Shown: in pieces, positions 1-64,000 of the stretch | How the letters are laid out: every line of letters starts with the position of its first letter | Position numbering within the stretch: the stretch's first letter is position 1 | Origin: Flavobacterium album | Lineage (GTDB): Bacteria; Bacteroidota; Bacteroidia; Flavobacteriales; Flavobacteriaceae | Length of the DNA: 64,000 nt | NCBI RefSeq assembly: GCF_003096035.1 | Contig: NZ_CP029186.1 | Location: 3,516,001 to 3,580,000 of the forward strand | Direction of reading: 5' to 3' | Program-made: the position numbers and the translations under genes | The notes under the pieces: generated by a model | Told to the model about the DNA's origin: nothing | The model's input: the letters and a program-made list of their open reading frames with translations, nothing else | The model's database searches: none

Positions 1-444
1 GTGTATCAAAATGAGGAAGGCGTAACCATAACCGATTTCCAGAACTTCAACAGGACGGCTTATAGCTGGACTACAAGGATCAACTCAAAAATTACCCTGC
101 CGGGGAAGATCGACTGGCAGCTGAACGGACAGTATGATGCGCCCCAAAACAATGCCCAGGGCCGCAGGGTTGGCGTAGCAAGCGCTAACACCGTGCTCAG
201 TAAAGATTTATTGAAGGACAAGGCTACCATTGCCCTTAATGTGCAGGACATCTTCAATTCAAGGAAAATGAAAAATGACACTTATGTTCCCGGTGAATTG
301 AGGTCGTATAGCGAAATGCAATGGAGGCAGCGCCAGGTAACGCTTTCGTTTACCTACCGCTTCAACATGACCAAGTCTGACAGGCAGAAGGAAAACCAAC
401 AGAAACAGCAAGATGGTGGCGGCGATGATTATATGGGAGGATAA
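1..444 (+). CDS. Outer-membrane beta-barrel protein (TonB-dependent receptor-like), C-terminal fragment
   Basis: This reading frame is open at the left window edge and encodes the last ~147 residues of a larger protein. It shows alternating aromatic/polar beta-strands (for example NSKITLPGKIDWQLNGQY) and a final strand, TLSFTYRF, typical of the closing strand of Bacteroidota outer-membrane barrels. A hydrophilic Gln/Gly/Asp-rich tail follows. These features fit the outer membrane beta-barrel family related to TonB-dependent receptors. The plug domain and signal peptide lie outside the window, so substrate and true start cannot be judged. The GTG at base 1 is only the first available codon. 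The gene ends just before a hairpin shared with the convergent gene. Confidence 0.7.
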   Translation: MYQNEEGVTITDFQNFNRTAYSWTTRINSKITLPGKIDWQLNGQYDAPQNNAQGRRVGVASANTVLSKDLLKDKATIALNVQDIFNSRKMKNDTYVPGELRSYSEMQWRQRQVTLSFTYRFNMTKSDRQKENQQKQQDGGGDDYMGG

Positions 445-470
445 AATGTTATTTTAAATTCATCTATAGT

Positions 471-502
471 AAAAATGCTGTCTAAACTTTGACAGCATTT
501 TT
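471..502. terminator. Bidirectional Rho-independent terminator
   Basis: Inverted repeat with arms AAAAATGCTGTC (471-482) and GACAGCATTTTT (491-502) and an 8-base loop. A-tract on the left and T-tract on the right let it serve both the plus-strand barrel gene and the minus-strand secreted-protein gene that converge here. Confidence 0.85.
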
Positions 503-924
503 TATGGATTTCCGGTAAAAAACTCAACACCTTTTGGCTTAAGCTTAACCGAATAATCTTTTCCGCTGTTCACTATTAAATTAATCCCCCTTACGAGACC
601 CACAATGTCATACGCATAACCGGAGTCAAGGCGATAGGAATTGAAAGAAGGCTGCGGCATATCCGTTACAAACCCGGCATTTTGCCCAAAGTAGAATTTG
701 TTGTTAGCACCTACATACACGCTTCGCTTCGAGATCTTTTGTGCATCGAAGGTATACTGGTAGTAATCAAATATCGTATTGTAATTTTTGGAATAAAAAG
801 TAAAGTCCGGCTTTTGAAATACAATAGAGTCGTTGGCCTTAGTCATTGGCGCTGAATTCCCCGATACCTGTGCCTTTGCAGTAAAACCGGCAGCTATAGC
901 GAAAAACAAAAGGTACTTTTTCAT
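502..924 (-). CDS. Small secreted protein of unknown function
   Basis: A 140-residue protein starting with a clear signal peptide (MKKYLLFFAIAAGFTAKAQ, cleavage probably after AKA). The mature part is about 120 residues, rich in Tyr/Phe/Asn and beta-prone (for example FTFYSKNYNTIF, KNDSIVF-like stretches), with no motif I recognise. It has no lipobox Cys, so it is probably periplasmic or outer-membrane associated. It stands alone between a shared terminator and a noncoding stretch. No function is proposed. Confidence 0.7.
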   Translation of the reverse strand: MKKYLLFFAIAAGFTAKAQVSGNSAPMTKANDSIVFQKPDFTFYSKNYNTIFDYYQYTFDAQKISKRSVYVGANNKFYFGQNAGFVTDMPQPSFNSYRLDSGYAYDIVGLVRGINLIVNSGKDYSVKLKPKGVEFFTGNP

Positions 925-965
925 GGCGTGGTTTTTTGGTATTCCAAATATAGGGAATATTTTTT

Positions 966-1090
966 AGCCACGAACCCGCCTCTCTTAGGCAGGGTTTTAC
1001 AAATTTTAAATTCATTCTTAATATAAAATCCGCGTCAATCTGCCAAATCCGCGCCATCCGCGTTCCATAAAATTTGTGTAATTCGTCTAA
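966..1090. repeat. Degenerate intergenic repeat with ATCCGCG units
   Basis: The noncoding stretch holds ATCCGCG at 1028, 1047 and 1056, a diverged ATCTGCC at 1038, and flanks resembling an imperfect inverted pair (TAGCCACGAA near 967 and TTTGTGTAATTCGT near 1073-1086). From general familiarity, this layout resembles dispersed intergenic repeats of Flavobacterium-type genomes. Its copy number elsewhere cannot be seen here. Confidence 0.45.
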
Positions 1091-1116
1091 CCTTGAATGT
1101 AGCAGGCAGGTAGGCA

Positions 1117-1145
1117 AAATAAAAAAAGGCGCCAAATTGGCGCCT
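1117..1145 (-). terminator. Terminator of glutamate dehydrogenase gene
   Basis: Hairpin AGGCGCC-AAATT-GGCGCCT with an A-tract at 1117-1127 on the plus strand, which is a U-tract in the minus-strand transcript. It lies about 20 bases beyond the gdh stop codon. Confidence 0.85.
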
Positions 1146-1166
1146 CCTTGGTAATATGTATATCCA

Positions 1167-2441
1167 TTAAGGGAAAATACCCCTTTGTTTGTAAGCCATT
1201 TCAATACGGGTAAGGGCCACAATGTATGCTGCGGTCCTCCAGTCGGTTTTGAACTGTACTGAAGATGTTACCACTTTTCCGAAAGCCTCTTCAAGCTTCT
1301 TCCTTAGTTTGATAATTACATCGTCCATCGTCCATATTTCGCCGTTACGGTTTTGGAGCCATTCGAAATAGCTGCCAATAACACCGCCTGAGTTACAAAG
1401 GATGTCCGGGATGATATCGACACCATTAGCAAGAAGTATTGCCTCGCCTTCTGTATCTGTAGGGCCGTTGGCGCCTTCAGCGATTACCATAGCCTTGATA
1501 TCTCCTGCATTTTCATCGGTTATCTGGTTGCCCAATGCTGCCGGTATAATAATATCGCAATCAATACCGAAGAATGATTTTGAATCGTATTCCTGGGTGC
1601 CTTTAAACCCGGTTATTGTAGCATTGTCTGCCTGGTAACGCAAAAGCGCTTCAGGGTCGATACCTTCAGGATTGTAAATAGTTCCTGTAGCATCCTGTAC
1701 ACCTACCAGTATAGCGCCATTCTTGTTCATGAAATGTGCAGCCCAGTATCCTACGTTACCGAAGCCCTGCACGATATATCTTTTTCCTTCAAGGGTTGTG
1801 CCTTTCACATTTGCCCATGACTCCAAAGTAACTACAACGCCAAAGCCTGTTGCCCTGTCACGCCCTTCCAGTCCGCCCGACCCTACCGGCTTACCGGTAA
1901 CGACGTGCTGGTTCTTGGAACGCTCAGCAGGCGATTTGGTTGACATATAAGTGTCAGCTATCCAAGCCATCATCTGTGCATTGGTGTTCACGTCCGGAGC
2001 AGGAATGTCATGCTCAGGGCCGATATTATCTCCCAAAGCAAATGTGAACCTCCTTGTTATCCTTTCAAGCTCTCCCTGGGAATATAATTTCGGGTCGATC
2101 TGGATACCGCCTTTCCCACCGCCATACGGCAGCCCTGCCAGCGATGTTTTCCACGTCATCCAGGTAGCCAGTGCCCTTGCAGCATCGATATCTACTGTGT
2201 GGTGGTACCTTAGGCCGCCTTTATATGGGCCTAAAGCATTGTTATGCTGTACCCTGTAACCGGTAAAAACCTCAACCGTGCCATTATCCATTTTTACAGG
2301 GAAATGCACTACGATTTCATTATTGGTTATAGAAAGGATTTTTTTAACGCTTTCGTCCAGCCCCATGACGGCTGCAGCTTTTTCAAACTGGTTCTTTACA
2401 TTTTCATACATGCCCACACGGGCCTTTACTGCTGTTGCCAT
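1167..2441 (-). CDS. gdhA: Glu/Leu/Phe/Val dehydrogenase (glutamate dehydrogenase)
   Basis: Full-length 424-residue enzyme interconverting glutamate and 2-oxoglutarate plus ammonia in the cytoplasm. The substrate domain carries GPYKGGLRYH and the glycine-rich PYGGGKGGI segment with the catalytic Lys, followed by PAPDVNTN. The nucleotide-binding domain contains the Rossmann fingerprint GFGNVG. The length fits the hexameric short-chain class. Which of NAD or NADP is preferred cannot be decided by eye. It is monocistronic: a perfect minus-strand TATATTTG box lies upstream and a terminator downstream. The ATG at 2441 gives the usual N-terminus, so the start is secure. Confidence 0.95.
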   Translation of the reverse strand: MATAVKARVGMYENVKNQFEKAAAVMGLDESVKKILSITNNEIVVHFPVKMDNGTVEVFTGYRVQHNNALGPYKGGLRYHHTVDIDAARALATWMTWKTSLAGLPYGGGKGGIQIDPKLYSQGELERITRRFTFALGDNIGPEHDIPAPDVNTNAQMMAWIADTYMSTKSPAERSKNQHVVTGKPVGSGGLEGRDRATGFGVVVTLESWANVKGTTLEGKRYIVQGFGNVGYWAAHFMNKNGAILVGVQDATGTIYNPEGIDPEALLRYQADNATITGFKGTQEYDSKSFFGIDCDIIIPAALGNQITDENAGDIKAMVIAEGANGPTDTEGEAILLANGVDIIPDILCNSGGVIGSYFEWLQNRNGEIWTMDDVIIKLRKKLEEAFGKVVTSSVQFKTDWRTAAYIVALTRIEMAYKQRGIFP

Positions 2442-2497
2442 AATTTTAACTTACAACTTGTATAATAATAAAAATTTTACTTTTTTAAAAAGCATCA

Positions 2498-2505
2498 CAA
2501 ATATA
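2498..2505 (-). promoter_or_regulatory. Candidate -7 box of gdhA promoter
   Basis: On the minus strand this reads TATATTTG, a perfect match to the Bacteroidota TANNTTTG element, 57 bases upstream of the gdhA start. No convincing -33 TTG is seen at the right distance. The remainder of the 2442-2739 gap is AT-rich and without other recognisable features. Confidence 0.5.
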
Positions 2506-2739
2506 AAGCAAACACAATGATTGAATTAATAATTTTATAAAAAATAAATGCTAAAATTATGATTGCTGTAATTTAGTCCATCAAAAAACCTACCAAAATA
2601 TATATTATGTAATTTTTATTACCACAATGCACCCGCAAACAATTCATAATCAATAAAATAGAAAATAAGGCTGGTTTTTCGCCTCATTGTCAGGTATAGC
2701 AACCGTTTTTGTTATACATTTATTCGCTGAAAAATCACA

Positions 2740-3534
2740 ATGGAATTAATAGCAGGCTATACCGGAGCTTTTATGATCGGCCTTACACTTGGGCTTATGG
2801 GAAGCGGCGGCTCTATACTTACAGTTCCGCTTCTGGTATATGTATTTGGAATTGACCCGGTAATTGCTACTGCCTACTCGCTCTTTATCGTAGGCACTAC
2901 GTCAGCGGTTGGCGCTGTTAAAAATTACATTAAAGATAACGTATCTGTAAAAACAGGATCGATTATCGCAATCCCTTCTTTCCTTTCGATATATCTTACC
3001 CGAAGGTATATCGTAACACGATTACCCGAAGAGTTTACCCGGGATAACTTTACAATAACGCGGCATACCTTTATAATGACCGTATTTGCGATTGTCATGC
3101 TGTTAGGTGCTGCATCGATGCTCTTAGCAAAAATTGACAACAGGGAAGACCAGATACCAAAAAAGATCAATTATTCTTTTATACTGCCCTGTGTAGCGGT
3201 AATAGGTATTGTTATGGGGCTTGTGGGTTCCGGGGGCGGCTTCCTCATTATCCCCATGCTGGTTTTTTTTGGAGGCCTCACAATAAAAAAATCCATAGGC
3301 ACATCATTATTCATTATCACAATCAATTCATTAACGGGTTTTGCGGGCGACCTGCATGCTATAAATATTGACTGGCATTTTCTTTTATTAATTACGATAA
3401 TCTCAGTTTTTGGTATATTTGCAGGGACTTATCTGCACAGGTATGTGAATGAGGGCCAGCTAAAAAAAGGATTCGGCATTTTTATCCTTGTTATGGCCGT
3501 ATTCATAATAGCAAAAGAAATGACAGGTTTTTAA
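2740..3534 (+). CDS. TauE/SafE family sulfite/organosulfur exporter
   Basis: A 264-residue integral membrane protein with about eight hydrophobic segments in two homologous halves, each opening with a Gly-rich motif (GLTLGLMGSGGSILTVPLLV near residues 15-35 and MGLVGSGGGFLIIPMLV near 158-175). This duplicated pattern defines the TauE/SafE family, which moves sulfite, sulfoacetate or related sulfur anions across the inner membrane. It lies 38 bases upstream of a persulfide dioxygenase-rhodanese gene on the same strand, so the two probably form an operon. That pairing supports a sulfur-detoxification role. The ion actually transported is inferred. Confidence 0.9.
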   Translation: MELIAGYTGAFMIGLTLGLMGSGGSILTVPLLVYVFGIDPVIATAYSLFIVGTTSAVGAVKNYIKDNVSVKTGSIIAIPSFLSIYLTRRYIVTRLPEEFTRDNFTITRHTFIMTVFAIVMLLGAASMLLAKIDNREDQIPKKINYSFILPCVAVIGIVMGLVGSGGGFLIIPMLVFFGGLTIKKSIGTSLFIITINSLTGFAGDLHAINIDWHFLLLITIISVFGIFAGTYLHRYVNEGQLKKGFGIFILVMAVFIIAKEMTGF

Positions 3535-3572
3535 CGGGATTGAACACAACAGAAGGCTAAAACACACACATT

Positions 3573-4979
3573 ATGAAAATCGAACAAATTTATACCGGCT
3601 GCATCGCACAGGCAGCTTACTATCTGGAGAGCAACGGGGAAGCTGCCATCTTTGACCCCCTGAGGGAAGTACAGCCTTATATTGACCGCGCTGCCAAAGA
3701 CAACGCTAAGATCAAATATATCTTTGAAACCCATTTTCATGCCGATTTTGTCTCGGGCCACCTGGACCTGGCAAAGAAAACAGGCGCGCAGATCGTATAC
3801 GGGCCAACTGCCAAGCCTGATTTTGAAGCGCTTATTGCTGCTGACGGACAGGAATTTACCCTGGGCAATTATACCATTAAAGCCATACACACACCGGGGC
3901 ACACGCTGGAAAGCACTTGCTACCTGCTGAGTGAGAACGGTGAGCCGACAGGCATTATCACCGGCGATACCTTATTTATTGGTGATGTGGGCCGCCCTGA
4001 CCTTGCGCAGGCCCTAACCGAAGAGCTGACACAGGAAGTTCTTGCCTCGCACCTGTATGATTCGCTGCGCAACAAGATAATGGTATTGCCGGACAGCCTT
4101 ATCGTATACCCGAGCCATGGTGCCGGAAGCGCCTGTGGAAAAAACATGAGTAAGGAAACTACCGACCTGCTTGGTAACCAGAAAAAAACAAACTATGCGC
4201 TTAGGGCCGATATGACCAAAGAGGAATTCACGAAAGAATTGCTTGACGGGCTTAGCGCTCCCCCCGCCTACTTTCCGCAAAATGTAATGCTGAACATACA
4301 GGGTTATGAAAGCCTGGATACAATACTGAAAAAAGGTTCAGTTCCTTTGACTGCATCTGAATTTATGGCTGCAGCAAATGAAAAGGACGCATTAGTGCTG
4401 GATGTAAGGCACGAAAACGACTTTGTAAAAGAACATATCCCGGGCTCGATATTCATTGGCCTTAACGGAACATTCGCCCCATGGGTAGGCGCGCTCATAA
4501 TGGATGTTAACCAACCCCTGGTTCTTGTAACGCCTGAAGGCATGGAAGAAGAAACCGTTACAAGGCTGGCGCGCGTGGGCTTTGACAATACGCTTGGCTA
4601 CCTGAGCGGAGGCCTCAGCGCGTGGAAAGAAGCCGGCTTTGAAACTGACAGCATCCGATCCATATCTCCTGAAGAGTTTGCTGACAGGCTGGAATCGGAA
4701 GAGAAAATAGTGGTTGATTCCAGGAAGCCGGGCGAATTTAACGGTGGGCATGTTATTAATGCGGTAAACATTCCGCTTGACTTTGTAAACCAGCAACTGG
4801 CAGAAGTGCCAAAAGAGGAAGACTTCTATTTGCACTGCGCCGGAGGATACCGTTCGGTAATCATGGCATCTATACTTAAAGCGAGAGGCTACCATAACAT
4901 GATCAATGTTGAAAAAGGCTTTGGAGGTATAAAAAACACATCGGTAAAAACCACTTTCATACAGCCGGCCTGCTCATAA
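3573..4979 (+). CDS. CstB-like persulfide dioxygenase with two rhodanese domains
   Basis: A 468-residue cytoplasmic protein. The N-terminal metallo-beta-lactamase domain (about 1-245) has the HxHxD motif (H54, H56, D58), TPGH with H110 and GDT with D132, as in ETHE1-type nonheme iron persulfide dioxygenases. A Cys (C188, in GAGSACGKN) matches the position of the reactive Cys of CstB. Two rhodanese domains follow (about 260-360 and 365-468). Only the second keeps an active-site loop Cys (C422 in HCAGGYRS); the first has Thr/Pro-rich sequence there, so it looks non-catalytic. The family oxidises persulfides to sulfite and/or thiosulfate. The linked TauE/SafE gene could export the sulfite. Specific products are inferred. 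Confidence 0.9.
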   Translation: MKIEQIYTGCIAQAAYYLESNGEAAIFDPLREVQPYIDRAAKDNAKIKYIFETHFHADFVSGHLDLAKKTGAQIVYGPTAKPDFEALIAADGQEFTLGNYTIKAIHTPGHTLESTCYLLSENGEPTGIITGDTLFIGDVGRPDLAQALTEELTQEVLASHLYDSLRNKIMVLPDSLIVYPSHGAGSACGKNMSKETTDLLGNQKKTNYALRADMTKEEFTKELLDGLSAPPAYFPQNVMLNIQGYESLDTILKKGSVPLTASEFMAAANEKDALVLDVRHENDFVKEHIPGSIFIGLNGTFAPWVGALIMDVNQPLVLVTPEGMEEETVTRLARVGFDNTLGYLSGGLSAWKEAGFETDSIRSISPEEFADRLESEEKIVVDSRKPGEFNGGHVINAVNIPLDFVNQQLAEVPKEEDFYLHCAGGYRSVIMASILKARGYHNMINVEKGFGGIKNTSVKTTFIQPACS

Positions 4980-5032
4980 TTCCACACTGAAAAATAAATT
5001 TTAAACACGGCAGGGCGCAATGGATTTTTAAA

Positions 5033-5040
5033 TACTTTTG
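5033..5040 (+). promoter_or_regulatory. Candidate -7 box upstream of the TlpA-like gene
   Basis: TACTTTTG fits TANNTTTG and lies 23 bases before the ATG at 5064. No clear -33 TTG is present, so this is a moderate call. Confidence 0.45.
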
Positions 5041-5063
5041 CACCATTATTTAAACAAAAAAAT

Positions 5064-6200
5064 ATGAAAAAATTTCTTTTATTTCTTGCGGTATCAGCTA
5101 CGGTTGTATCATGCAAGAAAGACCAGTATGAAATAGCAGGAACTGTAGATAAATCGCTGAATGGAAAGAATGTTTTCCTTGAGACAAACGGTGACATGGG
5201 AGGCTTTACAGCTAAAGACACCGTAAAAGTAGAGAATGGTAAATTTGTATTTGAAGGAACCGCTACTGAACCGGCATTGTACTTTATACAGGTTGAAGGC
5301 CTGAACGGAAAAGCAGAGATCGTACTTGAACAGGGCGATATCGAAGTTAACATCGATAAGGACTCGCTTTTCAAATCGAAACAGGGAGGTACTTTTAATA
5401 ATGATATGCTGCACCAATACTATCAGGATATAAACAAGATCAGGACAAAAATGATCTCTTTCCAGAAAGCCAACCAACAGGCAATGATGAATGCCTACAA
5501 ATCCAACGATACGGTGGTTATGAACAGGCTGAATAAAACCTATACGGCTATTGGAAAGGAAATGACAAACGCTTCTTTAGATTTTATAAAGAAAAACCCG
5601 AAAGCGTATATCAGCGTGCTTCTTTTGAAGCAGCAGGTAGCAATGGGTAAATCATCTTACGCTGACATTAAAAAGCTATATGATCCGCTTGATGAAGCCA
5701 ATAAAAAGACTAAGGAAGGAAAAGAGCTTGCTACAGAAATGGCAAAACTTCAGAAAGCTGAAGAAAGCAAGGCAAGTGTAGAAATTGGGAAGCAAGCCCC
5801 TGACTTTAGCGCCGCTACCCCTGACGGAGCAAAAATGTCGCTTAAACAATCGCTTGGCAAAGTTACGCTTGTAGACTTTTGGGCATCATGGTGCAGGCCT
5901 TGCAGGGAAGAAAACCCTAACGTAGTGGCTATGTACAACGAACTTCACACCAAAGGCCTTAACATTATAGGCGTATCGCTTGATAAAGAAGGAGCCAAAT
6001 GGAAAGAGGCTATTGCTGCCGACAAACTTGTGTGGAACCAGGTATCTAACCTTAAGTTTTGGGACGAACCGATTGCAAAGCAATATGGCGTACAATCAAT
6101 CCCTGCGACTTTCCTTCTTGATGCTTCAGGAAAAATTGTTGCCAAAGACCTTAGAGGCGCTGAGCTTAAAGCCAAAGTAGAAGAGCTTTTGGCTAAATAA
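5064..6200 (+). CDS. TlpA-family thiol-disulfide oxidoreductase lipoprotein (DUF4369)
   Basis: A 378-residue envelope protein with a lipoprotein signal (LAVSATVVSC, lipid-modified Cys at 17). A DUF4369-type beta domain spans about residues 20-110 (YEIAGTVDKSLNGKNVFL), then a helical linker to about 235, then a thioredoxin/AhpC-TSA fold domain. The redox motif is CRPC near residues 277-280 (WASWCRPCREE), with the cis-Pro in QSIPATFLL. It probably reduces or isomerises periplasmic disulfides, or serves as an envelope thiol reductase, as in other Bacteroidota TlpA/ResA homologues. It is monocistronic with its own promoter-like element and terminator. Confidence 0.9.
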   Translation: MKKFLLFLAVSATVVSCKKDQYEIAGTVDKSLNGKNVFLETNGDMGGFTAKDTVKVENGKFVFEGTATEPALYFIQVEGLNGKAEIVLEQGDIEVNIDKDSLFKSKQGGTFNNDMLHQYYQDINKIRTKMISFQKANQQAMMNAYKSNDTVVMNRLNKTYTAIGKEMTNASLDFIKKNPKAYISVLLLKQQVAMGKSSYADIKKLYDPLDEANKKTKEGKELATEMAKLQKAEESKASVEIGKQAPDFSAATPDGAKMSLKQSLGKVTLVDFWASWCRPCREENPNVVAMYNELHTKGLNIIGVSLDKEGAKWKEAIAADKLVWNQVSNLKFWDEPIAKQYGVQSIPATFLLDASGKIVAKDLRGAELKAKVEELLAK

Positions 6201-6229
6201 CAAAAGGCTTTCCATATAAAATTATAGAG

Positions 6230-6252
6230 AATCTCCTCCGGGAGATTTTTTT
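6230..6252 (+). terminator. Terminator of the TlpA-like gene
   Basis: Stem AATCTCC (6230-6236) and GGAGATT (6241-6247) around a four-base TCCG loop of UNCG type, followed by a T-tract. Confidence 0.9.
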
Positions 6253-6307
6253 ATTGAATTAACTTACAGACGTTTAAAAAATAGTTGCCAAAATAGCAGC
6301 AAATATG

Positions 6308-6338
6308 TTTGTTTACTTAAAAAACAACCCTATATTTG
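6308..6338 (+). promoter_or_regulatory. tRNA-Tyr promoter (Bacteroidota sigma-A type)
   Basis: TTTG at 6308-6311 and TATATTTG at 6331-6338 are separated by 19 bases, matching the Flavobacterium-type -33/-7 consensus exactly. The element ends 32 bases before the mature 5' end of tRNA-Tyr. Confidence 0.85.
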
Positions 6339-6370
6339 CAACCGCAATAAGCGAAAAAGGTAAAGCCTTT

Positions 6371-6451
6371 GGGGAGATACTCAAGCGGCCAACGAGGACG
6401 GACTGTAAATCCGTTGGGAAACCTTCGCAGGTTCGAATCCTGCTCTCCCCA
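6371..6451 (+). tRNA. tRNA-Tyr (anticodon GTA)
   Basis: Acceptor arms GGGGAGA (6371-6377) and TCTCCCC (6444-6450) with discriminator A at 6451. The anticodon loop ACTGTAAAT puts GTA at 6405-6407. The T-loop is GGTTCGAATCC, and a long variable arm marks the class II structure of bacterial tRNA-Tyr. CCA is not encoded. It is a single tRNA with its own promoter and terminator. Confidence 0.95.
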
Positions 6452-6513
6452 CAAAAGGGTTAATAAGGAAATAAATGCTTTTCCAAATTTTTCAAAGCCC
6501 ACAAAAATGCATA

Positions 6514-6546
6514 AACCTGCAAATGATAAATTTGCAGGTTTTTTTA
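6514..6546 (+). terminator. Terminator of tRNA-Tyr
   Basis: Stem AACCTGCAAAT / ATTTGCAGGTT with a short loop followed by seven T. The core resembles the hairpin that follows the tmRNA gene (48821-48856). Confidence 0.85.
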
Positions 6547-6693
6547 TGTTTTGCACTTTGTAAAATACTTTAATTGCCGAAGGGATTTCATAGAAAAGCC
6601 TAAACTATACAATAAGAAAGTTTAAATTATAAACGGAATGATATATAATTCCGATACACCCACGAAAGATTACAATTGGATAATTAAGCGTGT

Positions 6694-6730
6694 AAAATAA
6701 AAGAAGGGCGCACATTAAATGCACGCCCCT
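6694..6730 (-). terminator. Terminator of the fasciclin gene
   Basis: On the minus strand, stem GGGCGTGCA / TGTGCGCCC (two G-U pairs) is followed by a T-rich run (plus-strand A-rich 6694-6705). It lies about 20 bases beyond the fasciclin stop codon. The 6571-6693 stretch to its left shows nothing recognisable. Confidence 0.75.
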
Positions 6731-6751
6731 CAATTAACCAACCAACCTATT

Positions 6752-7735
6752 TTACATTTGAGGTAACAATACCTTATTTATAGCGTGGATAACACCATTC
6801 GATGCCTGCACGTCTGTTGCGATGATGTTTGAAACCCTTCCGTTAGCGTCTGTGATTGATGCACCTCCTTCAAGGTTAACCGTAAAATCACCACCCTGGA
6901 ATGTACCTACTTCCATATTGTCCATCAGTGAAGTCGAAAGCACATTTTGCCCGGTTACCACGTGGTATTTGAGCGTGTTTTCCAGCGTAGCCTGAGGGAT
7001 TGAGGCCAATCCGGGAAGGTTAAGCTCTGTAAGCAGCGATGTGAATGCAGCATTGTTTGGTGCAAATACGGTAAATGGCGAGCTCTGTGTTCCTGATAAG
7101 ATGCCTGCAAAGTCGGGCTGGTCATTTCTAGTAAGCGCCTGTACAAGGACTGAGAAATCCGGATTTGCGATTGCGTGGCTCGTTACTGTTGGAAGGTCGA
7201 TTACGCTGTTAACCACATGCACTACCCCATTGCTTGCCATAATATCGGGAGTAGTTACTGTAGCGCCGCCGTTGGTTGCACCACCATTCAATACTACACC
7301 GTTTGAAGTGTTTACAAACATGCTTAGCGTATTAGTAGCAGAGGCACTACCCTTGCCCAGTGTCTTTACATAACCGGTTTCCAAAGATGAAGAAATTGCG
7401 GTTCCTGATACTACGTGGTTAAGCAATATTTCTTTAAGTGTAGCTACGGGCACCTCGTTGATTGATGCAAAGCCTTTATCGTCCAAAAAGTTCTCGAATG
7501 CCTGATTCGTAGGAGCAAAAACGGTATAACTTCCCTGGCCATCAAGTGTTGCCACAAGATTAGCGCGGTCCAGCGCCTGTACCAGTATCGAAAGGTTTTG
7601 GTTTGCCGATGCAATATCCGCAATGGTATTGCCGTCCTGATTTGTGTTGTTGTTGTCATCGTCACTGCACGAGGTGAACAAAGGCAGTACCATTAGCATA
7701 AACAGACCTGCCGTTTTAAAAATTTTTCTTTTCAT
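6752..7735 (-). CDS. Lipoprotein with two fasciclin (FAS1) domains
   Basis: The product is a 327-residue envelope lipoprotein. I place the start at the ATG ending at 7735 (MKRKIFKTAGLF), because it opens directly with a lipoprotein signal ending in LPLFTSCSDDD; an in-frame ATG 14 codons upstream would add a non-signal extension. Two FAS1 domains of about 130 residues follow. Each has the YTVFAPTNQAF or FTVFAPNNAAF H1-type motif and a late motif (NGVVHVVNSVID, NGVIHAINKVLL). FAS1 proteins are adhesion/cell-surface proteins and some bind small ligands. Its promoter carries a TTAAACAAAAA motif also present in the adjacent CarH-like regulator's divergent promoter, suggesting common control. Confidence 0.9.
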   Translation of the reverse strand: MKRKIFKTAGLFMLMVLPLFTSCSDDDNNNTNQDGNTIADIASANQNLSILVQALDRANLVATLDGQGSYTVFAPTNQAFENFLDDKGFASINEVPVATLKEILLNHVVSGTAISSSLETGYVKTLGKGSASATNTLSMFVNTSNGVVLNGGATNGGATVTTPDIMASNGVVHVVNSVIDLPTVTSHAIANPDFSVLVQALTRNDQPDFAGILSGTQSSPFTVFAPNNAAFTSLLTELNLPGLASIPQATLENTLKYHVVTGQNVLSTSLMDNMEVGTFQGGDFTVNLEGGASITDANGRVSNIIATDVQASNGVIHAINKVLLPQM

Positions 7736-7764
7736 GATTATAATTTGTTGAGGTTTTGATACAA

Positions 7765-7821
7765 CAAACTTAAACAAAAAGTTTTTTGTTTAACTATTCC
7801 GGCTAATTATTTAAACAAAAA
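7765..7821 (-). promoter_or_regulatory. Fasciclin promoter with operator-like palindrome
   Basis: The minus strand carries a TAAGTTTG -7 box (7765-7772). Overlapping it is a palindrome with 11-base arms TTAAACAAAAA (7770-7780) and TTTTTGTTTAA (7783-7793), separated by only two bases. The same 11-mer recurs at 7811-7821. Its position over the -7 element suits a repressor. AT-richness makes chance similarity possible. Confidence 0.5.
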
Positions 7822-7917
7822 TTTAACATTTAAAACTCATGCGAACCGTAATTGGGCATCAAACAATATCCCGATTATAAGTAACAAAAGAGACCTGATC
7901 TGGAACAATTTACGCCA

Positions 7918-8847
7918 TTAGTTACTATTGCTCTCTTGCGCAAAGGCGAGGGAAAGCGCTTCGACAGACATTGATAGTGAAGTAAAAAAGCGAAGGGTAT
8001 CAGACTCGGGAATCTCCAATCCCATTGTCTTCCTTCCTACCACCCATAGAGCCGAACCGTTGCGCTGTATCTTGCCATGAAGTGCCGGTATATACTCCGT
8101 AAGTGGTTTTTCCTCAGGGGTAACAGTAAGATAGGTGATATAGGTAATGCCTGTAAAAAGCCTTGTAACTTCCGTGAGGCTATCCAATGACATATTGCTT
8201 CCGAGGTAGATGCAGTTGCGTCCTGATGCGGTAATTTCATACTGAAGGTAGAGCAGGCCAAGTTCATGGATCTCGCCAAAAGGGAGAAAAAGTACAAATG
8301 CCGGCTGCTGGCCCTTTTTGATCTTTCGGCTGGAGGCCGCAGTCTGCTGAAGTACAACCATCCTGATGAGATTGCTTACAAAATGCTCATGGGCAGGCTC
8401 AATGGTGGCTGTCTGCCACATGAGCCCTATTTCTTCCAGCAAAGGGAGGAAATAGCGCATAAACACTTCCCGGAACGGCATCTTCGAGAGCAGCTGCTCT
8501 GTCATATCAATAAAGGATGCCTGGTCAAAGGTCATCATCGCAAGCTTGTATTGGTGGACAACCGGCGCAATATCAGTACGCGTACTTCTCACTTCGGTCA
8601 CCAGGACCTCGATCTGGCGCGCATCCATCGCTGCGACCCTGGATATTTTAAAGCCGTGACCCGTAAGCAAAGTCACATTCAGCAGCTTACGCAGCTCATC
8701 CAGCGTATAGGTCCGGCGCATGCCCGACTCCCCCCGCCCGGGCGTAAGCAATTCGTAGCGCTTCTCCCACATACGGATCGTATGGGCTTTAATACCTGAT
8801 AGATTTTCGAGGTCGCCTATTGAGAATTCTGTCTTTATATTGTTCAT
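7918..8847 (-). CDS. CarH/LitR-like B12-dependent MerR regulator
   Basis: The product is a 309-residue regulator. The ATG ending at 8847 (MNNIKTEFSIGDLENLSG) is preferred over one 12 codons upstream because MerR proteins begin close to the helix-turn-helix. The MerR HTH occupies about 8-75 (HTIRMWEKRY). A helical cap domain follows with a Trp-nine-residues-Glu-His motif (W144, E154, H155). A Rossmann-type cobalamin domain has ExHxxG (E192, H194, G197). Both motifs match CarH, where adenosylcobalamin senses light and releases DNA. The SxG segment downstream is not evident. It is divergent to a photolyase operon, its likely target. Light sensing is inferred from family knowledge. Confidence 0.9.
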   Translation of the reverse strand: MNNIKTEFSIGDLENLSGIKAHTIRMWEKRYELLTPGRGESGMRRTYTLDELRKLLNVTLLTGHGFKISRVAAMDARQIEVLVTEVRSTRTDIAPVVHQYKLAMMTFDQASFIDMTEQLLSKMPFREVFMRYFLPLLEEIGLMWQTATIEPAHEHFVSNLIRMVVLQQTAASSRKIKKGQQPAFVLFLPFGEIHELGLLYLQYEITASGRNCIYLGSNMSLDSLTEVTRLFTGITYITYLTVTPEEKPLTEYIPALHGKIQRNGSALWVVGRKTMGLEIPESDTLRFFTSLSMSVEALSLAFAQESNSN

Positions 8848-8886
8848 TATAACTTGATTTAAACGGAGCGGTTCCGGAAACAAAGT

Positions 8887-8910
8887 AACAAAATTTTGTT
8901 AAACAAAAAC
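8887..8910. promoter_or_regulatory. Operator-like palindrome between the CarH-like gene and the photolyase operon
   Basis: A perfect 14-base palindrome, AACAAAATTTTGTT (8887-8900), runs into TTAAACAAAAAC (8899-8910). The latter repeats the 11-mer found in the fasciclin promoter. It lies between two divergent starts and just upstream of the -33 element of the photolyase operon, a reasonable place for the MerR protein to bind. Confidence 0.45.
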
Positions 8911-8920
8911 TTAAAATAAG

Positions 8921-8950
8921 TTGAACAAATTATCTGTTTATGTATATTTG
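8921..8950 (+). promoter_or_regulatory. Promoter of the photolyase operon
   Basis: TTG (8921-8923) and TATATTTG (8943-8950) with a 19-base spacer match the Bacteroidota consensus. The operon's first ATG is at 9011, giving a leader of roughly 55 bases that contains further TTTGTTAAA/TTTAAAAC segments. Confidence 0.7.
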
Positions 8951-9010
8951 TTAAAGTTTAAAACAAATAATTCTCCAAACACATACTTCTTTAAACAGCA
9001 GGTTAGCTAA

Positions 9011-10093
9011 ATGGAATTTCCGGTGTCATATAAACACATAATTAGTCGTATCGATGATTTCGATCCACTGGGTTATGAACACACACGAAACTTTGAAGAT
9101 GGCGGCATCTCCGGGCTCTCCCCTTACCTGTCACGCGGGGTGATAAGCACGAAGCAGCTTTACCTAAGACTGGCAACCCGCTATGGTGAGCCGGCTTGCA
9201 GCGGATTCCTGAAGCAGCTGCTTTGGCGCGAATATTTTCAGCAGCGGCAGGTCGGCGGATTGCTTACAGCAGCGCCCCACCCCGACACAAACCGTACAAG
9301 GGGTGTGCCTGTAGCCGTGCTTCGTGGCGTAACCGGCATCGAAGCTATTGATGGGGGAATCAGAAAATTATATGCTGGAGGCTATATGCACAACCATGTC
9401 CGGCTTTATACAGCTGCTGTATGCGGGTTAGCAGGTTATCGTATTGAAATGCCTTCCCAATGGATGTACTACCATCTTTTTGATGGCGATATAGCAAGCA
9501 ATACGGGTTCGTGGCAGTGGGCTGCGGGAATGCTTACAGCAAAGAGGTACATTGCCAACCAGGACAATATTAACCATTATTGCAGGACCAGCCAGAGCGG
9601 TACTTTTCTTGATATGGATTATGACGCACTTGACCGGCTGGCCGGAATTGATGCACTGAACGAGTGTACCGAGATTGCCTTCAGCACTGTGCTTCCGGTA
9701 ACACCGCTGCCAAAGCTGGATTCCCGCCCTGTAGTGCTTTATACCAATTATAACCTTGATCCACTGTGGCATTGTGATGGTGATTTTAACCGTGTGCTGC
9801 TTTTGGACAGCGATCATTACAGGTCATATCCGGTAAGCGAAAAAGTACTGGAGTTTACCCTGGGCCTGGCTATAAATATTGACGGCCTACAGGTATATGC
9901 AGGCCGCTACAGCGACCTGAGAGCCGCCTATCCGGAAAATCGCTTCATTGTCAGGGAGCATCCGCTTTTCAGTTACCCGGGCACAGAAATTGAGCCGCGT
10001 GAATGGCTTGCCGGACGCGTAAACAACGCAGCGGGATCGTTCACAAAATATTTTAAAGCAATACAAAATGAATACCATGGAAGATTTATCTAA
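9011..10093 (+). CDS. Photolyase-like protein with FAD domain first (apparent domain swap)
   Basis: A 360-residue protein. Residues ~15-215 match the C-terminal FAD-binding domain of DNA photolyases/cryptochromes: LLWREYFQ, GYMHNHVRLYTAA (near 124) and DGDIASNTGSWQWAAG (near 157), the last being the strongest signature. The usual N-terminal alpha/beta domain is absent ahead of it. Instead residues ~238-345 form an alpha/beta-looking segment (RPVVLYTNYNLDP, RVLLLDSDHY, SEKVLEFTLGLA) resembling that domain placed at the C-terminus. FAD binding is likely; repair or signalling activity is unknown. It is the first gene of the operon controlled from 8921-8950 and overlaps the next gene by 26 bases. 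Confidence 0.8.
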   Translation: MEFPVSYKHIISRIDDFDPLGYEHTRNFEDGGISGLSPYLSRGVISTKQLYLRLATRYGEPACSGFLKQLLWREYFQQRQVGGLLTAAPHPDTNRTRGVPVAVLRGVTGIEAIDGGIRKLYAGGYMHNHVRLYTAAVCGLAGYRIEMPSQWMYYHLFDGDIASNTGSWQWAAGMLTAKRYIANQDNINHYCRTSQSGTFLDMDYDALDRLAGIDALNECTEIAFSTVLPVTPLPKLDSRPVVLYTNYNLDPLWHCDGDFNRVLLLDSDHYRSYPVSEKVLEFTLGLAINIDGLQVYAGRYSDLRAAYPENRFIVREHPLFSYPGTEIEPREWLAGRVNNAAGSFTKYFKAIQNEYHGRFI

Positions 10094-10781
10094 GCATTTT
10101 ATTATAGCAGGCGCCAGCAGTGGCATAGGCTTGAGTATGGCACGTGCGCTGACGGCTTCCGGCCACCGGGTTACCGGGTTGAGCCGAACCCCGGGCGAGT
10201 TAGAGGGCACTCCCGGCTACACCCATGTCTTTCACGATTTCCTGTCTCCGGATCCGCTGCCTGCAATTGCCGGGCCGGCTGACGGAATTGCTTACTGCCC
10301 CGGAAGCATAACGCTGAAGCCCCTTGCACGCCTGTCCCGCACTGACATTACAAACGATTTTGAACTTAATGCCATGGGAGCATTCCTGTTTGTAAGGCAG
10401 TATATTGAAAATATGAAGGATGCGGGGTCGGGCGCAGTGCTGCTTTTCAGTTCGGTAGCCGCTTCAACAGGGCTTCCTTACCATGCGAGCATTGCCATGG
10501 CCAAAGGAGCGATTGAAGGCCTCGTAAAAGCATTGGCTGCCGAGCTTGCTCCTCAAATCAGGGTGAATGCGATTGCCCCGTCACTGACAGATACGCCTTT
10601 AGCAAAGCAACTGCTAAATTCTGATGCTAAAATTGCGGCTAACGCTGAGCGCCATCCGCTAAAATCAATTGGCAGGGCTGAGGATATTGCAGAGCTGGGA
10701 TGCCAGCTCCTAACAGGTTCGCCATGGATGACGGGCCAGGTGATTTCCGTTAACGGAGGGCTCGGAACCATACTACGATAG
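10068..10781 (+). CDS. SDR-family protein lacking the catalytic tyrosine
   Basis: A 237-residue short-chain dehydrogenase/reductase-fold protein. The NAD(P) motif is GASSGIG near residues 15-21, with a SSVAAS segment for the catalytic Ser and the late motif IRVNAIAPSLTDTPLA. At the YxxxK site it reads HASIAMAKGA, so Tyr is replaced by Ile while the Lys remains; normal SDR catalysis is doubtful. The start at 10068 lies inside the preceding gene, and it ends 2 bases before the next, indicating translational coupling within the photolyase operon. It may bind a dinucleotide in a light/repair function; that is inference. Confidence 0.85.
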   Translation: MNTMEDLSKHFIIAGASSGIGLSMARALTASGHRVTGLSRTPGELEGTPGYTHVFHDFLSPDPLPAIAGPADGIAYCPGSITLKPLARLSRTDITNDFELNAMGAFLFVRQYIENMKDAGSGAVLLFSSVAASTGLPYHASIAMAKGAIEGLVKALAAELAPQIRVNAIAPSLTDTPLAKQLLNSDAKIAANAERHPLKSIGRAEDIAELGCQLLTGSPWMTGQVISVNGGLGTILR

Positions 10782-10783
10782 CC

Positions 10784-12196
10784 ATGAAAATACTACTCAC
10801 CGGCGCAACCGGATATATTGGGCAGCGGCTGCTTCCTGTGCTTCTGGAAAGTGGCCACCAGGTGGTATGCCTCGTTCGTGATGCCAAACGCTTTGACATA
10901 CAGCGTTATGGAGAAGGCGTTGAAGTTTGGGAAGCGGACCTGCTCACCCATGATAGCCTGAAGGATATACCGCGGGATATTGATGTTGCATACTACCTCG
11001 TTCATTCCATGAGCGCAGTAGGCGATTTTATGGCACGGGAAGAGCTGTCGGCAACGAATTTCAAGAAGGCTGTGGCTGCCACGGCGGCAAAGCAGGTTAT
11101 TTACCTTACCGGAATCGCCAACCAGGAAGACCTCTCCCCCCACCTGCTCTCCCGCAGGCGCGTAGAGGAGATACTATCTTCAGGCCCGGTGCCCCTTACA
11201 GCGCTTCGCGCCGGTATAATTGTGGGTTCGGGAAGCGCGTCGTTTGAAATCATTAGGGACCTTGTGGAAAAGCTTCCGGTAATGATCGCTCCAAAATGGC
11301 TGATGACACGCTGTCAGCCGGTTGCCATCAGGAATGTAATAGAATTCCTTTCGGGCGTGATGCTGAAGCCCTGGGCCTTTGGCAAGCACTATGACATCTA
11401 CGGACCCGACGTGCTGACCTACAAGCAGATGCTTGAACAATTTGCGCACGAGCGCGGCCTTACACGGCACATTATTACACTGCCGGTCATGACACCGAGG
11501 CTATCATCTTACTGGCTATATTTCGTGACATCTACTTCCTACACACTGGCCAGCCACCTGGTAGACAGCATGAAAATTGAGGTGGTAGCCCATGAAAATG
11601 ACCTTGGCAGCAGGCTTGGCATTACGCCTATACACTACCGTGAGGCTATACGTATGGCTTTTGACAAGATTGAGCAGAACATGGTACTCTCAAGCTGGAA
11701 AGATGCTATGGGCTCACGGGCCGCGGCAGGAAGGCTATCCGAGCATGTGGTAGTACCGGAATATGGTGTTTTCACCGATAGTAAAAAGCTGGCTACAAAA
11801 GACCCGGAGAAGGCGGCAGAACGCATTTTTGCGATTGGCGGACACCGCGGATGGTATTATGCCGACTGGTTGTGGAGTTTCAGGGGCTTTCTTGATAAAC
11901 TCTTTGGAGGGGTTGGCCTCAAGCGCGGCCGAAAGAATGCCGCAACCATCAATGCAGGAGAATCACTCGATTTCTGGAGGGTTATCTATGCTGACCGTAA
12001 AGAAAAACGTTTGCTGCTCTATGCCGAGATGAGGCTCCCGGGTGAAGCCTGGCTGGAGTTTTCGGTAAAGGACAATATGGTATACCAAACCGCTACCTTC
12101 CGCCCCCTTGGGCTTGGCGGCAGGCTGTACTGGTATTCGGTGTTACCTTTCCACTGGTTTATATTTAAGGGAATGATTAAAAAAATTGCAGGCTAA
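10784..12196 (+). CDS. NAD(P)-binding extended-SDR protein with DUF2867-type C-terminus
   Basis: A 470-residue protein. The N-terminal NmrA/epimerase-like Rossmann domain has GATGYIGQRLLPVLL (residues 6-20) and YYLVHSM, typical of this subfamily. The C-terminal ~130 residues (GGHRGWYYADWLWSFRGFLDKLFGG, then LDFWRV and LLLYAEMRLPGEAWLEF) match DUF2867. Such two-domain proteins are widespread beside bacterial photolyase and pigment genes, but their substrate is not established. It starts 3 bases after the previous stop and is followed 5 bases later by a TIGR03643 gene, so it is firmly part of the operon. Confidence 0.88.
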   Translation: MKILLTGATGYIGQRLLPVLLESGHQVVCLVRDAKRFDIQRYGEGVEVWEADLLTHDSLKDIPRDIDVAYYLVHSMSAVGDFMAREELSATNFKKAVAATAAKQVIYLTGIANQEDLSPHLLSRRRVEEILSSGPVPLTALRAGIIVGSGSASFEIIRDLVEKLPVMIAPKWLMTRCQPVAIRNVIEFLSGVMLKPWAFGKHYDIYGPDVLTYKQMLEQFAHERGLTRHIITLPVMTPRLSSYWLYFVTSTSYTLASHLVDSMKIEVVAHENDLGSRLGITPIHYREAIRMAFDKIEQNMVLSSWKDAMGSRAAAGRLSEHVVVPEYGVFTDSKKLATKDPEKAAERIFAIGGHRGWYYADWLWSFRGFLDKLFGGVGLKRGRKNAATINAGESLDFWRVIYADRKEKRLLLYAEMRLPGEAWLEFSVKDNMVYQTATFRPLGLGGRLYWYSVLPFHWFIFKGMIKKIAG

Positions 12197-12201
12197 AAGT
12201 T

Positions 12202-12480
12202 ATGGAAAAGAGCTACATTACCGAACAAATCGACCGGATCATTGAAATGGCCTGGGAAGACAGGACGCCCTTTGAGGCGATTGAAATCCAGTTCGGCCTG
12301 AATGAATCGGGCGTGCGGGCACTGATGAAAAAAGAATTGCGGTTCAGCAGCTACAAACGCTGGCGCAGGAGAGTGGAATCCTGCAGTACGAAGCACGCGC
12401 GAAAGCGTAATCCGGGCATCTCCCGTTTTAAGTGCGACAGGCAGCGGGCTATAACAGGAAACAAGATCAGCAAAAGATGA
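12202..12480 (+). CDS. TIGR03643 family protein
   Basis: A 92-residue basic protein. Its first ~55 residues ([26 protein letters not shown], then [17 protein letters not shown]) match the small TIGR03643 family, which repeatedly accompanies cryptochrome/photolyase genes. The predicted helix-turn-helix look ([15 protein letters not shown]) suggests nucleic-acid binding. The tail is rich in Arg/Lys ([17 protein letters not shown]). Its stop overlaps the next start (ATGA), indicating coupled translation. Molecular function is unknown. Confidence 0.85.
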
Positions 12481-12638
12481 GAGGCGTAAAAAAATCCGAC
12501 CTGCCTTCAAAAACATGCATTGTATGCGGGCTTCCTTTTACATGGCGGAAAAAGTGGGAGAATAACTGGGAAAATGTAAAATATTGCAGCAAGAGATGCG
12601 CGAACAGCAAAAAACAGCAAAAAGATACCGCACCCTGA
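12477..12638 (+). CDS. DUF2256 small zinc-finger-like protein
   Basis: A 53-residue protein starting at the ATG that overlaps the TIGR03643 stop. It holds two Cys pairs, [14 protein letters not shown] and YCSKRC, that would form a small treble-clef or zinc-ribbon-like site, as defines DUF2256. An in-frame start 15 codons upstream is less likely because the coupled ATGA start fits the operon. DUF2256 is recurrently found with cryptochrome/photolyase genes; its role is unknown. The photolyase gene begins 55 bases before its end. Confidence 0.85.
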
Positions 12639-14152
12639 GGCTTATCCTGGGTGACCAGCTTAACGGCGCGCACAGTTGGTTTGCGAACCGTAGCGATGAC
12701 GTGCTCTATGTGATGATGGAGGTGCGAAGTGAGACCGACTACGCATGGCACCATATCCAAAAAGTTTGCGCATTTTTTGCAGCGATGGAACGCTTTGCAG
12801 TCAGGCTGCGCCACGATGGCCATGATGTACTGTACCTGACCCTGGACAACCCCGGAAATGAGCAGAGCATTACCCGCAATTGCAGCGTCCTGATGCAGCG
12901 CTACGGCATCTCGCGTTTTGAATACCAGCTGCCCGACGAGCATAGGGTAGACCAACTGCTTCGGGATTATTGTGAGTCGCTTGATATTGAGTGGCAAGCT
13001 TTTGACACAGAGCATTTTTACACAGCCCGTGATGAAATGGGGAATTTCTTCCGTGGCACGAAAACCATTTTGATGGAAAACTTTTACAGGCATATGCGCA
13101 AAAAGCACCATGTCCTTATGGAAGGCGATATTCCCGCAGGAGGCGTTTGGAACTTTGACACTGAAAACAGGAAAAAACTGCCAAGGGGCCACAGGCCACT
13201 GCCACCGCTGCTCTTTAGCAATGACCTTACCGTTCAGAAAGAGCGTATTGAAGCAGCCGGTGTTAAGACAATCGGTACTATGGATCGCGGCTACTGCGGC
13301 TGGCCACTGGACAGGCAGCAGGCACTGGAGCTGCTCTCGCATTTTGCAGATAACTGTCTTCCCCTGTTCGGTACCTTCCAGGACGCCATGCAGGCGGGAG
13401 AATGGTCCTTATACCATTCGCGCCTTTCGTTTTCACTCAATACAAAAATGATATCGCCGCAGGAGGTAGTTGACAAGGCTCTATCGGCCTGGGAAAACGG
13501 CAATGGAATAGCCATCAACCAGGTGGAAGGCTTTGTGCGCCAAATACTGGGATGGAGGGAGTATATGCGCGGGCTTTATTGGATGGTTCCCGAACTTAAT
13601 ACGCTAAATTTCTTTGGAAACACGCGAAAACTTCCCAACTGGTACTGGTCGGGAGAAACAAAGATGAACTGCCTGAGGCAATCTGTAAAGCAATCCCTGG
13701 AGTATGCTTATGCACACCACATACAGCGACTCATGGTAACCGGAAATTTTGCGCTCATTGCAGGTATCAACCCCGGCGAGGTCGATGCGTGGTACCTTGG
13801 GATATACGCGGATGCCCTTGAATGGGTAGAGCTTCCTAATACGCGGGGAATGAGCCAGTTTGCCGATGGTGGCATTACGGGATCGAAACCCTACGCTGCC
13901 AGTGCCAACTATATCGATAAGATGAGTGATTACTGCAAGGGCTGCCAGTACAATAATAATTTACGCCACGGCGCCAGCTCCTGTCCGCTGAATAGCCTTT
14001 ATTGGAATTTTTTCGACCGCAACCGCACAAAGCTGGAGGGCAATCCCCGCATAGGTATGGCATACAGGATTTGGGACAGGATGGAACCGGCAGAAAAAGA
14101 AGCGACACTCAGGCAGGCAGCAGTCTACCTTGCAATGATAGATCAGCTTTAG
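12584..14152 (+). CDS. FeS-BCP class cryptochrome/photolyase (PhrB-like)
   Basis: A 522-residue protein opening with [12 protein letters not shown], the N-terminal motif of the iron-sulfur bacterial cryptochromes and photolyases. The antenna-type alpha/beta domain is followed by the FAD-binding helical domain ([34 protein letters not shown]). Four Cys expected for a [4Fe-4S] cluster are present: one near 362 (KMNCLRQ), two near 450 (DYCKGCQ) and one near 466 (SSCPLN). Characterised relatives repair (6-4) photoproducts. Start codons at 12584 or 12596 both lie inside the DUF2256 gene. It is the last gene of the operon; no clear terminator follows. Confidence 0.93.
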
Positions 14153-14482
14153 ATATCGCACTTTCAGCGTTATTACGTCAAAGTTTCGGGCACGGAGGCG
14201 TAAATTTTAGAACGCAATCTTTGGTTTTTTAATTTGTGTAATCCTTTGTAAATTATTAGCAAATACCGTAGCACCTATGCTGCTGATTTTAAGAATACTA
14301 CATCAACCTCCCCTCCTTTTCTCCAATTAATCTTTAACAATTGTTAATTATCAGGTAAGCCGTTCGAAATGTATGAGTGTAAGCGTTACTTTTGTTATAA
14401 TTTTAATTACCCGGATTGCTAGTTATGGAGTACGGATATTGAGAAGCCCGGCATTCCGATTATTAAATATAAATCACCTGAA
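14153..14482. other. Noncoding gap between photolyase operon and kinase, with a weak promoter
   Basis: No open frame with coding character is seen in these 330 bases. TACTTTTG at 14387-14394 matches the plus-strand -7 consensus and could serve the kinase, though its -33 region lacks TTG and the leader would be about 85 bases. A short palindrome, TTAACAATTGTTAA, lies near 14333-14346. No terminator of the usual hairpin-T form is visible after the photolyase gene. Confidence 0.4.
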
Positions 14483-16012
14483 ATGGACGAATTAGGAGAA
14501 TTCATTGAGAAATTTTTTGATACCGGAGCTTTCCCGCCCCGATGGTACTGTGGGAAATGGAGCGAATTTCACGGATGGCTCTACATTATTTCAGATCTGG
14601 CTATCTGGGCAGCCTATTTCACAATTCCGCTGCTACTGGTCAGTTTTATCAGAAAGAAAAAAGACCTGCCTTTTCCAAAGATCTTCTGGCTATTCGTAGC
14701 TTTCATCGTTGCCTGTGGCGCAACACACCTTATCGATGCGGTGATTTTCTGGTTTCCTATTTACCGGGTAAGCGCTTTCGTCCGACTTATTACCGCAATC
14801 GCCTCCTGGGCCACAGTGGTCGCCTTGTACAGGATCATACCTAAAGCGCTACAGTTACGGACCCCTCTCGAATTGGAAAAGGAGGTTGCCCTTCGCACTA
14901 CGGAGCTTCATAACACCGTGGCCAGGATGCGGTTCATGGCTGATGCCATGCCACAGATTGTATGGACCGCAAAACCCGACGGAACTGTCGACTATTTCAA
15001 TAAGCGTGCCTGCGATTATACTGGCAAGGAAGAATCGCAATTACACGGATGGGGATGGGTTGAGCTGATTCACGCTGAAGACAGGGAGTCTACAGGTAGT
15101 CTTTGGAATAAAGCAATAGCCGACAGGCAGCCATTCGAGGCTGAAAACAGGATCCGATCAGTTGATGGCAAATTTTACTGGCACCTCACACGTGCCATTC
15201 CCCAATACGGTGAGGACGGAAGCGTGGAATGCTGGGTAGGCACCGCAACGAATATTGAGCAGCAGAAGCGCACCGCAGTACTTTTGGAGCAGATGGTGGC
15301 AGAGCGTACCGGACAGCTGGAGCACGCAAACCGCGAGCTGAAGCAGAGCAACCAGGATTTGGAGTTTTTTGCCGCGGCAGCATCTCACGACCTTCAGGCT
15401 CCGCTGCGTACGGTAAGCACCTATCTTTCGATGATTACTCAGGGTGTGGGCGAGCCTATTGAAGAACGCACATTATTGCGGATACAAAAGGCCGCTGCAG
15501 CAACAACACGCATGGGCGGTCTGATAAACAACCTCTTGCAGTTTTCACGGGTAAACGCCTCGGAACTGGTACTTGCTACTGTTGACCTGAATCAGATTGT
15601 TGGCAATACTGCCACAATGGTTGGGGAGACTGATTACGGCAAAACGGTCTCAATAAATGTAACGCCAATGCCTACCGTTAAGGGCGATGCTTTACTGATC
15701 GGGCAGCTGATCCAAAACCTTGTTATTAACGGCATTATTTATAATAACAGCGATACCGCGGTTATCGCTATCGGCGGATACAACACAGAATCCGATACGG
15801 TGATCACCGTGCAGGATAACGGCATTGGCATTGCAAGGGAGCACCAGGAAAAGATATTTGCCGCCTTTACCAGGCTGGGAAGCGATATAAAAGGAACCGG
15901 TCTCGGACTTGCCATCTGCAAAAGGATTATGGATAAGCACAATGGCACCATCCGGCTGGAATCGGATCAGGGGAAAGGCACCATTTTCTATATTTCGTTC
16001 CCAAGGTCATAG
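14483..16012 (+). CDS. Ethylene-receptor-like sensor histidine kinase (PAS, HisKA, HATPase)
   Basis: A 509-residue membrane kinase. The first ~125 residues contain three hydrophobic helices with D38, Y45, I48, P49, I75, C78 and H82. These correspond in identity and exact spacing to plant ETR1 D25, Y32, I35, P36, I62, C65 and H69, the Cu(I)/ethylene site (ISDLAIWAAYF, VACGATHLI). A PAS domain follows (~145-260), a coiled segment (~262-295), a HisKA domain with phosphoacceptor H302 (ASHDLQAPLR), then HATPase boxes (DNGIGIA, GTGLGLAICKRI). No receiver domain is fused and no response regulator is adjacent. Ethylene binding is inferred from residue conservation. Confidence 0.9.
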   Translation: MDELGEFIEKFFDTGAFPPRWYCGKWSEFHGWLYIISDLAIWAAYFTIPLLLVSFIRKKKDLPFPKIFWLFVAFIVACGATHLIDAVIFWFPIYRVSAFVRLITAIASWATVVALYRIIPKALQLRTPLELEKEVALRTTELHNTVARMRFMADAMPQIVWTAKPDGTVDYFNKRACDYTGKEESQLHGWGWVELIHAEDRESTGSLWNKAIADRQPFEAENRIRSVDGKFYWHLTRAIPQYGEDGSVECWVGTATNIEQQKRTAVLLEQMVAERTGQLEHANRELKQSNQDLEFFAAAASHDLQAPLRTVSTYLSMITQGVGEPIEERTLLRIQKAAAATTRMGGLINNLLQFSRVNASELVLATVDLNQIVGNTATMVGETDYGKTVSINVTPMPTVKGDALLIGQLIQNLVINGIIYNNSDTAVIAIGGYNTESDTVITVQDNGIGIAREHQEKIFAAFTRLGSDIKGTGLGLAICKRIMDKHNGTIRLESDQGKGTIFYISFPRS

Positions 16013-16083
16013 CCACTAATTAGGCAAATCACGTTTTTCCCAGCCGGTTGATAAAAAGGCTCTCATGGCAAACCGTTATCAGG

Positions 16084-17043
16084 CTACAGCGACTGCGCAA
16101 TAAAAAGGTATAGCGGCATCCCTATGGTGATATTGACAGGGAATGTAACGCCCAGCGCCATAGGCAGGTAAAGCCCGGGATTGGCTTTTGGCGCGGCGAT
16201 CTTCATGGCCGCCGGCACTGCGATATAGGAAGCGCTGGCCGCAAGTATTGCGAACATAAAGCGGTTGGCAACGTCATTTGTAACTGCTGCACTCGCTATC
16301 GCCACTATGGCGCCGTTGAACAGCGGAACCACTACCCCAAAAGCGAACGGGAACCAACCCTCCCTGAATAGCGAGCCAAGCTTCCTGCCGCTAACAATTC
16401 CCATATCCAGCAGAAAGATAGCAAGGAACCCCTTGAACAGGTCATTTGTAAATGGCTTTATCCCCTGTGCCTGCTCGGCACTGGCAAGGTAACCAATGAC
16501 AAGGCTGCCCAAAATAAGCAGTACCGAGCCATTGGTAAGCGAGTGGTGCAATACCCTGCGCTTGCTGAATGCATCGCCACTTTTATCGTAAAGGGAAATA
16601 AGCACCAGCCCGGCAATGATGGCCGGCGACTCCATAAGCGCCATAATAGCGACCATGTGCCCGCTGAGGTGCATTCCCTGCATTTCGAGATAGGACGCGG
16701 CAGTCACAAACGTAACTGCGCTCACAGAACCATAAGCCGCCGCAACAGCGCCTGCATCATGCAGGTTGAATTTCCTTTTAAGGATAAAGAAGAGATAGAC
16801 AGGAACAAGCGTTGCCAGGGATAGCCCGAACAGCATAGACATCAGTATCTCGGGGGTAAATGCCTCATGGGAGAGTTCCTGCCCTCCTTTGAACCCGATG
16901 GCAAAAAGCAGGTAAAGCGAAATGAATTTGGAAGAATTGGGTGGTATTTCCAGATCGCTCCTGAGATAAACTGCTGCGATGCCAAGTACAAAAAAAAGCA
17001 GTGCCGGATTGGTAAGGTTGTCTATTAGTAAAGTAAAGTTCAT
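16084..17043 (-). CDS. sbtA: Sodium-dependent bicarbonate permease (SbtA family)
   Basis: A 319-residue inner-membrane protein with about ten hydrophobic helices. The sequence follows the SbtA family throughout: NPALLFFVLGI at the start, LYLLFAIGFKGG, AAAYGSVSAVTFVTA and ALMESPAIIAGL. Cyanobacterial SbtA imports bicarbonate with Na+. Heterotrophic homologues are common, with the substrate less certain. No SbtB (PII-like) partner gene lies beside it. It is separately transcribed, convergent with the kinase gene. The start gives the standard family N-terminus. Confidence 0.88.
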   Translation of the reverse strand: MNFTLLIDNLTNPALLFFVLGIAAVYLRSDLEIPPNSSKFISLYLLFAIGFKGGQELSHEAFTPEILMSMLFGLSLATLVPVYLFFILKRKFNLHDAGAVAAAYGSVSAVTFVTAASYLEMQGMHLSGHMVAIMALMESPAIIAGLVLISLYDKSGDAFSKRRVLHHSLTNGSVLLILGSLVIGYLASAEQAQGIKPFTNDLFKGFLAIFLLDMGIVSGRKLGSLFREGWFPFAFGVVVPLFNGAIVAIASAAVTNDVANRFMFAILAASASYIAVPAAMKIAAPKANPGLYLPMALGVTFPVNITIGMPLYLFIAQSL

Positions 17044-17139
17044 GTAAGCTGTTGTTATTATTGGTTGTTATTAAACAAAGTACTGCGGTTGTGGCAGCCT
17101 ATCCCAGAAAAGGGAGAAATGCCCCCAACTACATTTTTA

Positions 17140-18096
17140 TCACCGGGATGCCCTGTAGAGCTTATCGTTGAGGGCCGCGCCGATGCCGCAGGCAGGAAAC
17201 TCCTCTGCTACAATGAGGTCCAGGCCCATGAGGTCCATCGCATGCAATGCTTCATAAAGGCCGGCGGCTGCCTGCGTGAGGCTGCCTTCAGGCGACAGGG
17301 TAATTTGCCTGGCTACAGGAAGCTTCCCGCCTGCTTTAAAAATAACCGCCCCAATTTGCTTGCCTTTGTGCGCGGCAATTATTTCTTTTACATCTCGCGA
17401 TGTTACCAGTGGGGTCCTTGGGGAATAATGGCGCGAATGCATGCCCGGTGCCTTGATTACCCCGGTTTCGTAGGTTTCAAGCGCGGCGTTGCCTACTATA
17501 GCTGCAACCTGCTCGTGGGTTATGGCGCCATGGCGGTAGATTACCGGAAATCCGTTTTCGAATCCGACTATTGTGGATTCAATACCGATAGCGCAGGAGC
17601 CGCCATCTACTATTAATGGAATCTTTCCTTTGAAATAGCCGTATACGTGCCTTGCGTTTGTGGGGCTGATACGTCCGAATGGGTTCGCGCTTGGAGCAGC
17701 GACCGGGCAGCCTGCCACGGCAAGCAACTGCTGGGCCATTGGATGTGCCGGCACACGCACAGCAACGGTCTCCAGGCCCGAGGTTACCACCCCGGATACG
17801 GTGGGCTGTTTTGGAAGCACAAGCGTCAGTGGCCCCGGCCAGAATGCGGCAGCAAGATCATATGCCGACTGTGGTATGCCGGTAGCTACCGCATCAAGAT
17901 CTTTCAGCCCGGCGATATGAAGGATAAGCGGATTAGAGCGTGGCCTTTCCTTCAAATTATATATTCCTTCTACTGCGGCAGGCCTGAAGGCAGAACCGGC
18001 AAGGCCATACACAGTCTCGGTGGGCAGGCCTATTATTTCGCCACTGGCCAGCGCAGCAGCAGCGGTATCAATATCTTTGGTTATTATCGTTGTCAT
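17140..18096 (-). CDS. tsaC: L-threonylcarbamoyladenylate synthase (TsaC/Sua5)
   Basis: A 318-residue cytoplasmic enzyme making threonylcarbamoyl-AMP from threonine, bicarbonate and ATP, the first step of t6A37 tRNA modification. The YrdC fold (residues 1-200) shows GEIIGLPTETVYGLAGSAF, RPRSNPLILH and APSANPFGRISPT. A C-terminal Sua5 domain (~215-318) makes it the long Sua5 type rather than the short TsaC. Its ATG overlaps the stop of the upstream DUF6671 gene by four bases, so they are translationally coupled. Confidence 0.93.
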   Translation of the reverse strand: MTTIITKDIDTAAAALASGEIIGLPTETVYGLAGSAFRPAAVEGIYNLKERPRSNPLILHIAGLKDLDAVATGIPQSAYDLAAAFWPGPLTLVLPKQPTVSGVVTSGLETVAVRVPAHPMAQQLLAVAGCPVAAPSANPFGRISPTNARHVYGYFKGKIPLIVDGGSCAIGIESTIVGFENGFPVIYRHGAITHEQVAAIVGNAALETYETGVIKAPGMHSRHYSPRTPLVTSRDVKEIIAAHKGKQIGAVIFKAGGKLPVARQITLSPEGSLTQAAAGLYEALHAMDLMGLDLIVAEEFPACGIGAALNDKLYRASR

Positions 18097-18932
18097 GGAT
18101 TACAAAAATTACAATACATAGGGTCTTCCTCATTTTTCCCGTGGGGATACAGTTTCTCTACAGTATGGCTGCACTTTGCACAGACTGAGATGTGACTGAG
18201 TGTGGAATCGGTCTCACAGCGGCAGGCACTGCATGGCAGCCCGGCCTTAACCGAAGTGACACCAAAACCGGGGGTTCCGCAGGCGGGGCAAAGTGAACCT
18301 GCCCGCTCAATGAGCTTGGCCGTTGCACGCCTGATAACCTGCATACGGGTTGGGTTGTGCATCGCACGCATGTCGGTTTCAATGAAAAAACTTCCGTACT
18401 TTTCAAGATACTCGCGGCTGATACTGTCCATCTCCTCCGGATCGCTGATACCTTTGATCATGGCTGTCGTGTCGTTTTCAGCCCTGCGTACGATAACTGC
18501 ATGCCCCGGAAACCTGGCAAGCTGAAGGAAATGGTCCAACTCCTCTTTACTGTTGATGGTAGCAGCGCTGAAATTGGTATCCACGGTTAGTTCCCTGGCA
18601 ACGATTTCCAGTCCGTTCAATGTATCGACCAGCATTACTAGCTCATCATCGCCCGAAGCGATAAATATAGCCGGGTGGGGACCGAATGATCCCTCACTTG
18701 CAATGGCCAGGTCGCAACCGTACAATGCCAAACCCTCATGGCATTTTCTCCTGAGGGTTTCCAGTGCATCGCCCGGCCGCCCGATCTCACCTGTAAATGT
18801 ACCCAGCAGGTCGGTATCGAATTCATCTGCAACGATGCATTCAACCCCGAGAGCGCTTTCCGCCAAATCGGCAATAACACGCTCTTTTCCATGCTTTGTT
18901 ACTATAAGCAGTTTTCTTCCCCGGAACATCAT
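18093..18932 (-). CDS. DUF6671 family protein with C-terminal zinc ribbon
   Basis: A 279-residue protein. Residues ~1-215 are an alpha/beta domain (GRKLLIVTKHGKERVIADL, LAIASEGSFGPHP) of the DUF6671 type. The last ~60 residues hold four CxxC pairs (CPACG, CSACRCE, CAKC, CNFC), which would bind one or two zinc ions. The GSFGPHP segment looks conserved and may form part of an active site. Function is unknown. It overlaps tsaC downstream and an 85-residue gene upstream by four bases each. Confidence 0.8.
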   Translation of the reverse strand: MMFRGRKLLIVTKHGKERVIADLAESALGVECIVADEFDTDLLGTFTGEIGRPGDALETLRRKCHEGLALYGCDLAIASEGSFGPHPAIFIASGDDELVMLVDTLNGLEIVARELTVDTNFSAATINSKEELDHFLQLARFPGHAVIVRRAENDTTAMIKGISDPEEMDSISREYLEKYGSFFIETDMRAMHNPTRMQVIRRATAKLIERAGSLCPACGTPGFGVTSVKAGLPCSACRCETDSTLSHISVCAKCSHTVEKLYPHGKNEEDPMYCNFCNP

Positions 18933-19186
18933 GTGAGGATAATATCGGCGGTTATCATAATTTTGGCTCCCGGATCCATCGCCTTTATTTCTTCCAGGAA
19001 TGCGCTGCGTGTAGCGATCAGTTCCTGCCTGCGCTTCAGCGAACGCTCATCGGTATGGCCCTTACGTATCTCACTGCCGAAACTTTCCCGGCTGTGAAAA
19101 TTGATTTTGTATTCCAATAAGGCGAGTATCAGCTCGCGGGCTTCGCTTACCGTGAAAGCGCCTTCTATTAGTTTAAATTTTGACAT
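18929..19186 (-). CDS. Conserved-looking 85-residue protein
   Basis: A small soluble mixed alpha/beta protein (FTVSEARELILALLEYKINFHSRESF and RRQELIATRSAFLEEI), with no motif I recognise. It is held by overlaps: its stop overlaps the DUF6671 start by four bases, and its start overlaps the 70-residue membrane protein by 14 bases. Such tight packing supports expression. Function is unknown. Confidence 0.7.
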   Translation of the reverse strand: MSKFKLIEGAFTVSEARELILALLEYKINFHSRESFGSEIRKGHTDERSLKRRQELIATRSAFLEEIKAMDPGAKIMITADIILT

Positions 19187-19385
19187 TGGAGTAGTATTTG
19201 AGAATTATACAGCAACTTATAATTACAGCACAGGCCATCAATTCGGGCCTTGCCGGAAAATCCCCTTCAGGGAGGGACAGCACAAGGGCTGTCCCTAAGA
19301 TAACCAGCAGCACCGCAATAAGCGCTACAGCTAAATTGAGCCGGGGCTTACTGGCCCTGGCCGAGGGAGTAAACGTCTTTTCCAT
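19173..19385 (-). CDS. Small two-helix membrane protein
   Basis: A 70-residue protein with a basic N-terminus (about residues 1-15), a first hydrophobic helix (~18-37, LNLAVALIAVLLVILGTALVL), a short Pro/Glu loop and a second helix (~49-63, MACAVIISCCIILKYY). It overlaps the end of the isocitrate dehydrogenase gene by 38 bases and the following 85-residue gene by 14. The hydrophobic pattern is coherent and packing is tight, but it could be fortuitous. Function is unknown. Confidence 0.55.
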   Translation of the reverse strand: MEKTFTPSARASKPRLNLAVALIAVLLVILGTALVLSLPEGDFPARPELMACAVIISCCIILKYYSNVKI

Positions 19386-20784
19386 CGAATTTGTAAAGAT
19401 TTTCTGTTTTTATGATGTCAAGGTTGTGGCTTTCTGCACTTTCCAGCAGCCCTATAATCTCTTTTTTGGAGAGCACGCCGCCATCGGTGCGCTTGAACCG
19501 GCACCTCCAATGATCGGTGCAGAAAGTTTCTCTAAAGCCTTCAGGCCATACTTTAATTCCCCTGTTGGTAATCATGGTAAGCTGTATACCATCCTGCGCA
19601 ATCGCTGTTACTTTCCCTGCAAGTTCGTCAGCATCGGTGCCAGGCCAGTGTACGAAGAGATCAACCCCGGTAAGCTCTTTGGCTGCCGGCGATTTCCTTT
19701 TGTAACGTGGCAATGTTATTGCTTTATCTTTAGCATAGTTTACCGGAGGAAGCTTTTGCGGCTGCTGCCCGAGGTTGGCTATTACCGCTTGGGCAAATTC
19801 TTTTGTACCTACTAGCCTGCTGCTGGTTTCTTCCTTATACAGGTCGTATGTGTGTATGCCATCTTCTATGGTTTTCAGCCAGGCGTTCTGGACTTTCTCG
19901 GCAACTTCGGTCTGCCCGATATGGGTGAGCATCATTACCGCGCCCTGCAGCAGCCCGGAAGGATTGGCCATATTTTGTCCTGCCCGCCTGGGAGCCGACC
20001 CGTGTATGGCCTCGAACATTGCACACTCCTCCCCTATGTTGGACGAGCCTGCCAAACCGACTGATCCCGCAATTTGCGCTGCTACGTCTGAAAGGATGTC
20101 ACCATAAAGATTTGGCATTACAATAACATCGAACGCTTCAGGAGTGTCGGCCATCTTGGCGGCACCGATGTCGATAATCCAGTGTTCGTTCTCAATTTCA
20201 GGATATTCGGCTGCAATCTCGTCAAATACTTTATGGAAAAGCCCATCGGTCTGCTTCATGATATTGTCTTTGGTAAAGCAGGTTACCTTTTTCCTGCCGT
20301 ATTGCCTGGCATATTCAAAAGCATAGCGCACGATTTTCTCGCAGCCCGGCCTGCTTATGAGTTTCAGGCACTGCACCACCTCATCAGTTTGCTGGTGCTC
20401 TATGCCGGCGTAAAGGTCTTCTTCATTTTCGCGGATAATCACTACATCCATTACGGGGTGCTTTGTTTGTACAAAAGGATGGAAGCTGGCGCACGGCCTT
20501 ACATTGGCATACAGGCCTAAAAATTTCCTTGTGGTAACGTTAAGGCTCTTATAGCCTCCACCCTGTGGCGTGGTGATAGGCGCTTTAAGAAACACTTTAT
20601 TCCTGCGGATCACATCCCACGATTCCTTAGCGATGCCTGCGGTGTTTCCGCTCAGGTATACCTTTTCGCCGACCTCGATCTCTTCGATCTCAATTTGCGC
20701 ACCTGCCGCCATGATGATGTCAAGGGTAGCCTCCATAATCTCAGGGCCGATTCCGTCCCCTTTTGCAACTGTAACTTTTTTCAT
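19348..20784 (-). CDS. icd: Isocitrate dehydrogenase, Thermus-type with C-terminal extension
   Basis: A 478-residue TCA-cycle enzyme. The beta-decarboxylating dehydrogenase core (1-335) has GDGIGPEI, the substrate motif VTTRKFLGLYANVRP, IIRENEEDLYAGIEH, MPNLYGDILSDVAAQIAGSVGLAG and GSAPRRAGQNMANP. A further ~140 residues (VDLFVHWPGTDADELAGKVTAI...LKTENLYKF-like) match the tail domain of Thermus thermophilus IDH. NADP use is usual for this type but not proven from sequence. It heads the minus-strand chain to tsaC and is divergent from a LysR gene. Confidence 0.92.
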   Translation of the reverse strand: MKKVTVAKGDGIGPEIMEATLDIIMAAGAQIEIEEIEVGEKVYLSGNTAGIAKESWDVIRRNKVFLKAPITTPQGGGYKSLNVTTRKFLGLYANVRPCASFHPFVQTKHPVMDVVIIRENEEDLYAGIEHQQTDEVVQCLKLISRPGCEKIVRYAFEYARQYGRKKVTCFTKDNIMKQTDGLFHKVFDEIAAEYPEIENEHWIIDIGAAKMADTPEAFDVIVMPNLYGDILSDVAAQIAGSVGLAGSSNIGEECAMFEAIHGSAPRRAGQNMANPSGLLQGAVMMLTHIGQTEVAEKVQNAWLKTIEDGIHTYDLYKEETSSRLVGTKEFAQAVIANLGQQPQKLPPVNYAKDKAITLPRYKRKSPAAKELTGVDLFVHWPGTDADELAGKVTAIAQDGIQLTMITNRGIKVWPEGFRETFCTDHWRCRFKRTDGGVLSKKEIIGLLESAESHNLDIIKTENLYKFDGKDVYSLGQGQ

Positions 20785-20810
20785 TGAAATGTGTTTTTAT
20801 GATTACGGGA

Positions 20811-20852
20811 CAAATGTATTATGCCCTATTGATAAATTTTTATTTATATTTG
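20811..20852. promoter_or_regulatory. Divergent icd / LysR promoters
   Basis: The minus-strand TACATTTG (20811-20818) serves icd and the plus-strand TATATTTG (20845-20852) serves the LysR gene; both match TANNTTTG. Between them is an AT palindrome, ATAAATTTTTAT (20832-20843), in a position suited to LysR binding. No -33 TTG stands at the ideal distance for either. Confidence 0.5.
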
Positions 20853-20876
20853 AAATGAAATCCATTAAAATTATTT

Positions 20877-21797
20877 ATGAATTATACATTGAACCAACTG
20901 CAGATCTTTTTGAAGGTAGCGCAAAGTCAAAGCATTACAAAAGCAGCCGAAGAACTTCACCTGACCCAGCCGGCAGTTTCGATACAGCTGAAAAATTTTC
21001 AGTCCCATTTTGACATACCGCTGACGGAAGCCATCGGCAGGAAAATTTATATTACCGACTTCGGAAAGGAAATCGCAGAGGCTGCAGCGGCAATAATTGA
21101 ACAGGCCTATGCCATCAATCATAAGACAGCCGCTTTCCGGGGCGAGCTCACCGGGAAACTGAAAATAGCTGTTGTATCGACAGGGAAATATGTAATGCCT
21201 TATTTCCTTGCCGATTTTTTGCGACAAAACCCGGCTGTAGAACTGGTTATGGACGTAACCAATAAGAGGGAAGTAATCCGAAGCCTTGAAGCAAATGAAG
21301 TTGATTTCTCATTGGTATCAGTACTCCCTCCCAAACTGGCGATCGAAAAGCTGGACCTGCTTAATAATAAGCTCTACCTTGTAGGGCATACGGCAAGACA
21401 ATTCCACGGGCAGACCCCAGCAGCCATATTCAGGGAATTGCCATTAATATTTAGAGAAGCCGGATCGGGTACACGGCAGACGATGACTGAATTTCTGGAC
21501 CGTAACGAAATCCCGCATATCAAGAAAATGGAACTCACCTCTAATGAAGCAGTTAAGCAGGCGCTTATTGCAGAAATGGGCTATTCTATCATGCCGCTGA
21601 TAGGCCTTAAGAACGAATTGTTTAACAATGACCTCCAAATTATACCTGTGAAAGGACTGCCAATTACTACAATGTGGAGCCTGATATGGATGAAAGGGAA
21701 GAAACATTCTCCAGTAGCTGCGGCATATCTGGCGCATCTTGAGGCAAAAAAAGACGAAATTGCTTCAGACAAATTCGGATGGTATGACGGATATTAA
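20877..21797 (+). CDS. LysR-family transcriptional regulator
   Basis: A 306-residue regulator with the winged HTH at residues 4-62 (LQIFLKVAQSQSITKAAEELHLTQPAVSIQLKNF) and a periplasmic-binding-protein-like effector domain from ~90 (GKLKIAVVSTGKYVMPYFL). It looks closest to the CbbR/CysB-like group. It is transcribed away from icd, and LysR regulators commonly control their divergent neighbour, so icd is a candidate target. The effector is unknown. A TetR gene begins about 75 bases after its stop. Confidence 0.9.
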   Translation: MNYTLNQLQIFLKVAQSQSITKAAEELHLTQPAVSIQLKNFQSHFDIPLTEAIGRKIYITDFGKEIAEAAAAIIEQAYAINHKTAAFRGELTGKLKIAVVSTGKYVMPYFLADFLRQNPAVELVMDVTNKREVIRSLEANEVDFSLVSVLPPKLAIEKLDLLNNKLYLVGHTARQFHGQTPAAIFRELPLIFREAGSGTRQTMTEFLDRNEIPHIKKMELTSNEAVKQALIAEMGYSIMPLIGLKNELFNNDLQIIPVKGLPITTMWSLIWMKGKKHSPVAAAYLAHLEAKKDEIASDKFGWYDGY

Positions 21798-21815
21798 AAA
21801 AAACAAAAGTTAAAT

Positions 21816-21858
21816 AGTATTAATACTTTCTAATTTAATAGTAACACTATTAAATTTG
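21816..21858 (+). promoter_or_regulatory. TetR operon promoter with two palindromic operator candidates
   Basis: AGTATTAATACT at 21816-21827 is a perfect 12-base palindrome. A second inverted repeat has arms AATTTAATAGT (21832-21842) and ACTATTAAATT (21846-21856) around AAC. The right arm overlaps TAAATTTG (21851-21858), a -7 match 15 bases before the start codons. This arrangement is what autorepression by the adjacent TetR protein would need. Confidence 0.65.
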
Positions 21859-21875
21859 CAACTAAATAATTTGTG

Positions 21876-22556
21876 ATGAAAAATTTACTTTCAAATATAA
21901 AGATTAAGGTAAATCCGAAGATCTATCTGAAAGATCCGGAAACATCGGCGCTTGGCCGCAAGATCATATCTGAAGGAATACTACTCATTGACGAAATAGG
22001 TTTTGACAACTTTACCTTTAAAAAGCTTGGCGAACGAATCGGCTCGAATGAAAGCTCGCTTTACCGCTATTTCGAAAACAAGCACAAGCTACTCGTCTAC
22101 CTGTCGTCATGGTATTGGGCGTGGATGGAATACAGGATAGTTTTTGCGACTACCAACATTTCGGATCCGATGGAGAGGCTACAGAATGCCGTCCGCCTGG
22201 TCACAGAAAAGATTGAAGACGATGCGGCGACCGAATATATTGATGAGTCGGTGCTCAACCGGATCATCATTACCGAATTTACCAAAACATTCCTGACAAA
22301 AGAAGTGGATGAGGAGAACAAAGAGGGCTTTTTCTTAATATACAAGAGTGTAGTAAACCGTATCGTGGACATGATTAATGAGGTGAATCCCAGCTTTCCA
22401 TTCAGCAGGAGCTTTGCTTCCGGTATAGTAGAGGGAGCCCTCCACCAGCACTTCCTGAAAGACCATTTTAAGACGATTACCGACTGTAACGAAGCCACTT
22501 CGCCAACCGATTATTACCAGTTTATAATTAACACCGTATTAACCCAGAAGCAATGA
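21876..22556 (+). CDS. TetR/AcrR-family transcriptional regulator
   Basis: About 226 residues. A GTG directly precedes the ATG at 21876; the ATG is preferred. The N-terminal HTH (ILLIDEIGFDNFTFKKLGERIGSNESSLYRYFENKHKLLVYL in sections, residues ~38-80) is a standard TetR domain. The C-terminal helical domain is poorly conserved and probably binds a ligand. Its stop overlaps the ABC gene start by four bases, so it is the first gene of an exporter operon that it likely represses through the palindromes upstream. The inducer is unknown. Confidence 0.9.
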   Translation: MKNLLSNIKIKVNPKIYLKDPETSALGRKIISEGILLIDEIGFDNFTFKKLGERIGSNESSLYRYFENKHKLLVYLSSWYWAWMEYRIVFATTNISDPMERLQNAVRLVTEKIEDDAATEYIDESVLNRIIITEFTKTFLTKEVDEENKEGFFLIYKSVVNRIVDMINEVNPSFPFSRSFASGIVEGALHQHFLKDHFKTITDCNEATSPTDYYQFIINTVLTQKQ

Positions 22557-24226
22557 CACCAGCCAAACGATTTTTTAGCCTGCTCCGCCTTGATAAGCGG
22601 GATGTTTACCAGATTTTCTTCTATGCTATCTTCGCAGGTATCATCAGCCTGTCGCTCCCGCTTGGAATACAGACCATAATTAATTTCATACAAAGCGGAC
22701 GTGTGAGCGCCTCATGGGTGCTGTTGGTATTTATTGTCGTGGCGGGGGTGGCAGTAGTTGGCGTTATGGCAATTATGCAATTGCGCATAACGGAGAACCT
22801 GCAACAAAAAATATTTGTCAGGTCTTCCTTTGAATTTGCCTACCGCCTTCCCAGGATCCGGTTTGATGAGCTCTACAACGGCATTTACCCGCCAGAACTG
22901 GCCAACCGGTTCTTTGATACGCTGACCATACAGAAAGGGGTCTCAAAACTATTGCTGGATTTTTCGGGCGCGTTGCTGCAAATAGGGTTTGGCGTAATAC
23001 TGCTTTCACTGTACCATCCTTTCTTTATACTTTTCGGTATCCTGCTGGTTATCCTGCTGTATATGATATTTAAATTTTCGTACACACCGGGCCTTGCGAC
23101 CAGCATGAGCGAATCTAAATACAAATATCGTGTTGCAGACTGGCTGCAGGAAATAGCACGAAATAACTCTACATTCAGGAGCCCTCTCAACTTTACTTAC
23201 GGACTGGAGAAAAACAACAGCCTGGTTGGCGGCTATCTTGAGTATCGTGAAAAACACTTTGCCATAATAAAACGGCAGTTTGCGCAACTGGTTGTATTTA
23301 AGGTCATCATAACTGCCGGGCTTTTGCTTATAGGCGGATACCTGGTACTTGCCCAACAGATGAATATCGGTCAATTTGTGGCCGCCGAGATCATTATACT
23401 ATTGGTGATTAATTCGGTTGAGAAGATAATCCTTGGCCTCGAAACATTTTACGATGTCCTTACTTCAGTCGAAAAAATTGGCCAGGTTGCCGATATGGAT
23501 ATTGACAACGAAGACAGTAAACGTGAGGCCCTCCCGGACAATGAGGGCATTACAATCGAAGCTGAAAGTATAAGGTTCAGGTATCCCGGTGCCCAAAAAG
23601 ATACTCTTAAGGATATATCATTACGATTAAACGCAGGCGAAAAAATAATTTTACAAGGCGCTAACGGATCGGGTAAAACTACCCTGATAAGGATTCTTTC
23701 GGGGTTGCTGATGCCAACTTCGGGGCAACTTCAAATTAATGATAATAGCTTCCGTAAATTTGGAACGATACAATACCGCTCTAAGATCGGCAGCATCATA
23801 CAAGGCGAATCGCCTTTTGAGGGGACCATACTTGAGAACATTACATTCAATGATCCCACAGTATCCGATGAGGACCTGCGATGGGCACTGGAAAAAGTAC
23901 AGTTGACTTCTTTCATAAAATCCCTGCCGGAAGGACTGGATACAAAGATTTTCCCTGAAGGAAGGCAGCTCTCGTCTTCAAATGCCCAAAAGATACTGCT
24001 GGCGAGAAGCATAATAAAGAAGCCGTCCATACTCTTTTTTGAAGACCCGACGGACCGGATGGACAGTCCCGCAGCTGCGGAAATAATAGATTTTATTTTT
24101 TCGGCGGAAAATTCATGGACGGTGGTGGTTTCATCTGCCAACCCTCACTGGCAGCAACGATGCACCAGGCAGATAACAATGCAAAACGGAAAAATTATAA
24201 CCGACACAAAAAATAAGCCATGCTAA
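22553..24226 (+). CDS. ABC exporter (membrane plus ATPase) with degenerate catalytic motifs
   Basis: A 557-residue fused ABC protein with a six-helix transmembrane domain (residues ~20-310) and a C-terminal ATPase domain. The organisation is like HlyB/LapB type I secretion ATPases without a peptidase domain. Walker A is intact (GANGSGKTT near 369). The signature reads LSSSNAQ instead of LSGGQ (near 473). Walker B ends FFED rather than the usual LLDE, exchanging the Asp/Glu pair (near 495). The usual H-loop His is not in its expected context (SSANPHW). ATP binding is likely; hydrolysis may be atypical. HlyD and TolC partners follow. Confidence 0.88.
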   Translation: MTPAKRFFSLLRLDKRDVYQIFFYAIFAGIISLSLPLGIQTIINFIQSGRVSASWVLLVFIVVAGVAVVGVMAIMQLRITENLQQKIFVRSSFEFAYRLPRIRFDELYNGIYPPELANRFFDTLTIQKGVSKLLLDFSGALLQIGFGVILLSLYHPFFILFGILLVILLYMIFKFSYTPGLATSMSESKYKYRVADWLQEIARNNSTFRSPLNFTYGLEKNNSLVGGYLEYREKHFAIIKRQFAQLVVFKVIITAGLLLIGGYLVLAQQMNIGQFVAAEIIILLVINSVEKIILGLETFYDVLTSVEKIGQVADMDIDNEDSKREALPDNEGITIEAESIRFRYPGAQKDTLKDISLRLNAGEKIILQGANGSGKTTLIRILSGLLMPTSGQLQINDNSFRKFGTIQYRSKIGSIIQGESPFEGTILENITFNDPTVSDEDLRWALEKVQLTSFIKSLPEGLDTKIFPEGRQLSSSNAQKILLARSIIKKPSILFFEDPTDRMDSPAAAEIIDFIFSAENSWTVVVSSANPHWQQRCTRQITMQNGKIITDTKNKPC

Positions 24227-25578
24227 ATATCTCTGCAAACAATAAAGTGCCCCTGGGGGAAATAGAAAGGTTTAGCACCGTGAGGTACCTTACTACCAGG
24301 CCGCACCACAAAATGCTTAACCGCATCATTATCGGGCTATGCATCCTGGCTGTAATAATCCTTTTCCTGCCATGGACGCAGAATATTTCCGGAACCGGAT
24401 TCGTAACCACCCTTACACCCGACCAGCGACCGCAAACCATACACAATGCCATACCCGGCAGAATTGAAAAATGGTATGTACGCGAAGGTGATTTCGTTAA
24501 GAAGGGCGATACGATACTTTTCCTCTCAGAAATCAAGGAAGATTATTTCGACCCCAACCTCGTAGAAAATACAAAGCAACAGGTTGACGCCAAGCGAAAT
24601 GCCCTGCAGTCTTATGACAGCAAGGTTGGAGCGCTCGAATCACAGGCGGTAGCGCTCTCCAGGGAAAAAGATTTGAAACTACAGCAGGCCCGCAACAAGA
24701 TAAAGCAGTCATTGCTGAAAGTAAAGAGCGACAGCATTGATCTTGAAGCGGTAAAGACCCAGCTCAGGATCGCAACAACGCAGTTTGACCGTTCGGTAAA
24801 GCTTAACAAAGACGGCCTTAAACCCCTTACCGATGTTGAGGAGAAACGGCTTAAGCTACAGGAATCGCAGGCTAAGATAATAACGCAGGAAAATAAACTG
24901 CTGACCGCAAAAAATGAACTCATCAATGCACAGGTCGAGATTAACCGCATTACCGCAGAGTATTCTGAAAAAATATCAAAGTCCAACAGCGATAAATTTA
25001 CAGCTCTCAGCAGCCAGTATGATACCGAGGCGCAGGTAAACAAACTGGAGAACCAGTACGTGAACTACTCAATCCGTAACGGGCTGTACTACATAACCGC
25101 GCCACAGGACGGATATGTAAACCGTGCACTGCAGTCGGGTATTGGCGAAACGGTTAAGGAAGGTACGGCGTTGGTGAGCATTATGCCTGCCGGTTATGAC
25201 ATTGCTGTCGAGACCTATGTAAACCCTATTGACCTTCCTTTATTAAAAAAAGGCGATGAAGTGCGGGTGTGGTTTGACGGATGGCCGACTATCGTATTCT
25301 CCGGATGGCCGGGGATGTCCTACGGCACCTTTGGCGGACGGATAGTCGCTATTGAGAATTTCATCAGCCCTAACGGCAAATACAGGATCCTGATCGCTCC
25401 GGATCCAAAACAGGCCCCATGGCCAAAGCAGCTGAGCATTGGTGCCGGCACGCAGACCATAGCATTGCTGGACACTGTACCTGTGTGGTTTGAAATCTGG
25501 CGGACCCTCAATGGCTTCCCTCCTAATTATTATCAGGCAAACGAAAGCGATACAGCAAAAGAAAAAGCTAAAAAATGA
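24220..25578 (+). CDS. HlyD-family membrane fusion protein
   Basis: A 452-residue periplasmic adaptor. A cytoplasmic N-terminus leads to one membrane helix (~35-52, IIGLCILAVIILFLPW), a biotinyl-lipoyl-like half (GRIEKWYVREGDFVKKGDTILFL), a long coiled coil (~105-270, with repeated Gln/Lys/Leu heptads) and the second lipoyl half plus beta-barrel (YITAPQDGYVNRALQSGIGETVKEGTALVSI). It bridges the ABC protein and TolC-like channel. It overlaps the ABC gene by 7 bases and the TolC-like gene by 4. Confidence 0.93.
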   Translation: MLNISANNKVPLGEIERFSTVRYLTTRPHHKMLNRIIIGLCILAVIILFLPWTQNISGTGFVTTLTPDQRPQTIHNAIPGRIEKWYVREGDFVKKGDTILFLSEIKEDYFDPNLVENTKQQVDAKRNALQSYDSKVGALESQAVALSREKDLKLQQARNKIKQSLLKVKSDSIDLEAVKTQLRIATTQFDRSVKLNKDGLKPLTDVEEKRLKLQESQAKIITQENKLLTAKNELINAQVEINRITAEYSEKISKSNSDKFTALSSQYDTEAQVNKLENQYVNYSIRNGLYYITAPQDGYVNRALQSGIGETVKEGTALVSIMPAGYDIAVETYVNPIDLPLLKKGDEVRVWFDGWPTIVFSGWPGMSYGTFGGRIVAIENFISPNGKYRILIAPDPKQAPWPKQLSIGAGTQTIALLDTVPVWFEIWRTLNGFPPNYYQANESDTAKEKAKK

Positions 25579-26963
25579 TGCGACTCATCTACATAACGAT
25601 TTTCATGTTCGCCATCAGTGCAAGTGCGCAGGTTGTTGGGCAGGAGCAAATGACATTTTCTGAATACATCGGGTATGTGAAGAAATTCCATCCCGTTGTG
25701 CGGCAGGCAAACCTTCAGGTAAGCGCTGCTCAGGCTGCGCTGATGGCCGCAAGGGGCGCATTCGATCCCAAGCTGGAAGTTGACTATAATGCTAAAGAAT
25801 TCAAGGGAACGGAATATTATTCGCTGCTTAACAGCAGCTTTAAGATACCTACATGGTATGGCATTGAGCTTAAGGCAGCCTTTGATAACAGCGAAGGAAT
25901 GTATCTAAATCCGCAAAACGTGACTCCTAATTCCGGGCTTACCTCTGTGGGGATATCGATACCATTAGGAAAAGGCCTGCTCATTAATAGCCGCATGGCC
26001 GATGTGCGCGCTGCCAAAATAAACCTGAATCTGGGCGATGCTGAACGTAAGCTTCAGACTGCAAATGCCCTGCACGACGCTTCGCTTGCCTATTTTAAAT
26101 GGCAGCAGGCCCACCAGGAGGTTGCTCTTTACCAAACTTACCTTGATTTTGCAAGCCAGCGATATGAAGGTATAACGAAGTTGATAGAAGCCGGCGACAA
26201 GGCAGCAATTGACAGCGTTGAGGCAGGGATAATAGTACGAAACAGGATGCTTACACTTGAAGATGCAAGGCTTAAACTTGCAAAGGCACGACTGGAAATG
26301 TCTAACTATCTCTGGATTGACAATGTGCCTGTAGAGCTTTCAGAAACCATAGTACCGCAGGACGATACGAAAAGTTCTGTATGGGAGGCGTGGGGAATAA
26401 CAAACAGCGATGCAATTTACCAGTTGCCTGAAAACCACCCGAAAATTGTTGCATTGGAAAGCAAGCGGGATGTTTTGGACATTGAAAGGAAACTGAAGGC
26501 AAACCTGTTGCTGCCGGAGATCAACCTAAGCTATAATTATCTGTCTGAACCTGCCTACTTTGACAATTACCGGCTGGAGGATTACAAGATAGGGCTAAAC
26601 TTTTCCTTTCCCTTGTTTTTGCGGAAAGAGCGTGGTGGGCTGAAACTGGCCAAGCTAAAACTACAGGACGCGCAACTGGATCTTGATTTAGAGCGTGTAG
26701 CCCTGAAAAACAAGATTATGGCACAGGAAGCCGAGATTCGGTCGGTAGAAAGGCAGCAGGAATTGCTCGATAGCCTTGTGAAGAATTACAGCCAGATGCT
26801 TTTAGCGGAAGAAGGCCTGTTTGCAGCCGGAGAAAGTTCTATCTTCCTGATAAATTCCCGCGAAAACAGCCTTGTTGGTGCGAAGCTGTCGCAGATCAAT
26901 ATGGAAAACAGATATCTTACATCAACTGTGAAATTATTCAACATCCTGGGCCTCGCCCAATAA
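25575..26963 (+). CDS. TolC-family outer-membrane efflux protein
   Basis: A 462-residue protein with a signal peptide (MMRLIYITIFMFAISASAQ). Two long coiled-coil repeats match the OEP/TolC fold (VRQANLQVSAAQAALMAARGAFDPKLEVDYNAK, split across the first repeat; LKLAKLKLQDAQLDLDLERVALKNKI in the second). It would form the outer-membrane tunnel of the export system. It starts within the HlyD stop (ATGA overlap). A strong terminator follows, closing the TetR-ABC-HlyD-TolC operon. Confidence 0.92.
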   Translation: MMRLIYITIFMFAISASAQVVGQEQMTFSEYIGYVKKFHPVVRQANLQVSAAQAALMAARGAFDPKLEVDYNAKEFKGTEYYSLLNSSFKIPTWYGIELKAAFDNSEGMYLNPQNVTPNSGLTSVGISIPLGKGLLINSRMADVRAAKINLNLGDAERKLQTANALHDASLAYFKWQQAHQEVALYQTYLDFASQRYEGITKLIEAGDKAAIDSVEAGIIVRNRMLTLEDARLKLAKARLEMSNYLWIDNVPVELSETIVPQDDTKSSVWEAWGITNSDAIYQLPENHPKIVALESKRDVLDIERKLKANLLLPEINLSYNYLSEPAYFDNYRLEDYKIGLNFSFPLFLRKERGGLKLAKLKLQDAQLDLDLERVALKNKIMAQEAEIRSVERQQELLDSLVKNYSQMLLAEEGLFAAGESSIFLINSRENSLVGAKLSQINMENRYLTSTVKLFNILGLAQ

Positions 26964-27036
26964 TGTTACGTCCTGAAAAAGTTGGCTAAATGCCAACATT
27001 ACGAACACAAAATCAGCGTAAAAATAGTTACTTATA

Positions 27037-27093
27037 CGCAGTGCCTGTACTCCTGTTGATAATTCAACATTAATCCAGGCACTGCGTTTTTTT
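27037..27093 (+). terminator. Terminator of the TetR/ABC/HlyD/TolC operon
   Basis: Long stem CGCAGTGCCTG (27037-27047) and CAGGCACTGCG (27076-27086), with a secondary small stem GTTGA/TCAAC in its loop, followed by seven T. A smaller hairpin, GTTGGC-TAAAT-GCCAAC, without a T-run lies near 26980. Confidence 0.85.
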
Positions 27094-27108
27094 AAAGGCG
27101 GGGTAAGT

Positions 27109-27525
27109 TTAGTACAACTCTTCGACCTTAATCATGGTATCTTCTTCTACCTTAAAGGTTTTGCCTATTACCTTGATAACATCGCCTACATTAAATTTCC
27201 GGTATTGTTTGGGGTCTTTCAGGTTCGGGATACTTATCGTTGCAAAATACACCGTACCATTAGCCATTTTTAGTTTGGCAGTGTAGCCATCCTTACCCTG
27301 GTTGATTTCTGTTATCTCGCCTTTCACAGTGATCTCGGTACCCTCGGCAAGCTGGGCGCTCTTATCAGGTACTTCTGCAGGTGCCGGTACACTATCTACA
27401 GCCGTAGCAGTTTTATCTACAACCTCTACTGCAGCAGGTTCTTCGGTTGCGGTTTCTTTCTTTTCTGTACAAGCAGTAAATGCTAAAGCGAATACTACTG
27501 ATAAGGCTACGATTCTTTTGTTCAT
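27109..27525 (-). CDS. Small lipoprotein with OB-like domain
   Basis: A 138-residue lipoprotein. The start is set at the ATG ending at 27525 because it begins the signal MNKRIVALSVVFALAFTAC; an upstream in-frame ATG adds 20 unlikely residues. A Glu/Ala/Val/Pro linker (~22-62) leads to a beta-rich domain (TEITVKGEITEINQGKDGYTAKL and VGDVIKVIGKTFKVEEDTMIKV) resembling OB-fold/tRNA-anti-like domains. It is probably tethered in the periplasm. Ligand unknown. Confidence 0.8.
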   Translation of the reverse strand: MNKRIVALSVVFALAFTACTEKKETATEEPAAVEVVDKTATAVDSVPAPAEVPDKSAQLAEGTEITVKGEITEINQGKDGYTAKLKMANGTVYFATISIPNLKDPKQYRKFNVGDVIKVIGKTFKVEEDTMIKVEELY

Positions 27526-27574
27526 GATGATAATTTTTTGCCAAAGATAAGCCTTTTCCCACATTGCGGATGTT

Positions 27575-27610
27575 ATTAAAAACACAAAACCGCCCCTGTG
27601 AGGAGGCGGT
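27575..27610 (-). terminator. Terminator of the sugar transporter gene
   Basis: On the minus strand, stem ACCGCC...GGCGGT (27589-27594 with 27605-27610) is followed by TTTTGTGTTTTT. It lies about 30 bases after the transporter stop codon. Confidence 0.75.
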
Positions 27611-27637
27611 TGGTTTATTATTATGCGGAATATTATG

Positions 27638-29071
27638 TTAGTGTCCTCCGCTGATCTTTGTATCGAAATTGATGCCCTGGCGTTTCAGGATGCCCTTAAC
27701 AACAATAGCATAGAATGCAAGGTAAGCGAAACAAACAACACCTACTATATAACTCATCTTGATATTGGTCGCATCGGCAACCATACCCTGGGTAAAGCTT
27801 ACTAATCCGCCACCCATGATCATCATGATAAGGAAGTTACTACCCTGGGTAGTTTTCTTACCAAGTCCGCTGATTGCCAGCGTAAAGATACAAGGCCACA
27901 GCGTACTGCAAAATAAGCCAACGCTTGTAAAGGCATACACACTCACCATACCTTCAGTAGTCATACCTACCAGTAATGCAATGATACCCAGAAATGCAAA
28001 CAGCATCAGCATAGTAGCCGGGTTTCCTTTACTGGCAAGGTCGGCAACTATAAGCACCAAAATAATGGCGGCATATACATAGAACGGTGCAAGGTCGTGC
28101 TGTGCGATAGCATTTACCCCAAGGAACACGCCAAACGCAAGGTAAGGCGCTATGAATTTGAATACCATCTGCATGCTCTTAGTATTGGTAAAAGCCTCAA
28201 CAGCACCGCCCCAACGGCCGATCATAAGGCTGGCCCAATACAATGAGATATAAGGAGCAACATCTTTAGTAAGGAAGCCGAGGTCTTTTTCAAGATAGGC
28301 TGGCAGGTTGCTCGCTGTAGAAACTTCAACACCTACATAAAGGAAGATCGCAAGCATACCCAATAGCAGCTGCGGATACTGCAAAGCCGATTTGCCAGGC
28401 CCTTTTGCATCTTCAACAATATCTTCTTCCGTAGCCGGATGGTTTGGCAACGAAGAGAATTTCAGCATTATCGCAACAAGGATGAAAGCCGCGCCAAGAA
28501 TAAGGTACGGTATTTTTACATCCTCGATATTAACATTAGGATTCGCGTTAGCAGGATCGCCAAACAGTGCAAAGCTCACGATAAGCGGGCCTATAGTCGT
28601 ACCGAAGTTATTGATACCACCGGCAAGCGTTAGGCGTTGTGATCCCGTAGTAACCGGCCCCAGTGCAATAGCAAGTGGGTTGGCCACCGTTTGCTGCAGT
28701 GAAAACCCAAGCCCAACGATAAAGAGGCCTGACAGCATTAGAGGAAACGATTGCGTATTTGCCGCCGGAAAAAATAATAATGTCCCCAATGCAGAAATTA
28801 CAAGGCCAAGCGCAAGTGAATTCTTGTAACCCAAACGGCTTACGATGTCTTTTTTGGTAAGGAATGAAATTCCCATATAAAGCAGCGCACCAACGGTATA
28901 GGCTATATAAAATGCAACGGATACCAATTGGCTTTGCCCCTGCGAAAGGTCGAACGCCTTCTTGAAAACGGGAATGAGGATATCGTTACTTGCGGCAACG
29001 AACCCCCAAAAGAAGAAAACGGTTACCAGCGGAATGAACTGGCCCCATTTGGTTTGGTTTTGTGAACTCAT
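27638..29071 (-). CDS. FucP-type MFS sugar transporter
   Basis: A 477-residue, 12-helix major facilitator protein of the fucose/glucose-galactose:H+ symporter family. Landmarks are FFFWGFVAASNDILIPVFKKAFDLS (split: first helix and the FxxS loop), YTVGALLYMG, and LALGPVTTGSQRLTLAGGINNFGTTIGP, the last being a hallmark of FucP-like proteins. It probably imports monosaccharide released by the adjacent glycoside hydrolases. It starts 47 bases after the GH43 gene stop and is likely co-transcribed with it. The exact sugar is not evident. Confidence 0.9.
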   Translation of the reverse strand: MSSQNQTKWGQFIPLVTVFFFWGFVAASNDILIPVFKKAFDLSQGQSQLVSVAFYIAYTVGALLYMGISFLTKKDIVSRLGYKNSLALGLVISALGTLLFFPAANTQSFPLMLSGLFIVGLGFSLQQTVANPLAIALGPVTTGSQRLTLAGGINNFGTTIGPLIVSFALFGDPANANPNVNIEDVKIPYLILGAAFILVAIMLKFSSLPNHPATEEDIVEDAKGPGKSALQYPQLLLGMLAIFLYVGVEVSTASNLPAYLEKDLGFLTKDVAPYISLYWASLMIGRWGGAVEAFTNTKSMQMVFKFIAPYLAFGVFLGVNAIAQHDLAPFYVYAAIILVLIVADLASKGNPATMLMLFAFLGIIALLVGMTTEGMVSVYAFTSVGLFCSTLWPCIFTLAISGLGKKTTQGSNFLIMMIMGGGLVSFTQGMVADATNIKMSYIVGVVCFAYLAFYAIVVKGILKRQGINFDTKISGGH

Positions 29072-29118
29072 AAATGTTTAATGGTTAATGTGAATATTTG
29101 TTAGATAGAATGTTTTAA

Positions 29119-30876
29119 TTACTCTGATTTTTTAATTTCTGTTTTGGGCCCGATACCATTGGCATTAAAAGCCTCGATCTGGAAATAGTAGGCATCGCTC
29201 CTGTCCAGGCCGCTAAAATAATACTCATTTTTGCCATATACCATAATCGAGCCATATAATTTATCAGCAGACTTGCCAAAATAGATCACATAGCCATCGG
29301 CATTGGGCTCCTGCTGCCATTTGAACCACACATTGCGGCGTTCGCCCTTCTTTTTCGGCTCGGCGCGTAAAGGAACGAAATTTTTTACTTCTCCCGGTTT
29401 TTCGCCACTGCCTTTCCCAAAAATCCGCAATCCGCTTATCGCGAATTTACCCTTAGGCATTTGCAGGTTTTCCAGTTTTATATAACGTGCTGTAGCAGGT
29501 TTGGTAAGCTCAATATAGTCGTGCGGCACGTCTTTGGTGTTTTTGCTTTTGTCCACCAGCACCGACCATTTCTTTCCGTCTTCCGAGGCATAAATGATGT
29601 ACTTATGCCCTGTAGTCGTGGCGGGCTTGCCCATAATTTCCACGTCCTGGTCGGCATAATTGATCTGTATCGCATTGATGGTGCTTTTTTCACCAAGGTC
29701 GGTCATGATGTATTCGCCTTTATTCCCTGTTTTAGCCGACCAATACGTCTTGATATCCTCGTCAACAGCAAAGTTCGGCTGAAAACCTCCCAAAGTAGAT
29801 GACACCTGTACGGGCTTGTTGTAGTTGAGCAGCATCCAGCCGGCAAATGATGCCAGCCCGGTGTGGCCTTTCTTTTGTGTGGGAAGATACGTCGGGTAAT
29901 CGCCATAGGCCGTATTAGAGTACATTACGCCCTCCTTATCAAAGCCTGCGGGCCAGATGCCCAGACGCCTTTCAAAATTATTCTTTACAGATAATACCAC
30001 AGTCGATATGTGCCAGTAATCGTTGTTCACATCCTGGTAGGTCGCGCCATGCCCTGCCCCTCTTGCAAAGCCTCCCGGCTTATAAGAGAACGGGTTGAAA
30101 GGTTGGTATTCAAACGGGCCAAGCGGGTTAGTGCCCACATATACCCCATCGGCATAACCGCTGAATTCAGTACCCGGTGCGCCATATTGCAGGTAGTATT
30201 TGCCCTCGTGCTTCGTCATAAAAGCGCCTTCAGTAAAAGGCTGAAGGAAAGTATTGTCGTTATGTTCGCCAAAGCGTTCCCATCCGTGCTCATCGTCATT
30301 CAGCGCTAAAACAGAGATTACTTCGCCTTCAGGCTGGAATGTTTTACGGTTGAGCTTTACACCATATAACGGGTACAGGTTGCTGGAACCGTAATACAGG
30401 TACAACTCGTCTTTTTCATTATCCCAGAAAATGTAAGGATCCCACGCGCCGGCCTCAAATTTGTGTACCAGTTCTTTCCAGTTATCGCCTTCGGGTTTGG
30501 TGCTCATCCAGATAGGGAATTCTTTAGTATGCGTAGAACCGACTACGAGCAGTGTATCGTTTACAAAAGAAACGGACGGCGCGCAAAGCTCGTCATATAC
30601 ACCGTGCTCCGGCCTGAGGAATTTGCGGGGAATGAATTTCCAGTCGAGCATATCATCGCTGTGCCAGTAGCCCCACTGGTTGGTAGAGAACAGGTAATAT
30701 TTCCCTTTGAAGAATGTAATTACCGGGTCGGCTGTGGCGCGGTGCTTCCCTTGCGTGACAAAATTGGGTATCGGGCAATAGCCGTAATCGATGTTTATGG
30801 GATTGCAATAGGTCTTCTGCTGGCCGTAACCCGAAGCAAACACAACAAGCAATAATATGATAAGTATCCTTTTCAT
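29119..30876 (-). CDS. Glycoside hydrolase family 43-like protein with F5/8 type C domain
   Basis: A 585-residue secreted enzyme (signal MKRILIILLLVVFASGYGQ). The five-bladed propeller (~20-330) carries the expected acidic residues in HRATADPVITF (general base Asp), AGAWDPYIF (pKa-modulating Asp) and TEGAFMTKHEGKYYL (acid Glu). A discoidin/F5-8-C carbohydrate-binding domain follows (~350-490, FAVDEDIKTYWSAKTGNKGEY in part), then a fibronectin III-like end (~500-585). GH43 enzymes act on arabinose-, xylose- or galactose-containing glycans. It is 4 bases from the GH97 gene. Confidence 0.9.
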   Translation of the reverse strand: MKRILIILLLVVFASGYGQQKTYCNPINIDYGYCPIPNFVTQGKHRATADPVITFFKGKYYLFSTNQWGYWHSDDMLDWKFIPRKFLRPEHGVYDELCAPSVSFVNDTLLVVGSTHTKEFPIWMSTKPEGDNWKELVHKFEAGAWDPYIFWDNEKDELYLYYGSSNLYPLYGVKLNRKTFQPEGEVISVLALNDDEHGWERFGEHNDNTFLQPFTEGAFMTKHEGKYYLQYGAPGTEFSGYADGVYVGTNPLGPFEYQPFNPFSYKPGGFARGAGHGATYQDVNNDYWHISTVVLSVKNNFERRLGIWPAGFDKEGVMYSNTAYGDYPTYLPTQKKGHTGLASFAGWMLLNYNKPVQVSSTLGGFQPNFAVDEDIKTYWSAKTGNKGEYIMTDLGEKSTINAIQINYADQDVEIMGKPATTTGHKYIIYASEDGKKWSVLVDKSKNTKDVPHDYIELTKPATARYIKLENLQMPKGKFAISGLRIFGKGSGEKPGEVKNFVPLRAEPKKKGERRNVWFKWQQEPNADGYVIYFGKSADKLYGSIMVYGKNEYYFSGLDRSDAYYFQIEAFNANGIGPKTEIKKSE

Positions 30877-30879
30877 TCC

Positions 30880-32973
30880 TTATTTGTCAATTGGCATAAA
30901 ACTGATAGCGGTCCCCCCGCCTGCTGCAAGAATTAGCTTCAGCTTGGTTTTAGACGTTACTTCCTGCGTTTTTATCTCGTAGCTGATCGGATTGTTTTTC
31001 CAGTCGGCCGTTTTTCCATCCTGATAAATAACCGCTCTGTACTTTTTGCCCGGTGTAAGGAAATCGAGGGAAACAGTAGTCGTACGCGTATTCTCATCGG
31101 TGATTGCACCGAGGAACCAGCTTTCCTTGCCTTTAGTTTTGCGGGCAATGGTAATGTAGTCACCCGGTTCAGCTTCCAGTATTTTGGTGTCCTGCCAGTC
31201 GGTCTCCACATCTTTTATAAACTGGAAAGCATCCGGATATTTCTCATAATTTTCCGGTATGTCGGCAGCCATTTGAAGCGGGCTGTACATCGTGATGTAA
31301 AGCGCCAATTGCTTTGCTAAAGTAGTGTGCACCTGCTCTGTTTTTGTGGGGTCGTACACATTCATCTTGATTTCGAATATACCAGGCGTGTAGTCCATAG
31401 GGCCGCCCAGTAGCCTTGTGAACGGCAGTATGGTTTCGTGCGTCGGCGGGTTGCCTACGCTCCACGCGTTGAACTCGTTGCCACGCGCGGCTTCAGCAGC
31501 AATGTAGTTGGGCCATGTGCGCTGTACACCTGTTGGCCGTGCCGATTCATGCGAATCGACCATGATCTTATTCTCTGCGGCACGTTTTACAACATACAGG
31601 TAGTGGTTTACCATTGTCTGCCCGTCGTGGAACTCACCACGCGGAATGATCCTGCCCACATAACCACTCTTTACCGATTGGTAACCGTAATCTTTCATGT
31701 GCTTAAAAGCCCTGTCGAGCCTGCGCTCATAGTTGGAAACGGAGCCAGAGGTCTCATGGTGCATGATCAGCTGGACTCCATTCTTTTTGGCATAATCGCT
31801 TACCTCTTTTACATTAAAATCAGGATATGGCGTGGTGAAATCGAACACTTCTTCCTTCCAGTTGTTGTACCAGTCTTCCCAGCCGGTATTCCAACCTTCT
31901 ATCAAAAGGCCTTCGAAGCCGTGCTTTTTGGCAAAATCAATATATTTCTTTGCATTGGCAGTTGTAGCGCCGTGCGGCCTTGGCGTGGCTGTTGTTTTTT
32001 GCGCGGCATCCTGTGTCCCACTCATATCCCAGGTCGATTTTCCGGCGTGCATCTCCCACCAGATACCGATGTATTTCATGGGTTTTATCCACGAAGTATC
32101 GTCTATAGCAGACGGATCATTGAGGTTGAGTATCATCTTCTGCGCCAAGATCTTCCGTGCATCATCGCTTACCATGATAGTCCGCCACGGCGTGTGGGCA
32201 GGCGTTTGCAAAAAAGCCATATCGCCCATGGCATTCGGAACTAATAATGATTTTAGCGTATGCTTTGCCGGGTCTGATTGCAGGTGCATTACCGGGTAAT
32301 TGATCACTGCCGCTTCAAAGATATTAATGTACAGGCCATCTTTGCTTTTCATCATCAATGGTGACTGAACCGCATATCGTTGCGGAATAGATTTCATCCC
32401 GATCCCGTTGTTCATATCGACCTTCTGGTTGTCTATCTGCGAAAGCAATGTTTCGTTGTAAGCATATTCCTGGCTGTCGAAATCGCCGGGAATCCAGAAA
32501 GCTTTATGGTCTCCCGCAAGATTGAACTCTGTATTTTCGCCCGAAACAATGAAATAATTGAGGTTCGGCTGTTTTGGAAAATCGTAGCGGAAACCAACGC
32601 CTTCGTCGAACACGCGGAAAATAATATTCATACGCCTGCCGGTCTCCACTTGTTCAAGTGCAATGGCCAGCTGGTTGTAGTTATTCCTGATCTCCGCCAC
32701 CTCGCCAAGTACCGGCTTCCATGAAGTATCCACAGTAGATTGCGCGGTCTCGATTGCTTTAAAGCCTCCCGTTAAGGCAGGAAGGTGTTTTATTTCAAGG
32801 CCCATACCGCTTTTAAGGATAACAGGCTTGTTTTTATAGGAAACAGTATAATTCGGCCGCCCTGAAGCATCAATTGCAAAGGTGACCGTAATTTCTTTTG
32901 AAGGCGACTGTACGGTTTGGGCATTAAGCAGGCCCGCGCAGAAAATAATGATTGCTGTAATGTAAAATTTCAT
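30880..32973 (-). CDS. Glycoside hydrolase family 97 (alpha-glucosidase-like)
   Basis: About 697 residues with a signal peptide (MKFYITAIIIFCAGLLNAQ); the ATG ending at 32973 is preferred over one five codons upstream. An N-terminal beta-super-sandwich (~20-300) is followed by a TIM barrel (~300-600; GLLIEGWNTGWEDWYNNW) and a C-terminal beta domain. Acidic residues fit the inverting, SusB-type branch: HHETSGS, DSHESARPTG and AARGNEF. This suggests alpha-glucosidase activity on oligosaccharides, though GH97 also contains alpha-galactosidases. It is followed at once by the GH43 gene. Confidence 0.9.
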   Translation of the reverse strand: MKFYITAIIIFCAGLLNAQTVQSPSKEITVTFAIDASGRPNYTVSYKNKPVILKSGMGLEIKHLPALTGGFKAIETAQSTVDTSWKPVLGEVAEIRNNYNQLAIALEQVETGRRMNIIFRVFDEGVGFRYDFPKQPNLNYFIVSGENTEFNLAGDHKAFWIPGDFDSQEYAYNETLLSQIDNQKVDMNNGIGMKSIPQRYAVQSPLMMKSKDGLYINIFEAAVINYPVMHLQSDPAKHTLKSLLVPNAMGDMAFLQTPAHTPWRTIMVSDDARKILAQKMILNLNDPSAIDDTSWIKPMKYIGIWWEMHAGKSTWDMSGTQDAAQKTTATPRPHGATTANAKKYIDFAKKHGFEGLLIEGWNTGWEDWYNNWKEEVFDFTTPYPDFNVKEVSDYAKKNGVQLIMHHETSGSVSNYERRLDRAFKHMKDYGYQSVKSGYVGRIIPRGEFHDGQTMVNHYLYVVKRAAENKIMVDSHESARPTGVQRTWPNYIAAEAARGNEFNAWSVGNPPTHETILPFTRLLGGPMDYTPGIFEIKMNVYDPTKTEQVHTTLAKQLALYITMYSPLQMAADIPENYEKYPDAFQFIKDVETDWQDTKILEAEPGDYITIARKTKGKESWFLGAITDENTRTTTVSLDFLTPGKKYRAVIYQDGKTADWKNNPISYEIKTQEVTSKTKLKLILAAGGGTAISFMPIDK

Positions 32974-33121
32974 AATTAAAAATTTCATAAATATACAGAT
33001 ATCATGCGGGATTGCGATTAATCAATCTGCTAAAAAAACACCCTGAAATAAGGATTGTCTTTAAAAATCCATGGGCTTCAATCGTTTGCAATGCGGATAT
33101 GATAAAAACAACTGACAGGCT

Positions 33122-33328
33122 TTATTTCCGGCTCCGTTCAACAGCCCTGATGAGCTGCCTGTTACGCCTGTCGGCATACATACGGTTCAGCGAGCTTACT
33201 GCCCAAATAAATGCCGGTATCCAGCCAATGAGCGTCAGCTGCAAAACAAGGCAGATGAATCCCGACATTATTTTTCCCTGAAGGAAAAGGGACAGCCACG
33301 GGAAAAAGAAGGCAATAACGTATCTCAT
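33122..33328 (-). CDS. YqaE/Pmp3 family small membrane protein
   Basis: A 68-residue protein taken from the ATG ending at 33328 (MRYVIAFFFPWLSLFLQGK). Two hydrophobic segments (~3-18 and 23-45, SGFICLVLQLTLIGWIPAFIWAV) follow the YqaE/Pmp3 pattern, including FFPWLSLFLQGK and GWIPAFIWA. The family is linked to membrane potential and salt or stress tolerance. The basic tail (NRMYADRRNRQLIRAVERSRK) is longer than in short Pmp3 forms. It stands alone upstream of GH97. Confidence 0.85.
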   Translation of the reverse strand: MRYVIAFFFPWLSLFLQGKIMSGFICLVLQLTLIGWIPAFIWAVSSLNRMYADRRNRQLIRAVERSRK

Positions 33329-33382
33329 GGTTTTGTCTTCAATCAATTTTTTAAATTATTGTAAAAGAAAAATACAATTAGA

Positions 33383-33406
33383 ATCCCCACTAATGGGGAT
33401 GTTTTT
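33383..33406 (+). terminator. Orphan terminator-like hairpin
   Basis: ATCCCC (33383-33388) and GGGGAT (33395-33400) followed by GTTTTT give a plus-strand terminator shape. No plus-strand gene ends before it; it sits in the leader region of the lipoprotein gene at 33458. It could be an attenuator or a remnant. Confidence 0.45.
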
Positions 33407-33457
33407 CAATCAATCAAATTGCCAATTTTGGAATAAAGTTTAACTAAAAACAAAAAT

Positions 33458-34291
33458 ATGAAACATTTAAAAAAAATCTCCGCATGCATTCTGCTTTTAG
33501 CACTTATGAGCAGTTGCGTAAATCTTAAGCATGTCCATGATTTCTCTTCTTCTTCGCTTAAAAGCATCAACGAGTTTGAGGAAATAAACTATGGATTCGA
33601 ACAAATATGCATTGACAATTGCAAAAACAAGGATATCAAAAGGCTTCTTCTTGATGATACATCCCATTGTGATTGTGCTAATGAAATAAAAGCAGACGAA
33701 GTTACAATGCTTATTTACAATGTGGTTGTTGGTTATTTTGACGGACTTTCAAAACTATCTGCCGAAGATCTGACAAATTATAAAACTGACGGATTGGCAA
33801 AGGCCCTGGGGGATGCGGGCGCTGAAACTGAAAAAGTAAATGCTGCTGCCGAAATCTCCCGGATAACCTTAAAAGCTGTTGCTGGGAAGTACCGCAGCAA
33901 AAAAATTAAAAACTATATTAATGAAGCAAATAGTTCAATTATAGTCCTTATCAAGGCATTAGATTTCAATGTATCGAATATAACCGGTAAGTTAAAATTG
34001 CAGCAGCAGTCATTAAAGGCGGATTATTTTAGCCTTATAAAAGATGCCAGCTTATCAGGCTTTGAAAAGAGAAAGGTAATAGAAGAATATCATTCCAGGC
34101 TGAAAGAGATCTCTTTAAAAATTAAAAAATATGAAACGTACTCTAAAAGCCTGAAAAAAGTTACCGAAGCTCACCAAAAGATAAAAGATAATATCGACAA
34201 ATTCAGCGCGGAAGAAATGAAGGCTATGCTGAACTCCTATGCAAGCGATATAAAAATCCTAACCTCAGAATTTAACAAACTAAAAAATTAA
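33458..34291 (+). CDS. Helical lipoprotein of unknown function
   Basis: A 277-residue protein with a clear lipoprotein signal (ISACILLLALMSSCVN, Cys about residue 20). After a Cys-containing segment (EQICIDNCKNKD, SHCDCAN), the rest is strongly helical and Lys/Glu-rich, with coiled-coil-like stretches (ISLKIKKYETYSKSLKKVTEAHQKIKDNI, in pieces, ~205-250). I do not recognise a family. It is followed two bases after its stop by the 127-residue gene on the same strand, so they form a pair. The pair lies in the opposite direction to the surrounding glycan genes. Confidence 0.75.
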   Translation: MKHLKKISACILLLALMSSCVNLKHVHDFSSSSLKSINEFEEINYGFEQICIDNCKNKDIKRLLLDDTSHCDCANEIKADEVTMLIYNVVVGYFDGLSKLSAEDLTNYKTDGLAKALGDAGAETEKVNAAAEISRITLKAVAGKYRSKKIKNYINEANSSIIVLIKALDFNVSNITGKLKLQQQSLKADYFSLIKDASLSGFEKRKVIEEYHSRLKEISLKIKKYETYSKSLKKVTEAHQKIKDNIDKFSAEEMKAMLNSYASDIKILTSEFNKLKN

Positions 34292-34293
34292 AA

Positions 34294-34677
34294 ATGGCAA
34301 ATTTAACAGCCCAACAAGCACAGAAACTGGCCAATCATTTTTCAGCTATGGCTGAAATAATAGGCAATTACAGGTATAGCAATAATCTCCCTCATAATGA
34401 AGACATGGAGATAGGCAGATTGCAGGAATTAATAATCGAACAGGCTGATGATCTGTATACTAATGCTGCAATACTAATATTCAACGATGTTCAGGGAGCA
34501 CTCAATACCATACAGACGATCACCGAACAGATGGAAAGCACTTATAATACATTGATTAATATACAAAAAGCTATTAATATTGCTGCATCTGTTGTTAACC
34601 TGGGGATGGCAATTTTGGCAAGGGATATGAATGAAATAAGTAATTCAATCGATGAGCTGCTAGAATCCGTATCATAA
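34294..34677 (+). CDS. Small helical protein with a hydrophobic segment
   Basis: A 127-residue, mostly helical protein without a signal peptide. It has amphipathic helices (LTAQQAQKLANHFSAMAEII; GALNTIQTITEQMESTYNTLI) and one hydrophobic stretch near residues 93-110 (AINIAASVVNLGMAILA), ending in an acidic tail. No family is recognised. It is immediately downstream of the helical lipoprotein gene, suggesting partnership at the membrane. The helical hairpin plus hydrophobic segment layout recalls alpha-pore-forming or membrane-inserting proteins, but this is only a resemblance. Confidence 0.7.
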   Translation: MANLTAQQAQKLANHFSAMAEIIGNYRYSNNLPHNEDMEIGRLQELIIEQADDLYTNAAILIFNDVQGALNTIQTITEQMESTYNTLINIQKAINIAASVVNLGMAILARDMNEISNSIDELLESVS

Positions 34678-34683
34678 TATAAA

Positions 34684-34714
34684 TAAAAAAGGCTGTCCCC
34701 TTCAGACAGCCTTT
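34684..34714 (-). terminator. Terminator of GH3 gene (shared with the convergent pair)
   Basis: Arms AAAGGCTGTC (34688-34697) and GACAGCCTTT (34705-34714). On the minus strand the stem is followed by TTTTTTATTT, the stronger direction; plus-strand T-run is short. Confidence 0.8.
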
Positions 34715-34740
34715 ACACACAAAGATCAACAAAATTAAAC

Positions 34741-36984
34741 TCACTTAACTAACACAAACTTATCTTTAAGGTTCGCATCAGAGCTGCCGCCTACCGACAC
34801 TTCAAAGTCTCCCGGCTCTGCAACGAATTTCATATCAATGTTATAAAATCTCAGGTCATCGGAAGAAAGGTCAAATTCCACCGTTCTCTTCTCCCTTTTT
34901 TTAAGGAGCAGCTTGGTAAACTCTTTCAACTCTTTCACCGGACGCGTCACCGACCCGAATTCATCCTTAACATACAGCTGCACTACTTCTTCACCGTCAT
35001 AATTTCCGGTATTGGCAACATCAACGCTAACTTTAATCTTTCCGCCCATGCTCATGCTTTTTGAAGATAGCTTCAGGTTGGAATATTCAAACTTAGTATA
35101 GCTAAGCCCGTAACCAAAGGGATAAAGGGGACTGTTATCCGAATCGATATAACGGGACTTGTATTTTTGTTCAGGGTCGGAAGCCCCTAAATAAGGTCTG
35201 CCTGTATTTTTATGGTTGTAATATAAAGGCACCTGCCCTAAATTCCTTGGGAAGGTTATCGGCAGCTTACCGCCCGGGTTGTTGATGCCGTAAAGCGTCT
35301 GCGCAATGGCATCGCCACCCATAGTACCCGGGAACCATGCCTCAAGTATGGCATCCATATTGTCATTTTCCCAACTAAGGGTAAGGGGCCTTCCGTTCAT
35401 AAGCACTAAAACGATTGGCTTGCCCAGTTTTTTCAGTTCAGCAAGAAATTCTTTCTGGATGCCCGGAAGGTCGATATTGGTGCGCGAAGCAGCCTCGCCT
35501 GTCATGTTTTCAAATTCACCCATAACAGCCACTATAACATCAGCATTGCGGGCATTATCAAGGGCTTTCTGCATCATATCCCTGCGTTGGTCTACGATCT
35601 CAACGCCTTTATCAAAAGTCACTTTACTTTTATCGGTAATTATTTTGTTCACGCCTTCCTGTACGCTCACCGCAAATCCCTGGCGGTCGCCGGTAGCGGC
35701 CCATGAACCTATGATGTTCCAGTCGTCGCTTACCAATGGTCCTACAAAGGCCACTTTTTGTTCTTTACGCAAAGGCAGTACATTATTACTATTCTTCAGC
35801 AACACCATAGACTTGTTGGCTATGCGCAACGCAGCATCGAGGTATTCTTTTTTGGTAATGGTAGCAGCCTCCCTTTTTTCGTTATTATAACGGTATGGGT
35901 CTTCAAAAAGACCAAGGTCGTATTTGGCTTCCAGTATCCGGCGGCAGGCATCGTTAATCTGTGCCTCAGTTACACGGCCTTCATTAAGCAGCTTTTTCAG
36001 GTTCTTTAGGTAAATACCACCCACCATGTCCATATCCACCCCTGCTTTAAGAGCCAACTCCCCCGCATGCATAGAATCTTTGGCAAAACCATGGTATATC
36101 ATTTCGTTCATGCCGGTATAATCGGTCACCACAAAACCGTCAAATTTCCATTCGTTCTTCAATATTCCGTTTACGAGGAATTTATTACCCGTGGCAGGCA
36201 CACCCGATATTTCGTTGAAAGAGGTCATGAATGTCTTAACGCCTGCATCTACAGTAGCCTTGAACGGCGGCAGGTAGGTCTCGCGAAGCACGCGCTCGCT
36301 CATGTCGACTGTATTGTAATCACGTCCGGCCTCAGCAGCGCCATAGGCGGCAAAGTGTTTGGTACAGGCAAGAATTGTATTGTTTAAAGAAAGGTCATTG
36401 CCCTGGAAGCCTTTTACACGAGCGTAAGCCATTTTAGAACCCAAATAGGTATCTTCGCCAGAACCTTCTGACACACGACCCCAACGCGGGTCGCGGGCAA
36501 TGTCTACCATCGGTGCAAACGTCCAGTGGATGCCCGATGCTGCAGCCTCATCAGCAGCTATGCGCGCCGAAAGCTCTGCGCCTTCCAGATCCCAGCCGGC
36601 GGTTTCGCCCAGTGTTATTGGGAATATCGTCCTATAGCCGTGGATCACATCATAGCCAAACAGCAATGGTATCTTCAGCCTTGAGTTTTCCAGATTGAGC
36701 TTTTGAAGTTCACGTGTATATTTTACACCTGTGGCATTAAGTATTGAGCCAACATTCCCTTTTTTAATTTCGTTGATGAAGTTATCGCCACCCTTGGGCC
36801 CCGTTACGGTACCATCGGCAGTGAACTGCACCGTTTGGGCAATTTTTTCATCAATGGTCATTTTTGCCATAAGTTCTGCAACAAACTCATCGCGGGGTTT
36901 TATTTTTTTGTCGGCTTTTTTCTTCTGCGCATGCATTGATACTGAAAAAGCCAGTAAAAGGAGTAAGGTCGTGTTAAATCTCAT
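34741..36984 (-). CDS. bglX: Glycoside hydrolase family 3 beta-glucosidase (BglX-like)
   Basis: A 747-residue secreted enzyme; the start ending at 36984 begins a signal peptide (MRFNTTLLLLLAFSVSMHAQ). Upstream in-frame codons run into a terminator hairpin at 37013-37051 and are unlikely to be translated. The TIM-barrel domain contains KHFAAYGAAEAGRDYN and the nucleophile Asp in FVVTDYTGM. The (alpha/beta)6 domain and C-terminal fibronectin III-like domain (NTGNYDGEEVVQLYVKD) complete the BglX architecture. It likely removes terminal beta-glucose from oligosaccharides in the periplasm, in concert with the GH144 enzyme. Confidence 0.93.
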   Translation of the reverse strand: MRFNTTLLLLLAFSVSMHAQKKKADKKIKPRDEFVAELMAKMTIDEKIAQTVQFTADGTVTGPKGGDNFINEIKKGNVGSILNATGVKYTRELQKLNLENSRLKIPLLFGYDVIHGYRTIFPITLGETAGWDLEGAELSARIAADEAAASGIHWTFAPMVDIARDPRWGRVSEGSGEDTYLGSKMAYARVKGFQGNDLSLNNTILACTKHFAAYGAAEAGRDYNTVDMSERVLRETYLPPFKATVDAGVKTFMTSFNEISGVPATGNKFLVNGILKNEWKFDGFVVTDYTGMNEMIYHGFAKDSMHAGELALKAGVDMDMVGGIYLKNLKKLLNEGRVTEAQINDACRRILEAKYDLGLFEDPYRYNNEKREAATITKKEYLDAALRIANKSMVLLKNSNNVLPLRKEQKVAFVGPLVSDDWNIIGSWAATGDRQGFAVSVQEGVNKIITDKSKVTFDKGVEIVDQRRDMMQKALDNARNADVIVAVMGEFENMTGEAASRTNIDLPGIQKEFLAELKKLGKPIVLVLMNGRPLTLSWENDNMDAILEAWFPGTMGGDAIAQTLYGINNPGGKLPITFPRNLGQVPLYYNHKNTGRPYLGASDPEQKYKSRYIDSDNSPLYPFGYGLSYTKFEYSNLKLSSKSMSMGGKIKVSVDVANTGNYDGEEVVQLYVKDEFGSVTRPVKELKEFTKLLLKKREKRTVEFDLSSDDLRFYNIDMKFVAEPGDFEVSVGGSSDANLKDKFVLVK

Positions 36985-37012
36985 TTTAGTATATTTCGAA
37001 TTAGATGTTTTG

Positions 37013-37051
37013 AAAAAAAGACCGTCCTCCGCCATTGGCAAAAGACGGTCC
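37013..37051 (-). terminator. Terminator after GH144
   Basis: Arms GACCGTC (37020-37026) and GACGGTC (37044-37050). On the minus strand the stem is followed by a TTTTTTT run (37013-37019). It separates GH144 from GH3. Confidence 0.8.
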
Positions 37052-37091
37052 TGAAAAAGAATTGCTATGAAAAAATCCTAATCATTCTAAA

Positions 37092-38471
37092 TTAAAATCC
37101 ATGCTGTGTTGAATGGAAACCAAGGTTAAGCAACCCCTGCTTCACTTCCGGCGCCTGCATGAACAGGTTCCACAGCATACCTGTGCGATGGTTCTCTATC
37201 ATTGGCACTATCGTTCCCTGATCTATGGCAAGGTAGCGCGGTGTAACCCAGTTGTAATGGATACTAAAGGCATCAAACGGGCCGGCTACACCTATAAGCC
37301 TTGATTTCCAGTCGGCATCCTCGTATACGAACCGCAGCATTTTCATTGATTCTTCCGGTGTATAAGGGAAGGATGATAACGCTGCCGTAGGGCTTATGAT
37401 ACCTTTGTCATTTACGGGTGAATGTGCATCGTAGCCCGTAGTGCCGTTCGGGTTGCGGCTATAGCTTGCGGTAAGCCCCCATACTTTGTCGCTATATCCT
37501 GTCCATCCTATTGGGTTGGCAACAGAATAAGCATGCTGTATTTTTGCATGGTTCTGCACCAGCGTCCAGTAATTGGCATACTGATCACTCAATCCTCTCG
37601 GATCCATCCCCAGGTAAGAATAATGCGACCAGAACATTGGGCCTACATTGCCATTGGCACCATTATAGCTTAGCACAACCGGCAGGTTATAGCGTTGCCC
37701 GTTGTTCACTATAGCGCCATTCCTCGCCCAACCTTCATGATAGGCGGCGGCATCTACAGGGTGTGTAGTCGATGCAGCTGCCATGATATAAGTAATGAGG
37801 CATTCATTATAGCCTTCAAGCTTAAAGTTGATCTGCCATTCGTATTGCGGCGACCAGTGCCAGTACAGCGCGTGCTCGCCGCCTTTGGTATACCAGTCCC
37901 ATTCCACGCCTTTCCATAGGTCGTCGGCCTGCTGGGCAAGGGCCTGTTCTTCCTCGCTGCCATTTTTAAAATATTCGCGCAGGCATATCAGCGCTTCGCA
38001 TAAAAATGAGGTCTCTACAAGGTCGCCGCCGTTATCCACGGTACCAAATGGTATCACATGCCCGGTTGTGCCGTTCATCCAGTGCGGCCAGGCACCATGG
38101 AACCTGTCAGCATTCTGTAAAAAGTTAAGTGCAGTCTGTAGCCTCGTGACTGCTTCGCCCCTTGGCACAAAGCCACGTTCTATGCCTACGAGGATAGTCA
38201 TCAGGCCAAAGCCCGAGCCGCCTGTAGTCACTATCTGGGCATCGTTGCCGGGATCATCGGTATGGTACCTTTCGCGTGCCAGCTTTGAATTCGGTTCGGC
38301 ATAATCCCAGAAATATTTAAGCGCATCTTTCTGCGCAAGGTCCAGGATTTGCTCGTCGGTCATTGTTTCCCCTACCGGAGGGGTAGTATTATTATCGCCA
38401 TCCTTACTGGAATCGCACGATGCGCACGAAATGCATAAAGTAAGAATGATGGCTAAATGGTAAATTTTCAC
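37092..38471 (-). CDS. Glucoamylase-family lipoprotein, GH144-like (endo-beta-1,2-glucanase family)
   Basis: A 459-residue lipoprotein (ILTLCISCASC; lipobox near Cys 19). The (alpha/alpha)6-barrel has the glucoamylase-family landmarks DALKYFWDYAEP, TGGSGFGLMTIL, GAWPHWMNG, GGDLVETSFL, LYWHWSPQYEW, FWSHYSYLGMDPRG and WGLTASYS. The family now includes GH144 endo-beta-1,2-glucanases such as the Chitinophaga pinensis enzyme. Assignment to GH144 rather than a sister family is by recognition only. It is probably surface or periplasmic and degrades the imported glucan. Confidence 0.85.
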   Translation of the reverse strand: MKIYHLAIILTLCISCASCDSSKDGDNNTTPPVGETMTDEQILDLAQKDALKYFWDYAEPNSKLARERYHTDDPGNDAQIVTTGGSGFGLMTILVGIERGFVPRGEAVTRLQTALNFLQNADRFHGAWPHWMNGTTGHVIPFGTVDNGGDLVETSFLCEALICLREYFKNGSEEEQALAQQADDLWKGVEWDWYTKGGEHALYWHWSPQYEWQINFKLEGYNECLITYIMAAASTTHPVDAAAYHEGWARNGAIVNNGQRYNLPVVLSYNGANGNVGPMFWSHYSYLGMDPRGLSDQYANYWTLVQNHAKIQHAYSVANPIGWTGYSDKVWGLTASYSRNPNGTTGYDAHSPVNDKGIISPTAALSSFPYTPEESMKMLRFVYEDADWKSRLIGVAGPFDAFSIHYNWVTPRYLAIDQGTIVPMIENHRTGMLWNLFMQAPEVKQGLLNLGFHSTQHGF

Positions 38472-38543
38472 TGTGAAATGTTTTTTGATGATGATTTTTT
38501 GGAAATTTATTTTGGAATTACAGTATAGTTGGGGACATACTGT

Positions 38544-38588
38544 CCCGATGAAATCGGGATAAAAATACCCGGCAGCAATGCTGCCGGG
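38544..38588 (-). terminator. Tandem hairpins after the LamG lipoprotein gene
   Basis: The first is CCCGAT-GAA-ATCGGG (38544-38558); the second is CCCGGCAGC-AAT-GCTGCCGGG (38568-38588). On the minus strand the second is followed by TATTTTTA. The first matches a palindrome common between genes in this group of organisms. Confidence 0.75.
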
Positions 38589-38609
38589 ATTTCTAAATAA
38601 TAAGTTTAA

Positions 38610-39560
38610 TTACCTTCCTGCAGACTCAAGCTGGTAAAGAGCCCTGACATCTGAAAGGATAAGCGCTTTTTTGTAAACACGTATCTCATCTACTTCTCCT
38701 TTAAGAGCTCCGTTCCATGTTTCTACATTTGTTCCATTTGCTATACTTGGAAGAGCACCGATAATTGGGTGGGATGGCTGAAAAAATGCAATTGGCAATG
38801 GCAATGCCACCGTGTTATTGTTTGTTCTGTCTTCCCATGCAGGATTTGATATTTTTTCACCATTTACATACATTGCAACTTTAGCTGTATTGCCATCATA
38901 AGTAAACACGATGTGTGCCCATTGTCCACCAATTTTGTTAGGAAAGGCAGCATGAAGAGGCGTTGTACCATTGTTGGCAGCATTATCTGATATCATCCAC
39001 GATTCCATTTTTGTCATGTTTACGCAGTCACCATTGAAATCGGTTCCGTCTGGTTTCATAAAGTGGTATTCCGCTTTCATCTGGATTGAGTCACTTGACA
39101 CCAGGCCGTGTGTATTACCAAAAAGAGCAAGATTACCTACGTTACCGTTTGGCCCTCCTGCAAATGAAATAATAGGAGATATAGTGCTCACTGCATCGGG
39201 TGTAGTTTTTTGGTTTGTTATTTTAGCCCAACAGCTTATTGTTATACCAGTATTAGATCCGTTTAGTGCCGCAATCGATGGATAGTCCAGGAATCCTGAA
39301 TTTAAATGCAAACCCTGTCCCTTTTTTCCTTCAATCCATGAAGCTCCTACCGTATTTGAAGGCATTGTAGAAGATTTTTCTTCCTTGCCGTCACCATTAA
39401 GTGGCCAATAAGCTAAAAGGTCAGAAGCTGCTACTTCGTCTGCGCTATTGTATCCCCCAATTGGAGGAAGGCTTCCACCTGAATCATCGCTTCCGCAAGA
39501 AGTTAATAATACGCCCGAAGTCGCCATCAGGGCATAAGCAAAAATTTTGATTGTTTTCAT
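38610..39560 (-). CDS. LamG-domain lipoprotein in SusE/F position
   Basis: A 316-residue lipoprotein (LMATSGVLLTSCGSDD). Residues ~45-310 form a concanavalin/LamG-like beta-sandwich (LLAYWPLNGDGKEE, GLHLNSGFLDYPSI, ITISCWAKI, WAHIVFTYDGNTAKVAMYVNGEKI, VDEIRVYKKAL). In the order SusC, SusD, this protein, GH144, it takes the place of SusE/SusF surface glycan-binding proteins. Glycan binding is inferred from context. Confidence 0.85.
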   Translation of the reverse strand: MKTIKIFAYALMATSGVLLTSCGSDDSGGSLPPIGGYNSADEVAASDLLAYWPLNGDGKEEKSSTMPSNTVGASWIEGKKGQGLHLNSGFLDYPSIAALNGSNTGITISCWAKITNQKTTPDAVSTISPIISFAGGPNGNVGNLALFGNTHGLVSSDSIQMKAEYHFMKPDGTDFNGDCVNMTKMESWMISDNAANNGTTPLHAAFPNKIGGQWAHIVFTYDGNTAKVAMYVNGEKISNPAWEDRTNNNTVALPLPIAFFQPSHPIIGALPSIANGTNVETWNGALKGEVDEIRVYKKALILSDVRALYQLESAGR

Positions 39561-39590
39561 AGTAAAAATAAATTAAAAATTAAGTTAGTA

Positions 39591-41051
39591 TTAGTATCCG
39601 TTGTTTTGAATTAATCTTCCACCGCTTACTGTTATAGCCGATGCCGGTAAAGGGAAAACTTCATGTTTACCAACCACAAAGGTTTTGCCATCGGCTGCCA
39701 TTGCCGCTGCTGCCTGCCCGGTACGCACCAGGTCGAACCAACGGTCGTGCTCCATTGCCATTTCCCAACGCCTTTCTTTGTAAAGCTGCTCCATCGTAAG
39801 TCCCGATATTTCTGCCAGGCCGGCCCGCACACGCAATTGGTTAATAATATCCTCAGCTTCTCCGGTATTACCTGTTTGCATTCCTGCTTCGGCACGTATC
39901 AGTAAAATGTCACTGTATTTCAGCAGCCTTAAGTTCTTGGCTGTGTTGCCTTTATCACCGTTCCATGATTCGGCAAGGCTGCTTTGGTAAGCTTTGTAGT
40001 TATAGCGGGGATTGTTTAATGTAGACGGCGCAACAAAGCCATCCCATAAAGTTGAAGGAATGTACATGATTGTAGCTTCTCTCCTCAGGTCGCCCGGCTC
40101 ATAAGAGTTGCTCAGCCCGAGTGATGGTGTGTTAAAGCCCCAACCCAAATCGGGAGTACCCCTTGGTCCCTGCACATTGCAGTAATCTACAAGCCCTTTT
40201 GTGAGCGTAGCCTGAACCTCAAAAACCGACTCCTGCTTGTTCTCCCCTACTTCGCGCCATACATCGGCATAATTTGGCAACAGGCCGTATTGTCCCGAGC
40301 TGATCACGTTGCCCGACATGGTATAGGCTTCATTCCATTTTTGCTGGTACAGGTATACCTTTGCCAAAAGTCCCTGCGCAGCGCCCTGTGTGGCACGCCC
40401 CAGGTCGGCATCTGCATATTGCCCTTTCAATGGAAGCTTTCCTATGGCATCAGTAAGGTCGGCCTCTATCTGTGCATATACTTCTTCTTTAGATTTTTTG
40501 GTAAATACCTGTGCGTTGATAGCTTCGGTATCGTTCAGATCGATGCTGGTTGTTACCAATGGCACACCGCCAAAACAACGCACAAGATCGAAGTACCAAA
40601 AGGCACGCAGGAATTTCACCTCGCCTATCAGCCTGTTCTTAAGTGTTGGGTCTATACTCAGCTGCTCCAGGTATTTCAGGGCGTTATTGGCACGATAAAT
40701 ACCTTCGTAACGGCCATTATAGACATCCTGGAACGATATATCATTGGCATCAAAAGTCAGGGCGTCCATCTTTTGCTTATCGGTACCTGTATCGCTTGGG
40801 GTCGAACCTTTGTCAGCATCATCGCTGGTAATGCTCGTAATGCCTATCCACGAAAAGGAGTACATGTTATAATCAAGCATTTTGTTATATACGCCGTTTA
40901 CCAATTGCACCGCATTGTCAGGATTGTTCAAAAAGTCCTGCTCGTTGATAACATCCTGCGGATTTACGTTAAGGTCGTCATCGCAGGAAACCATTATGGC
41001 TGAAGCCGAAAGCAATCCTGCAAGCAATCTATATGTAAATTTTCTGTTCAT
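39591..41051 (-). CDS. SusD/RagB-family glycan-binding lipoprotein
   Basis: About 486 residues from the ATG ending at 41051 (MNRKFTYRLL); another ATG lies 7 codons upstream. Lipobox SASAIMVSC. TPR-rich SusD fold: NAVQLVNGVYNKML, AEVKFLRAFWYFDLVRCFGGVPLV-type segment (RFLRAFWYFDLV near residue 145), QGAAQGLLAKVYLYQQKW, and the C-terminal ERRWEMAMEHDRWFDLVRTG motif. It caps the SusC channel and binds the glycan at the cell surface. The gene is 27 bases from SusC. Confidence 0.95.
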   Translation of the reverse strand: MNRKFTYRLLAGLLSASAIMVSCDDDLNVNPQDVINEQDFLNNPDNAVQLVNGVYNKMLDYNMYSFSWIGITSITSDDADKGSTPSDTGTDKQKMDALTFDANDISFQDVYNGRYEGIYRANNALKYLEQLSIDPTLKNRLIGEVKFLRAFWYFDLVRCFGGVPLVTTSIDLNDTEAINAQVFTKKSKEEVYAQIEADLTDAIGKLPLKGQYADADLGRATQGAAQGLLAKVYLYQQKWNEAYTMSGNVISSGQYGLLPNYADVWREVGENKQESVFEVQATLTKGLVDYCNVQGPRGTPDLGWGFNTPSLGLSNSYEPGDLRREATIMYIPSTLWDGFVAPSTLNNPRYNYKAYQSSLAESWNGDKGNTAKNLRLLKYSDILLIRAEAGMQTGNTGEAEDIINQLRVRAGLAEISGLTMEQLYKERRWEMAMEHDRWFDLVRTGQAAAAMAADGKTFVVGKHEVFPLPASAITVSGGRLIQNNGY

Positions 41052-41077
41052 TTTTAAAGTATTCATTTTCATAGCAG

Positions 41078-43882
41078 TTAGAAGCCTATATTAAGACCGA
41101 ATAAGAATGTTTTATTTGTTGGATAAGCATCCAGCTCTATACCGGCTGTCCCAAGCGGGTCGCCCCCATTGTTACCTACCAATTCAGGAGAGTAACCACT
41201 GAATTTGGTAAACAAGAAAGGGTTGACCGCCGTAGCATATATCCTTACCTTATCCAGCTTTTCAAATAATTTTGGCAATGTATATCCGAGGGTAATGTTG
41301 TTTATCCTTAAATAATCGCCTTTTTCAATAAAGTAAGTAGAAGCCCTTGGCACGTCGTTGGACGGTTTCGGGTTGTGCGCATTTGGATTGCCCGGCAGCC
41401 AGAAATTCTCCAATACGGCGTTTTCTACATTTTCACCCCCAAAACGCTGAGCCTTTTTACCGTTATACAACTTGTTGCCTCCTACACCGTAACCATCAAC
41501 CGAAAGATCGATGCCTTTGTAGGATACGCCCACATTAAAGCCATAGGTTACTGTAGGGAGGTAGGAGCCCGCCGCTACACGTTTATCGCTATAGGTAAAA
41601 CCGCCATCGCTGTTAAAGCCGGTTACATCATACACATAGAATGTTCCTAAAGGCTGGCCTACAAGCACCTGCTTGGTAGTCTGGCCATTGCCAAGGCTTC
41701 CGCCAACATAGTCACTAAACAGCGGATTGTATACAGCCGATAGCTCATTTTTGTTGTGTGATATATTACCACTTACCCAGTAGTTAAAATCTGTACCAAT
41801 ATTGTCCGACCACTTAAGGGAAAGCTCCACACCTTTGTTGGTAACTGCCCCGGCGTTAAGCGGGACTGTTTGCGGTGATAGTACGGACGGCACTGCTATC
41901 GGGAGAACGATGTTATCATTTTTCCTGCTGTAATAGTCAAATGTACCGGTAAGCCTTTGGTCGAGGACTGAGAAATCAAGCCCTAAATCGATCTCCTTCA
42001 TTACGCCCCAGGTAAGGTTAGGGTCTATCTGGTACGGTATGTTAGAACCCGGGTTAATTACCTGGCCGCTGCCAAAAGCATAATTATAGCCGCTTCCGAA
42101 GATGATACTGTTTTGTGAATTTCCGGTATACCCGTTACCCACCTCACCATAGCCTCCCCTTAATTTAAGGGTGTTGATGAAGCTGATTTCCTTCATAAAA
42201 TCTTCTGACGTAATTACCCATCCTGCCGAAACCGAAGGAAATGTTGCGGTACGGTGGCCCGGTGCAAAAGCGCTTACGCCCTCACGCCTTATTGAACCTG
42301 AAAACAGGTACTTGCCTTTATAGTCATATTCGCCCCTGGCAAAGTAGGCCACTGAAACTATTGGGGTGCTGCTGCTATTCTGAACCGTAGTGCCCGGCGC
42401 TATAACGCCGTTCGCCGAAGAAAGGTCAAGATTCCAGTAGTTCGATTGCACTGGCACATTGTTACGGGTACCGTTAAGGAATTCCGATATATTGAAAGTA
42501 GAACGGTTCATACCTGCCACTACTGTTATAGTATGATCGTCTGCAATTGTCTTATTAAAAGTCAGATAGTTATCCCAGTTCCAGCGGTAGTTGCTGCTGC
42601 GGCGCTGCTGCAGCGTGTTGGTGTAAGTATTGAAGTTATCCACATCCAGGCCCGGATTCTGGGAAAGGTAGATATCGCTGTTCGGTGTAAAAGTGTAGCC
42701 CCTCGCCCAGTTGGCAGTGGCACCAAAGTTTGAGTTAACCTTAAGCCAGTCAGTGATTTGGAGCTCGCTATTAATGGATCCTGTAAGAGCCGTGTTGCGC
42801 TCCTGTTGATTGTAGTAATACAACTGTGCTACAGGATTGGCAACGTTGTTGTAACGCTGGCCGGTAATGTCATTAAAGCCCTGATCGTTGACCACTGGTA
42901 TCGCCCACCTTCCATTAGCATATTTTACAGGCATTATTGGCGACTGCTTATAGGCATTGGTAAATGCACTTAACGGTTTTGGTGTATTATTGGTGAGTGA
43001 AAGGTTAACAAAAGGTGTTATCTTCAGCTTGCTGTCGAGCATTTTGAACTCATTCTTCATGATAACGTTCGTCCTTTCAAAAGCGGTACCATTTAGTATA
43101 CCTTTCTCCTTATAATTGCTGGCGCCAAAATAGTAATTAGCATTTTCTGAAGCGCCTGATAATGAAACGGAGTTGCTCATTACCTCTCCGGTACGTGTTA
43201 TCTCATCGAGCCAATCGGTATTATAAGGCTGGTTGAAATTAAAATAATCGGAAGATCCAAGTGCAGTGTTGTTATAATACGCATAGCGGTAACTATCGGC
43301 CAGGTCTACCTTACGCTGAATGAACTTTTGGCCGTAGTAAGAATCGTAAGTCACTTTTACCTGTCCTACCTTACCTTTTTTTGTGGTAATAAGCACAACG
43401 CCATTTTGCCCTTTTTGTCCGTAAATAGCCAGTGATGACGCATCTTTCAGGATATCTATAGTAGCAATATCGCTTGGGTTAAGGCCATTTATGCCCCCGG
43501 ATTCCACCCCATCAATGACATATAACGGATCACGAGCGCCTGTAAGCGTACCCAACCCGCGGATGCGTATCGTTGGCTGCCCACCCGGCTCATCATTAGT
43601 AACAATATTTACACCTGCAGCTTTACCCTGTATGGCCTGAATGGCAGACTGGGCCGGTGTCCTGACAATATCCGCTGCCTTGATCTGGACTACAGAACCT
43701 GTAATCGCACCTGCTTTTCTTGTTCCATAACCTATAAGTACTACTTCGGTCATTTGGTTGTCAAAAAAGACGGAATCGTTAAAAACAGAATCGTTTACAA
43801 CCTGCTGTGGGGTTGGCGGAACCTGTGCGAATGCAAATGCTCCTGTCAGTAAAAAAGTAATATTGAGTACTGTTTTCCTCAT
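41078..43882 (-). CDS. SusC/RagA-family TonB-linked outer-membrane transporter
   Basis: A 934-residue barrel protein (signal MRKTVLNITFLLTGAFAFAQ). Unlike most SusC proteins it lacks the N-terminal carboxypeptidase-regulatory-like domain. After the signal comes a short acidic linker, then the TonB-dependent plug (TEVVLIGYGTRKAGAITGSV, PTIRIRGLGTL, PLYVIDGVESGG, IDILKDASSLAIYGQKGQNGVVLITTKKG). The barrel ends in TFLFGLNIGF. It imports oligosaccharide with its SusD partner. It is the first gene of the locus downstream of the regulator. Confidence 0.95.
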   Translation of the reverse strand: MRKTVLNITFLLTGAFAFAQVPPTPQQVVNDSVFNDSVFFDNQMTEVVLIGYGTRKAGAITGSVVQIKAADIVRTPAQSAIQAIQGKAAGVNIVTNDEPGGQPTIRIRGLGTLTGARDPLYVIDGVESGGINGLNPSDIATIDILKDASSLAIYGQKGQNGVVLITTKKGKVGQVKVTYDSYYGQKFIQRKVDLADSYRYAYYNNTALGSSDYFNFNQPYNTDWLDEITRTGEVMSNSVSLSGASENANYYFGASNYKEKGILNGTAFERTNVIMKNEFKMLDSKLKITPFVNLSLTNNTPKPLSAFTNAYKQSPIMPVKYANGRWAIPVVNDQGFNDITGQRYNNVANPVAQLYYYNQQERNTALTGSINSELQITDWLKVNSNFGATANWARGYTFTPNSDIYLSQNPGLDVDNFNTYTNTLQQRRSSNYRWNWDNYLTFNKTIADDHTITVVAGMNRSTFNISEFLNGTRNNVPVQSNYWNLDLSSANGVIAPGTTVQNSSSTPIVSVAYFARGEYDYKGKYLFSGSIRREGVSAFAPGHRTATFPSVSAGWVITSEDFMKEISFINTLKLRGGYGEVGNGYTGNSQNSIIFGSGYNYAFGSGQVINPGSNIPYQIDPNLTWGVMKEIDLGLDFSVLDQRLTGTFDYYSRKNDNIVLPIAVPSVLSPQTVPLNAGAVTNKGVELSLKWSDNIGTDFNYWVSGNISHNKNELSAVYNPLFSDYVGGSLGNGQTTKQVLVGQPLGTFYVYDVTGFNSDGGFTYSDKRVAAGSYLPTVTYGFNVGVSYKGIDLSVDGYGVGGNKLYNGKKAQRFGGENVENAVLENFWLPGNPNAHNPKPSNDVPRASTYFIEKGDYLRINNITLGYTLPKLFEKLDKVRIYATAVNPFLFTKFSGYSPELVGNNGGDPLGTAGIELDAYPTNKTFLFGLNIGF

Positions 43883-44124
43883 GGTATATTGAATAAAAAT
43901 TTATCTAATACCAAATTTAGGAAACTAAAACGTTGTAGTAACTTTATAACATACCTTACTACACTACATCAATTACGCAAAAATTATATATAATTAATTA
44001 TAAATAAGTAATTTACAATATCAACATACACATCATATAAAGACTATATGATGTAGTGATGATGTATAAAGAGTATATAATAATCTAAGATATTTTATAA
44101 GTATTGTATAAAAATATGACTTTT
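43883..44124 (-). promoter_or_regulatory. Glycan-locus control region
   Basis: A 242-base AT-rich gap. A minus-strand TAAATTTG -7 match lies at 43912-43919, 30 bases from the SusC start. CACTACATCA (43962-43971) and TGATGTAGTG (44049-44058) are inverted copies 77 bases apart, and related TGTAGT segments lie nearby (43934, 44053). These could be operator half-sites for the LuxR-type regulator. Confidence 0.45.
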
Positions 44125-46869
44125 CTATATATTTATCATAAACTTATAAAGGCTTTCTTCGGCTCCTATGTCGAGTTTTTTACGCAGCCTGTACCGGTGA
44201 AGTTCTACTCCGCGGAAAGATATATTCATCAATGGCGCTATTTCCTTTGATGAAAGGTTCATCTTCAGGTAGATTGAAAGCTTGATATCTTTTGCGGTAA
44301 GTGCCGGATATTTTTTTGATAGCTTTTCTACAAACTCTTCATGGCTTTTCATAAGATTCTTTTCAAAGTTGAGCCACTCATTCTTATTGATCGCATTTGT
44401 TTTAAGGATTTTCCGGATACGTGACTTGACGTGATTGCCATCTGACTCCGAATCTAACACTTCCTGGATGCTTTCTATCATTTCACTATGCTTGGCAATA
44501 GAAAGCGATTTCCCTGCAACCTCGGATGCTTTGCTTTGCACTTCCATCTCCAGCATGTGCTTTTCATATTCCTGCTGCCTGAGCTTATTTTCCGCCTCCA
44601 TTTCCAGCTCAAGTATCTGCCTGCGGTGCTTGAGTTCTTCCTCGTTCAGCCTGATCTTCTGGTTATACCTCACTTTATTCCAACGATAGTACAAGAAGAA
44701 TATGCCTGAAATAGCAAGTACATATACTACAATCATTAAAAATGAAAAATACCACGGCCTGCTCACCCTGAAGTTATAAGAAGCGACCTTTACATATTTG
44801 ACACCATCATTGTAGTACACAACAATCTCCTGTTTTCCGCTCGCCAGGTTATTCAAAGTAAGGCTTCCGTTCCCTACAGACACATAATTATCATCGTTAA
44901 GCCTGTAAAACAGGTCGGGTCGATTGTACCCGAAATATCCCGAGATTATGTTAACCTGTACGGGCTGGTTATACTTGATGTCGGTAGTTGCGTCAATTGG
45001 CGATCCCTGGTAAAAAGCTTCAATGGTAATCTTATGCTCTTTCAGCCTGTCACCTCCGGGCCCGAAGGCAAGAAAACCATCGTCGAGATTTAGCAGCAGG
45101 CGGTTGCCATCTTTGCTAAGCTGCGTGTTTTCCATGATGAGGCGGCCCTGGTAATATTTTTCAGGGAACAGCTTCCAAACGAACTCCTTTTCGGATTTGG
45201 ATATAGTATACAGCCGCCCATCTTTAATCACCATGAAATTGTCATCGTCTATAGGGATGATATCCGAAATATTACGAAAAGCATCATTAAACGGGGCGTT
45301 TTTTTCCAGCCTGCCTGAGATGCTGTTATACGTATACCAGGCATTATTAATAAGGAATAAGATCTCATTCCTGAAATTGAATATCTTAACCCCATAATCG
45401 CTATTGATGTTATTTTTTGCTGATATATTCTCAACGCGCTTTACATTAAAGGAGGCATCATACGTTATCCTGTAAAGGCTCCTGTAGTTATCTGCGGCCC
45501 AGAGCTCACCGGGCTTGTTCTGGGCAATATTCCTGATGGGTTTGGTAATACTGTCGAGTATTTTCCATTTGGACAGGTCGTTTATATCCTTATAGACTGC
45601 TATACCCGAATAATTCGCCTGAAAATACGCACCATCATAAGTGCTCTTCAGGAACTTCCATCCCCCGTTTACCGGATTGACCCATTTAAGGGCGCTGCCT
45701 TTATAAACAAAGGTACCATCATTATGCCCGATAATGAACTCACTGCCATTCTTATAGATGTCCCACACCTGGCCCTGGGAGTTGGGTATAGCTTCGAGCT
45801 GCTTATTATCGTAGGTAAAAATACCGTGGTTGGTTACACATAAATAACCATTATCTGTCGTGGAAAGCGAATATACCGAACCCAGGATTCCTGAAGTATC
45901 CGAAAAAATGGAGACCGGCGAGTTGACCTCTATATGCGATATTCCATTATCAAGGCCGAGCCAGATGTCTTTTTCCCTATCGAGCGTAATAGACAGGACG
46001 GCATTGTTCTTAAGGGCATTTTTACGGTTTATATTCTTGTATTCACCCGTATTGAGGTTGATGATATAAAGCCCCTGAAGTCCCGTACCAATTGCCAGCG
46101 TATTCTGGTCAATAAATTTGGCTACAAGTATCACATCGCTTTTCAGCAGGTCGTTCACCCTGCTCTTCCACGGAATAAGCCTGCTGCCATTCGCAATATA
46201 AACACCATTGTTTTTAGAAAAGATATAGATGTCGCCCCTGTTCTTCTCCATCCCGTGGATGACATTCCCATTCAGTTCGGCCCAGCCTTCTGCACTGCGA
46301 AAGGTTTTGCCTTCCATTACATAAATGCCATTGCGCACCGATGCTACATAAATAGTATCATCTATAAGGTAGCAATATGATATCTGGGACGGGAATTTTA
46401 CTTTTTCAACCGATTTGCCATTATGAATGTATATCTCATTGAACGATTGAAAATAGATGTTTCCTTTGTGCTTAAAAACTTTCCATATCTCCTCATTATC
46501 GGCATTCCCAAGAAAGAGGCCCTTATCTTTGGATAACGAGGTATATTCCATTTTCCCGCGCTTTCGCTGCCAATAGCCGAATTCTTTATAGGATCCGCAG
46601 TAAATCCTATCACCGTCTACAAATACCGAGCGTATGATAGTCTTATTTGGGAGCGCATATTTTTCCCATTTAACGCCATTATACCTGAGGAAGAAATGGT
46701 TGTTGGCAAAATACATTGCGTTGTCGGTTCCCTGCACCGCGTTCCAAACCTGGTTATCGCCCAGATATTCTGATTTGGTGAAGTTTTCAACGAAAGGCAG
46801 AAGTCCCTGCGCCTGTATTACTACAGAAGCGAACAGGAAAACCGATAACAGGAATCTTTTTAAGGGCAT
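44125..46869 (-). CDS. Membrane sensor with Y_Y_Y domain and LuxR-type HTH (glycan regulator)
   Basis: A 914-residue one-protein regulator; the ATG ending at 46869 begins the signal peptide (MPLKRFLLSVFLFASVVIQAQG). The periplasmic part is a two-component-propeller-like repeat domain (repeats such as VWDIYKNGSEFIIGHNDGTF) followed by a Y_Y_Y-type sandwich. One membrane helix (~720-745, WYFSFLMIVVYVLAISGIFF) leads to a coiled coil and a C-terminal LuxR HTH (LTAKDIKLSIYLKMNLSSKEIAPLMNIS, in sections). There is no kinase or receiver domain. Such proteins control adjacent Sus-like loci in response to oligosaccharide. Confidence 0.9.
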   Translation of the reverse strand: MPLKRFLLSVFLFASVVIQAQGLLPFVENFTKSEYLGDNQVWNAVQGTDNAMYFANNHFFLRYNGVKWEKYALPNKTIIRSVFVDGDRIYCGSYKEFGYWQRKRGKMEYTSLSKDKGLFLGNADNEEIWKVFKHKGNIYFQSFNEIYIHNGKSVEKVKFPSQISYCYLIDDTIYVASVRNGIYVMEGKTFRSAEGWAELNGNVIHGMEKNRGDIYIFSKNNGVYIANGSRLIPWKSRVNDLLKSDVILVAKFIDQNTLAIGTGLQGLYIINLNTGEYKNINRKNALKNNAVLSITLDREKDIWLGLDNGISHIEVNSPVSIFSDTSGILGSVYSLSTTDNGYLCVTNHGIFTYDNKQLEAIPNSQGQVWDIYKNGSEFIIGHNDGTFVYKGSALKWVNPVNGGWKFLKSTYDGAYFQANYSGIAVYKDINDLSKWKILDSITKPIRNIAQNKPGELWAADNYRSLYRITYDASFNVKRVENISAKNNINSDYGVKIFNFRNEILFLINNAWYTYNSISGRLEKNAPFNDAFRNISDIIPIDDDNFMVIKDGRLYTISKSEKEFVWKLFPEKYYQGRLIMENTQLSKDGNRLLLNLDDGFLAFGPGGDRLKEHKITIEAFYQGSPIDATTDIKYNQPVQVNIISGYFGYNRPDLFYRLNDDNYVSVGNGSLTLNNLASGKQEIVVYYNDGVKYVKVASYNFRVSRPWYFSFLMIVVYVLAISGIFFLYYRWNKVRYNQKIRLNEEELKHRRQILELEMEAENKLRQQEYEKHMLEMEVQSKASEVAGKSLSIAKHSEMIESIQEVLDSESDGNHVKSRIRKILKTNAINKNEWLNFEKNLMKSHEEFVEKLSKKYPALTAKDIKLSIYLKMNLSSKEIAPLMNISFRGVELHRYRLRKKLDIGAEESLYKFMINI

Positions 46870-46921
46870 TTTCTCAGAATTACTTCTCAAATTTAAAAAA
46901 CTAATCCCAATAAAGCCCAAA

Positions 46922-46948
46922 ATAAAAAATGCCCCTATACTTGGGGCA
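46922..46948 (-). terminator. Terminator overlapping a stop codon
   Basis: Stem TGCCCC / GGGGCA (46930-46935 and 46943-46948). On the minus strand it is followed by TTTTTTATT. The left arm includes the final bases of the dehydrogenase reading frame. Confidence 0.75.
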
Positions 46949-48155
46949 CTGTTTCTTTTTGTTCTACATATCCTTCGAGATAGCTGAATCTTTTGGCGAG
47001 ATGCCCTTTTTCGGTTATCTTCGCCCTGTTCAGTATGCCATCCTTATCACCGTTATAGAAGGCCGGGATAACATGTTTAAGGAACATTTCCCCAAAGCCT
47101 TCGGTAGCATCCCTTGGGAGTTCGCATGGCAGGTTGTCAACAGCCATAACCACAATCGCAGCCGGGTGCTGCATATCTACTTCTTTATTTTCTGAAGGGT
47201 AATAGCCGTAGAATGGTTCCGCTATGGTAGAAGACCGTACCGTACATGCCAGCGGGCCATCTACGTCACAGGAAATATCGGCTACGACCTTAATTTTATT
47301 ATCTTTTGATTTCAGCATATCCTGAGAAAGGATTACCGGCGCATCATTTCCGCAAAAATGACCTGCAATAAAAATATCGGACACCTTTGTGAAACGTTCA
47401 AAGTCAGAACTGTAATCCTTCGGGTTATTGTAAAAATCTTTGTTATCAAGCTTCTTTCCGTCTTTCCTTTTGTTGTACTCCAGTACATCTATCTGTACAT
47501 ATACCGGAACGTCATACGACTTTGTAAGGAAATCATCAGCAGACACTTCTTTTATTTTTATGGCATCAAGTATTTCTTTAGCGCCCATGCCTACTTTACC
47601 TTTCCCTGTAAGTACAATCTTTAGCGGCGGCAGCGTTATCCTTTTCAGCCTGGCTACGAGGGCATCCTTGTCCTGCAGCGTTTCAGCTTTCGGAAGGCTG
47701 AACAGGTCGTATTTTATTCCGAATCCCCTGAAACCATTATAAGCGCCTACATTGCCTGCATACCTGCCGAAGCCGATAAGCCTTTTGTTATTAGCATCAA
47801 CAATCGTCTCGTGGTCATACAACTCGATGTCATTGTCGATAACAGCCTGTAATAACTTTTGGTTGTGCGACTGTTTTTTTATTGTGTGAGAGAAGAAAAA
47901 ATATTTTTTCTCAGGTATGAGTGCATTTACAGGAACTTCTTTTACCCCGATAAGCACATCACAATCCGTCATGTCGTTACTTATCTCAAACCCAAGCGCC
48001 TCATATTCCTCATCTTTAAAGATGCGTATATCAGACGATTCCACTTTAATTTCTGCCTGCGGATACATTTCTTTAAAGGCTTTCAGCATCTTTGGTGAAA
48101 ATACTGCCCTTTTATCCGGCGGCGACTTTCTTTCCTTTATTATCCCAAACTTCAT
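46935..48155 (-). CDS. Saccharopine/alanine dehydrogenase-like NAD(P)-dependent oxidoreductase
   Basis: A 406-residue protein from the ATG ending at 48155 (MKFGIIKERKSPPDKRAVFSP); an in-frame ATG 25 codons upstream reads through promoter-like sequence and is unlikely. The N-terminal AlaDH/PNT-type domain begins with the GIIKE-x-K-PPD-RA signature. A Rossmann segment (LKIVLTGKGKVGMGAKEIL) follows, then VADISCDVDGPLACTVRSSTI, characteristic of the saccharopine dehydrogenase-like branch. It likely oxidises an amino-acid adduct, possibly in lysine metabolism; the substrate is not certain. It is monocistronic and divergent from tmRNA. Confidence 0.85.
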   Translation of the reverse strand: MKFGIIKERKSPPDKRAVFSPKMLKAFKEMYPQAEIKVESSDIRIFKDEEYEALGFEISNDMTDCDVLIGVKEVPVNALIPEKKYFFFSHTIKKQSHNQKLLQAVIDNDIELYDHETIVDANNKRLIGFGRYAGNVGAYNGFRGFGIKYDLFSLPKAETLQDKDALVARLKRITLPPLKIVLTGKGKVGMGAKEILDAIKIKEVSADDFLTKSYDVPVYVQIDVLEYNKRKDGKKLDNKDFYNNPKDYSSDFERFTKVSDIFIAGHFCGNDAPVILSQDMLKSKDNKIKVVADISCDVDGPLACTVRSSTIAEPFYGYYPSENKEVDMQHPAAIVVMAVDNLPCELPRDATEGFGEMFLKHVIPAFYNGDKDGILNRAKITEKGHLAKRFSYLEGYVEQKETVPQV

Positions 48156-48251
48156 AGCAATCTCAACTTTAAATGCGACATTAATTGTTAGGCTCAGTAA
48201 AACGAAAACGTTATATCTTAAAAATATCACTTATACCTACCAAAATCTGCC

Positions 48252-48282
48252 CAAATATAACAGTAATTGCGCTTTTAAGCAA
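48252..48282 (-). promoter_or_regulatory. Promoter of the saccharopine dehydrogenase-like gene
   Basis: On the minus strand, TTG (48280-48282) and TATATTTG (48252-48259) have a 20-base spacer, a good match to the Bacteroidota consensus. Confidence 0.65.
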
Positions 48283-48305
48283 TTATTATTTTAAAAATAA
48301 ATCAT

Positions 48306-48313
48306 TATATTTG
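48306..48313 (+). promoter_or_regulatory. Candidate -7 box of the tmRNA promoter
   Basis: TATATTTG matches TANNTTTG, 49 bases before the mature 5' end. A processed leader of about 45 bases would be removed by RNase P. No -33 TTG at the ideal spacing. Confidence 0.5.
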
Positions 48314-48361
48314 CACCATATTATCTGGTATTGTTTTTGTATACCAAATCTATAGATTACT

Positions 48362-48754
48362 GGGGTCGACTGGTTTTGACAGCAGGCCGAAACAGACAGT
48401 AAGCACGTCGGGAAATGAGGCTGTTCCCGTATATCATTGCCTTAAACATTTAAACGGCGAAAATAACTACGCTCTTGCTGCTTAATCTGAATTATAGTAA
48501 GAATTAGCCACGTCCCTGCAAGGCAGGGAGGCGGGATTCTCCTGAAAAGCCCCGGTATGCGGCGTTTCGATTAGGAGAACCGTAAATGTATACCTGGATG
48601 CCTTTCCGCTTCGTGGGGGCATCGAGACTAAGAAGCTAAGTAGTGTGTGGCAGTTTCCGGCCTTGCACACTAACGAAAACCCAAGCGGAAACTAAGCGTG
48701 TAGAAAGCTCTTTGCTTCCCTGTTTGGACCCGGGTTCGATTCCCGGCGATTCCA
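48362..48754 (+). ncRNA. ssrA: tmRNA
   Basis: A 393-base transfer-messenger RNA that rescues stalled ribosomes. The 5' part starts GGGGTCGACTGGTTTTGAC and the 3' part has a T-arm (GGGTTCGATTCCCG) and an acceptor strand CGATTCC pairing with GGGGTCG, with discriminator A at 48754. CCA is not encoded. The tag frame at 48456-48482 reads GENNYALAA and ends at TAA, as in Flavobacterium. Pseudoknot arms are visible as GC-rich repeats in the middle. Confidence 0.95.
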
Positions 48755-48820
48755 CGAAGACGGTTTAAGGCATACTTTTCAAAGTTGCCAAAAACACACA
48801 AAACGTCCCGAAAGCCTATA

Positions 48821-48856
48821 AAGCCTGCAAATTTTAATATTTGCAGGCTTTTTTAT
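48821..48856 (+). terminator. Terminator of tmRNA
   Basis: Stem AAGCCTGCAAAT (48821-48832) and ATTTGCAGGCTT (48839-48850) with a T-tract. It shares the CCTGCAAAT/ATTTGCAGG core with the tRNA-Tyr terminator. Confidence 0.85.
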
Positions 48857-48926
48857 TTTCCCGGCAACGCGCAAAATTTTCAAAAGTGGCCAAAGTTCCC
48901 GGGGCAAATTCGGAAACAGACAGCAA

Positions 48927-50647
48927 CTACTCTTTTATGAATTTTCCAAACCAATTGCCTTTGTCGGTTTTTAAAACAATGTTGTAAACCCCTTTTGCAT
49001 AATTAGCAGTTTCAACCTGAGCGATTTCTTCATTACTTTTAAAAACTACCTGCCCGAGCATATTGGAAATAGTACATCCGGTAACTTTTATATTGCTGTT
49101 GTAGGGCAGCTTTATGCTAAGGACATCTTTGGCCGGATTTGGATATACAGTTATTAGCTTCTTATAAGCATCCATTTCATCAATGCCTAAGCACCCGACC
49201 GTGATGTGCAGCACTGTAGTAACTGTTATGCCGCATTCGTTTTCCATTTCACAGGTGTAATTACCCGAATCGGCTACAGTGATATTTGGAAAGCTCAAAA
49301 TACCTGAACTTTGAAACGGTACAACTTCACCATTCTTTTTCCACACATAAGATGTTGCATTAGTATTTTGGACATCAAAGCTAAAAGGAGTGTTTTCGCA
49401 TGGATTAAAGGTGTCTGTAACAAACTCATGGTAGGAGGGCTTGCGGCATATTTCGATCAAAGATTCTGTGACATTGGCATTAGGAGGTAAAGGGGTTCCA
49501 AACGGTGTAGGCATGATTACAGAATTATCGGCAGGGTTAAACTGAAAAACCCCGAATGAGGTAACCCCGAAATAATTTCCTGTCGATGCCCTCATAATAT
49601 AATTTGGATTTGCTCCTGTAAATAAATTGGGCGGGTTTTGCTGCGTTCCGAAATCATGTAGTTTCGTAATGGCATTTGTAGCAGGTGTATATTCAAACAG
49701 CGTACCACGGTGCTCTGTGTAGGTTACATCATTGATGGTTACATAGCTAATGCCGCCGTTTTGACAAACGCCATACAGCTTGCCATTATCTGCGTTAAAT
49801 GTGGCTTGTGGCCCGCTGCCCAAATTGTCTCCATTAAATTCGATTTTCTTTGTTAGCGTGTTCGTATTGATATCAAACTCAAGTATCGTCCCATCACCTG
49901 GCATGGCGTTACCCCCCCCTCTGTAATATTAATTAATTTGCCAGGGGTTGTTTCTATAAATTCACCACTAAACCTGCCACCCTCGCTCCCATCGCATTTT
50001 AATTGGTATACCTGCTGTATGCTATTCCCGTTAATATTTACTTTGATAATGGTACCAAAGTTATTTGGCCCTACAGAACTAACTCCGGGGCAAAATGAAT
50101 CTCTTGTTGTACAGTATAAAAAACCGTTAGAAGCTTTGAATAATTCGCTGTCTATGCTGTATCCGGCAGCCCCTGTTAAAAATGTAAAGGTTTCTGTTGC
50201 TAAATCAAAACAAAAGACCCTGTTTGAAACAGAGCCATAAAGCTTTCCGGCTACAGGTTCTGTTACACCGGCACCATAGATATAACTTGGAGCCTGTGTG
50301 TCAAAATAATGCACCACCCTGTATTTATCAAAAACCAGGTCATATTCATACAAGACACCATTCCCGTTTGCAATAACACCTCCAGAAGTATTACCTCCTG
50401 CCACTGTTATCCCGTATAGCTTACCGTTTGACGCTAAAAATAATTTCCCTTTTGGTGTTTTTCCGGTTGAAAAGTCTAAGAATTCATGGACAATCGTTGG
50501 GTTTTGGCCATTGATGTCATATTTTATCATATTACCATTGTATCCGGTAGCATTCTCGCTACCCCTATTTACGCCCCAAAGCTCTTTTTGCGAATAACAA
50601 TTACAGGTGCAAATTAGTAAACCTATTATAAGTACTATTTTATTCAT
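48927..50647 (-). pseudogene. T9SS-sorted surface protein, frame broken at a G8 tract
   Basis: Two adjoining frames belong to one gene. The upstream part (49853-50647) has a signal peptide (MNKIVLIIGLLICTCNCYSQ) and repeat-like segments such as GKLYGITVAGGN and GKLYGSVSN. The downstream part (48927-49904) continues the same repeats (NGKLYGVCQNGG, NYFGVTSFG), then an Ig-like domain (~FPNITVADSGNYTCEMENECG in pieces) and a T9SS type A sorting domain (ITVYPNPAKDVLSI...GVYNIVLKT). The break is a run of eight G on the minus strand (49912-49919). One extra G joins the frames as ITEGGGNAMPGDG, giving about 573 residues. Whether the shift is real, phase-variable or a sequencing error is undecidable here. 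Confidence 0.85.
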
Positions 50648-50689
50648 AGCATACAGATTTCAATTTTCCAAATCATAACATTGTAAAAA

Positions 50690-50722
50690 TAAGAAACTTT
50701 GGCATTTGCATGCCAAAGTTCC
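50690..50722 (-). terminator. Terminator after the large T9SS/PKD-like gene
   Basis: Arms AACTTTGGCA (50695-50704) and TGCCAAAGTT (50711-50720). On the minus strand a T-rich run (TCTTATTTTT) follows. It separates this gene from the G8-tract gene downstream. Confidence 0.8.
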
Positions 50723-50742
50723 TTTTTAAATTGTAGATTAAA

Positions 50743-53172
50743 CTATTTGATAATAATTTTTTTAGCTTCTTTTTGACCATCGATATCTAATACTATGATA
50801 TAAGAACCTTTGGCTAATGCTTCACCTTTAATATTATTTTCTCCACTTTGCAGGTCATATCTACTGATTTCTTTACCGGAAACATCATATATGCTGGCTG
50901 TAGCTTTTTGATTGAAACCAGGAATCTTTATAAAGAAATTACCTGTATTTGGATTAGGATAGACTTTGATGTCATCATCGCCGGAATCAGGTCCTGATCC
51001 CTGGGCTACGCGCTGTGTATGCGTACCTGCAGATGAGCAGAGGCGTGTTGTACATCCTCCTGATGTTACATTTACACAAACTGTAACTGATCCCGGGGAA
51101 ACAACCGGGCCGTTTAGAGAGAAGTTATTAGCCGTTGCGCCTGCTACAGCAGAACCATTTACAAACCATTGGTATGTAGCGCTTGGAGGAGGCGTTATTA
51201 CAAAGTAGCTATCAGGATTTCCCGCGCTAAAAGATGTGAACAGCTGTGCGCCATTGGCAGAAACAGTAACCGATGTTACACTTGTAGCAGCAGCGCCACA
51301 ACCACTGTTATGTGTAATAGACAGATTGTAAGTACCTGCGGCAAGTGCATTCGTGTTAAATGTAAGGATATTAGGAGATGTAAAGGTCACGCCTCCTGTA
51401 ATGTAATTGCTGCCTCCTCCTGTAGGAATAAGCGTAGCTGTATAAGTACCCGAAAGCGGATTAGTAAATGTTACAGAATTGGTACCCGGTACACCTACGC
51501 TAAAGCAGCCGGCTACTACGCCTGTAGGTGCTGCGGCACTATAGCCTATAGTAGTAGAGGCTGAGCTGTTACAGCCTACAATACCATTTGCCGTTACAAT
51601 TACAGTTCCATTTAGTGTTGCTGTTGTACTGGCTGGGGTGACTGTTATTGAATTGGTAGTAGTGGTGAAACTGGACGCGGTCCAGCCAGACGGGAACGAC
51701 CAGGTATATGTTGCGCCCGGTGTAGCTGCACAAGTATAGGTTTGAGAGGTCAATGCACCCTTAACAACACATGCCGGCCCACTTATGGTTGGCGTTACAG
51801 GCCGTACCCTGAAGGTATAGGTAATATTGCCTGTACAGGCAGTTGATCTAGCCGTTAGTGTATACGTTCCGGTAGTTGCCCCGGCAGCTACGTTTACAGC
51901 TACTGTAGAGTTAGGTGTTGAAGGTGCCAGTGTAACCCCTGTGCCAGAAGGTGATATGGTCCAGGTGGTTGGGTTGGCTGCGGCCGAAGTACTGATGGTA
52001 AACATATTATTACTGCTTCCCGGAAACAAGCAGGTAGTACCGGCAATAACAGGGGAAATGGCTACCGGAGCTGCAAATGAACGGTTGATCTGATACTGGA
52101 ATGTTAACGGATCACAAGGTGCGTTGCCAACCGTTAAGGTTAATACGCCAGGGTTATTAAAACCATTTGTATCTATGGTCACAGTATAATTATTACCGGA
52201 CACTAACACAGGTGTACCAACAATCCAGCCGGTATTGGGTGCAGTCCATGTGCAGGTATTAGGAGAACTGTAATTAATTGTAAATGTAGCAGAAGATCCG
52301 GTTGGTGCACAAAGTGGCATAATTGTAGAAAGAGGTGTTGTTGTAGTTCCTACCGTTGGTTCAGAAGGTGCATCACCTATATCTTTTGTAACACATGTTG
52401 TTCCCAGTGTTCCATTTACGGATGTTCCCGCATCCCATGGGTTGGCCCTGCCCAAGCAGCATTTAATGGTAAATGCGCCCGAAGCAATGGGTGTAAACGT
52501 AATAGAGCTATTATCGGCAGAGTAGTAAGTAGAATTTAATACAGAGGGGGGCATCCCAGTCCAGTAATACTGGTCAAAACCAATATTGTCACCGGCATTG
52601 TCACTTGCTACCTGATCAACGGAAAAAGTACACGGAACCCCGCCCTGTACGCATGCGGGGCCTACAATTGGAGGTGCTGTTGTATAGGTCTTATAAACTT
52701 CGAATGTAAGGCTGTAGCCACTACAGGCACCAGCGTTATATCCTATGCTCACAGTACCTTTACTTTTACCCAATTTTGAAGCGGGAGTTCCCGCTGCACC
52801 TTCTGACCCACGCAGGAATTTATTATACGACTGTATGCTCAATGAAGATACTGCACCGGCAGATTGCGTTGGCGGAGTTGGCGGTATATTCGTTGTTGTT
52901 GTTACCGAAAGATCGCCCCGTAAGCTCCATCCCGTCAACGTATAGCCACCCGGGGTAGTTACTGTAAATGTTCCGCCGGCAAAGTTATCCGGCATGGCTA
53001 CTACGCCTCCATTCCCAACCTGGTTCAGGGCAATAGATCCACCGGTTCCCGCTACTTTAACAGTACAGCCTGCCGGTACTGTCACGACTTGTGCAAAACT
53101 CGCTGTCATACCAAATAGTACAACTAAGAACGCAACAAATGATTTCTTGAAAATTGTGTTTAATTGTTTCAT
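50743..53172 (-). CDS. Large T9SS-sorted surface protein with PKD/Ig-like repeats
   Basis: An 809-residue secreted protein (signal MKQLNTIFKKSFVAFLVVLFGMTASFAQ, start clear). The body is Thr/Ser/Gly/Pro-rich with several PKD-like beta-sandwich repeats (for example ACVVKGALTSQTYTCAATPGATYTWSFP in two pieces; GTYTLTARSTACTGNITYTFRV). The C-terminal ~75 residues form a type A T9SS sorting domain (IKVYPNPNTGNFFIKIPGF, ASIYDVSGKEI, KGSYIIVLDIDGQ). It is exported and probably anchored on the cell surface. Its ligand or role is unknown; adhesion is plausible. Confidence 0.9.
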   Translation of the reverse strand: MKQLNTIFKKSFVAFLVVLFGMTASFAQVVTVPAGCTVKVAGTGGSIALNQVGNGGVVAMPDNFAGGTFTVTTPGGYTLTGWSLRGDLSVTTTTNIPPTPPTQSAGAVSSLSIQSYNKFLRGSEGAAGTPASKLGKSKGTVSIGYNAGACSGYSLTFEVYKTYTTAPPIVGPACVQGGVPCTFSVDQVASDNAGDNIGFDQYYWTGMPPSVLNSTYYSADNSSITFTPIASGAFTIKCCLGRANPWDAGTSVNGTLGTTCVTKDIGDAPSEPTVGTTTTPLSTIMPLCAPTGSSATFTINYSSPNTCTWTAPNTGWIVGTPVLVSGNNYTVTIDTNGFNNPGVLTLTVGNAPCDPLTFQYQINRSFAAPVAISPVIAGTTCLFPGSSNNMFTISTSAAANPTTWTISPSGTGVTLAPSTPNSTVAVNVAAGATTGTYTLTARSTACTGNITYTFRVRPVTPTISGPACVVKGALTSQTYTCAATPGATYTWSFPSGWTASSFTTTTNSITVTPASTTATLNGTVIVTANGIVGCNSSASTTIGYSAAAPTGVVAGCFSVGVPGTNSVTFTNPLSGTYTATLIPTGGGSNYITGGVTFTSPNILTFNTNALAAGTYNLSITHNSGCGAAATSVTSVTVSANGAQLFTSFSAGNPDSYFVITPPPSATYQWFVNGSAVAGATANNFSLNGPVVSPGSVTVCVNVTSGGCTTRLCSSAGTHTQRVAQGSGPDSGDDDIKVYPNPNTGNFFIKIPGFNQKATASIYDVSGKEISRYDLQSGENNIKGEALAKGSYIIVLDIDGQKEAKKIIIK

Positions 53173-53476
53173 TAATTCTAAATTTAAAGTTCAACCTAAT
53201 AGTCCTTATACATGCTGCTTTGGCGGGCAGGATCCATGATAAGAAAACAATGCTTTATTTAGATTCCCGAAAGTGCTACTTTGAATATTGATATGCCTGC
53301 GCTTTATTACTGTAAGCGAAAAGAGAATGGAACCGGGCAGCTGAAACCCAAGCATCACGCTACAGTGTTATTATCTTCCAAACTTACCTACAAGATGCGG
53401 ATAAAGAGTTATCAAAATCCTGCCTAAGTTTTTAAAAATCAATCCTTTTTACTGAAATGCTTCAGTTGGAAATAAA
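53173..53476. other. Noncoding gap, no recognised feature
   Basis: About 300 bases between two minus-strand genes. It has no coding-like frame, no perfect promoter element and no strong hairpin that I can see. Confidence 0.4.
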
Positions 53477-54385
53477 TCAAAAAACAAGCTTTGGGCTGAC
53501 AGAACGAATTTGACCTGTACCTTGCTGAGCCGCACCGAAACGATATTCTGTCGGGCTTACGGTTGTATTCTTTTTAAAAAAAGTGCTGAAAGAGGGTACC
53601 GTAGCAAAGCCCAACTCTTCTGTAATTTCTTTAATGGGTAGCGCCCTGTCCTCTAAAAGCGGCTTAGCCTTAGATATAATTACTTCTTCTATACATTGCT
53701 TTACTGTTTTTTTACGGCGCTGCCTCACTATTTTATTAAGATGGCCCGGCGTGACACAAAGTTTATCCGCATAAAACTTTACCTTATGCTCCCTGTCTGC
53801 ATGCTGATGAAGAATATCAAAAAAGCGCTGTACGAGTTTTTCTTTCCTGTCGTGATTTGAAAGAATTTCTTCATTGCTTTCAAAATAAACTGCCGCTATT
53901 TCGTAAATAAGCTGGATAAAACTTAACTGGATAAACTCAATATAGAAGCGCGAAGTGCTGCTAATTTTCCTGTCAAGGACTTTACAGGTACGGTGCAAAG
54001 ATTCATATTGCAGGGGTTTTGCATGCAATACCCAAAATGATGTATGCGCAATTGATTGTAATTGCTGCCACAGTGAGCTGTTAAACAAATTTGTAGCAGC
54101 ATACGACTTTTTAAAAATGCAGCATTGAACAGATATATTACCTTCCGGTTTGGATACTCCGCACAATACACCGGGGGAAACGATAATTACATTACCAGCA
54201 CATAACTGATAGTTAACATTATTAAGGTTAACATGAAGTATTCCGGACTTTACTAGGAGAATTGAAAAAAACTCAAGTGTAAACTGCTTATCTGTCGTAT
54301 TAGAAATTTTACATTTAAAAATCGTAATACCATTGCACTCAAGCTGGTCAAGCTTTTTTGTGCTGTTTATGAGATGATGCATCAT
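53477..54385 (-). CDS. AraC-family transcriptional regulator
   Basis: A 302-residue regulator. The N-terminal half is a cupin-like effector domain (FFSILLVKSGILHVNLNNVNYQL, CAGNVIIVSPGVLCGV). The C-terminal ~100 residues carry the two AraC helix-turn-helix motifs (KFYADKLCVTPGHLNKIVRQ and IKEITEELGFATVPSFSTFFKK), ending in SPTEYRF. It is a separate unit downstream of a small membrane-protein gene. Targets unknown; the adjacent surface-protein genes are candidates. Confidence 0.9.
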   Translation of the reverse strand: MMHHLINSTKKLDQLECNGITIFKCKISNTTDKQFTLEFFSILLVKSGILHVNLNNVNYQLCAGNVIIVSPGVLCGVSKPEGNISVQCCIFKKSYAATNLFNSSLWQQLQSIAHTSFWVLHAKPLQYESLHRTCKVLDRKISSTSRFYIEFIQLSFIQLIYEIAAVYFESNEEILSNHDRKEKLVQRFFDILHQHADREHKVKFYADKLCVTPGHLNKIVRQRRKKTVKQCIEEVIISKAKPLLEDRALPIKEITEELGFATVPSFSTFFKKNTTVSPTEYRFGAAQQGTGQIRSVSPKLVF

Positions 54386-54403
54386 AAGGTGTGGATTATG
54401 ATA

Positions 54404-54649
54404 TTACTTTTCCTTCTTAATATAGGATGATGCGCAAAAAAATATATTTGCAGCTGCCACTAAAGAGAGTACATATACTATTCCCCGTAAGCTGTCCAGC
54501 TTTTCACCTTCCTGCTTTGAATAGGCCACTAAGGCATCATAGCCTGCCAGTTTTATAACTACGATCAGGCCGGTGAGGTTCAACCCGATTATTAAGAAGC
54601 TACAGATGCGCCTGATCAGAGCCTCATTACGATATATCCAGACAAACAT
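54404..54649 (-). CDS. Small two-helix membrane protein
   Basis: An 81-residue protein with two hydrophobic helices (~14-36, ICSFLIIGLNLTGLIVVIKL; ~54-74, LRGIVYVLSLVAAANIFFCA) joined by a polar loop containing SKQEGEKLDS. Its start overlaps the stop of the upstream lipoprotein gene by one base, so they are translationally coupled. No family is recognised. Confidence 0.65.
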   Translation of the reverse strand: MFVWIYRNEALIRRICSFLIIGLNLTGLIVVIKLAGYDALVAYSKQEGEKLDSLRGIVYVLSLVAAANIFFCASSYIKKEK

Positions 54650-55356
54650 TAGTTACCATTGTTATAAAGTCCTCCGGCTAACGACATGATAATGGCTTTG
54701 CCCGGTCCTTCCTGCGAACCGTATATAGCGCTTGTAAGGCTGCCTCTGGACATGCGCCAGTCTTTATCCTTACCTTTCTTCCTGTCATAAAAAGCAGCAT
54801 AACGCGCTATAGAGGTGGTAGTCAGGATAATTTTACGTTCTGATTCCGGTAATGCAGTGTTTCCAATAATTCCGGATTCGTAAGCTACTATAAGGTTATA
54901 TATGGCCTCATAGGAAGATGCATTAGACTCTAAGTCAAAAATATTATCAATAATACCATTTAGGTTATTTTGTGAAGCAGCTGATAAAGAGCTGTTAGAT
55001 AATACCTGAGTAAGGTTGTCCTGTACAATTACATTGAGTTGGGCAGTACTGATTGAGGTGTAACCCGGTGCCAGCGATAAAAAGGTAGCGTCTGCCTGTG
55101 CTATTGATTCTATGGCCATGACACGCGCTGCGAGCGAGGCAGGGGTATTGTATGTATATGCTTCTAATATCTGGTTATGCATCCATCCGGCTTTGTCATA
55201 TTCATTGTCGGGGTTTGCAGGCATTGTAATGGGTTTCCTTAATGTTTCATTGAGTAGATTTTGTTGTCCTTGCCGGTTTTCTGTTTCCTGAACTTCAGGA
55301 CTGCACGAAAGTGAAGCCATTGCAAAAAGCAAAAGCCACAGGATTGATTTAATCAT
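54649..55356 (-). CDS. Lipoprotein of unknown function
   Basis: A 235-residue lipoprotein (LLLFAMASLSCSPE, Cys at about 18). A polar linker leads to a helical domain (NEYDKAGWMHNQILEAY; AQADATFLSLAPGY; NNLNGIIDNIFDLES), ending in a Gly/Ser/Asn-rich stretch that includes KDWRMSRGSLTSAIYGSQEG. No family is recognised. It is paired with the two-helix membrane protein and divergent from the TPR-AraC regulator, whose putative operator lies between them. Confidence 0.7.
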   Translation of the reverse strand: MIKSILWLLLFAMASLSCSPEVQETENRQGQQNLLNETLRKPITMPANPDNEYDKAGWMHNQILEAYTYNTPASLAARVMAIESIAQADATFLSLAPGYTSISTAQLNVIVQDNLTQVLSNSSLSAASQNNLNGIIDNIFDLESNASSYEAIYNLIVAYESGIIGNTALPESERKIILTTTSIARYAAFYDRKKGKDKDWRMSRGSLTSAIYGSQEGPGKAIIMSLAGGLYNNGN

Positions 55357-55487
55357 AATTTTAAAATGTAAAAGGTTACTGAATTTGTTTTATCCAGTCC
55401 ATTTCGCCCGGGGATTTGAACAGCCGCTTTGAATTCATGGCAAATCTATACTTATGTGCAATGTTAAGCAATAAACTATTTGTGGCA

Positions 55488-55517
55488 TTCTAGAATTTTC
55501 AGTTCGTATTTCTAGAA
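55488..55517. promoter_or_regulatory. Two TTCTAGAATT sites, 22 bases apart
   Basis: TTCTAGAA at 55488-55495 and 55510-55517, each an 8-base palindrome followed by TT, are spaced by two DNA turns. They lie in the 348-base gap between the lipoprotein gene and the TPR-AraC gene and are probably regulator binding sites. The rest of the gap holds nothing else recognised. Confidence 0.45.
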
Positions 55518-55704
55518 TTACACACTACACTTTATACCCGTAATCAAATATTAATCAACTACTTAAACATATATTAGGCATTATTTAAAATTGCTGTAAA
55601 TTCATTTGCGCAAATGTATTTTATTACCATAAAATAGATACTTTAGTAAGCGGATTTATATCTCATGAAATGTAGTCAAGCCAAAACCGGAAAACCAACC
55701 TAGT

Positions 55705-57396
55705 TTGAAACGCCATTTAGATATTTTCATGCTTATCCTTGCCTTTTGTACATCCAGGGCAGTTGCAGGTATAATTTATTACCCTGAAAGAGACACCCTG
55801 CTTTTAAAAAATTATGCCTACTTAAGCGACCATATCGACAGGTTTGAGGGCAAACCACAGGCAACTATATACCTCAGGGCGTACCTGGCTAAAGCGTATG
55901 GCGAGAAAAACTGGCCGGAAGTTGTAGAGGGATATAAAAATTTTGTGCACGCTTCCGAAGAAAGTAAGCGGCTTGCATATACCGACAGCATGATAATTGC
56001 AGCCTCGAAAACGCGTAATAATGACATATTGGGATCGGCATACCTCACAAAAGGTATTGTTCATTATTCTATGAAGCACTATCCCCAGGCGCTTGATAAT
56101 TATCTTGTAGCCGAACGTTATATAGCAAAAGGCAACGACCTGTATTTAAAATTTAAAGCAAAATATAACATTGCCCATATCAAATATTATTTAGGGTATT
56201 ATGAAGAGGCTCTACATCTCTTTCAGGAATGTTCGTATTACTTTAAAAAGGAAAACGACCTTGCCTATTTAAACTGTTTGCATTCCGCGGGGCTTTGCTA
56301 TAGCCGGATGGGGAAATATGCTTTGTGCAGTACTACCAACGCCCTAGCCCTGAAAGAAAGCCGGCGGCTAAATATATCAGAACTGGATCCTTACCTTCGG
56401 CTTTCAGAAGGCATTAATCTTTACTTCCTGCAACAATATCAGAGATCGCTGCGTTTAATTGGCCAATCACTTCCCGGCATACTGAAAGATGATGATTTTG
56501 CCAATGAAGCCATAGCCTGCTTTTACCTTGGGAAAGCAAATATGGCCTTGGGGAATAAAGCACTTGCATATACCTATTTTAGGAAAGTAGACTACATATT
56601 TGGGGAGAAGCACTACTTACGCCCTGATATGCGCGAAGGCTATGAGGCATTAATTAAATACAGCCACGAAAAAGGTAATCCGGAAAGTGAATTGTATTAT
56701 ATCAACCGACTGTTCAAAGCCGACAGTTTATTGAACAGTAACTATAAATACCTTTCGCAAAAAATCCATAAGGAATATGATACCGCAAAACTTATAGAGG
56801 CTAAAAGCGCTGTAGAGACAAGGCTATTGATAAGAAAGAACTATGAGATCGTTTTCATTGTATTGGGCTTGTTATTAATTTGCTTTTTGCTTTACCTCAT
56901 TCATAAATATTTTAAAAGTAAGCAACAGTATAAAATACGATTTGAACAAATAATGCAGGAAAAGGCGGCTACAACTCCTTTAATAAATTCAACGGTTCAA
57001 AAAATTGCAGAAAACGATCCTATACCCATTAAGGCAGAAGTAATAGCTTCTATTTTAAAGCATTTACAAAAATTTGAAGATCAGCATAAATACCTTCAAA
57101 AGGAACTGACAGCTGTGAAAATTGCTGAGTCTTTTTCTACAAATCATAAGTATTTGTCAAAAGTGATCCTAATGCACAGTGGCAAAAAATTTACCGATTA
57201 TGTTAATGACCTCAGGATAGATTATATCATCAACCTTCTAAAGGAAGAACCACGGTACAGAAAATATAATAATAGAGCGCTGGCTGAAGAGGCCGGCTTC
57301 AGCACGACACAGCACTTTACAAAAGCTTTTTTAAAAAGGGCACAAATATCCCCCTCCTTTTTTATCGCCGAATTAAACGCATTTTCCCTAAGTTGA
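55705..57396 (+). CDS. TPR-containing membrane regulator with AraC-type HTH
   Basis: A 563-residue protein starting at TTG (55705); this choice gives a signal/anchor-like N-terminus (MKRHLDIFMLILAFCTSRAVAG). Periplasmic tetratricopeptide repeats occupy ~60-370 (SAYLTKGIVHYSMKHYPQALDNYL in part; YLGYYEEALHLFQECSYYF). A transmembrane helix (~380-402, IVFIVLGLLLICFLLYLI) precedes a cytoplasmic AraC domain (KIAESFSTNHKYLSKVILMH; ALAEEAGFSTTQHFTKAFLKRA). This one-component membrane sensor type is common in Flavobacteriia. Signal unknown. Confidence 0.88.
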   Translation: MKRHLDIFMLILAFCTSRAVAGIIYYPERDTLLLKNYAYLSDHIDRFEGKPQATIYLRAYLAKAYGEKNWPEVVEGYKNFVHASEESKRLAYTDSMIIAASKTRNNDILGSAYLTKGIVHYSMKHYPQALDNYLVAERYIAKGNDLYLKFKAKYNIAHIKYYLGYYEEALHLFQECSYYFKKENDLAYLNCLHSAGLCYSRMGKYALCSTTNALALKESRRLNISELDPYLRLSEGINLYFLQQYQRSLRLIGQSLPGILKDDDFANEAIACFYLGKANMALGNKALAYTYFRKVDYIFGEKHYLRPDMREGYEALIKYSHEKGNPESELYYINRLFKADSLLNSNYKYLSQKIHKEYDTAKLIEAKSAVETRLLIRKNYEIVFIVLGLLLICFLLYLIHKYFKSKQQYKIRFEQIMQEKAATTPLINSTVQKIAENDPIPIKAEVIASILKHLQKFEDQHKYLQKELTAVKIAESFSTNHKYLSKVILMHSGKKFTDYVNDLRIDYIINLLKEEPRYRKYNNRALAEEAGFSTTQHFTKAFLKRAQISPSFFIAELNAFSLS

Positions 57397-57458
57397 GAAT
57401 GATTGTAGTGCATTAATATAATACATTACAGGGACCAGTCTTAGCTTGAGCTACTGCT

Positions 57459-57848
57459 TTAATTTTCTGGCAGACTGTATGCGGGATAACAGCGCATAGG
57501 CTGCTTTTCCTGCCGCGACTCTATAAAAAAACTAAAATTGCTTTGTTTATGACGCTTTATTATTAAATAGCTTTTTTTTTCGCGCTTTGCTACAGCTACA
57601 ATTAAAAGTAATACTGCTATAAAGGCAATCAGACAGCACAATAGGGTTTCTTTCCTGAGCCGGCTGTCTGCAATCAATATTATTGGCAGTAGCAGCGGCA
57701 CCACTATCATTATGCAGGATCCAAATGTTACCCTGGTAATAATTTTTGCTTCAGTTATTTCAGAAAAACCTATCGTGTATTTTTTAACTCCATATTTTAT
57801 CTCGATGTAATCTTTTGAAAAACTTATACGGGCACTTGATAACCACAT
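57459..57848 (-). CDS. Hypothetical membrane protein with PH-like ends
   Basis: A 129-residue protein with two central hydrophobic segments (~48-62, IMIVVPLLLPIILI; ~70-90, CCLIAFIAVLLLIVAVA). The flanking beta-prone parts (ISFSKDYIEIKYGVKKYTIGFSEITEAKI; SYLIIKRHKQSNFSFFIES) resemble a split PH-like/bPH domain, though this is not certain. It stands alone, convergent with the TPR-AraC gene. Confidence 0.6.
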   Translation of the reverse strand: MWLSSARISFSKDYIEIKYGVKKYTIGFSEITEAKIITRVTFGSCIMIVVPLLLPIILIADSRLRKETLLCCLIAFIAVLLLIVAVAKREKKSYLIIKRHKQSNFSFFIESRQEKQPMRCYPAYSLPEN

Positions 57849-57920
57849 CTAAAAACAGGTTTTAAAAATTATTTAGCTTTAACGATAACCAACCCATACA
57901 TTATGATAGGGCTATCATTT

Positions 57921-58186
57921 AAAAATAACCCGCAGGCACATACATACCTGCGGGCTCAAACCGAAGCCGTAAAGCCTCATCTAAAATGTTATTTTTGGTT
58001 ACAGTAAGCATATCGCACTACCTGTAAGGAATTAAAAAAAACCCGCAGGACCTTACATACCTGCGGGCTCCAAACCCAAAGGCTACCAACCTTTGGCATC
58101 CAACTAATCTACAAATTATTTTGTACTGGCTGGGAATTTAACACCCCCGTGAAAAATAAGCCGCAAGTCCGAAAGCCTGCGGCTTC
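57921..58186 (-). repeat. Three terminator-like hairpins spaced about 115 bases apart
   Basis: CCCGCAGG...CCTGCGGG at 57929-57954, the same stem at 58042-58067, and AAGCCGCA...TGCGGCTT at 58158-58185. On the minus strand each is followed by a T-rich run. Each is preceded by a second smaller or looser hairpin (for example CCAAAGG/CCTTTGG at 58076-58096) and by a GGATG-like motif. They lie downstream of the fibre-protein gene. The rest of 57849-58363 has no gene. Confidence 0.7.
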
Positions 58187-58363
58187 CCCAAAAAATGAAG
58201 GCAAGCGCCTCCGACATCCAAAATAAATGCTTTTAACACACGGCAGGGGCGGGGGCCCTGCCCACTGCCATGGTTATTGCCTATGTAAGGCATAGTTTTC
58301 TATTCCGTCCCTGTTTAGTAGTGGCCTATCTAACCACTGATATACCCGTAGCAATACAATATC

Positions 58364-60364
58364 TTATCTCGGGAATACAATAAATTCGAATGTACCTGTC
58401 TGCCCTGTACCAGTAAATTCCGTAAACTGGATTGTAAAGCCTGTTGTTGTCCTGCTGGTTATCCAAGGTTCCGTTACGGCATCATAATTCCCCTTTAGAA
58501 TCATTGATATGTGGTAATTCGCATTCGCCATTGGGGTTGAAAAGTTAACTGTTATTTTATTACCGGCAGGTTTAGAAGCAGAGGCGACATTATAACCCAG
58601 GTAAACCGTAGCTGCTGCCGGGCTGCCGCCTCCGTAAATATCACCCAACTCTATACTTCCGTAAGCACCATAATTGTTACCTCCAATCGCAACCCAGGAT
58701 GTACCGTTGCTATACTCCATCAGGCCTGATGTACTATTATATCGCATAGCGCCTGCTCCTGCTGCTGCTGCTGTTTGTGAGCTTGTACCTACACGTACTG
58801 CACCATTTACCTGTAGGGGGGTGGTGGGTGCTCCTACGCCTATACCAACGTTCCCTGTTCCGCCTTGCAGGACTACCCTAACTGTTCCATCGGTCTCATC
58901 AGAAATGGAGAAGTCCCCGTTTGTACCCATAGGTCGCGCGCCAAATGCCCAAGTATGCCCACCCGTACCGGTATTAGTAGAATAAATTGTGCTATTGTTC
59001 CAGCCACTTCCTGCCGCTGTAGCATCTCCTGATAAATGCAGCTTACCCACAGGTGCAGTTGTACCAATACCGACTTTGCCATTTTCATCAATCGTCATAC
59101 GAGTGGCAGAGCTCGTAGTAAATTGCAAATCGGTCAGTCCAGTGGTGCCATTGCCTCTATAAGTAGAGCTTATCCCCGTAGAATTCCAAATGTTAGCAGA
59201 TCCGTTCCATTGCCCACCAAAATTAAAACTGCCCGTTGAGTCACCATAGGCCAAGTTAGTGGGCGATGATTTTGTACCGCGGCTCCTGAACATTGCTATT
59301 CCTGGATTAGTACCATACGAAGTAATTACAAAATCATCTTTGCCTTCGTTCCCTGTAGCGTCGTTAACAATTTCCAGAACTGAAATGGGATTTGTTGTAC
59401 CAATTCCCACATTACCACTACCTGTAATACGCATCAATTCACTGAAAGTAGTATTGTTCTTTGTTGTACTAAACACAAATCCGCCTGAACCAAGACCCTG
59501 ATGGTTAAGGAAGCCATAATAGCCCTGCCCGGTACCACCTAAGTTTGTGCGGTTCCAGGTAAGGTAGCCACCCTCAAGATTTTGTGTAGCTGTACCCGCA
59601 CCTGCAAAGTGGAAACTTCCTGCGTTATCCAGCGTAACACCCGGAGTGCTGGTACCTATACCTACTCTGTCGTTTACAGCATCTACATTCAGCGTACTGC
59701 CATCTATTGTGTAGTGGCTCGTACCGGTAGTAGCGGTTGAAGCAAAATTAAGTGTATTTGTACCCATGGTAACGGTAGTAGCTCCCGATAGCGACCCACT
59801 GCCTTTATAGATACCACCTGTACCCGTAGCAAGATCTGCATTGGCTACCGTGGCATCAACAATTTTTGCTGAAGTAACGGCATTGTCTGCAAGGTCGGCT
59901 GTTACAATTGTAGCATCGGCAATTTTGGCCGAAGTAACAGCATTGTCTGCAATAGTAGTAGCGTTGCTATTGGCTGCAGCCGTTACATCGCCGGTAAGGG
60001 CTGCCCTTTCGAACGTAGTGCCGTTTAGCGTTACTGTGGTAGATCCAGTATATGTGCCCTTATCTACGGCCACCCATTTGGTACCGTCTGAGTAATACAA
60101 CCCTGGACTCACGGCTGTAGCGCCGCTTCCTGCAGTGGTAGTGTTATACACGGTTATACCGGCCACAAACGCGCTTAGCGGGCTGGGGCTGGCGGTGCTG
60201 CTTAGCGCCATACGCGGGAACAAAAGCCCCTTGTTGGTGCTTTCTAACTCAAAAACAGCGTTGCTGTTTACGTTCGTAGGGTTGTCCCCAATTTTTACCT
60301 GCGCGGAAACGGCAGAGGCCGTAAGAACGAAAAGCAGGAATAGAAATAATCTAATTTTCTTCAT
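58364..60364 (-). CDS. Fibre-like repeat surface protein
   Basis: A 666-residue secreted protein (signal MKKIRLFLFLLFVLTASAVSA). The N-terminus (AVFELESTNKGLLFPRM, GLYYSDGTKWVAV) is typical of Bacteroidota tail-fibre-like surface proteins. Two 20-residue repeats begin at 141 and 161 (NAVTSAKIADAT and NAVTSAKIVDAT, each followed by ADL). Glycine-rich GIGT-P repeats recur along the middle (VGIGTSTP, VGIGTTNP, VGIGTTAP). The C-terminus (~590-666) looks like a beta-sandwich tip. No T9SS sorting domain or catalytic motif is evident. It may trimerise and act in adhesion; that is inference. Confidence 0.8.
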   Translation of the reverse strand: MKKIRLFLFLLFVLTASAVSAQVKIGDNPTNVNSNAVFELESTNKGLLFPRMALSSTASPSPLSAFVAGITVYNTTTAGSGATAVSPGLYYSDGTKWVAVDKGTYTGSTTVTLNGTTFERAALTGDVTAAANSNATTIADNAVTSAKIADATIVTADLADNAVTSAKIVDATVANADLATGTGGIYKGSGSLSGATTVTMGTNTLNFASTATTGTSHYTIDGSTLNVDAVNDRVGIGTSTPGVTLDNAGSFHFAGAGTATQNLEGGYLTWNRTNLGGTGQGYYGFLNHQGLGSGGFVFSTTKNNTTFSELMRITGSGNVGIGTTNPISVLEIVNDATGNEGKDDFVITSYGTNPGIAMFRSRGTKSSPTNLAYGDSTGSFNFGGQWNGSANIWNSTGISSTYRGNGTTGLTDLQFTTSSATRMTIDENGKVGIGTTAPVGKLHLSGDATAAGSGWNNSTIYSTNTGTGGHTWAFGARPMGTNGDFSISDETDGTVRVVLQGGTGNVGIGVGAPTTPLQVNGAVRVGTSSQTAAAAGAGAMRYNSTSGLMEYSNGTSWVAIGGNNYGAYGSIELGDIYGGGSPAAATVYLGYNVASASKPAGNKITVNFSTPMANANYHISMILKGNYDAVTEPWITSRTTTGFTIQFTEFTGTGQTGTFEFIVFPR

Positions 60365-60404
60365 ACTATCAAGGTTATTGTTGAAATTTTTAGGAGTCAG
60401 TGCG

Positions 60405-62774
60405 TTATTTAATGTTTATCAGTTTCGCATCGGCTATGGCGCCGTTCGAAAGTTTTATTTTAGCCATATACACGGCTTCTTCATGATTGAATGGTTTTGT
60501 AAGCTGTGTGCCGGAAAGTTTGTCGTACACCTCTATCAGCCTTCCGGCAAGGTCGTATACCTCTACCCTTTCCAAAAACCTGTTCGAGTTGACATTAAGC
60601 TGGCCGTTTTTAATATAGGCAGTGGCCGTAGCCTGGCTTACTTCGCCGTTATTTAAATCAGGCATCTGGTACACTACATAAAACCTGTCGTTTTGGCTTG
60701 CCGCTTCTATAGCGAATGTATAAGGGCTTACAGCAAGGTCCCAGTATATCCCATATTCACTGTCATACAGGTATACGGTTACATCCTGAGTAAAAATACC
60801 CTCCCGGTTACTTATACTAATACTAAATTGGCCTTCGTCACCGCTGCCTTTAGATACGCCAAGCGGAACGGTATCGGTAACCACAAAAGAAGGGCGCGTA
60901 TTGATGGCGATCTTCTGGGTATCTATAAAACTGTACAGCTGCGAGGTGCTCACACTATTTCGCCCTGCATCATACAGCCTGTCATAACCCATTGTGGCTT
61001 CTTGAAAATAGCCGATCTGTATCTGGCTGAACACACCGTTATCGGCAGTCATGGTAAGCTTAAACCTGTCGCGCTCCTGCACATCCTGGGCTGCCATCCT
61101 GAAAAAGTTGTCATTCCCGTTGGTTATCCGCATACAGTTGGTATAGCTCACACTGCCGGTACCCAACGCCTTAACCCTGAACCCCTGCCCTGATGCTATT
61201 TTTCCTGTAGGCAACTGCGATGATGGGGAGGTGACTACATTACCCGCAAGATTCCACAAGGCATAATCTGCCTGGGTGTACTGGCCTGCACCCGAGCCTG
61301 TAGATGCTGTTGCTGCGGTCCAGAAATAAAGGGTACCATCGAGCAGGTCGTTTGCCCTTAAAAACCTTGCTGCATCCAGTGCACTGGGATACGGGTTTGC
61401 AAGCAGCTCGTAGCTAGACCCTCCGTTTGGAGAGGCAGGGTTGTTTGCCACCGTTACTGTTACATTACCATTGTTTGCAGTACCTGTTAACGGTAAATTT
61501 ATCCTGGCCTGTGTAGTAGCATCTGTAAAAGGAGCCTGCTGCTTTACCCGGGTAATAAAACCTTTACCGTTTGTAATGGCCGTAAGGCTTTGCCAGCCCC
61601 CGCCGGCCCCGGTAACATATTTATATTTTTGGTCAAAAGCCCCGGCAGTAGATTGCCCTTCTGCTATGGCATTATCCAACTGGCTAAAGAAGTTTTCTGC
61701 AATCGGCGTACCCCAATATATATAATCCAACTTGCGTTTAAGCCCGGTTGTTTTTACCATTGCTATAGCCGGCGCCGTACTTGTAGTACTGCGCTGTACG
61801 ATAGATGCTTCCGACTCCATATTTACCTTTCCGCTGCCAGTGCAGCCGTATACAATTTCCAGGTACTGCCCGTTTGCCAGGCTGATATCTGCATTTAGCA
61901 CCAGCGAGTTACAACTAAGGTTACCGCTATATGGGCCATCAATAACTACCGGATCTGACAGTGTAGGCGGAGACGGGCTCCAGGAAGTTCCGTCCCAGGT
62001 TTTAATATTGCCCGAAGACGCTATAAGCGGTGCACACCCGTCTACTTTACCCGCCAGGGTAAAGTACCTGTATGTAGCAAGATTTACACCGGTAGCGGTC
62101 ACAGACCCTTTGGTAATGCTGCTGTACCCGCCAAGAACAGATACGAAGTCTACCACAGAGGTCAGTTCCTCCCACCTGGCAGTAGCGCTGTTAAAACCTG
62201 CAACTACTACGTTGTTGATATCGTTTCCGGTAATTGAGGCTACATCGCTTGACTCCCTCCATGTTAAAGATACGGTTGCCGATGATGCCGTTCCCTTTAT
62301 ATCCCAGTATTCTGTAGCAGAAATAGAAGTAAGCGTAGTTTCTAATACGGCGCTTACAGCAGCGGGATTTGCAAGGTAATATGCTGCATCTGTAGCTGTT
62401 GCGGTGCCTGAAGCGATTTTCACCGGCGCATAAAAGCCTCCATCGCCTAACGGATACAAAAACGGGTCGCTGCCATTATACGAAGCATATCCGTTTATAT
62501 AATGACTGTCCGAAGCGCCGTTTGCAGTTACGCCCGATTCAAAAAGGAGCTTGCCGTAAGCAGTAGTGTTTTTAAATGTAGCTGTTGCGGCAGGAGCATT
62601 CCCAAAATTATAAGATCCGGCAGCAACATACATTGACACTCCTGAAGCAACATATATGCTTCCATTATTTTGCACCTGGGCATTTGCATTGATGTATGCA
62701 AAAAAAACCAGCATCAGCATACAAGAACCGGAGTATAACCTTTTTTCCTTTTTTAAAGTAAATCTTTTTAACAT
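60405..62774 (-). CDS. T9SS-sorted secreted protein
   Basis: A 789-residue secreted protein; signal sequence after a basic N-terminus (MLVFFAYINANAQ). The body is Ser/Thr/Gly/Asn-rich beta structure with segments such as YINGYASYNGSDPFLYPLGDGGFYAPVKI (in pieces), AEYWDIKG-like, YELLANPYPSALDAARFL and KIASGQGFRVKA. These are familiar from secreted Flavobacterium proteins of unknown function. The C-terminal ~75 residues (LNVNSNRFLERVEVYDLAGRLIEVYDKL, in pieces, ending KLINIK) form a T9SS sorting domain. It is 40 bases upstream of the fibre gene and likely co-transcribed. Confidence 0.85.
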   Translation of the reverse strand: MLKRFTLKKEKRLYSGSCMLMLVFFAYINANAQVQNNGSIYVASGVSMYVAAGSYNFGNAPAATATFKNTTAYGKLLFESGVTANGASDSHYINGYASYNGSDPFLYPLGDGGFYAPVKIASGTATATDAAYYLANPAAVSAVLETTLTSISATEYWDIKGTASSATVSLTWRESSDVASITGNDINNVVVAGFNSATARWEELTSVVDFVSVLGGYSSITKGSVTATGVNLATYRYFTLAGKVDGCAPLIASSGNIKTWDGTSWSPSPPTLSDPVVIDGPYSGNLSCNSLVLNADISLANGQYLEIVYGCTGSGKVNMESEASIVQRSTTSTAPAIAMVKTTGLKRKLDYIYWGTPIAENFFSQLDNAIAEGQSTAGAFDQKYKYVTGAGGGWQSLTAITNGKGFITRVKQQAPFTDATTQARINLPLTGTANNGNVTVTVANNPASPNGGSSYELLANPYPSALDAARFLRANDLLDGTLYFWTAATASTGSGAGQYTQADYALWNLAGNVVTSPSSQLPTGKIASGQGFRVKALGTGSVSYTNCMRITNGNDNFFRMAAQDVQERDRFKLTMTADNGVFSQIQIGYFQEATMGYDRLYDAGRNSVSTSQLYSFIDTQKIAINTRPSFVVTDTVPLGVSKGSGDEGQFSISISNREGIFTQDVTVYLYDSEYGIYWDLAVSPYTFAIEAASQNDRFYVVYQMPDLNNGEVSQATATAYIKNGQLNVNSNRFLERVEVYDLAGRLIEVYDKLSGTQLTKPFNHEEAVYMAKIKLSNGAIADAKLINIK

Positions 62775-62783
62775 AATTTGATT

Positions 62784-62993
62784 TTACAGGTTAACTTTTT
62801 TCTGCAGTAAGCCTTTTCTTTTAATAAAATAATAGGCCAGTAAAAGCCCAAGTAATGCTAAGTATACCTGGTAATGGTTTATAGGCACCTCATCCGGCGG
62901 CGGATCCGGCCCTTCCTCGTCATCCTGCGCAAACACTGCCAGCGGCAATGCAAACACAATAAAGCAATACACTTTAATTGTAAGTAACTTCAT
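62784..62993 (-). CDS. Small signal-peptide/membrane-anchor protein
   Basis: A 69-residue protein; the ATG ending at 62993 opens a signal peptide (MKLLTIKVYCFIVFALPLAVFAQ). A short Asp/Glu/Pro-rich linker (DDEEGPDPPPDEVP) is followed by a hydrophobic helix (YQVYLALLGLLLAYYFI) and a basic tail (KRKGLLQKKVNL). Upstream in-frame codons give no sensible N-terminus. The layout resembles a small envelope anchor; function is unknown. It is 9 bases from the T9SS gene, so both are probably in one operon. Confidence 0.75.
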   Translation of the reverse strand: MKLLTIKVYCFIVFALPLAVFAQDDEEGPDPPPDEVPINHYQVYLALLGLLLAYYFIKRKGLLQKKVNL

Positions 62994-63159
62994 ATCGAAA
63001 AAATTTAATATTAATAGGGGTTGTAATTTTCGTAATACCAGAAGTGCAGTATTAAACAGGCAACTTCTTATACATAGCGAAATTATAACCGGTGTGAAGA
63101 ACTTTATATTTAAAAATTGATGCTGCTGTTTAAAAATCAACAAAACATTTTAACATTAG

Positions 63160-63190
63160 AAAAAAGGGGGCTTTCGATTTGAAATCCCCC
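63160..63190 (-). terminator. Terminator of the response-regulator gene
   Basis: On the minus strand, GGGGG...CCCCC (63186-63190 pairing with 63166-63170), with an inner ATTT/AAAT stem, is followed by TTTTTT. It lies just after the response-regulator stop. Confidence 0.75.
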
Positions 63191-63195
63191 ATTTT

Positions 63196-63951
63196 CTATG
63201 TTGTCTTGCTTTTTATCCAGTATTGTTTTCTGTAGGCCTCAGGGCTGAGGCCGGTAAACTTTTTAAATGTTGCGCAAAAATTGGACGGGCTGTAAAAACC
63301 CATATCTGCTGCCACTGCAGAAACAGGGAGGTCTGTGGCTTCAAGAAGCAGTTTTGATTTTTCGATTTTCCTGTTGAGTATATAACTATAAGGAGTTGTA
63401 CCCATAAATTGCGAAAACATTCTGATCATATGGTGTTTTTTCCACTTTGTAAGCGGCACGAGGGTGTCAATATCTATTTTCTCGGAAATATGATCGTCTA
63501 TGTACCGTACCACATCTTTTATACGCAATGGGGCATCCTGGTTAGTAGTGTCTTTAGCCCTTGTTACATCGATATTTTTATATCTGTAATTATTTAAAAC
63601 CACAGCAACATTAGTTTTAATATCGGCAGCTTTAAAAGGCTTTATTATGATACCATGGGGCCTGGTTTCCTTTATTCGCTCGATAGTTAATTTGTCACTA
63701 TACGATGTAATAAATATATATGGAAAATTATCCTTTACTAAAAGATCGAGGGCAAGGTCTATTCCATCTTTACTTCTGCCTAAGTTTATATCCATTAACA
63801 CCAAGCTGGGCTTTTGAGACTGAATTACCTTGAGGGCATCTTCCACATTAGTGCTATGTTGTATCAATTTATAGCCTTCATCCAATAATATTTCCTGTAA
63901 GTATCTGGCTACAACATAGTCGTCTTCAACAATCAATATTTTCACACACAT
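63196..63951 (-). CDS. Response regulator with receiver and AraC-type DNA-binding domains
   Basis: A 251-residue two-component regulator. The receiver domain (1-125) has the acidic pocket (VEDD at 8-11), phosphoacceptor D54 (VLMDINLG), conserved Thr/Ser (FITSYSD) and Lys (IIKPF). The AraC domain (~145-245) has two HTHs (VPLTKWKKHHMIRMFSQFMG and VSAVAADMGFYSPSNFCATFKK). No histidine kinase is adjacent in the window. It lies immediately upstream of the small-anchor/T9SS/fibre gene cluster, its likely target. The start (ATG ending at 63951) could also be a GTG three codons in. Confidence 0.92.
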   Translation of the reverse strand: MCVKILIVEDDYVVARYLQEILLDEGYKLIQHSTNVEDALKVIQSQKPSLVLMDINLGRSKDGIDLALDLLVKDNFPYIFITSYSDKLTIERIKETRPHGIIIKPFKAADIKTNVAVVLNNYRYKNIDVTRAKDTTNQDAPLRIKDVVRYIDDHISEKIDIDTLVPLTKWKKHHMIRMFSQFMGTTPYSYILNRKIEKSKLLLEATDLPVSAVAADMGFYSPSNFCATFKKFTGLSPEAYRKQYWIKSKTT

Positions 63952-64000
63952 TTACTTGTTTTTTTTCTTTATTTGACAAAAAATTAACTATATATTAAAA

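Follow-up and report, generated by a model that had tools for sequence, protein, structure and literature searches.

Flavobacterium album encodes a histidine kinase whose N-terminus resembles the ethylene-binding domain (EBD) of the plant receptor ETR1, and the locus thus raises the question of whether this kinase is a bacterial ethylene receptor. We analysed the gene within a window of 64,000 nucleotides (contig NZ_CP029186.1, positions 3,516,001 to 3,580,000 of the source genome, G000), to which the positions below refer. The parts of the gene are as follows.

14483..16012, plus strand: EBD-PAS-histidine kinase gene, 509 aa; ATG start, intact open reading frame
14549..14551, plus strand: codon of C23, the conserved N-terminal Cys of bacterial EBDs (CxxW), by alignment
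14570..14857, plus strand: EBD, residues 30-125, Pfam ETR1_N (PF25487)
14564..14656, plus strand: long helix 1, residues 28-58, with D38, Y45, I48 and P49 (AlphaFold model, hydropathy)
14675..14746, plus strand: long helix 2, residues 65-88, with I75, C78 and H82 (AlphaFold model, hydropathy)
14714..14728, plus strand: codons C78 to H82, predicted Cu(I) ligands by homology with C65 and H69 of ETR1
14762..14854, plus strand: long helix 3, residues 94-124, with R101 at the place of ETR1 K91 (model, alignment)
14864..14947, plus strand: helical linker between EBD and PAS, residues 128-155 (AlphaFold model)
14924..15271, plus strand: PAS domain, residues 148-263 (Pfam)
15362..15559, plus strand: HisKA, residues 294-359 (Pfam)
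15386-15388, plus strand: codon of H302 in SHDLQAPL, the likely phospho-acceptor (alignment)
15683..16006, plus strand: HATPase_c, residues 401-508 (Pfam), with N, G1, F and G2 motifs intact by eye

The kinase matches PF25487 far above chance (E 4.1e-36): the match spans profile positions 2-97 of 97 and scores 123.6 bits, where the cut-off is 27. It was the only such match in the 3.98-Mb genome, and the 14 control genomes gave none. An AlphaFold (AF2) model of the monomer without copper, built from an alignment of 82 sequences including the window protein, had a mean pLDDT of 86.7 and a pTM of 0.50; three membrane helices were predicted by this model and by hydropathy peaks, followed by the linker helix (128-155), PAS, a DHp helix pair and a CA domain. 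As in two-component sensor kinases, HisKA and HATPase_c come with a phospho-acceptor His and ATP motifs. The best 50 of 1265 rows in a fold search were sensor kinases and phytochromes, and a PDB sequence search with residues 1-125 gave no match at E 1. Together, sequence and model show a predicted three-helix membrane domain carrying the complete ethylene site, then a helical linker, PAS and a kinase core in which the H, N, G1, F and G2 boxes are all intact.

Ethylene binding in ETR1 needs seven residues: D25, Y32, I35, P36, I62, C65 and H69. The sequence-only reading had claimed all seven at the exact ETR1 spacing, and our residue check and alignment bore this out: D38, Y45, I48, P49, I75, C78 and H82 are present (7/7), separated by the same steps (7, 3, 1, 26, 3 and 4). 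The ETR1_N match, the seven residues, the AF2 model and the tree described below likewise uphold its reading of the protein as a Bacteroidota histidine kinase with an ethylene-binding domain. The pair aligned with C78 and H82 is reported to hold Cu(I) in ETR1 (PMC6586836). We then aligned EBDs from 120 listed database proteins and from genome-search loci, keeping matches of at least 85 residues (170 reduced to 164 rows besides ETR1); this set leans to the window's relatives, includes the window twice and was compared with a single ETR1 sequence. All seven residues occurred in 144 of the 164 rows, so the full set is the rule for the family, and C78 and H82 were each kept in 163. C23 was kept in 158, and Arg101 stands where ETR1 has Lys91. 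The N-terminal Cys of CxxW is also found in the Azospirillum brasilense kinase AzoEtr1, but no ETR1 Cys aligns with C23; a role for C23 in a disulphide or a copper relay is possible.

The remaining 20 rows lacked the full set, three of them through gaps or fragments, and EBD family members with altered ligand-site residues thus exist. Such proteins lend some weight to a different reading, in which the ETR1 fold and metal site are kept but another signal is sensed: another small unsaturated gas or volatile, CO, O2 or the copper supply. No ethylene-linked gene was noticed near the kinase, and an ACC deaminase search of the source genome turned up three weak matches, all below the cut-off, a result that we count against the receptor reading. 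Against sensing of another signal stand the seven retained residues, including D38, at which Asn is reported to lower the affinity of ETR1 about 100-fold (PMC13012798), and the response of AzoEtr1, which has the same architecture, to 100 ppb ethylene (PMC11819568). We regard the sensing of another signal as unlikely.

We asked how widely such domains occur. The whole-protein search covered 5.8 billion proteins, with 8000 candidates scored and 6699 kept; we used the best 120 of the 6699, some of which have no EBD and match through PAS and kinase. The 26 nearest of those listed are 49-59% identical to the window protein. An 80-locus contig scan, run with two patterns drawn respectively from the kinase core and the EBD, matched most loci mainly through PAS and kinase; the 20 of 39 genomes positive for an EBD are therefore a biased sample and give no frequency. 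In a sample of 296 genomes drawn across the phylum, ETR1_N matched above the cut-off in 18, the window's included. Published receptors also come from organisms other than plants and cyanobacteria (PMC11819568 and PMC7700396), and the rarity implied by the earlier description of such receptors as best known from plants and cyanobacteria is out of date. Titles and abstract openings from a collection with few subscription papers yielded no Bacteroidota ethylene receptor.

Within the genus, EBD genes are rare and patchy: ETR1_N matched in 11 of 398 genomes (10 over the cut-off; 387 without a match), and the EBD is uninterrupted in eight (G000, G676, G029, G519, G697, G540, G016 and G422). The EBD of G541 (L105, G541:C34:22955-23242) contains three in-frame stops and looks like a decayed copy, and that of G580 is split over two contig ends. 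This pattern would suit a gene that is a recent or decaying acquisition without function, but the frame and kinase motifs of the window gene are intact, and a genus relative (G676) carries the gene at the same place. Moreover, Asp at 38 and Arg at 101 occur in the window protein and all 26 of its nearest listed homologues (27/27; P0001-P0027), as expected for a site under selection. Loss of function accordingly strikes us as highly improbable.

The phylogeny of the domain was examined with 66 chosen EBDs over 176 columns, including 13 database proteins other than the window's; we excluded L019 and fragments, and the tree is unrooted. The window EBD fell inside starred branches of 5, 6 and 16 rows, one within the other and made up entirely of Bacteroidota and of database proteins grouped with them. 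These sit in a starred branch of 35 rows, 34 of which are of these kinds (support 98/99 for 16 rows and 99/97 for 35). The exception is an Azovibrio MAG, whose contig is 96% identical over 14.4 kb to a Bacteroidetes MAG contig, so mis-binning in one of the MAGs is likely. The two contigs (L062 and L060, respectively) carry the same EBD gene. The sole plant row, one sequence lying on a very long branch, and all nine cyanobacterial rows fall across a starred branch from the window EBD. Twelve Bacteroidota rows lie on that plant and cyanobacterial side, and Bacteroidota EBDs are therefore not one group on this tree. The label "plant-type" given to the domain by the sequence-only reading is not supported by this result: the EBD clusters with Bacteroidota and database rows, and the bacterial CxxW motif and the Arg at the place of ETR1 Lys91 also speak against the label. 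From its sequence, the window gene looks like an ethylene receptor kinase of bacterial lineage, a further representative of a family known in many bacteria and not a displaced plant gene.

The surroundings of the gene suggest a further possibility. Its neighbours are as follows.

7918-8883, minus strand: protein with MerR HTH and B12-binding_2 domains, next to the photolyase genes (Pfam)
9011-10093: FAD_binding_7 photolyase-family gene, upstream of the kinase (Pfam)
12584..14152, plus strand: photolyase-related protein (DPRP), upstream neighbour (Pfam); not found beside the kinase in G676
14153..14482, plus strand: gap of 330 bp between DPRP gene and kinase; one TANNTTTG box, 14387-14394
16084..17043, minus strand: Sbt_1, Na+-dependent bicarbonate transporter superfamily, convergent neighbour (Pfam); kept in G676

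The MerR-B12-binding protein resembles a CarH/LitR-type light-responsive repressor. With this regulator and the photolyase-family genes upstream (7918-14152), the kinase could belong to a light or DNA-damage circuit in which the EBD is one input; SynEtr1, which joins an EBD to a phytochrome-like domain and senses both ethylene and light, offers a precedent (PMC6508509). The gene does lie 3' of the photolyase genes, as the sequence-only reading had stated, but the link to them was not conserved in the syntenic orthologue in G676 (60% identity). There, the downstream order is kept, while upstream lie DUF6122, FMN reductase, DUF2459 and other genes, and no ORF in 8.9 kb upstream matches the window's photolyase genes. 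Of 61 genus genomes, 33 have a DPRP homologue, counting the window's, and the stretches read at 13 other loci among these contained no EBD (that of L139 ends 0.4 kb after the gene). In the window itself, 330 bp separate the DPRP gene from the kinase; this gap and its TANNTTTG box suggest that the kinase has its own promoter, although the motif occurs in the window at chance level, as did the hits of a promoter and terminator scan. We consider membership in a light circuit very unlikely.

Downstream and convergent with the kinase lie Sbt_1, Sua5, DUF6671, a small ORF and isocitrate dehydrogenase, followed by what we take to be a LysR-like and then a TetR-like gene. Of 101 genus genomes, 34 carry Sbt_1, and 16 of 29 Sbt_1 loci read outside the window have both Sua5 and DUF6671 beside it. 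Within flanks of about 1.5 kb (less in L169), none of these 29 loci has an EBD kinase, and two have another kinase there, without an EBD. Thus, the position of the EBD kinase is tied to the downstream block in two genomes, and its adjacency to photolyase genes is seen in the window only. Elsewhere in the window (2740-4979), a TauE exporter gene adjoins one for a metallo-beta-lactamase-fold protein with rhodanese domains, a pair that likely serves sulphur or persulphide handling.

A histidine kinase would be expected to act on a response regulator. The absence of a neighbouring regulator, noted earlier, held up: a receiver search found no receiver domain within 47 kb of the kinase, the closest being the following.

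63196-63951, minus strand: AraC-type regulator, nearest receiver (receiver search)

A partner, if any, would therefore act in trans. Context was read for 29 EBD ORFs, among them the window's and the near-copies L060 and L062. A response regulator immediately follows 15 of these, two carry a receiver inside their own protein and 12, including the window's and G676's, have neither arrangement. The count of 12 may be too high, because the receiver profile, built from 7 of the 15 adjacent regulators, missed a known receiver in the window; for two of the 12, L020 and L037, Pfam showed no receiver in the neighbours that follow on the same strand. Receivers fused to EBD kinases occur in other genomes of the phylum and among database proteins (L126, L127, P0205, P0209 and P0217). 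The source genome has 57 receiver matches and 46 HATPase_c matches. One receiver, G000:98030-98413, the genome's best match to the regulators of the Asn/Leu-type kinases described below, was set aside as a partner: a PAS kinase of its own lies next to it, an arrangement kept in G676, and so it is not an orphan. Four others, on frames of up to 198 aa with no HATPase_c (PF02518) match within 10 kb (G000 about 2256283, 2463975, 2654970 and 3136125), are candidates only.

The eight uninterrupted genus EBDs differ at the places of D38 and R101: two are Asp/Arg (the window and G676), five are Asn/Leu and one is Asp/Lys (G029). According to a 2026 review, a conserved lysine is the possible salt-bridge partner of this Asp in ETR1, and natural variants exist (PMC13012798); the pair has been named as D25 and K91 (PMC11819568). 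The Asn/Leu five (L003 and L101-L104) form one clade in the tree with L011, from another family of the class. The L011 kinase, too, has Asn for Asp38 and Leu for Arg101. Like the window's, the genus Asn/Leu kinases are EBD-PAS-histidine kinases, of about 520 aa and 28-31% identical to it; unlike the window's, all five (L119-L123) have a single-domain response regulator directly downstream, and their H-box reads SHNLRSP (two rows aligned) rather than SHDLQAP. The G029 kinase (L002, L118) shares with the window's an uninterrupted EBD and the Asp, but has about 403 aa, Lys at the R101 place, a position in another clade and a response regulator directly downstream. The classes therefore do not map simply onto the possession of a regulator.

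The Asn/Leu type also occurs among database proteins. Of the 120 proteins listed for an Asn/Leu query, 118 matched the EBD profile, 113 of them over enough length for alignment: the D38 place was Asn in 88, Asp in 15 and another residue or a gap in 10, and 83 combined Asn with the other six residues intact. The 37 aligned proteins nearest the query (P0121-P0159) were all Asn/Leu. Across 191 rows below 85% identity, drawn from two similarity searches and genome samples and mostly of one clade, we counted 112 D/basic, 51 N/L, 10 D/L, five S/L, three N/basic and ten others. By rows, a repeated co-change of the two sites looked striking. On the tree, in seven independent pairs (starred branches) differing at D38, R101 had changed the same way in about three, the opposite way in none and not at all in about four (p 0.25). 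Because one clade dominates the rows and the pairwise test gives this p value, we do not regard co-change as established. We put forward, tentatively and as a doubtful rather than a favoured proposition, that a single genus holds natural classes of ethylene receptor differing at the two residues thought, in ETR1, to link binding with output. Should Asn reduce affinity here as reported for ETR1, these would be natural high- and low-sensitivity receptors, and Asp-Lys coupling would be dispensable in nature. Whether affinity or signalling depends on the Asp-Lys pair has been asked for ETR1, and the classes would offer a direct test.

Taken together, our results make it probable that the window kinase senses ethylene at the membrane as a bacterial EBD-PAS-histidine kinase, in the manner of AzoEtr1. 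We count against this reading that the sole tested receptor compared end to end is only 28% identical and that R101 replaces ETR1 Lys91. By homology, the kinase would be a dimer with one Cu(I) per protomer, ligated by C78 and H82, and ethylene would bind at this copper. The resulting change would pass through D38, R101 and then the linker, reach the PAS and DHp helices, and alter, probably lower, phosphorylation of H302; SynEtr1 and ETR1 lead to the expectation that ethylene inhibits the kinase (PMC11819568). The phosphoryl group would pass from H302 to a response regulator presumably encoded elsewhere, since none lies near the kinase gene, and the output, by analogy with two bacterial precedents, may be control of the cell surface, biofilm or motility.

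Few studies have examined ethylene in microbes (PMC11819568). An intact receptor amid 387 of 398 genus genomes without a match offers natural pairs with and without the gene. The window gene leaves the picture of the origin of plant ethylene receptors unchanged, and its interest is moderate, lying mostly in the comparison of this receptor with the Asn/Leu type.

Of the known systems, Arabidopsis ETR1 shares with the window's kinase a three-helix EBD and the same seven residues. It differs in having GAF, Lys91 and the disulphide cysteines Cys4 and Cys6 where the window's has PAS, Arg and the CxxW Cys, and it signals mainly by a route independent of its own histidine kinase (PMC6586836 and PMC11819568). 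SynEtr1 (slr1212 of Synechocystis PCC 6803) is likewise a bacterial EBD histidine kinase signalling by phosphotransfer, but has a phytochrome-like light domain as well as a known regulator and small RNA (PMC11819568 and PMC6508509); nine other cyanobacterial EBDs lie elsewhere in the tree from the window's. AzoEtr1 is reported to be a functional ethylene receptor that affects biofilm formation and root colonisation (PMC11819568). We identified it as the 525-aa protein starting MFGGVEAF on A. brasilense Sp7 plasmid NZ_CP012915.1, which agrees with the published AzoEtr1 in length, start, D35, C75, H79 and K98 (PMC11819568). It came from a protein search of plasmids with Azospirillum records among the top rows; of at least 5000 records, at least 138 had one place that covered at least 80% of the query. 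AzoEtr1 comes from another phylum, has a response regulator directly downstream and carries Lys at the R101 place, whereas the window's kinase (509 aa) has no such regulator and carries Arg. The two proteins nevertheless share the order ETR1_N-PAS-HisKA-HATPase_c, align end to end (E 6e-48) and have in common the key residues, the N-terminal Cys and the CxxW motif.
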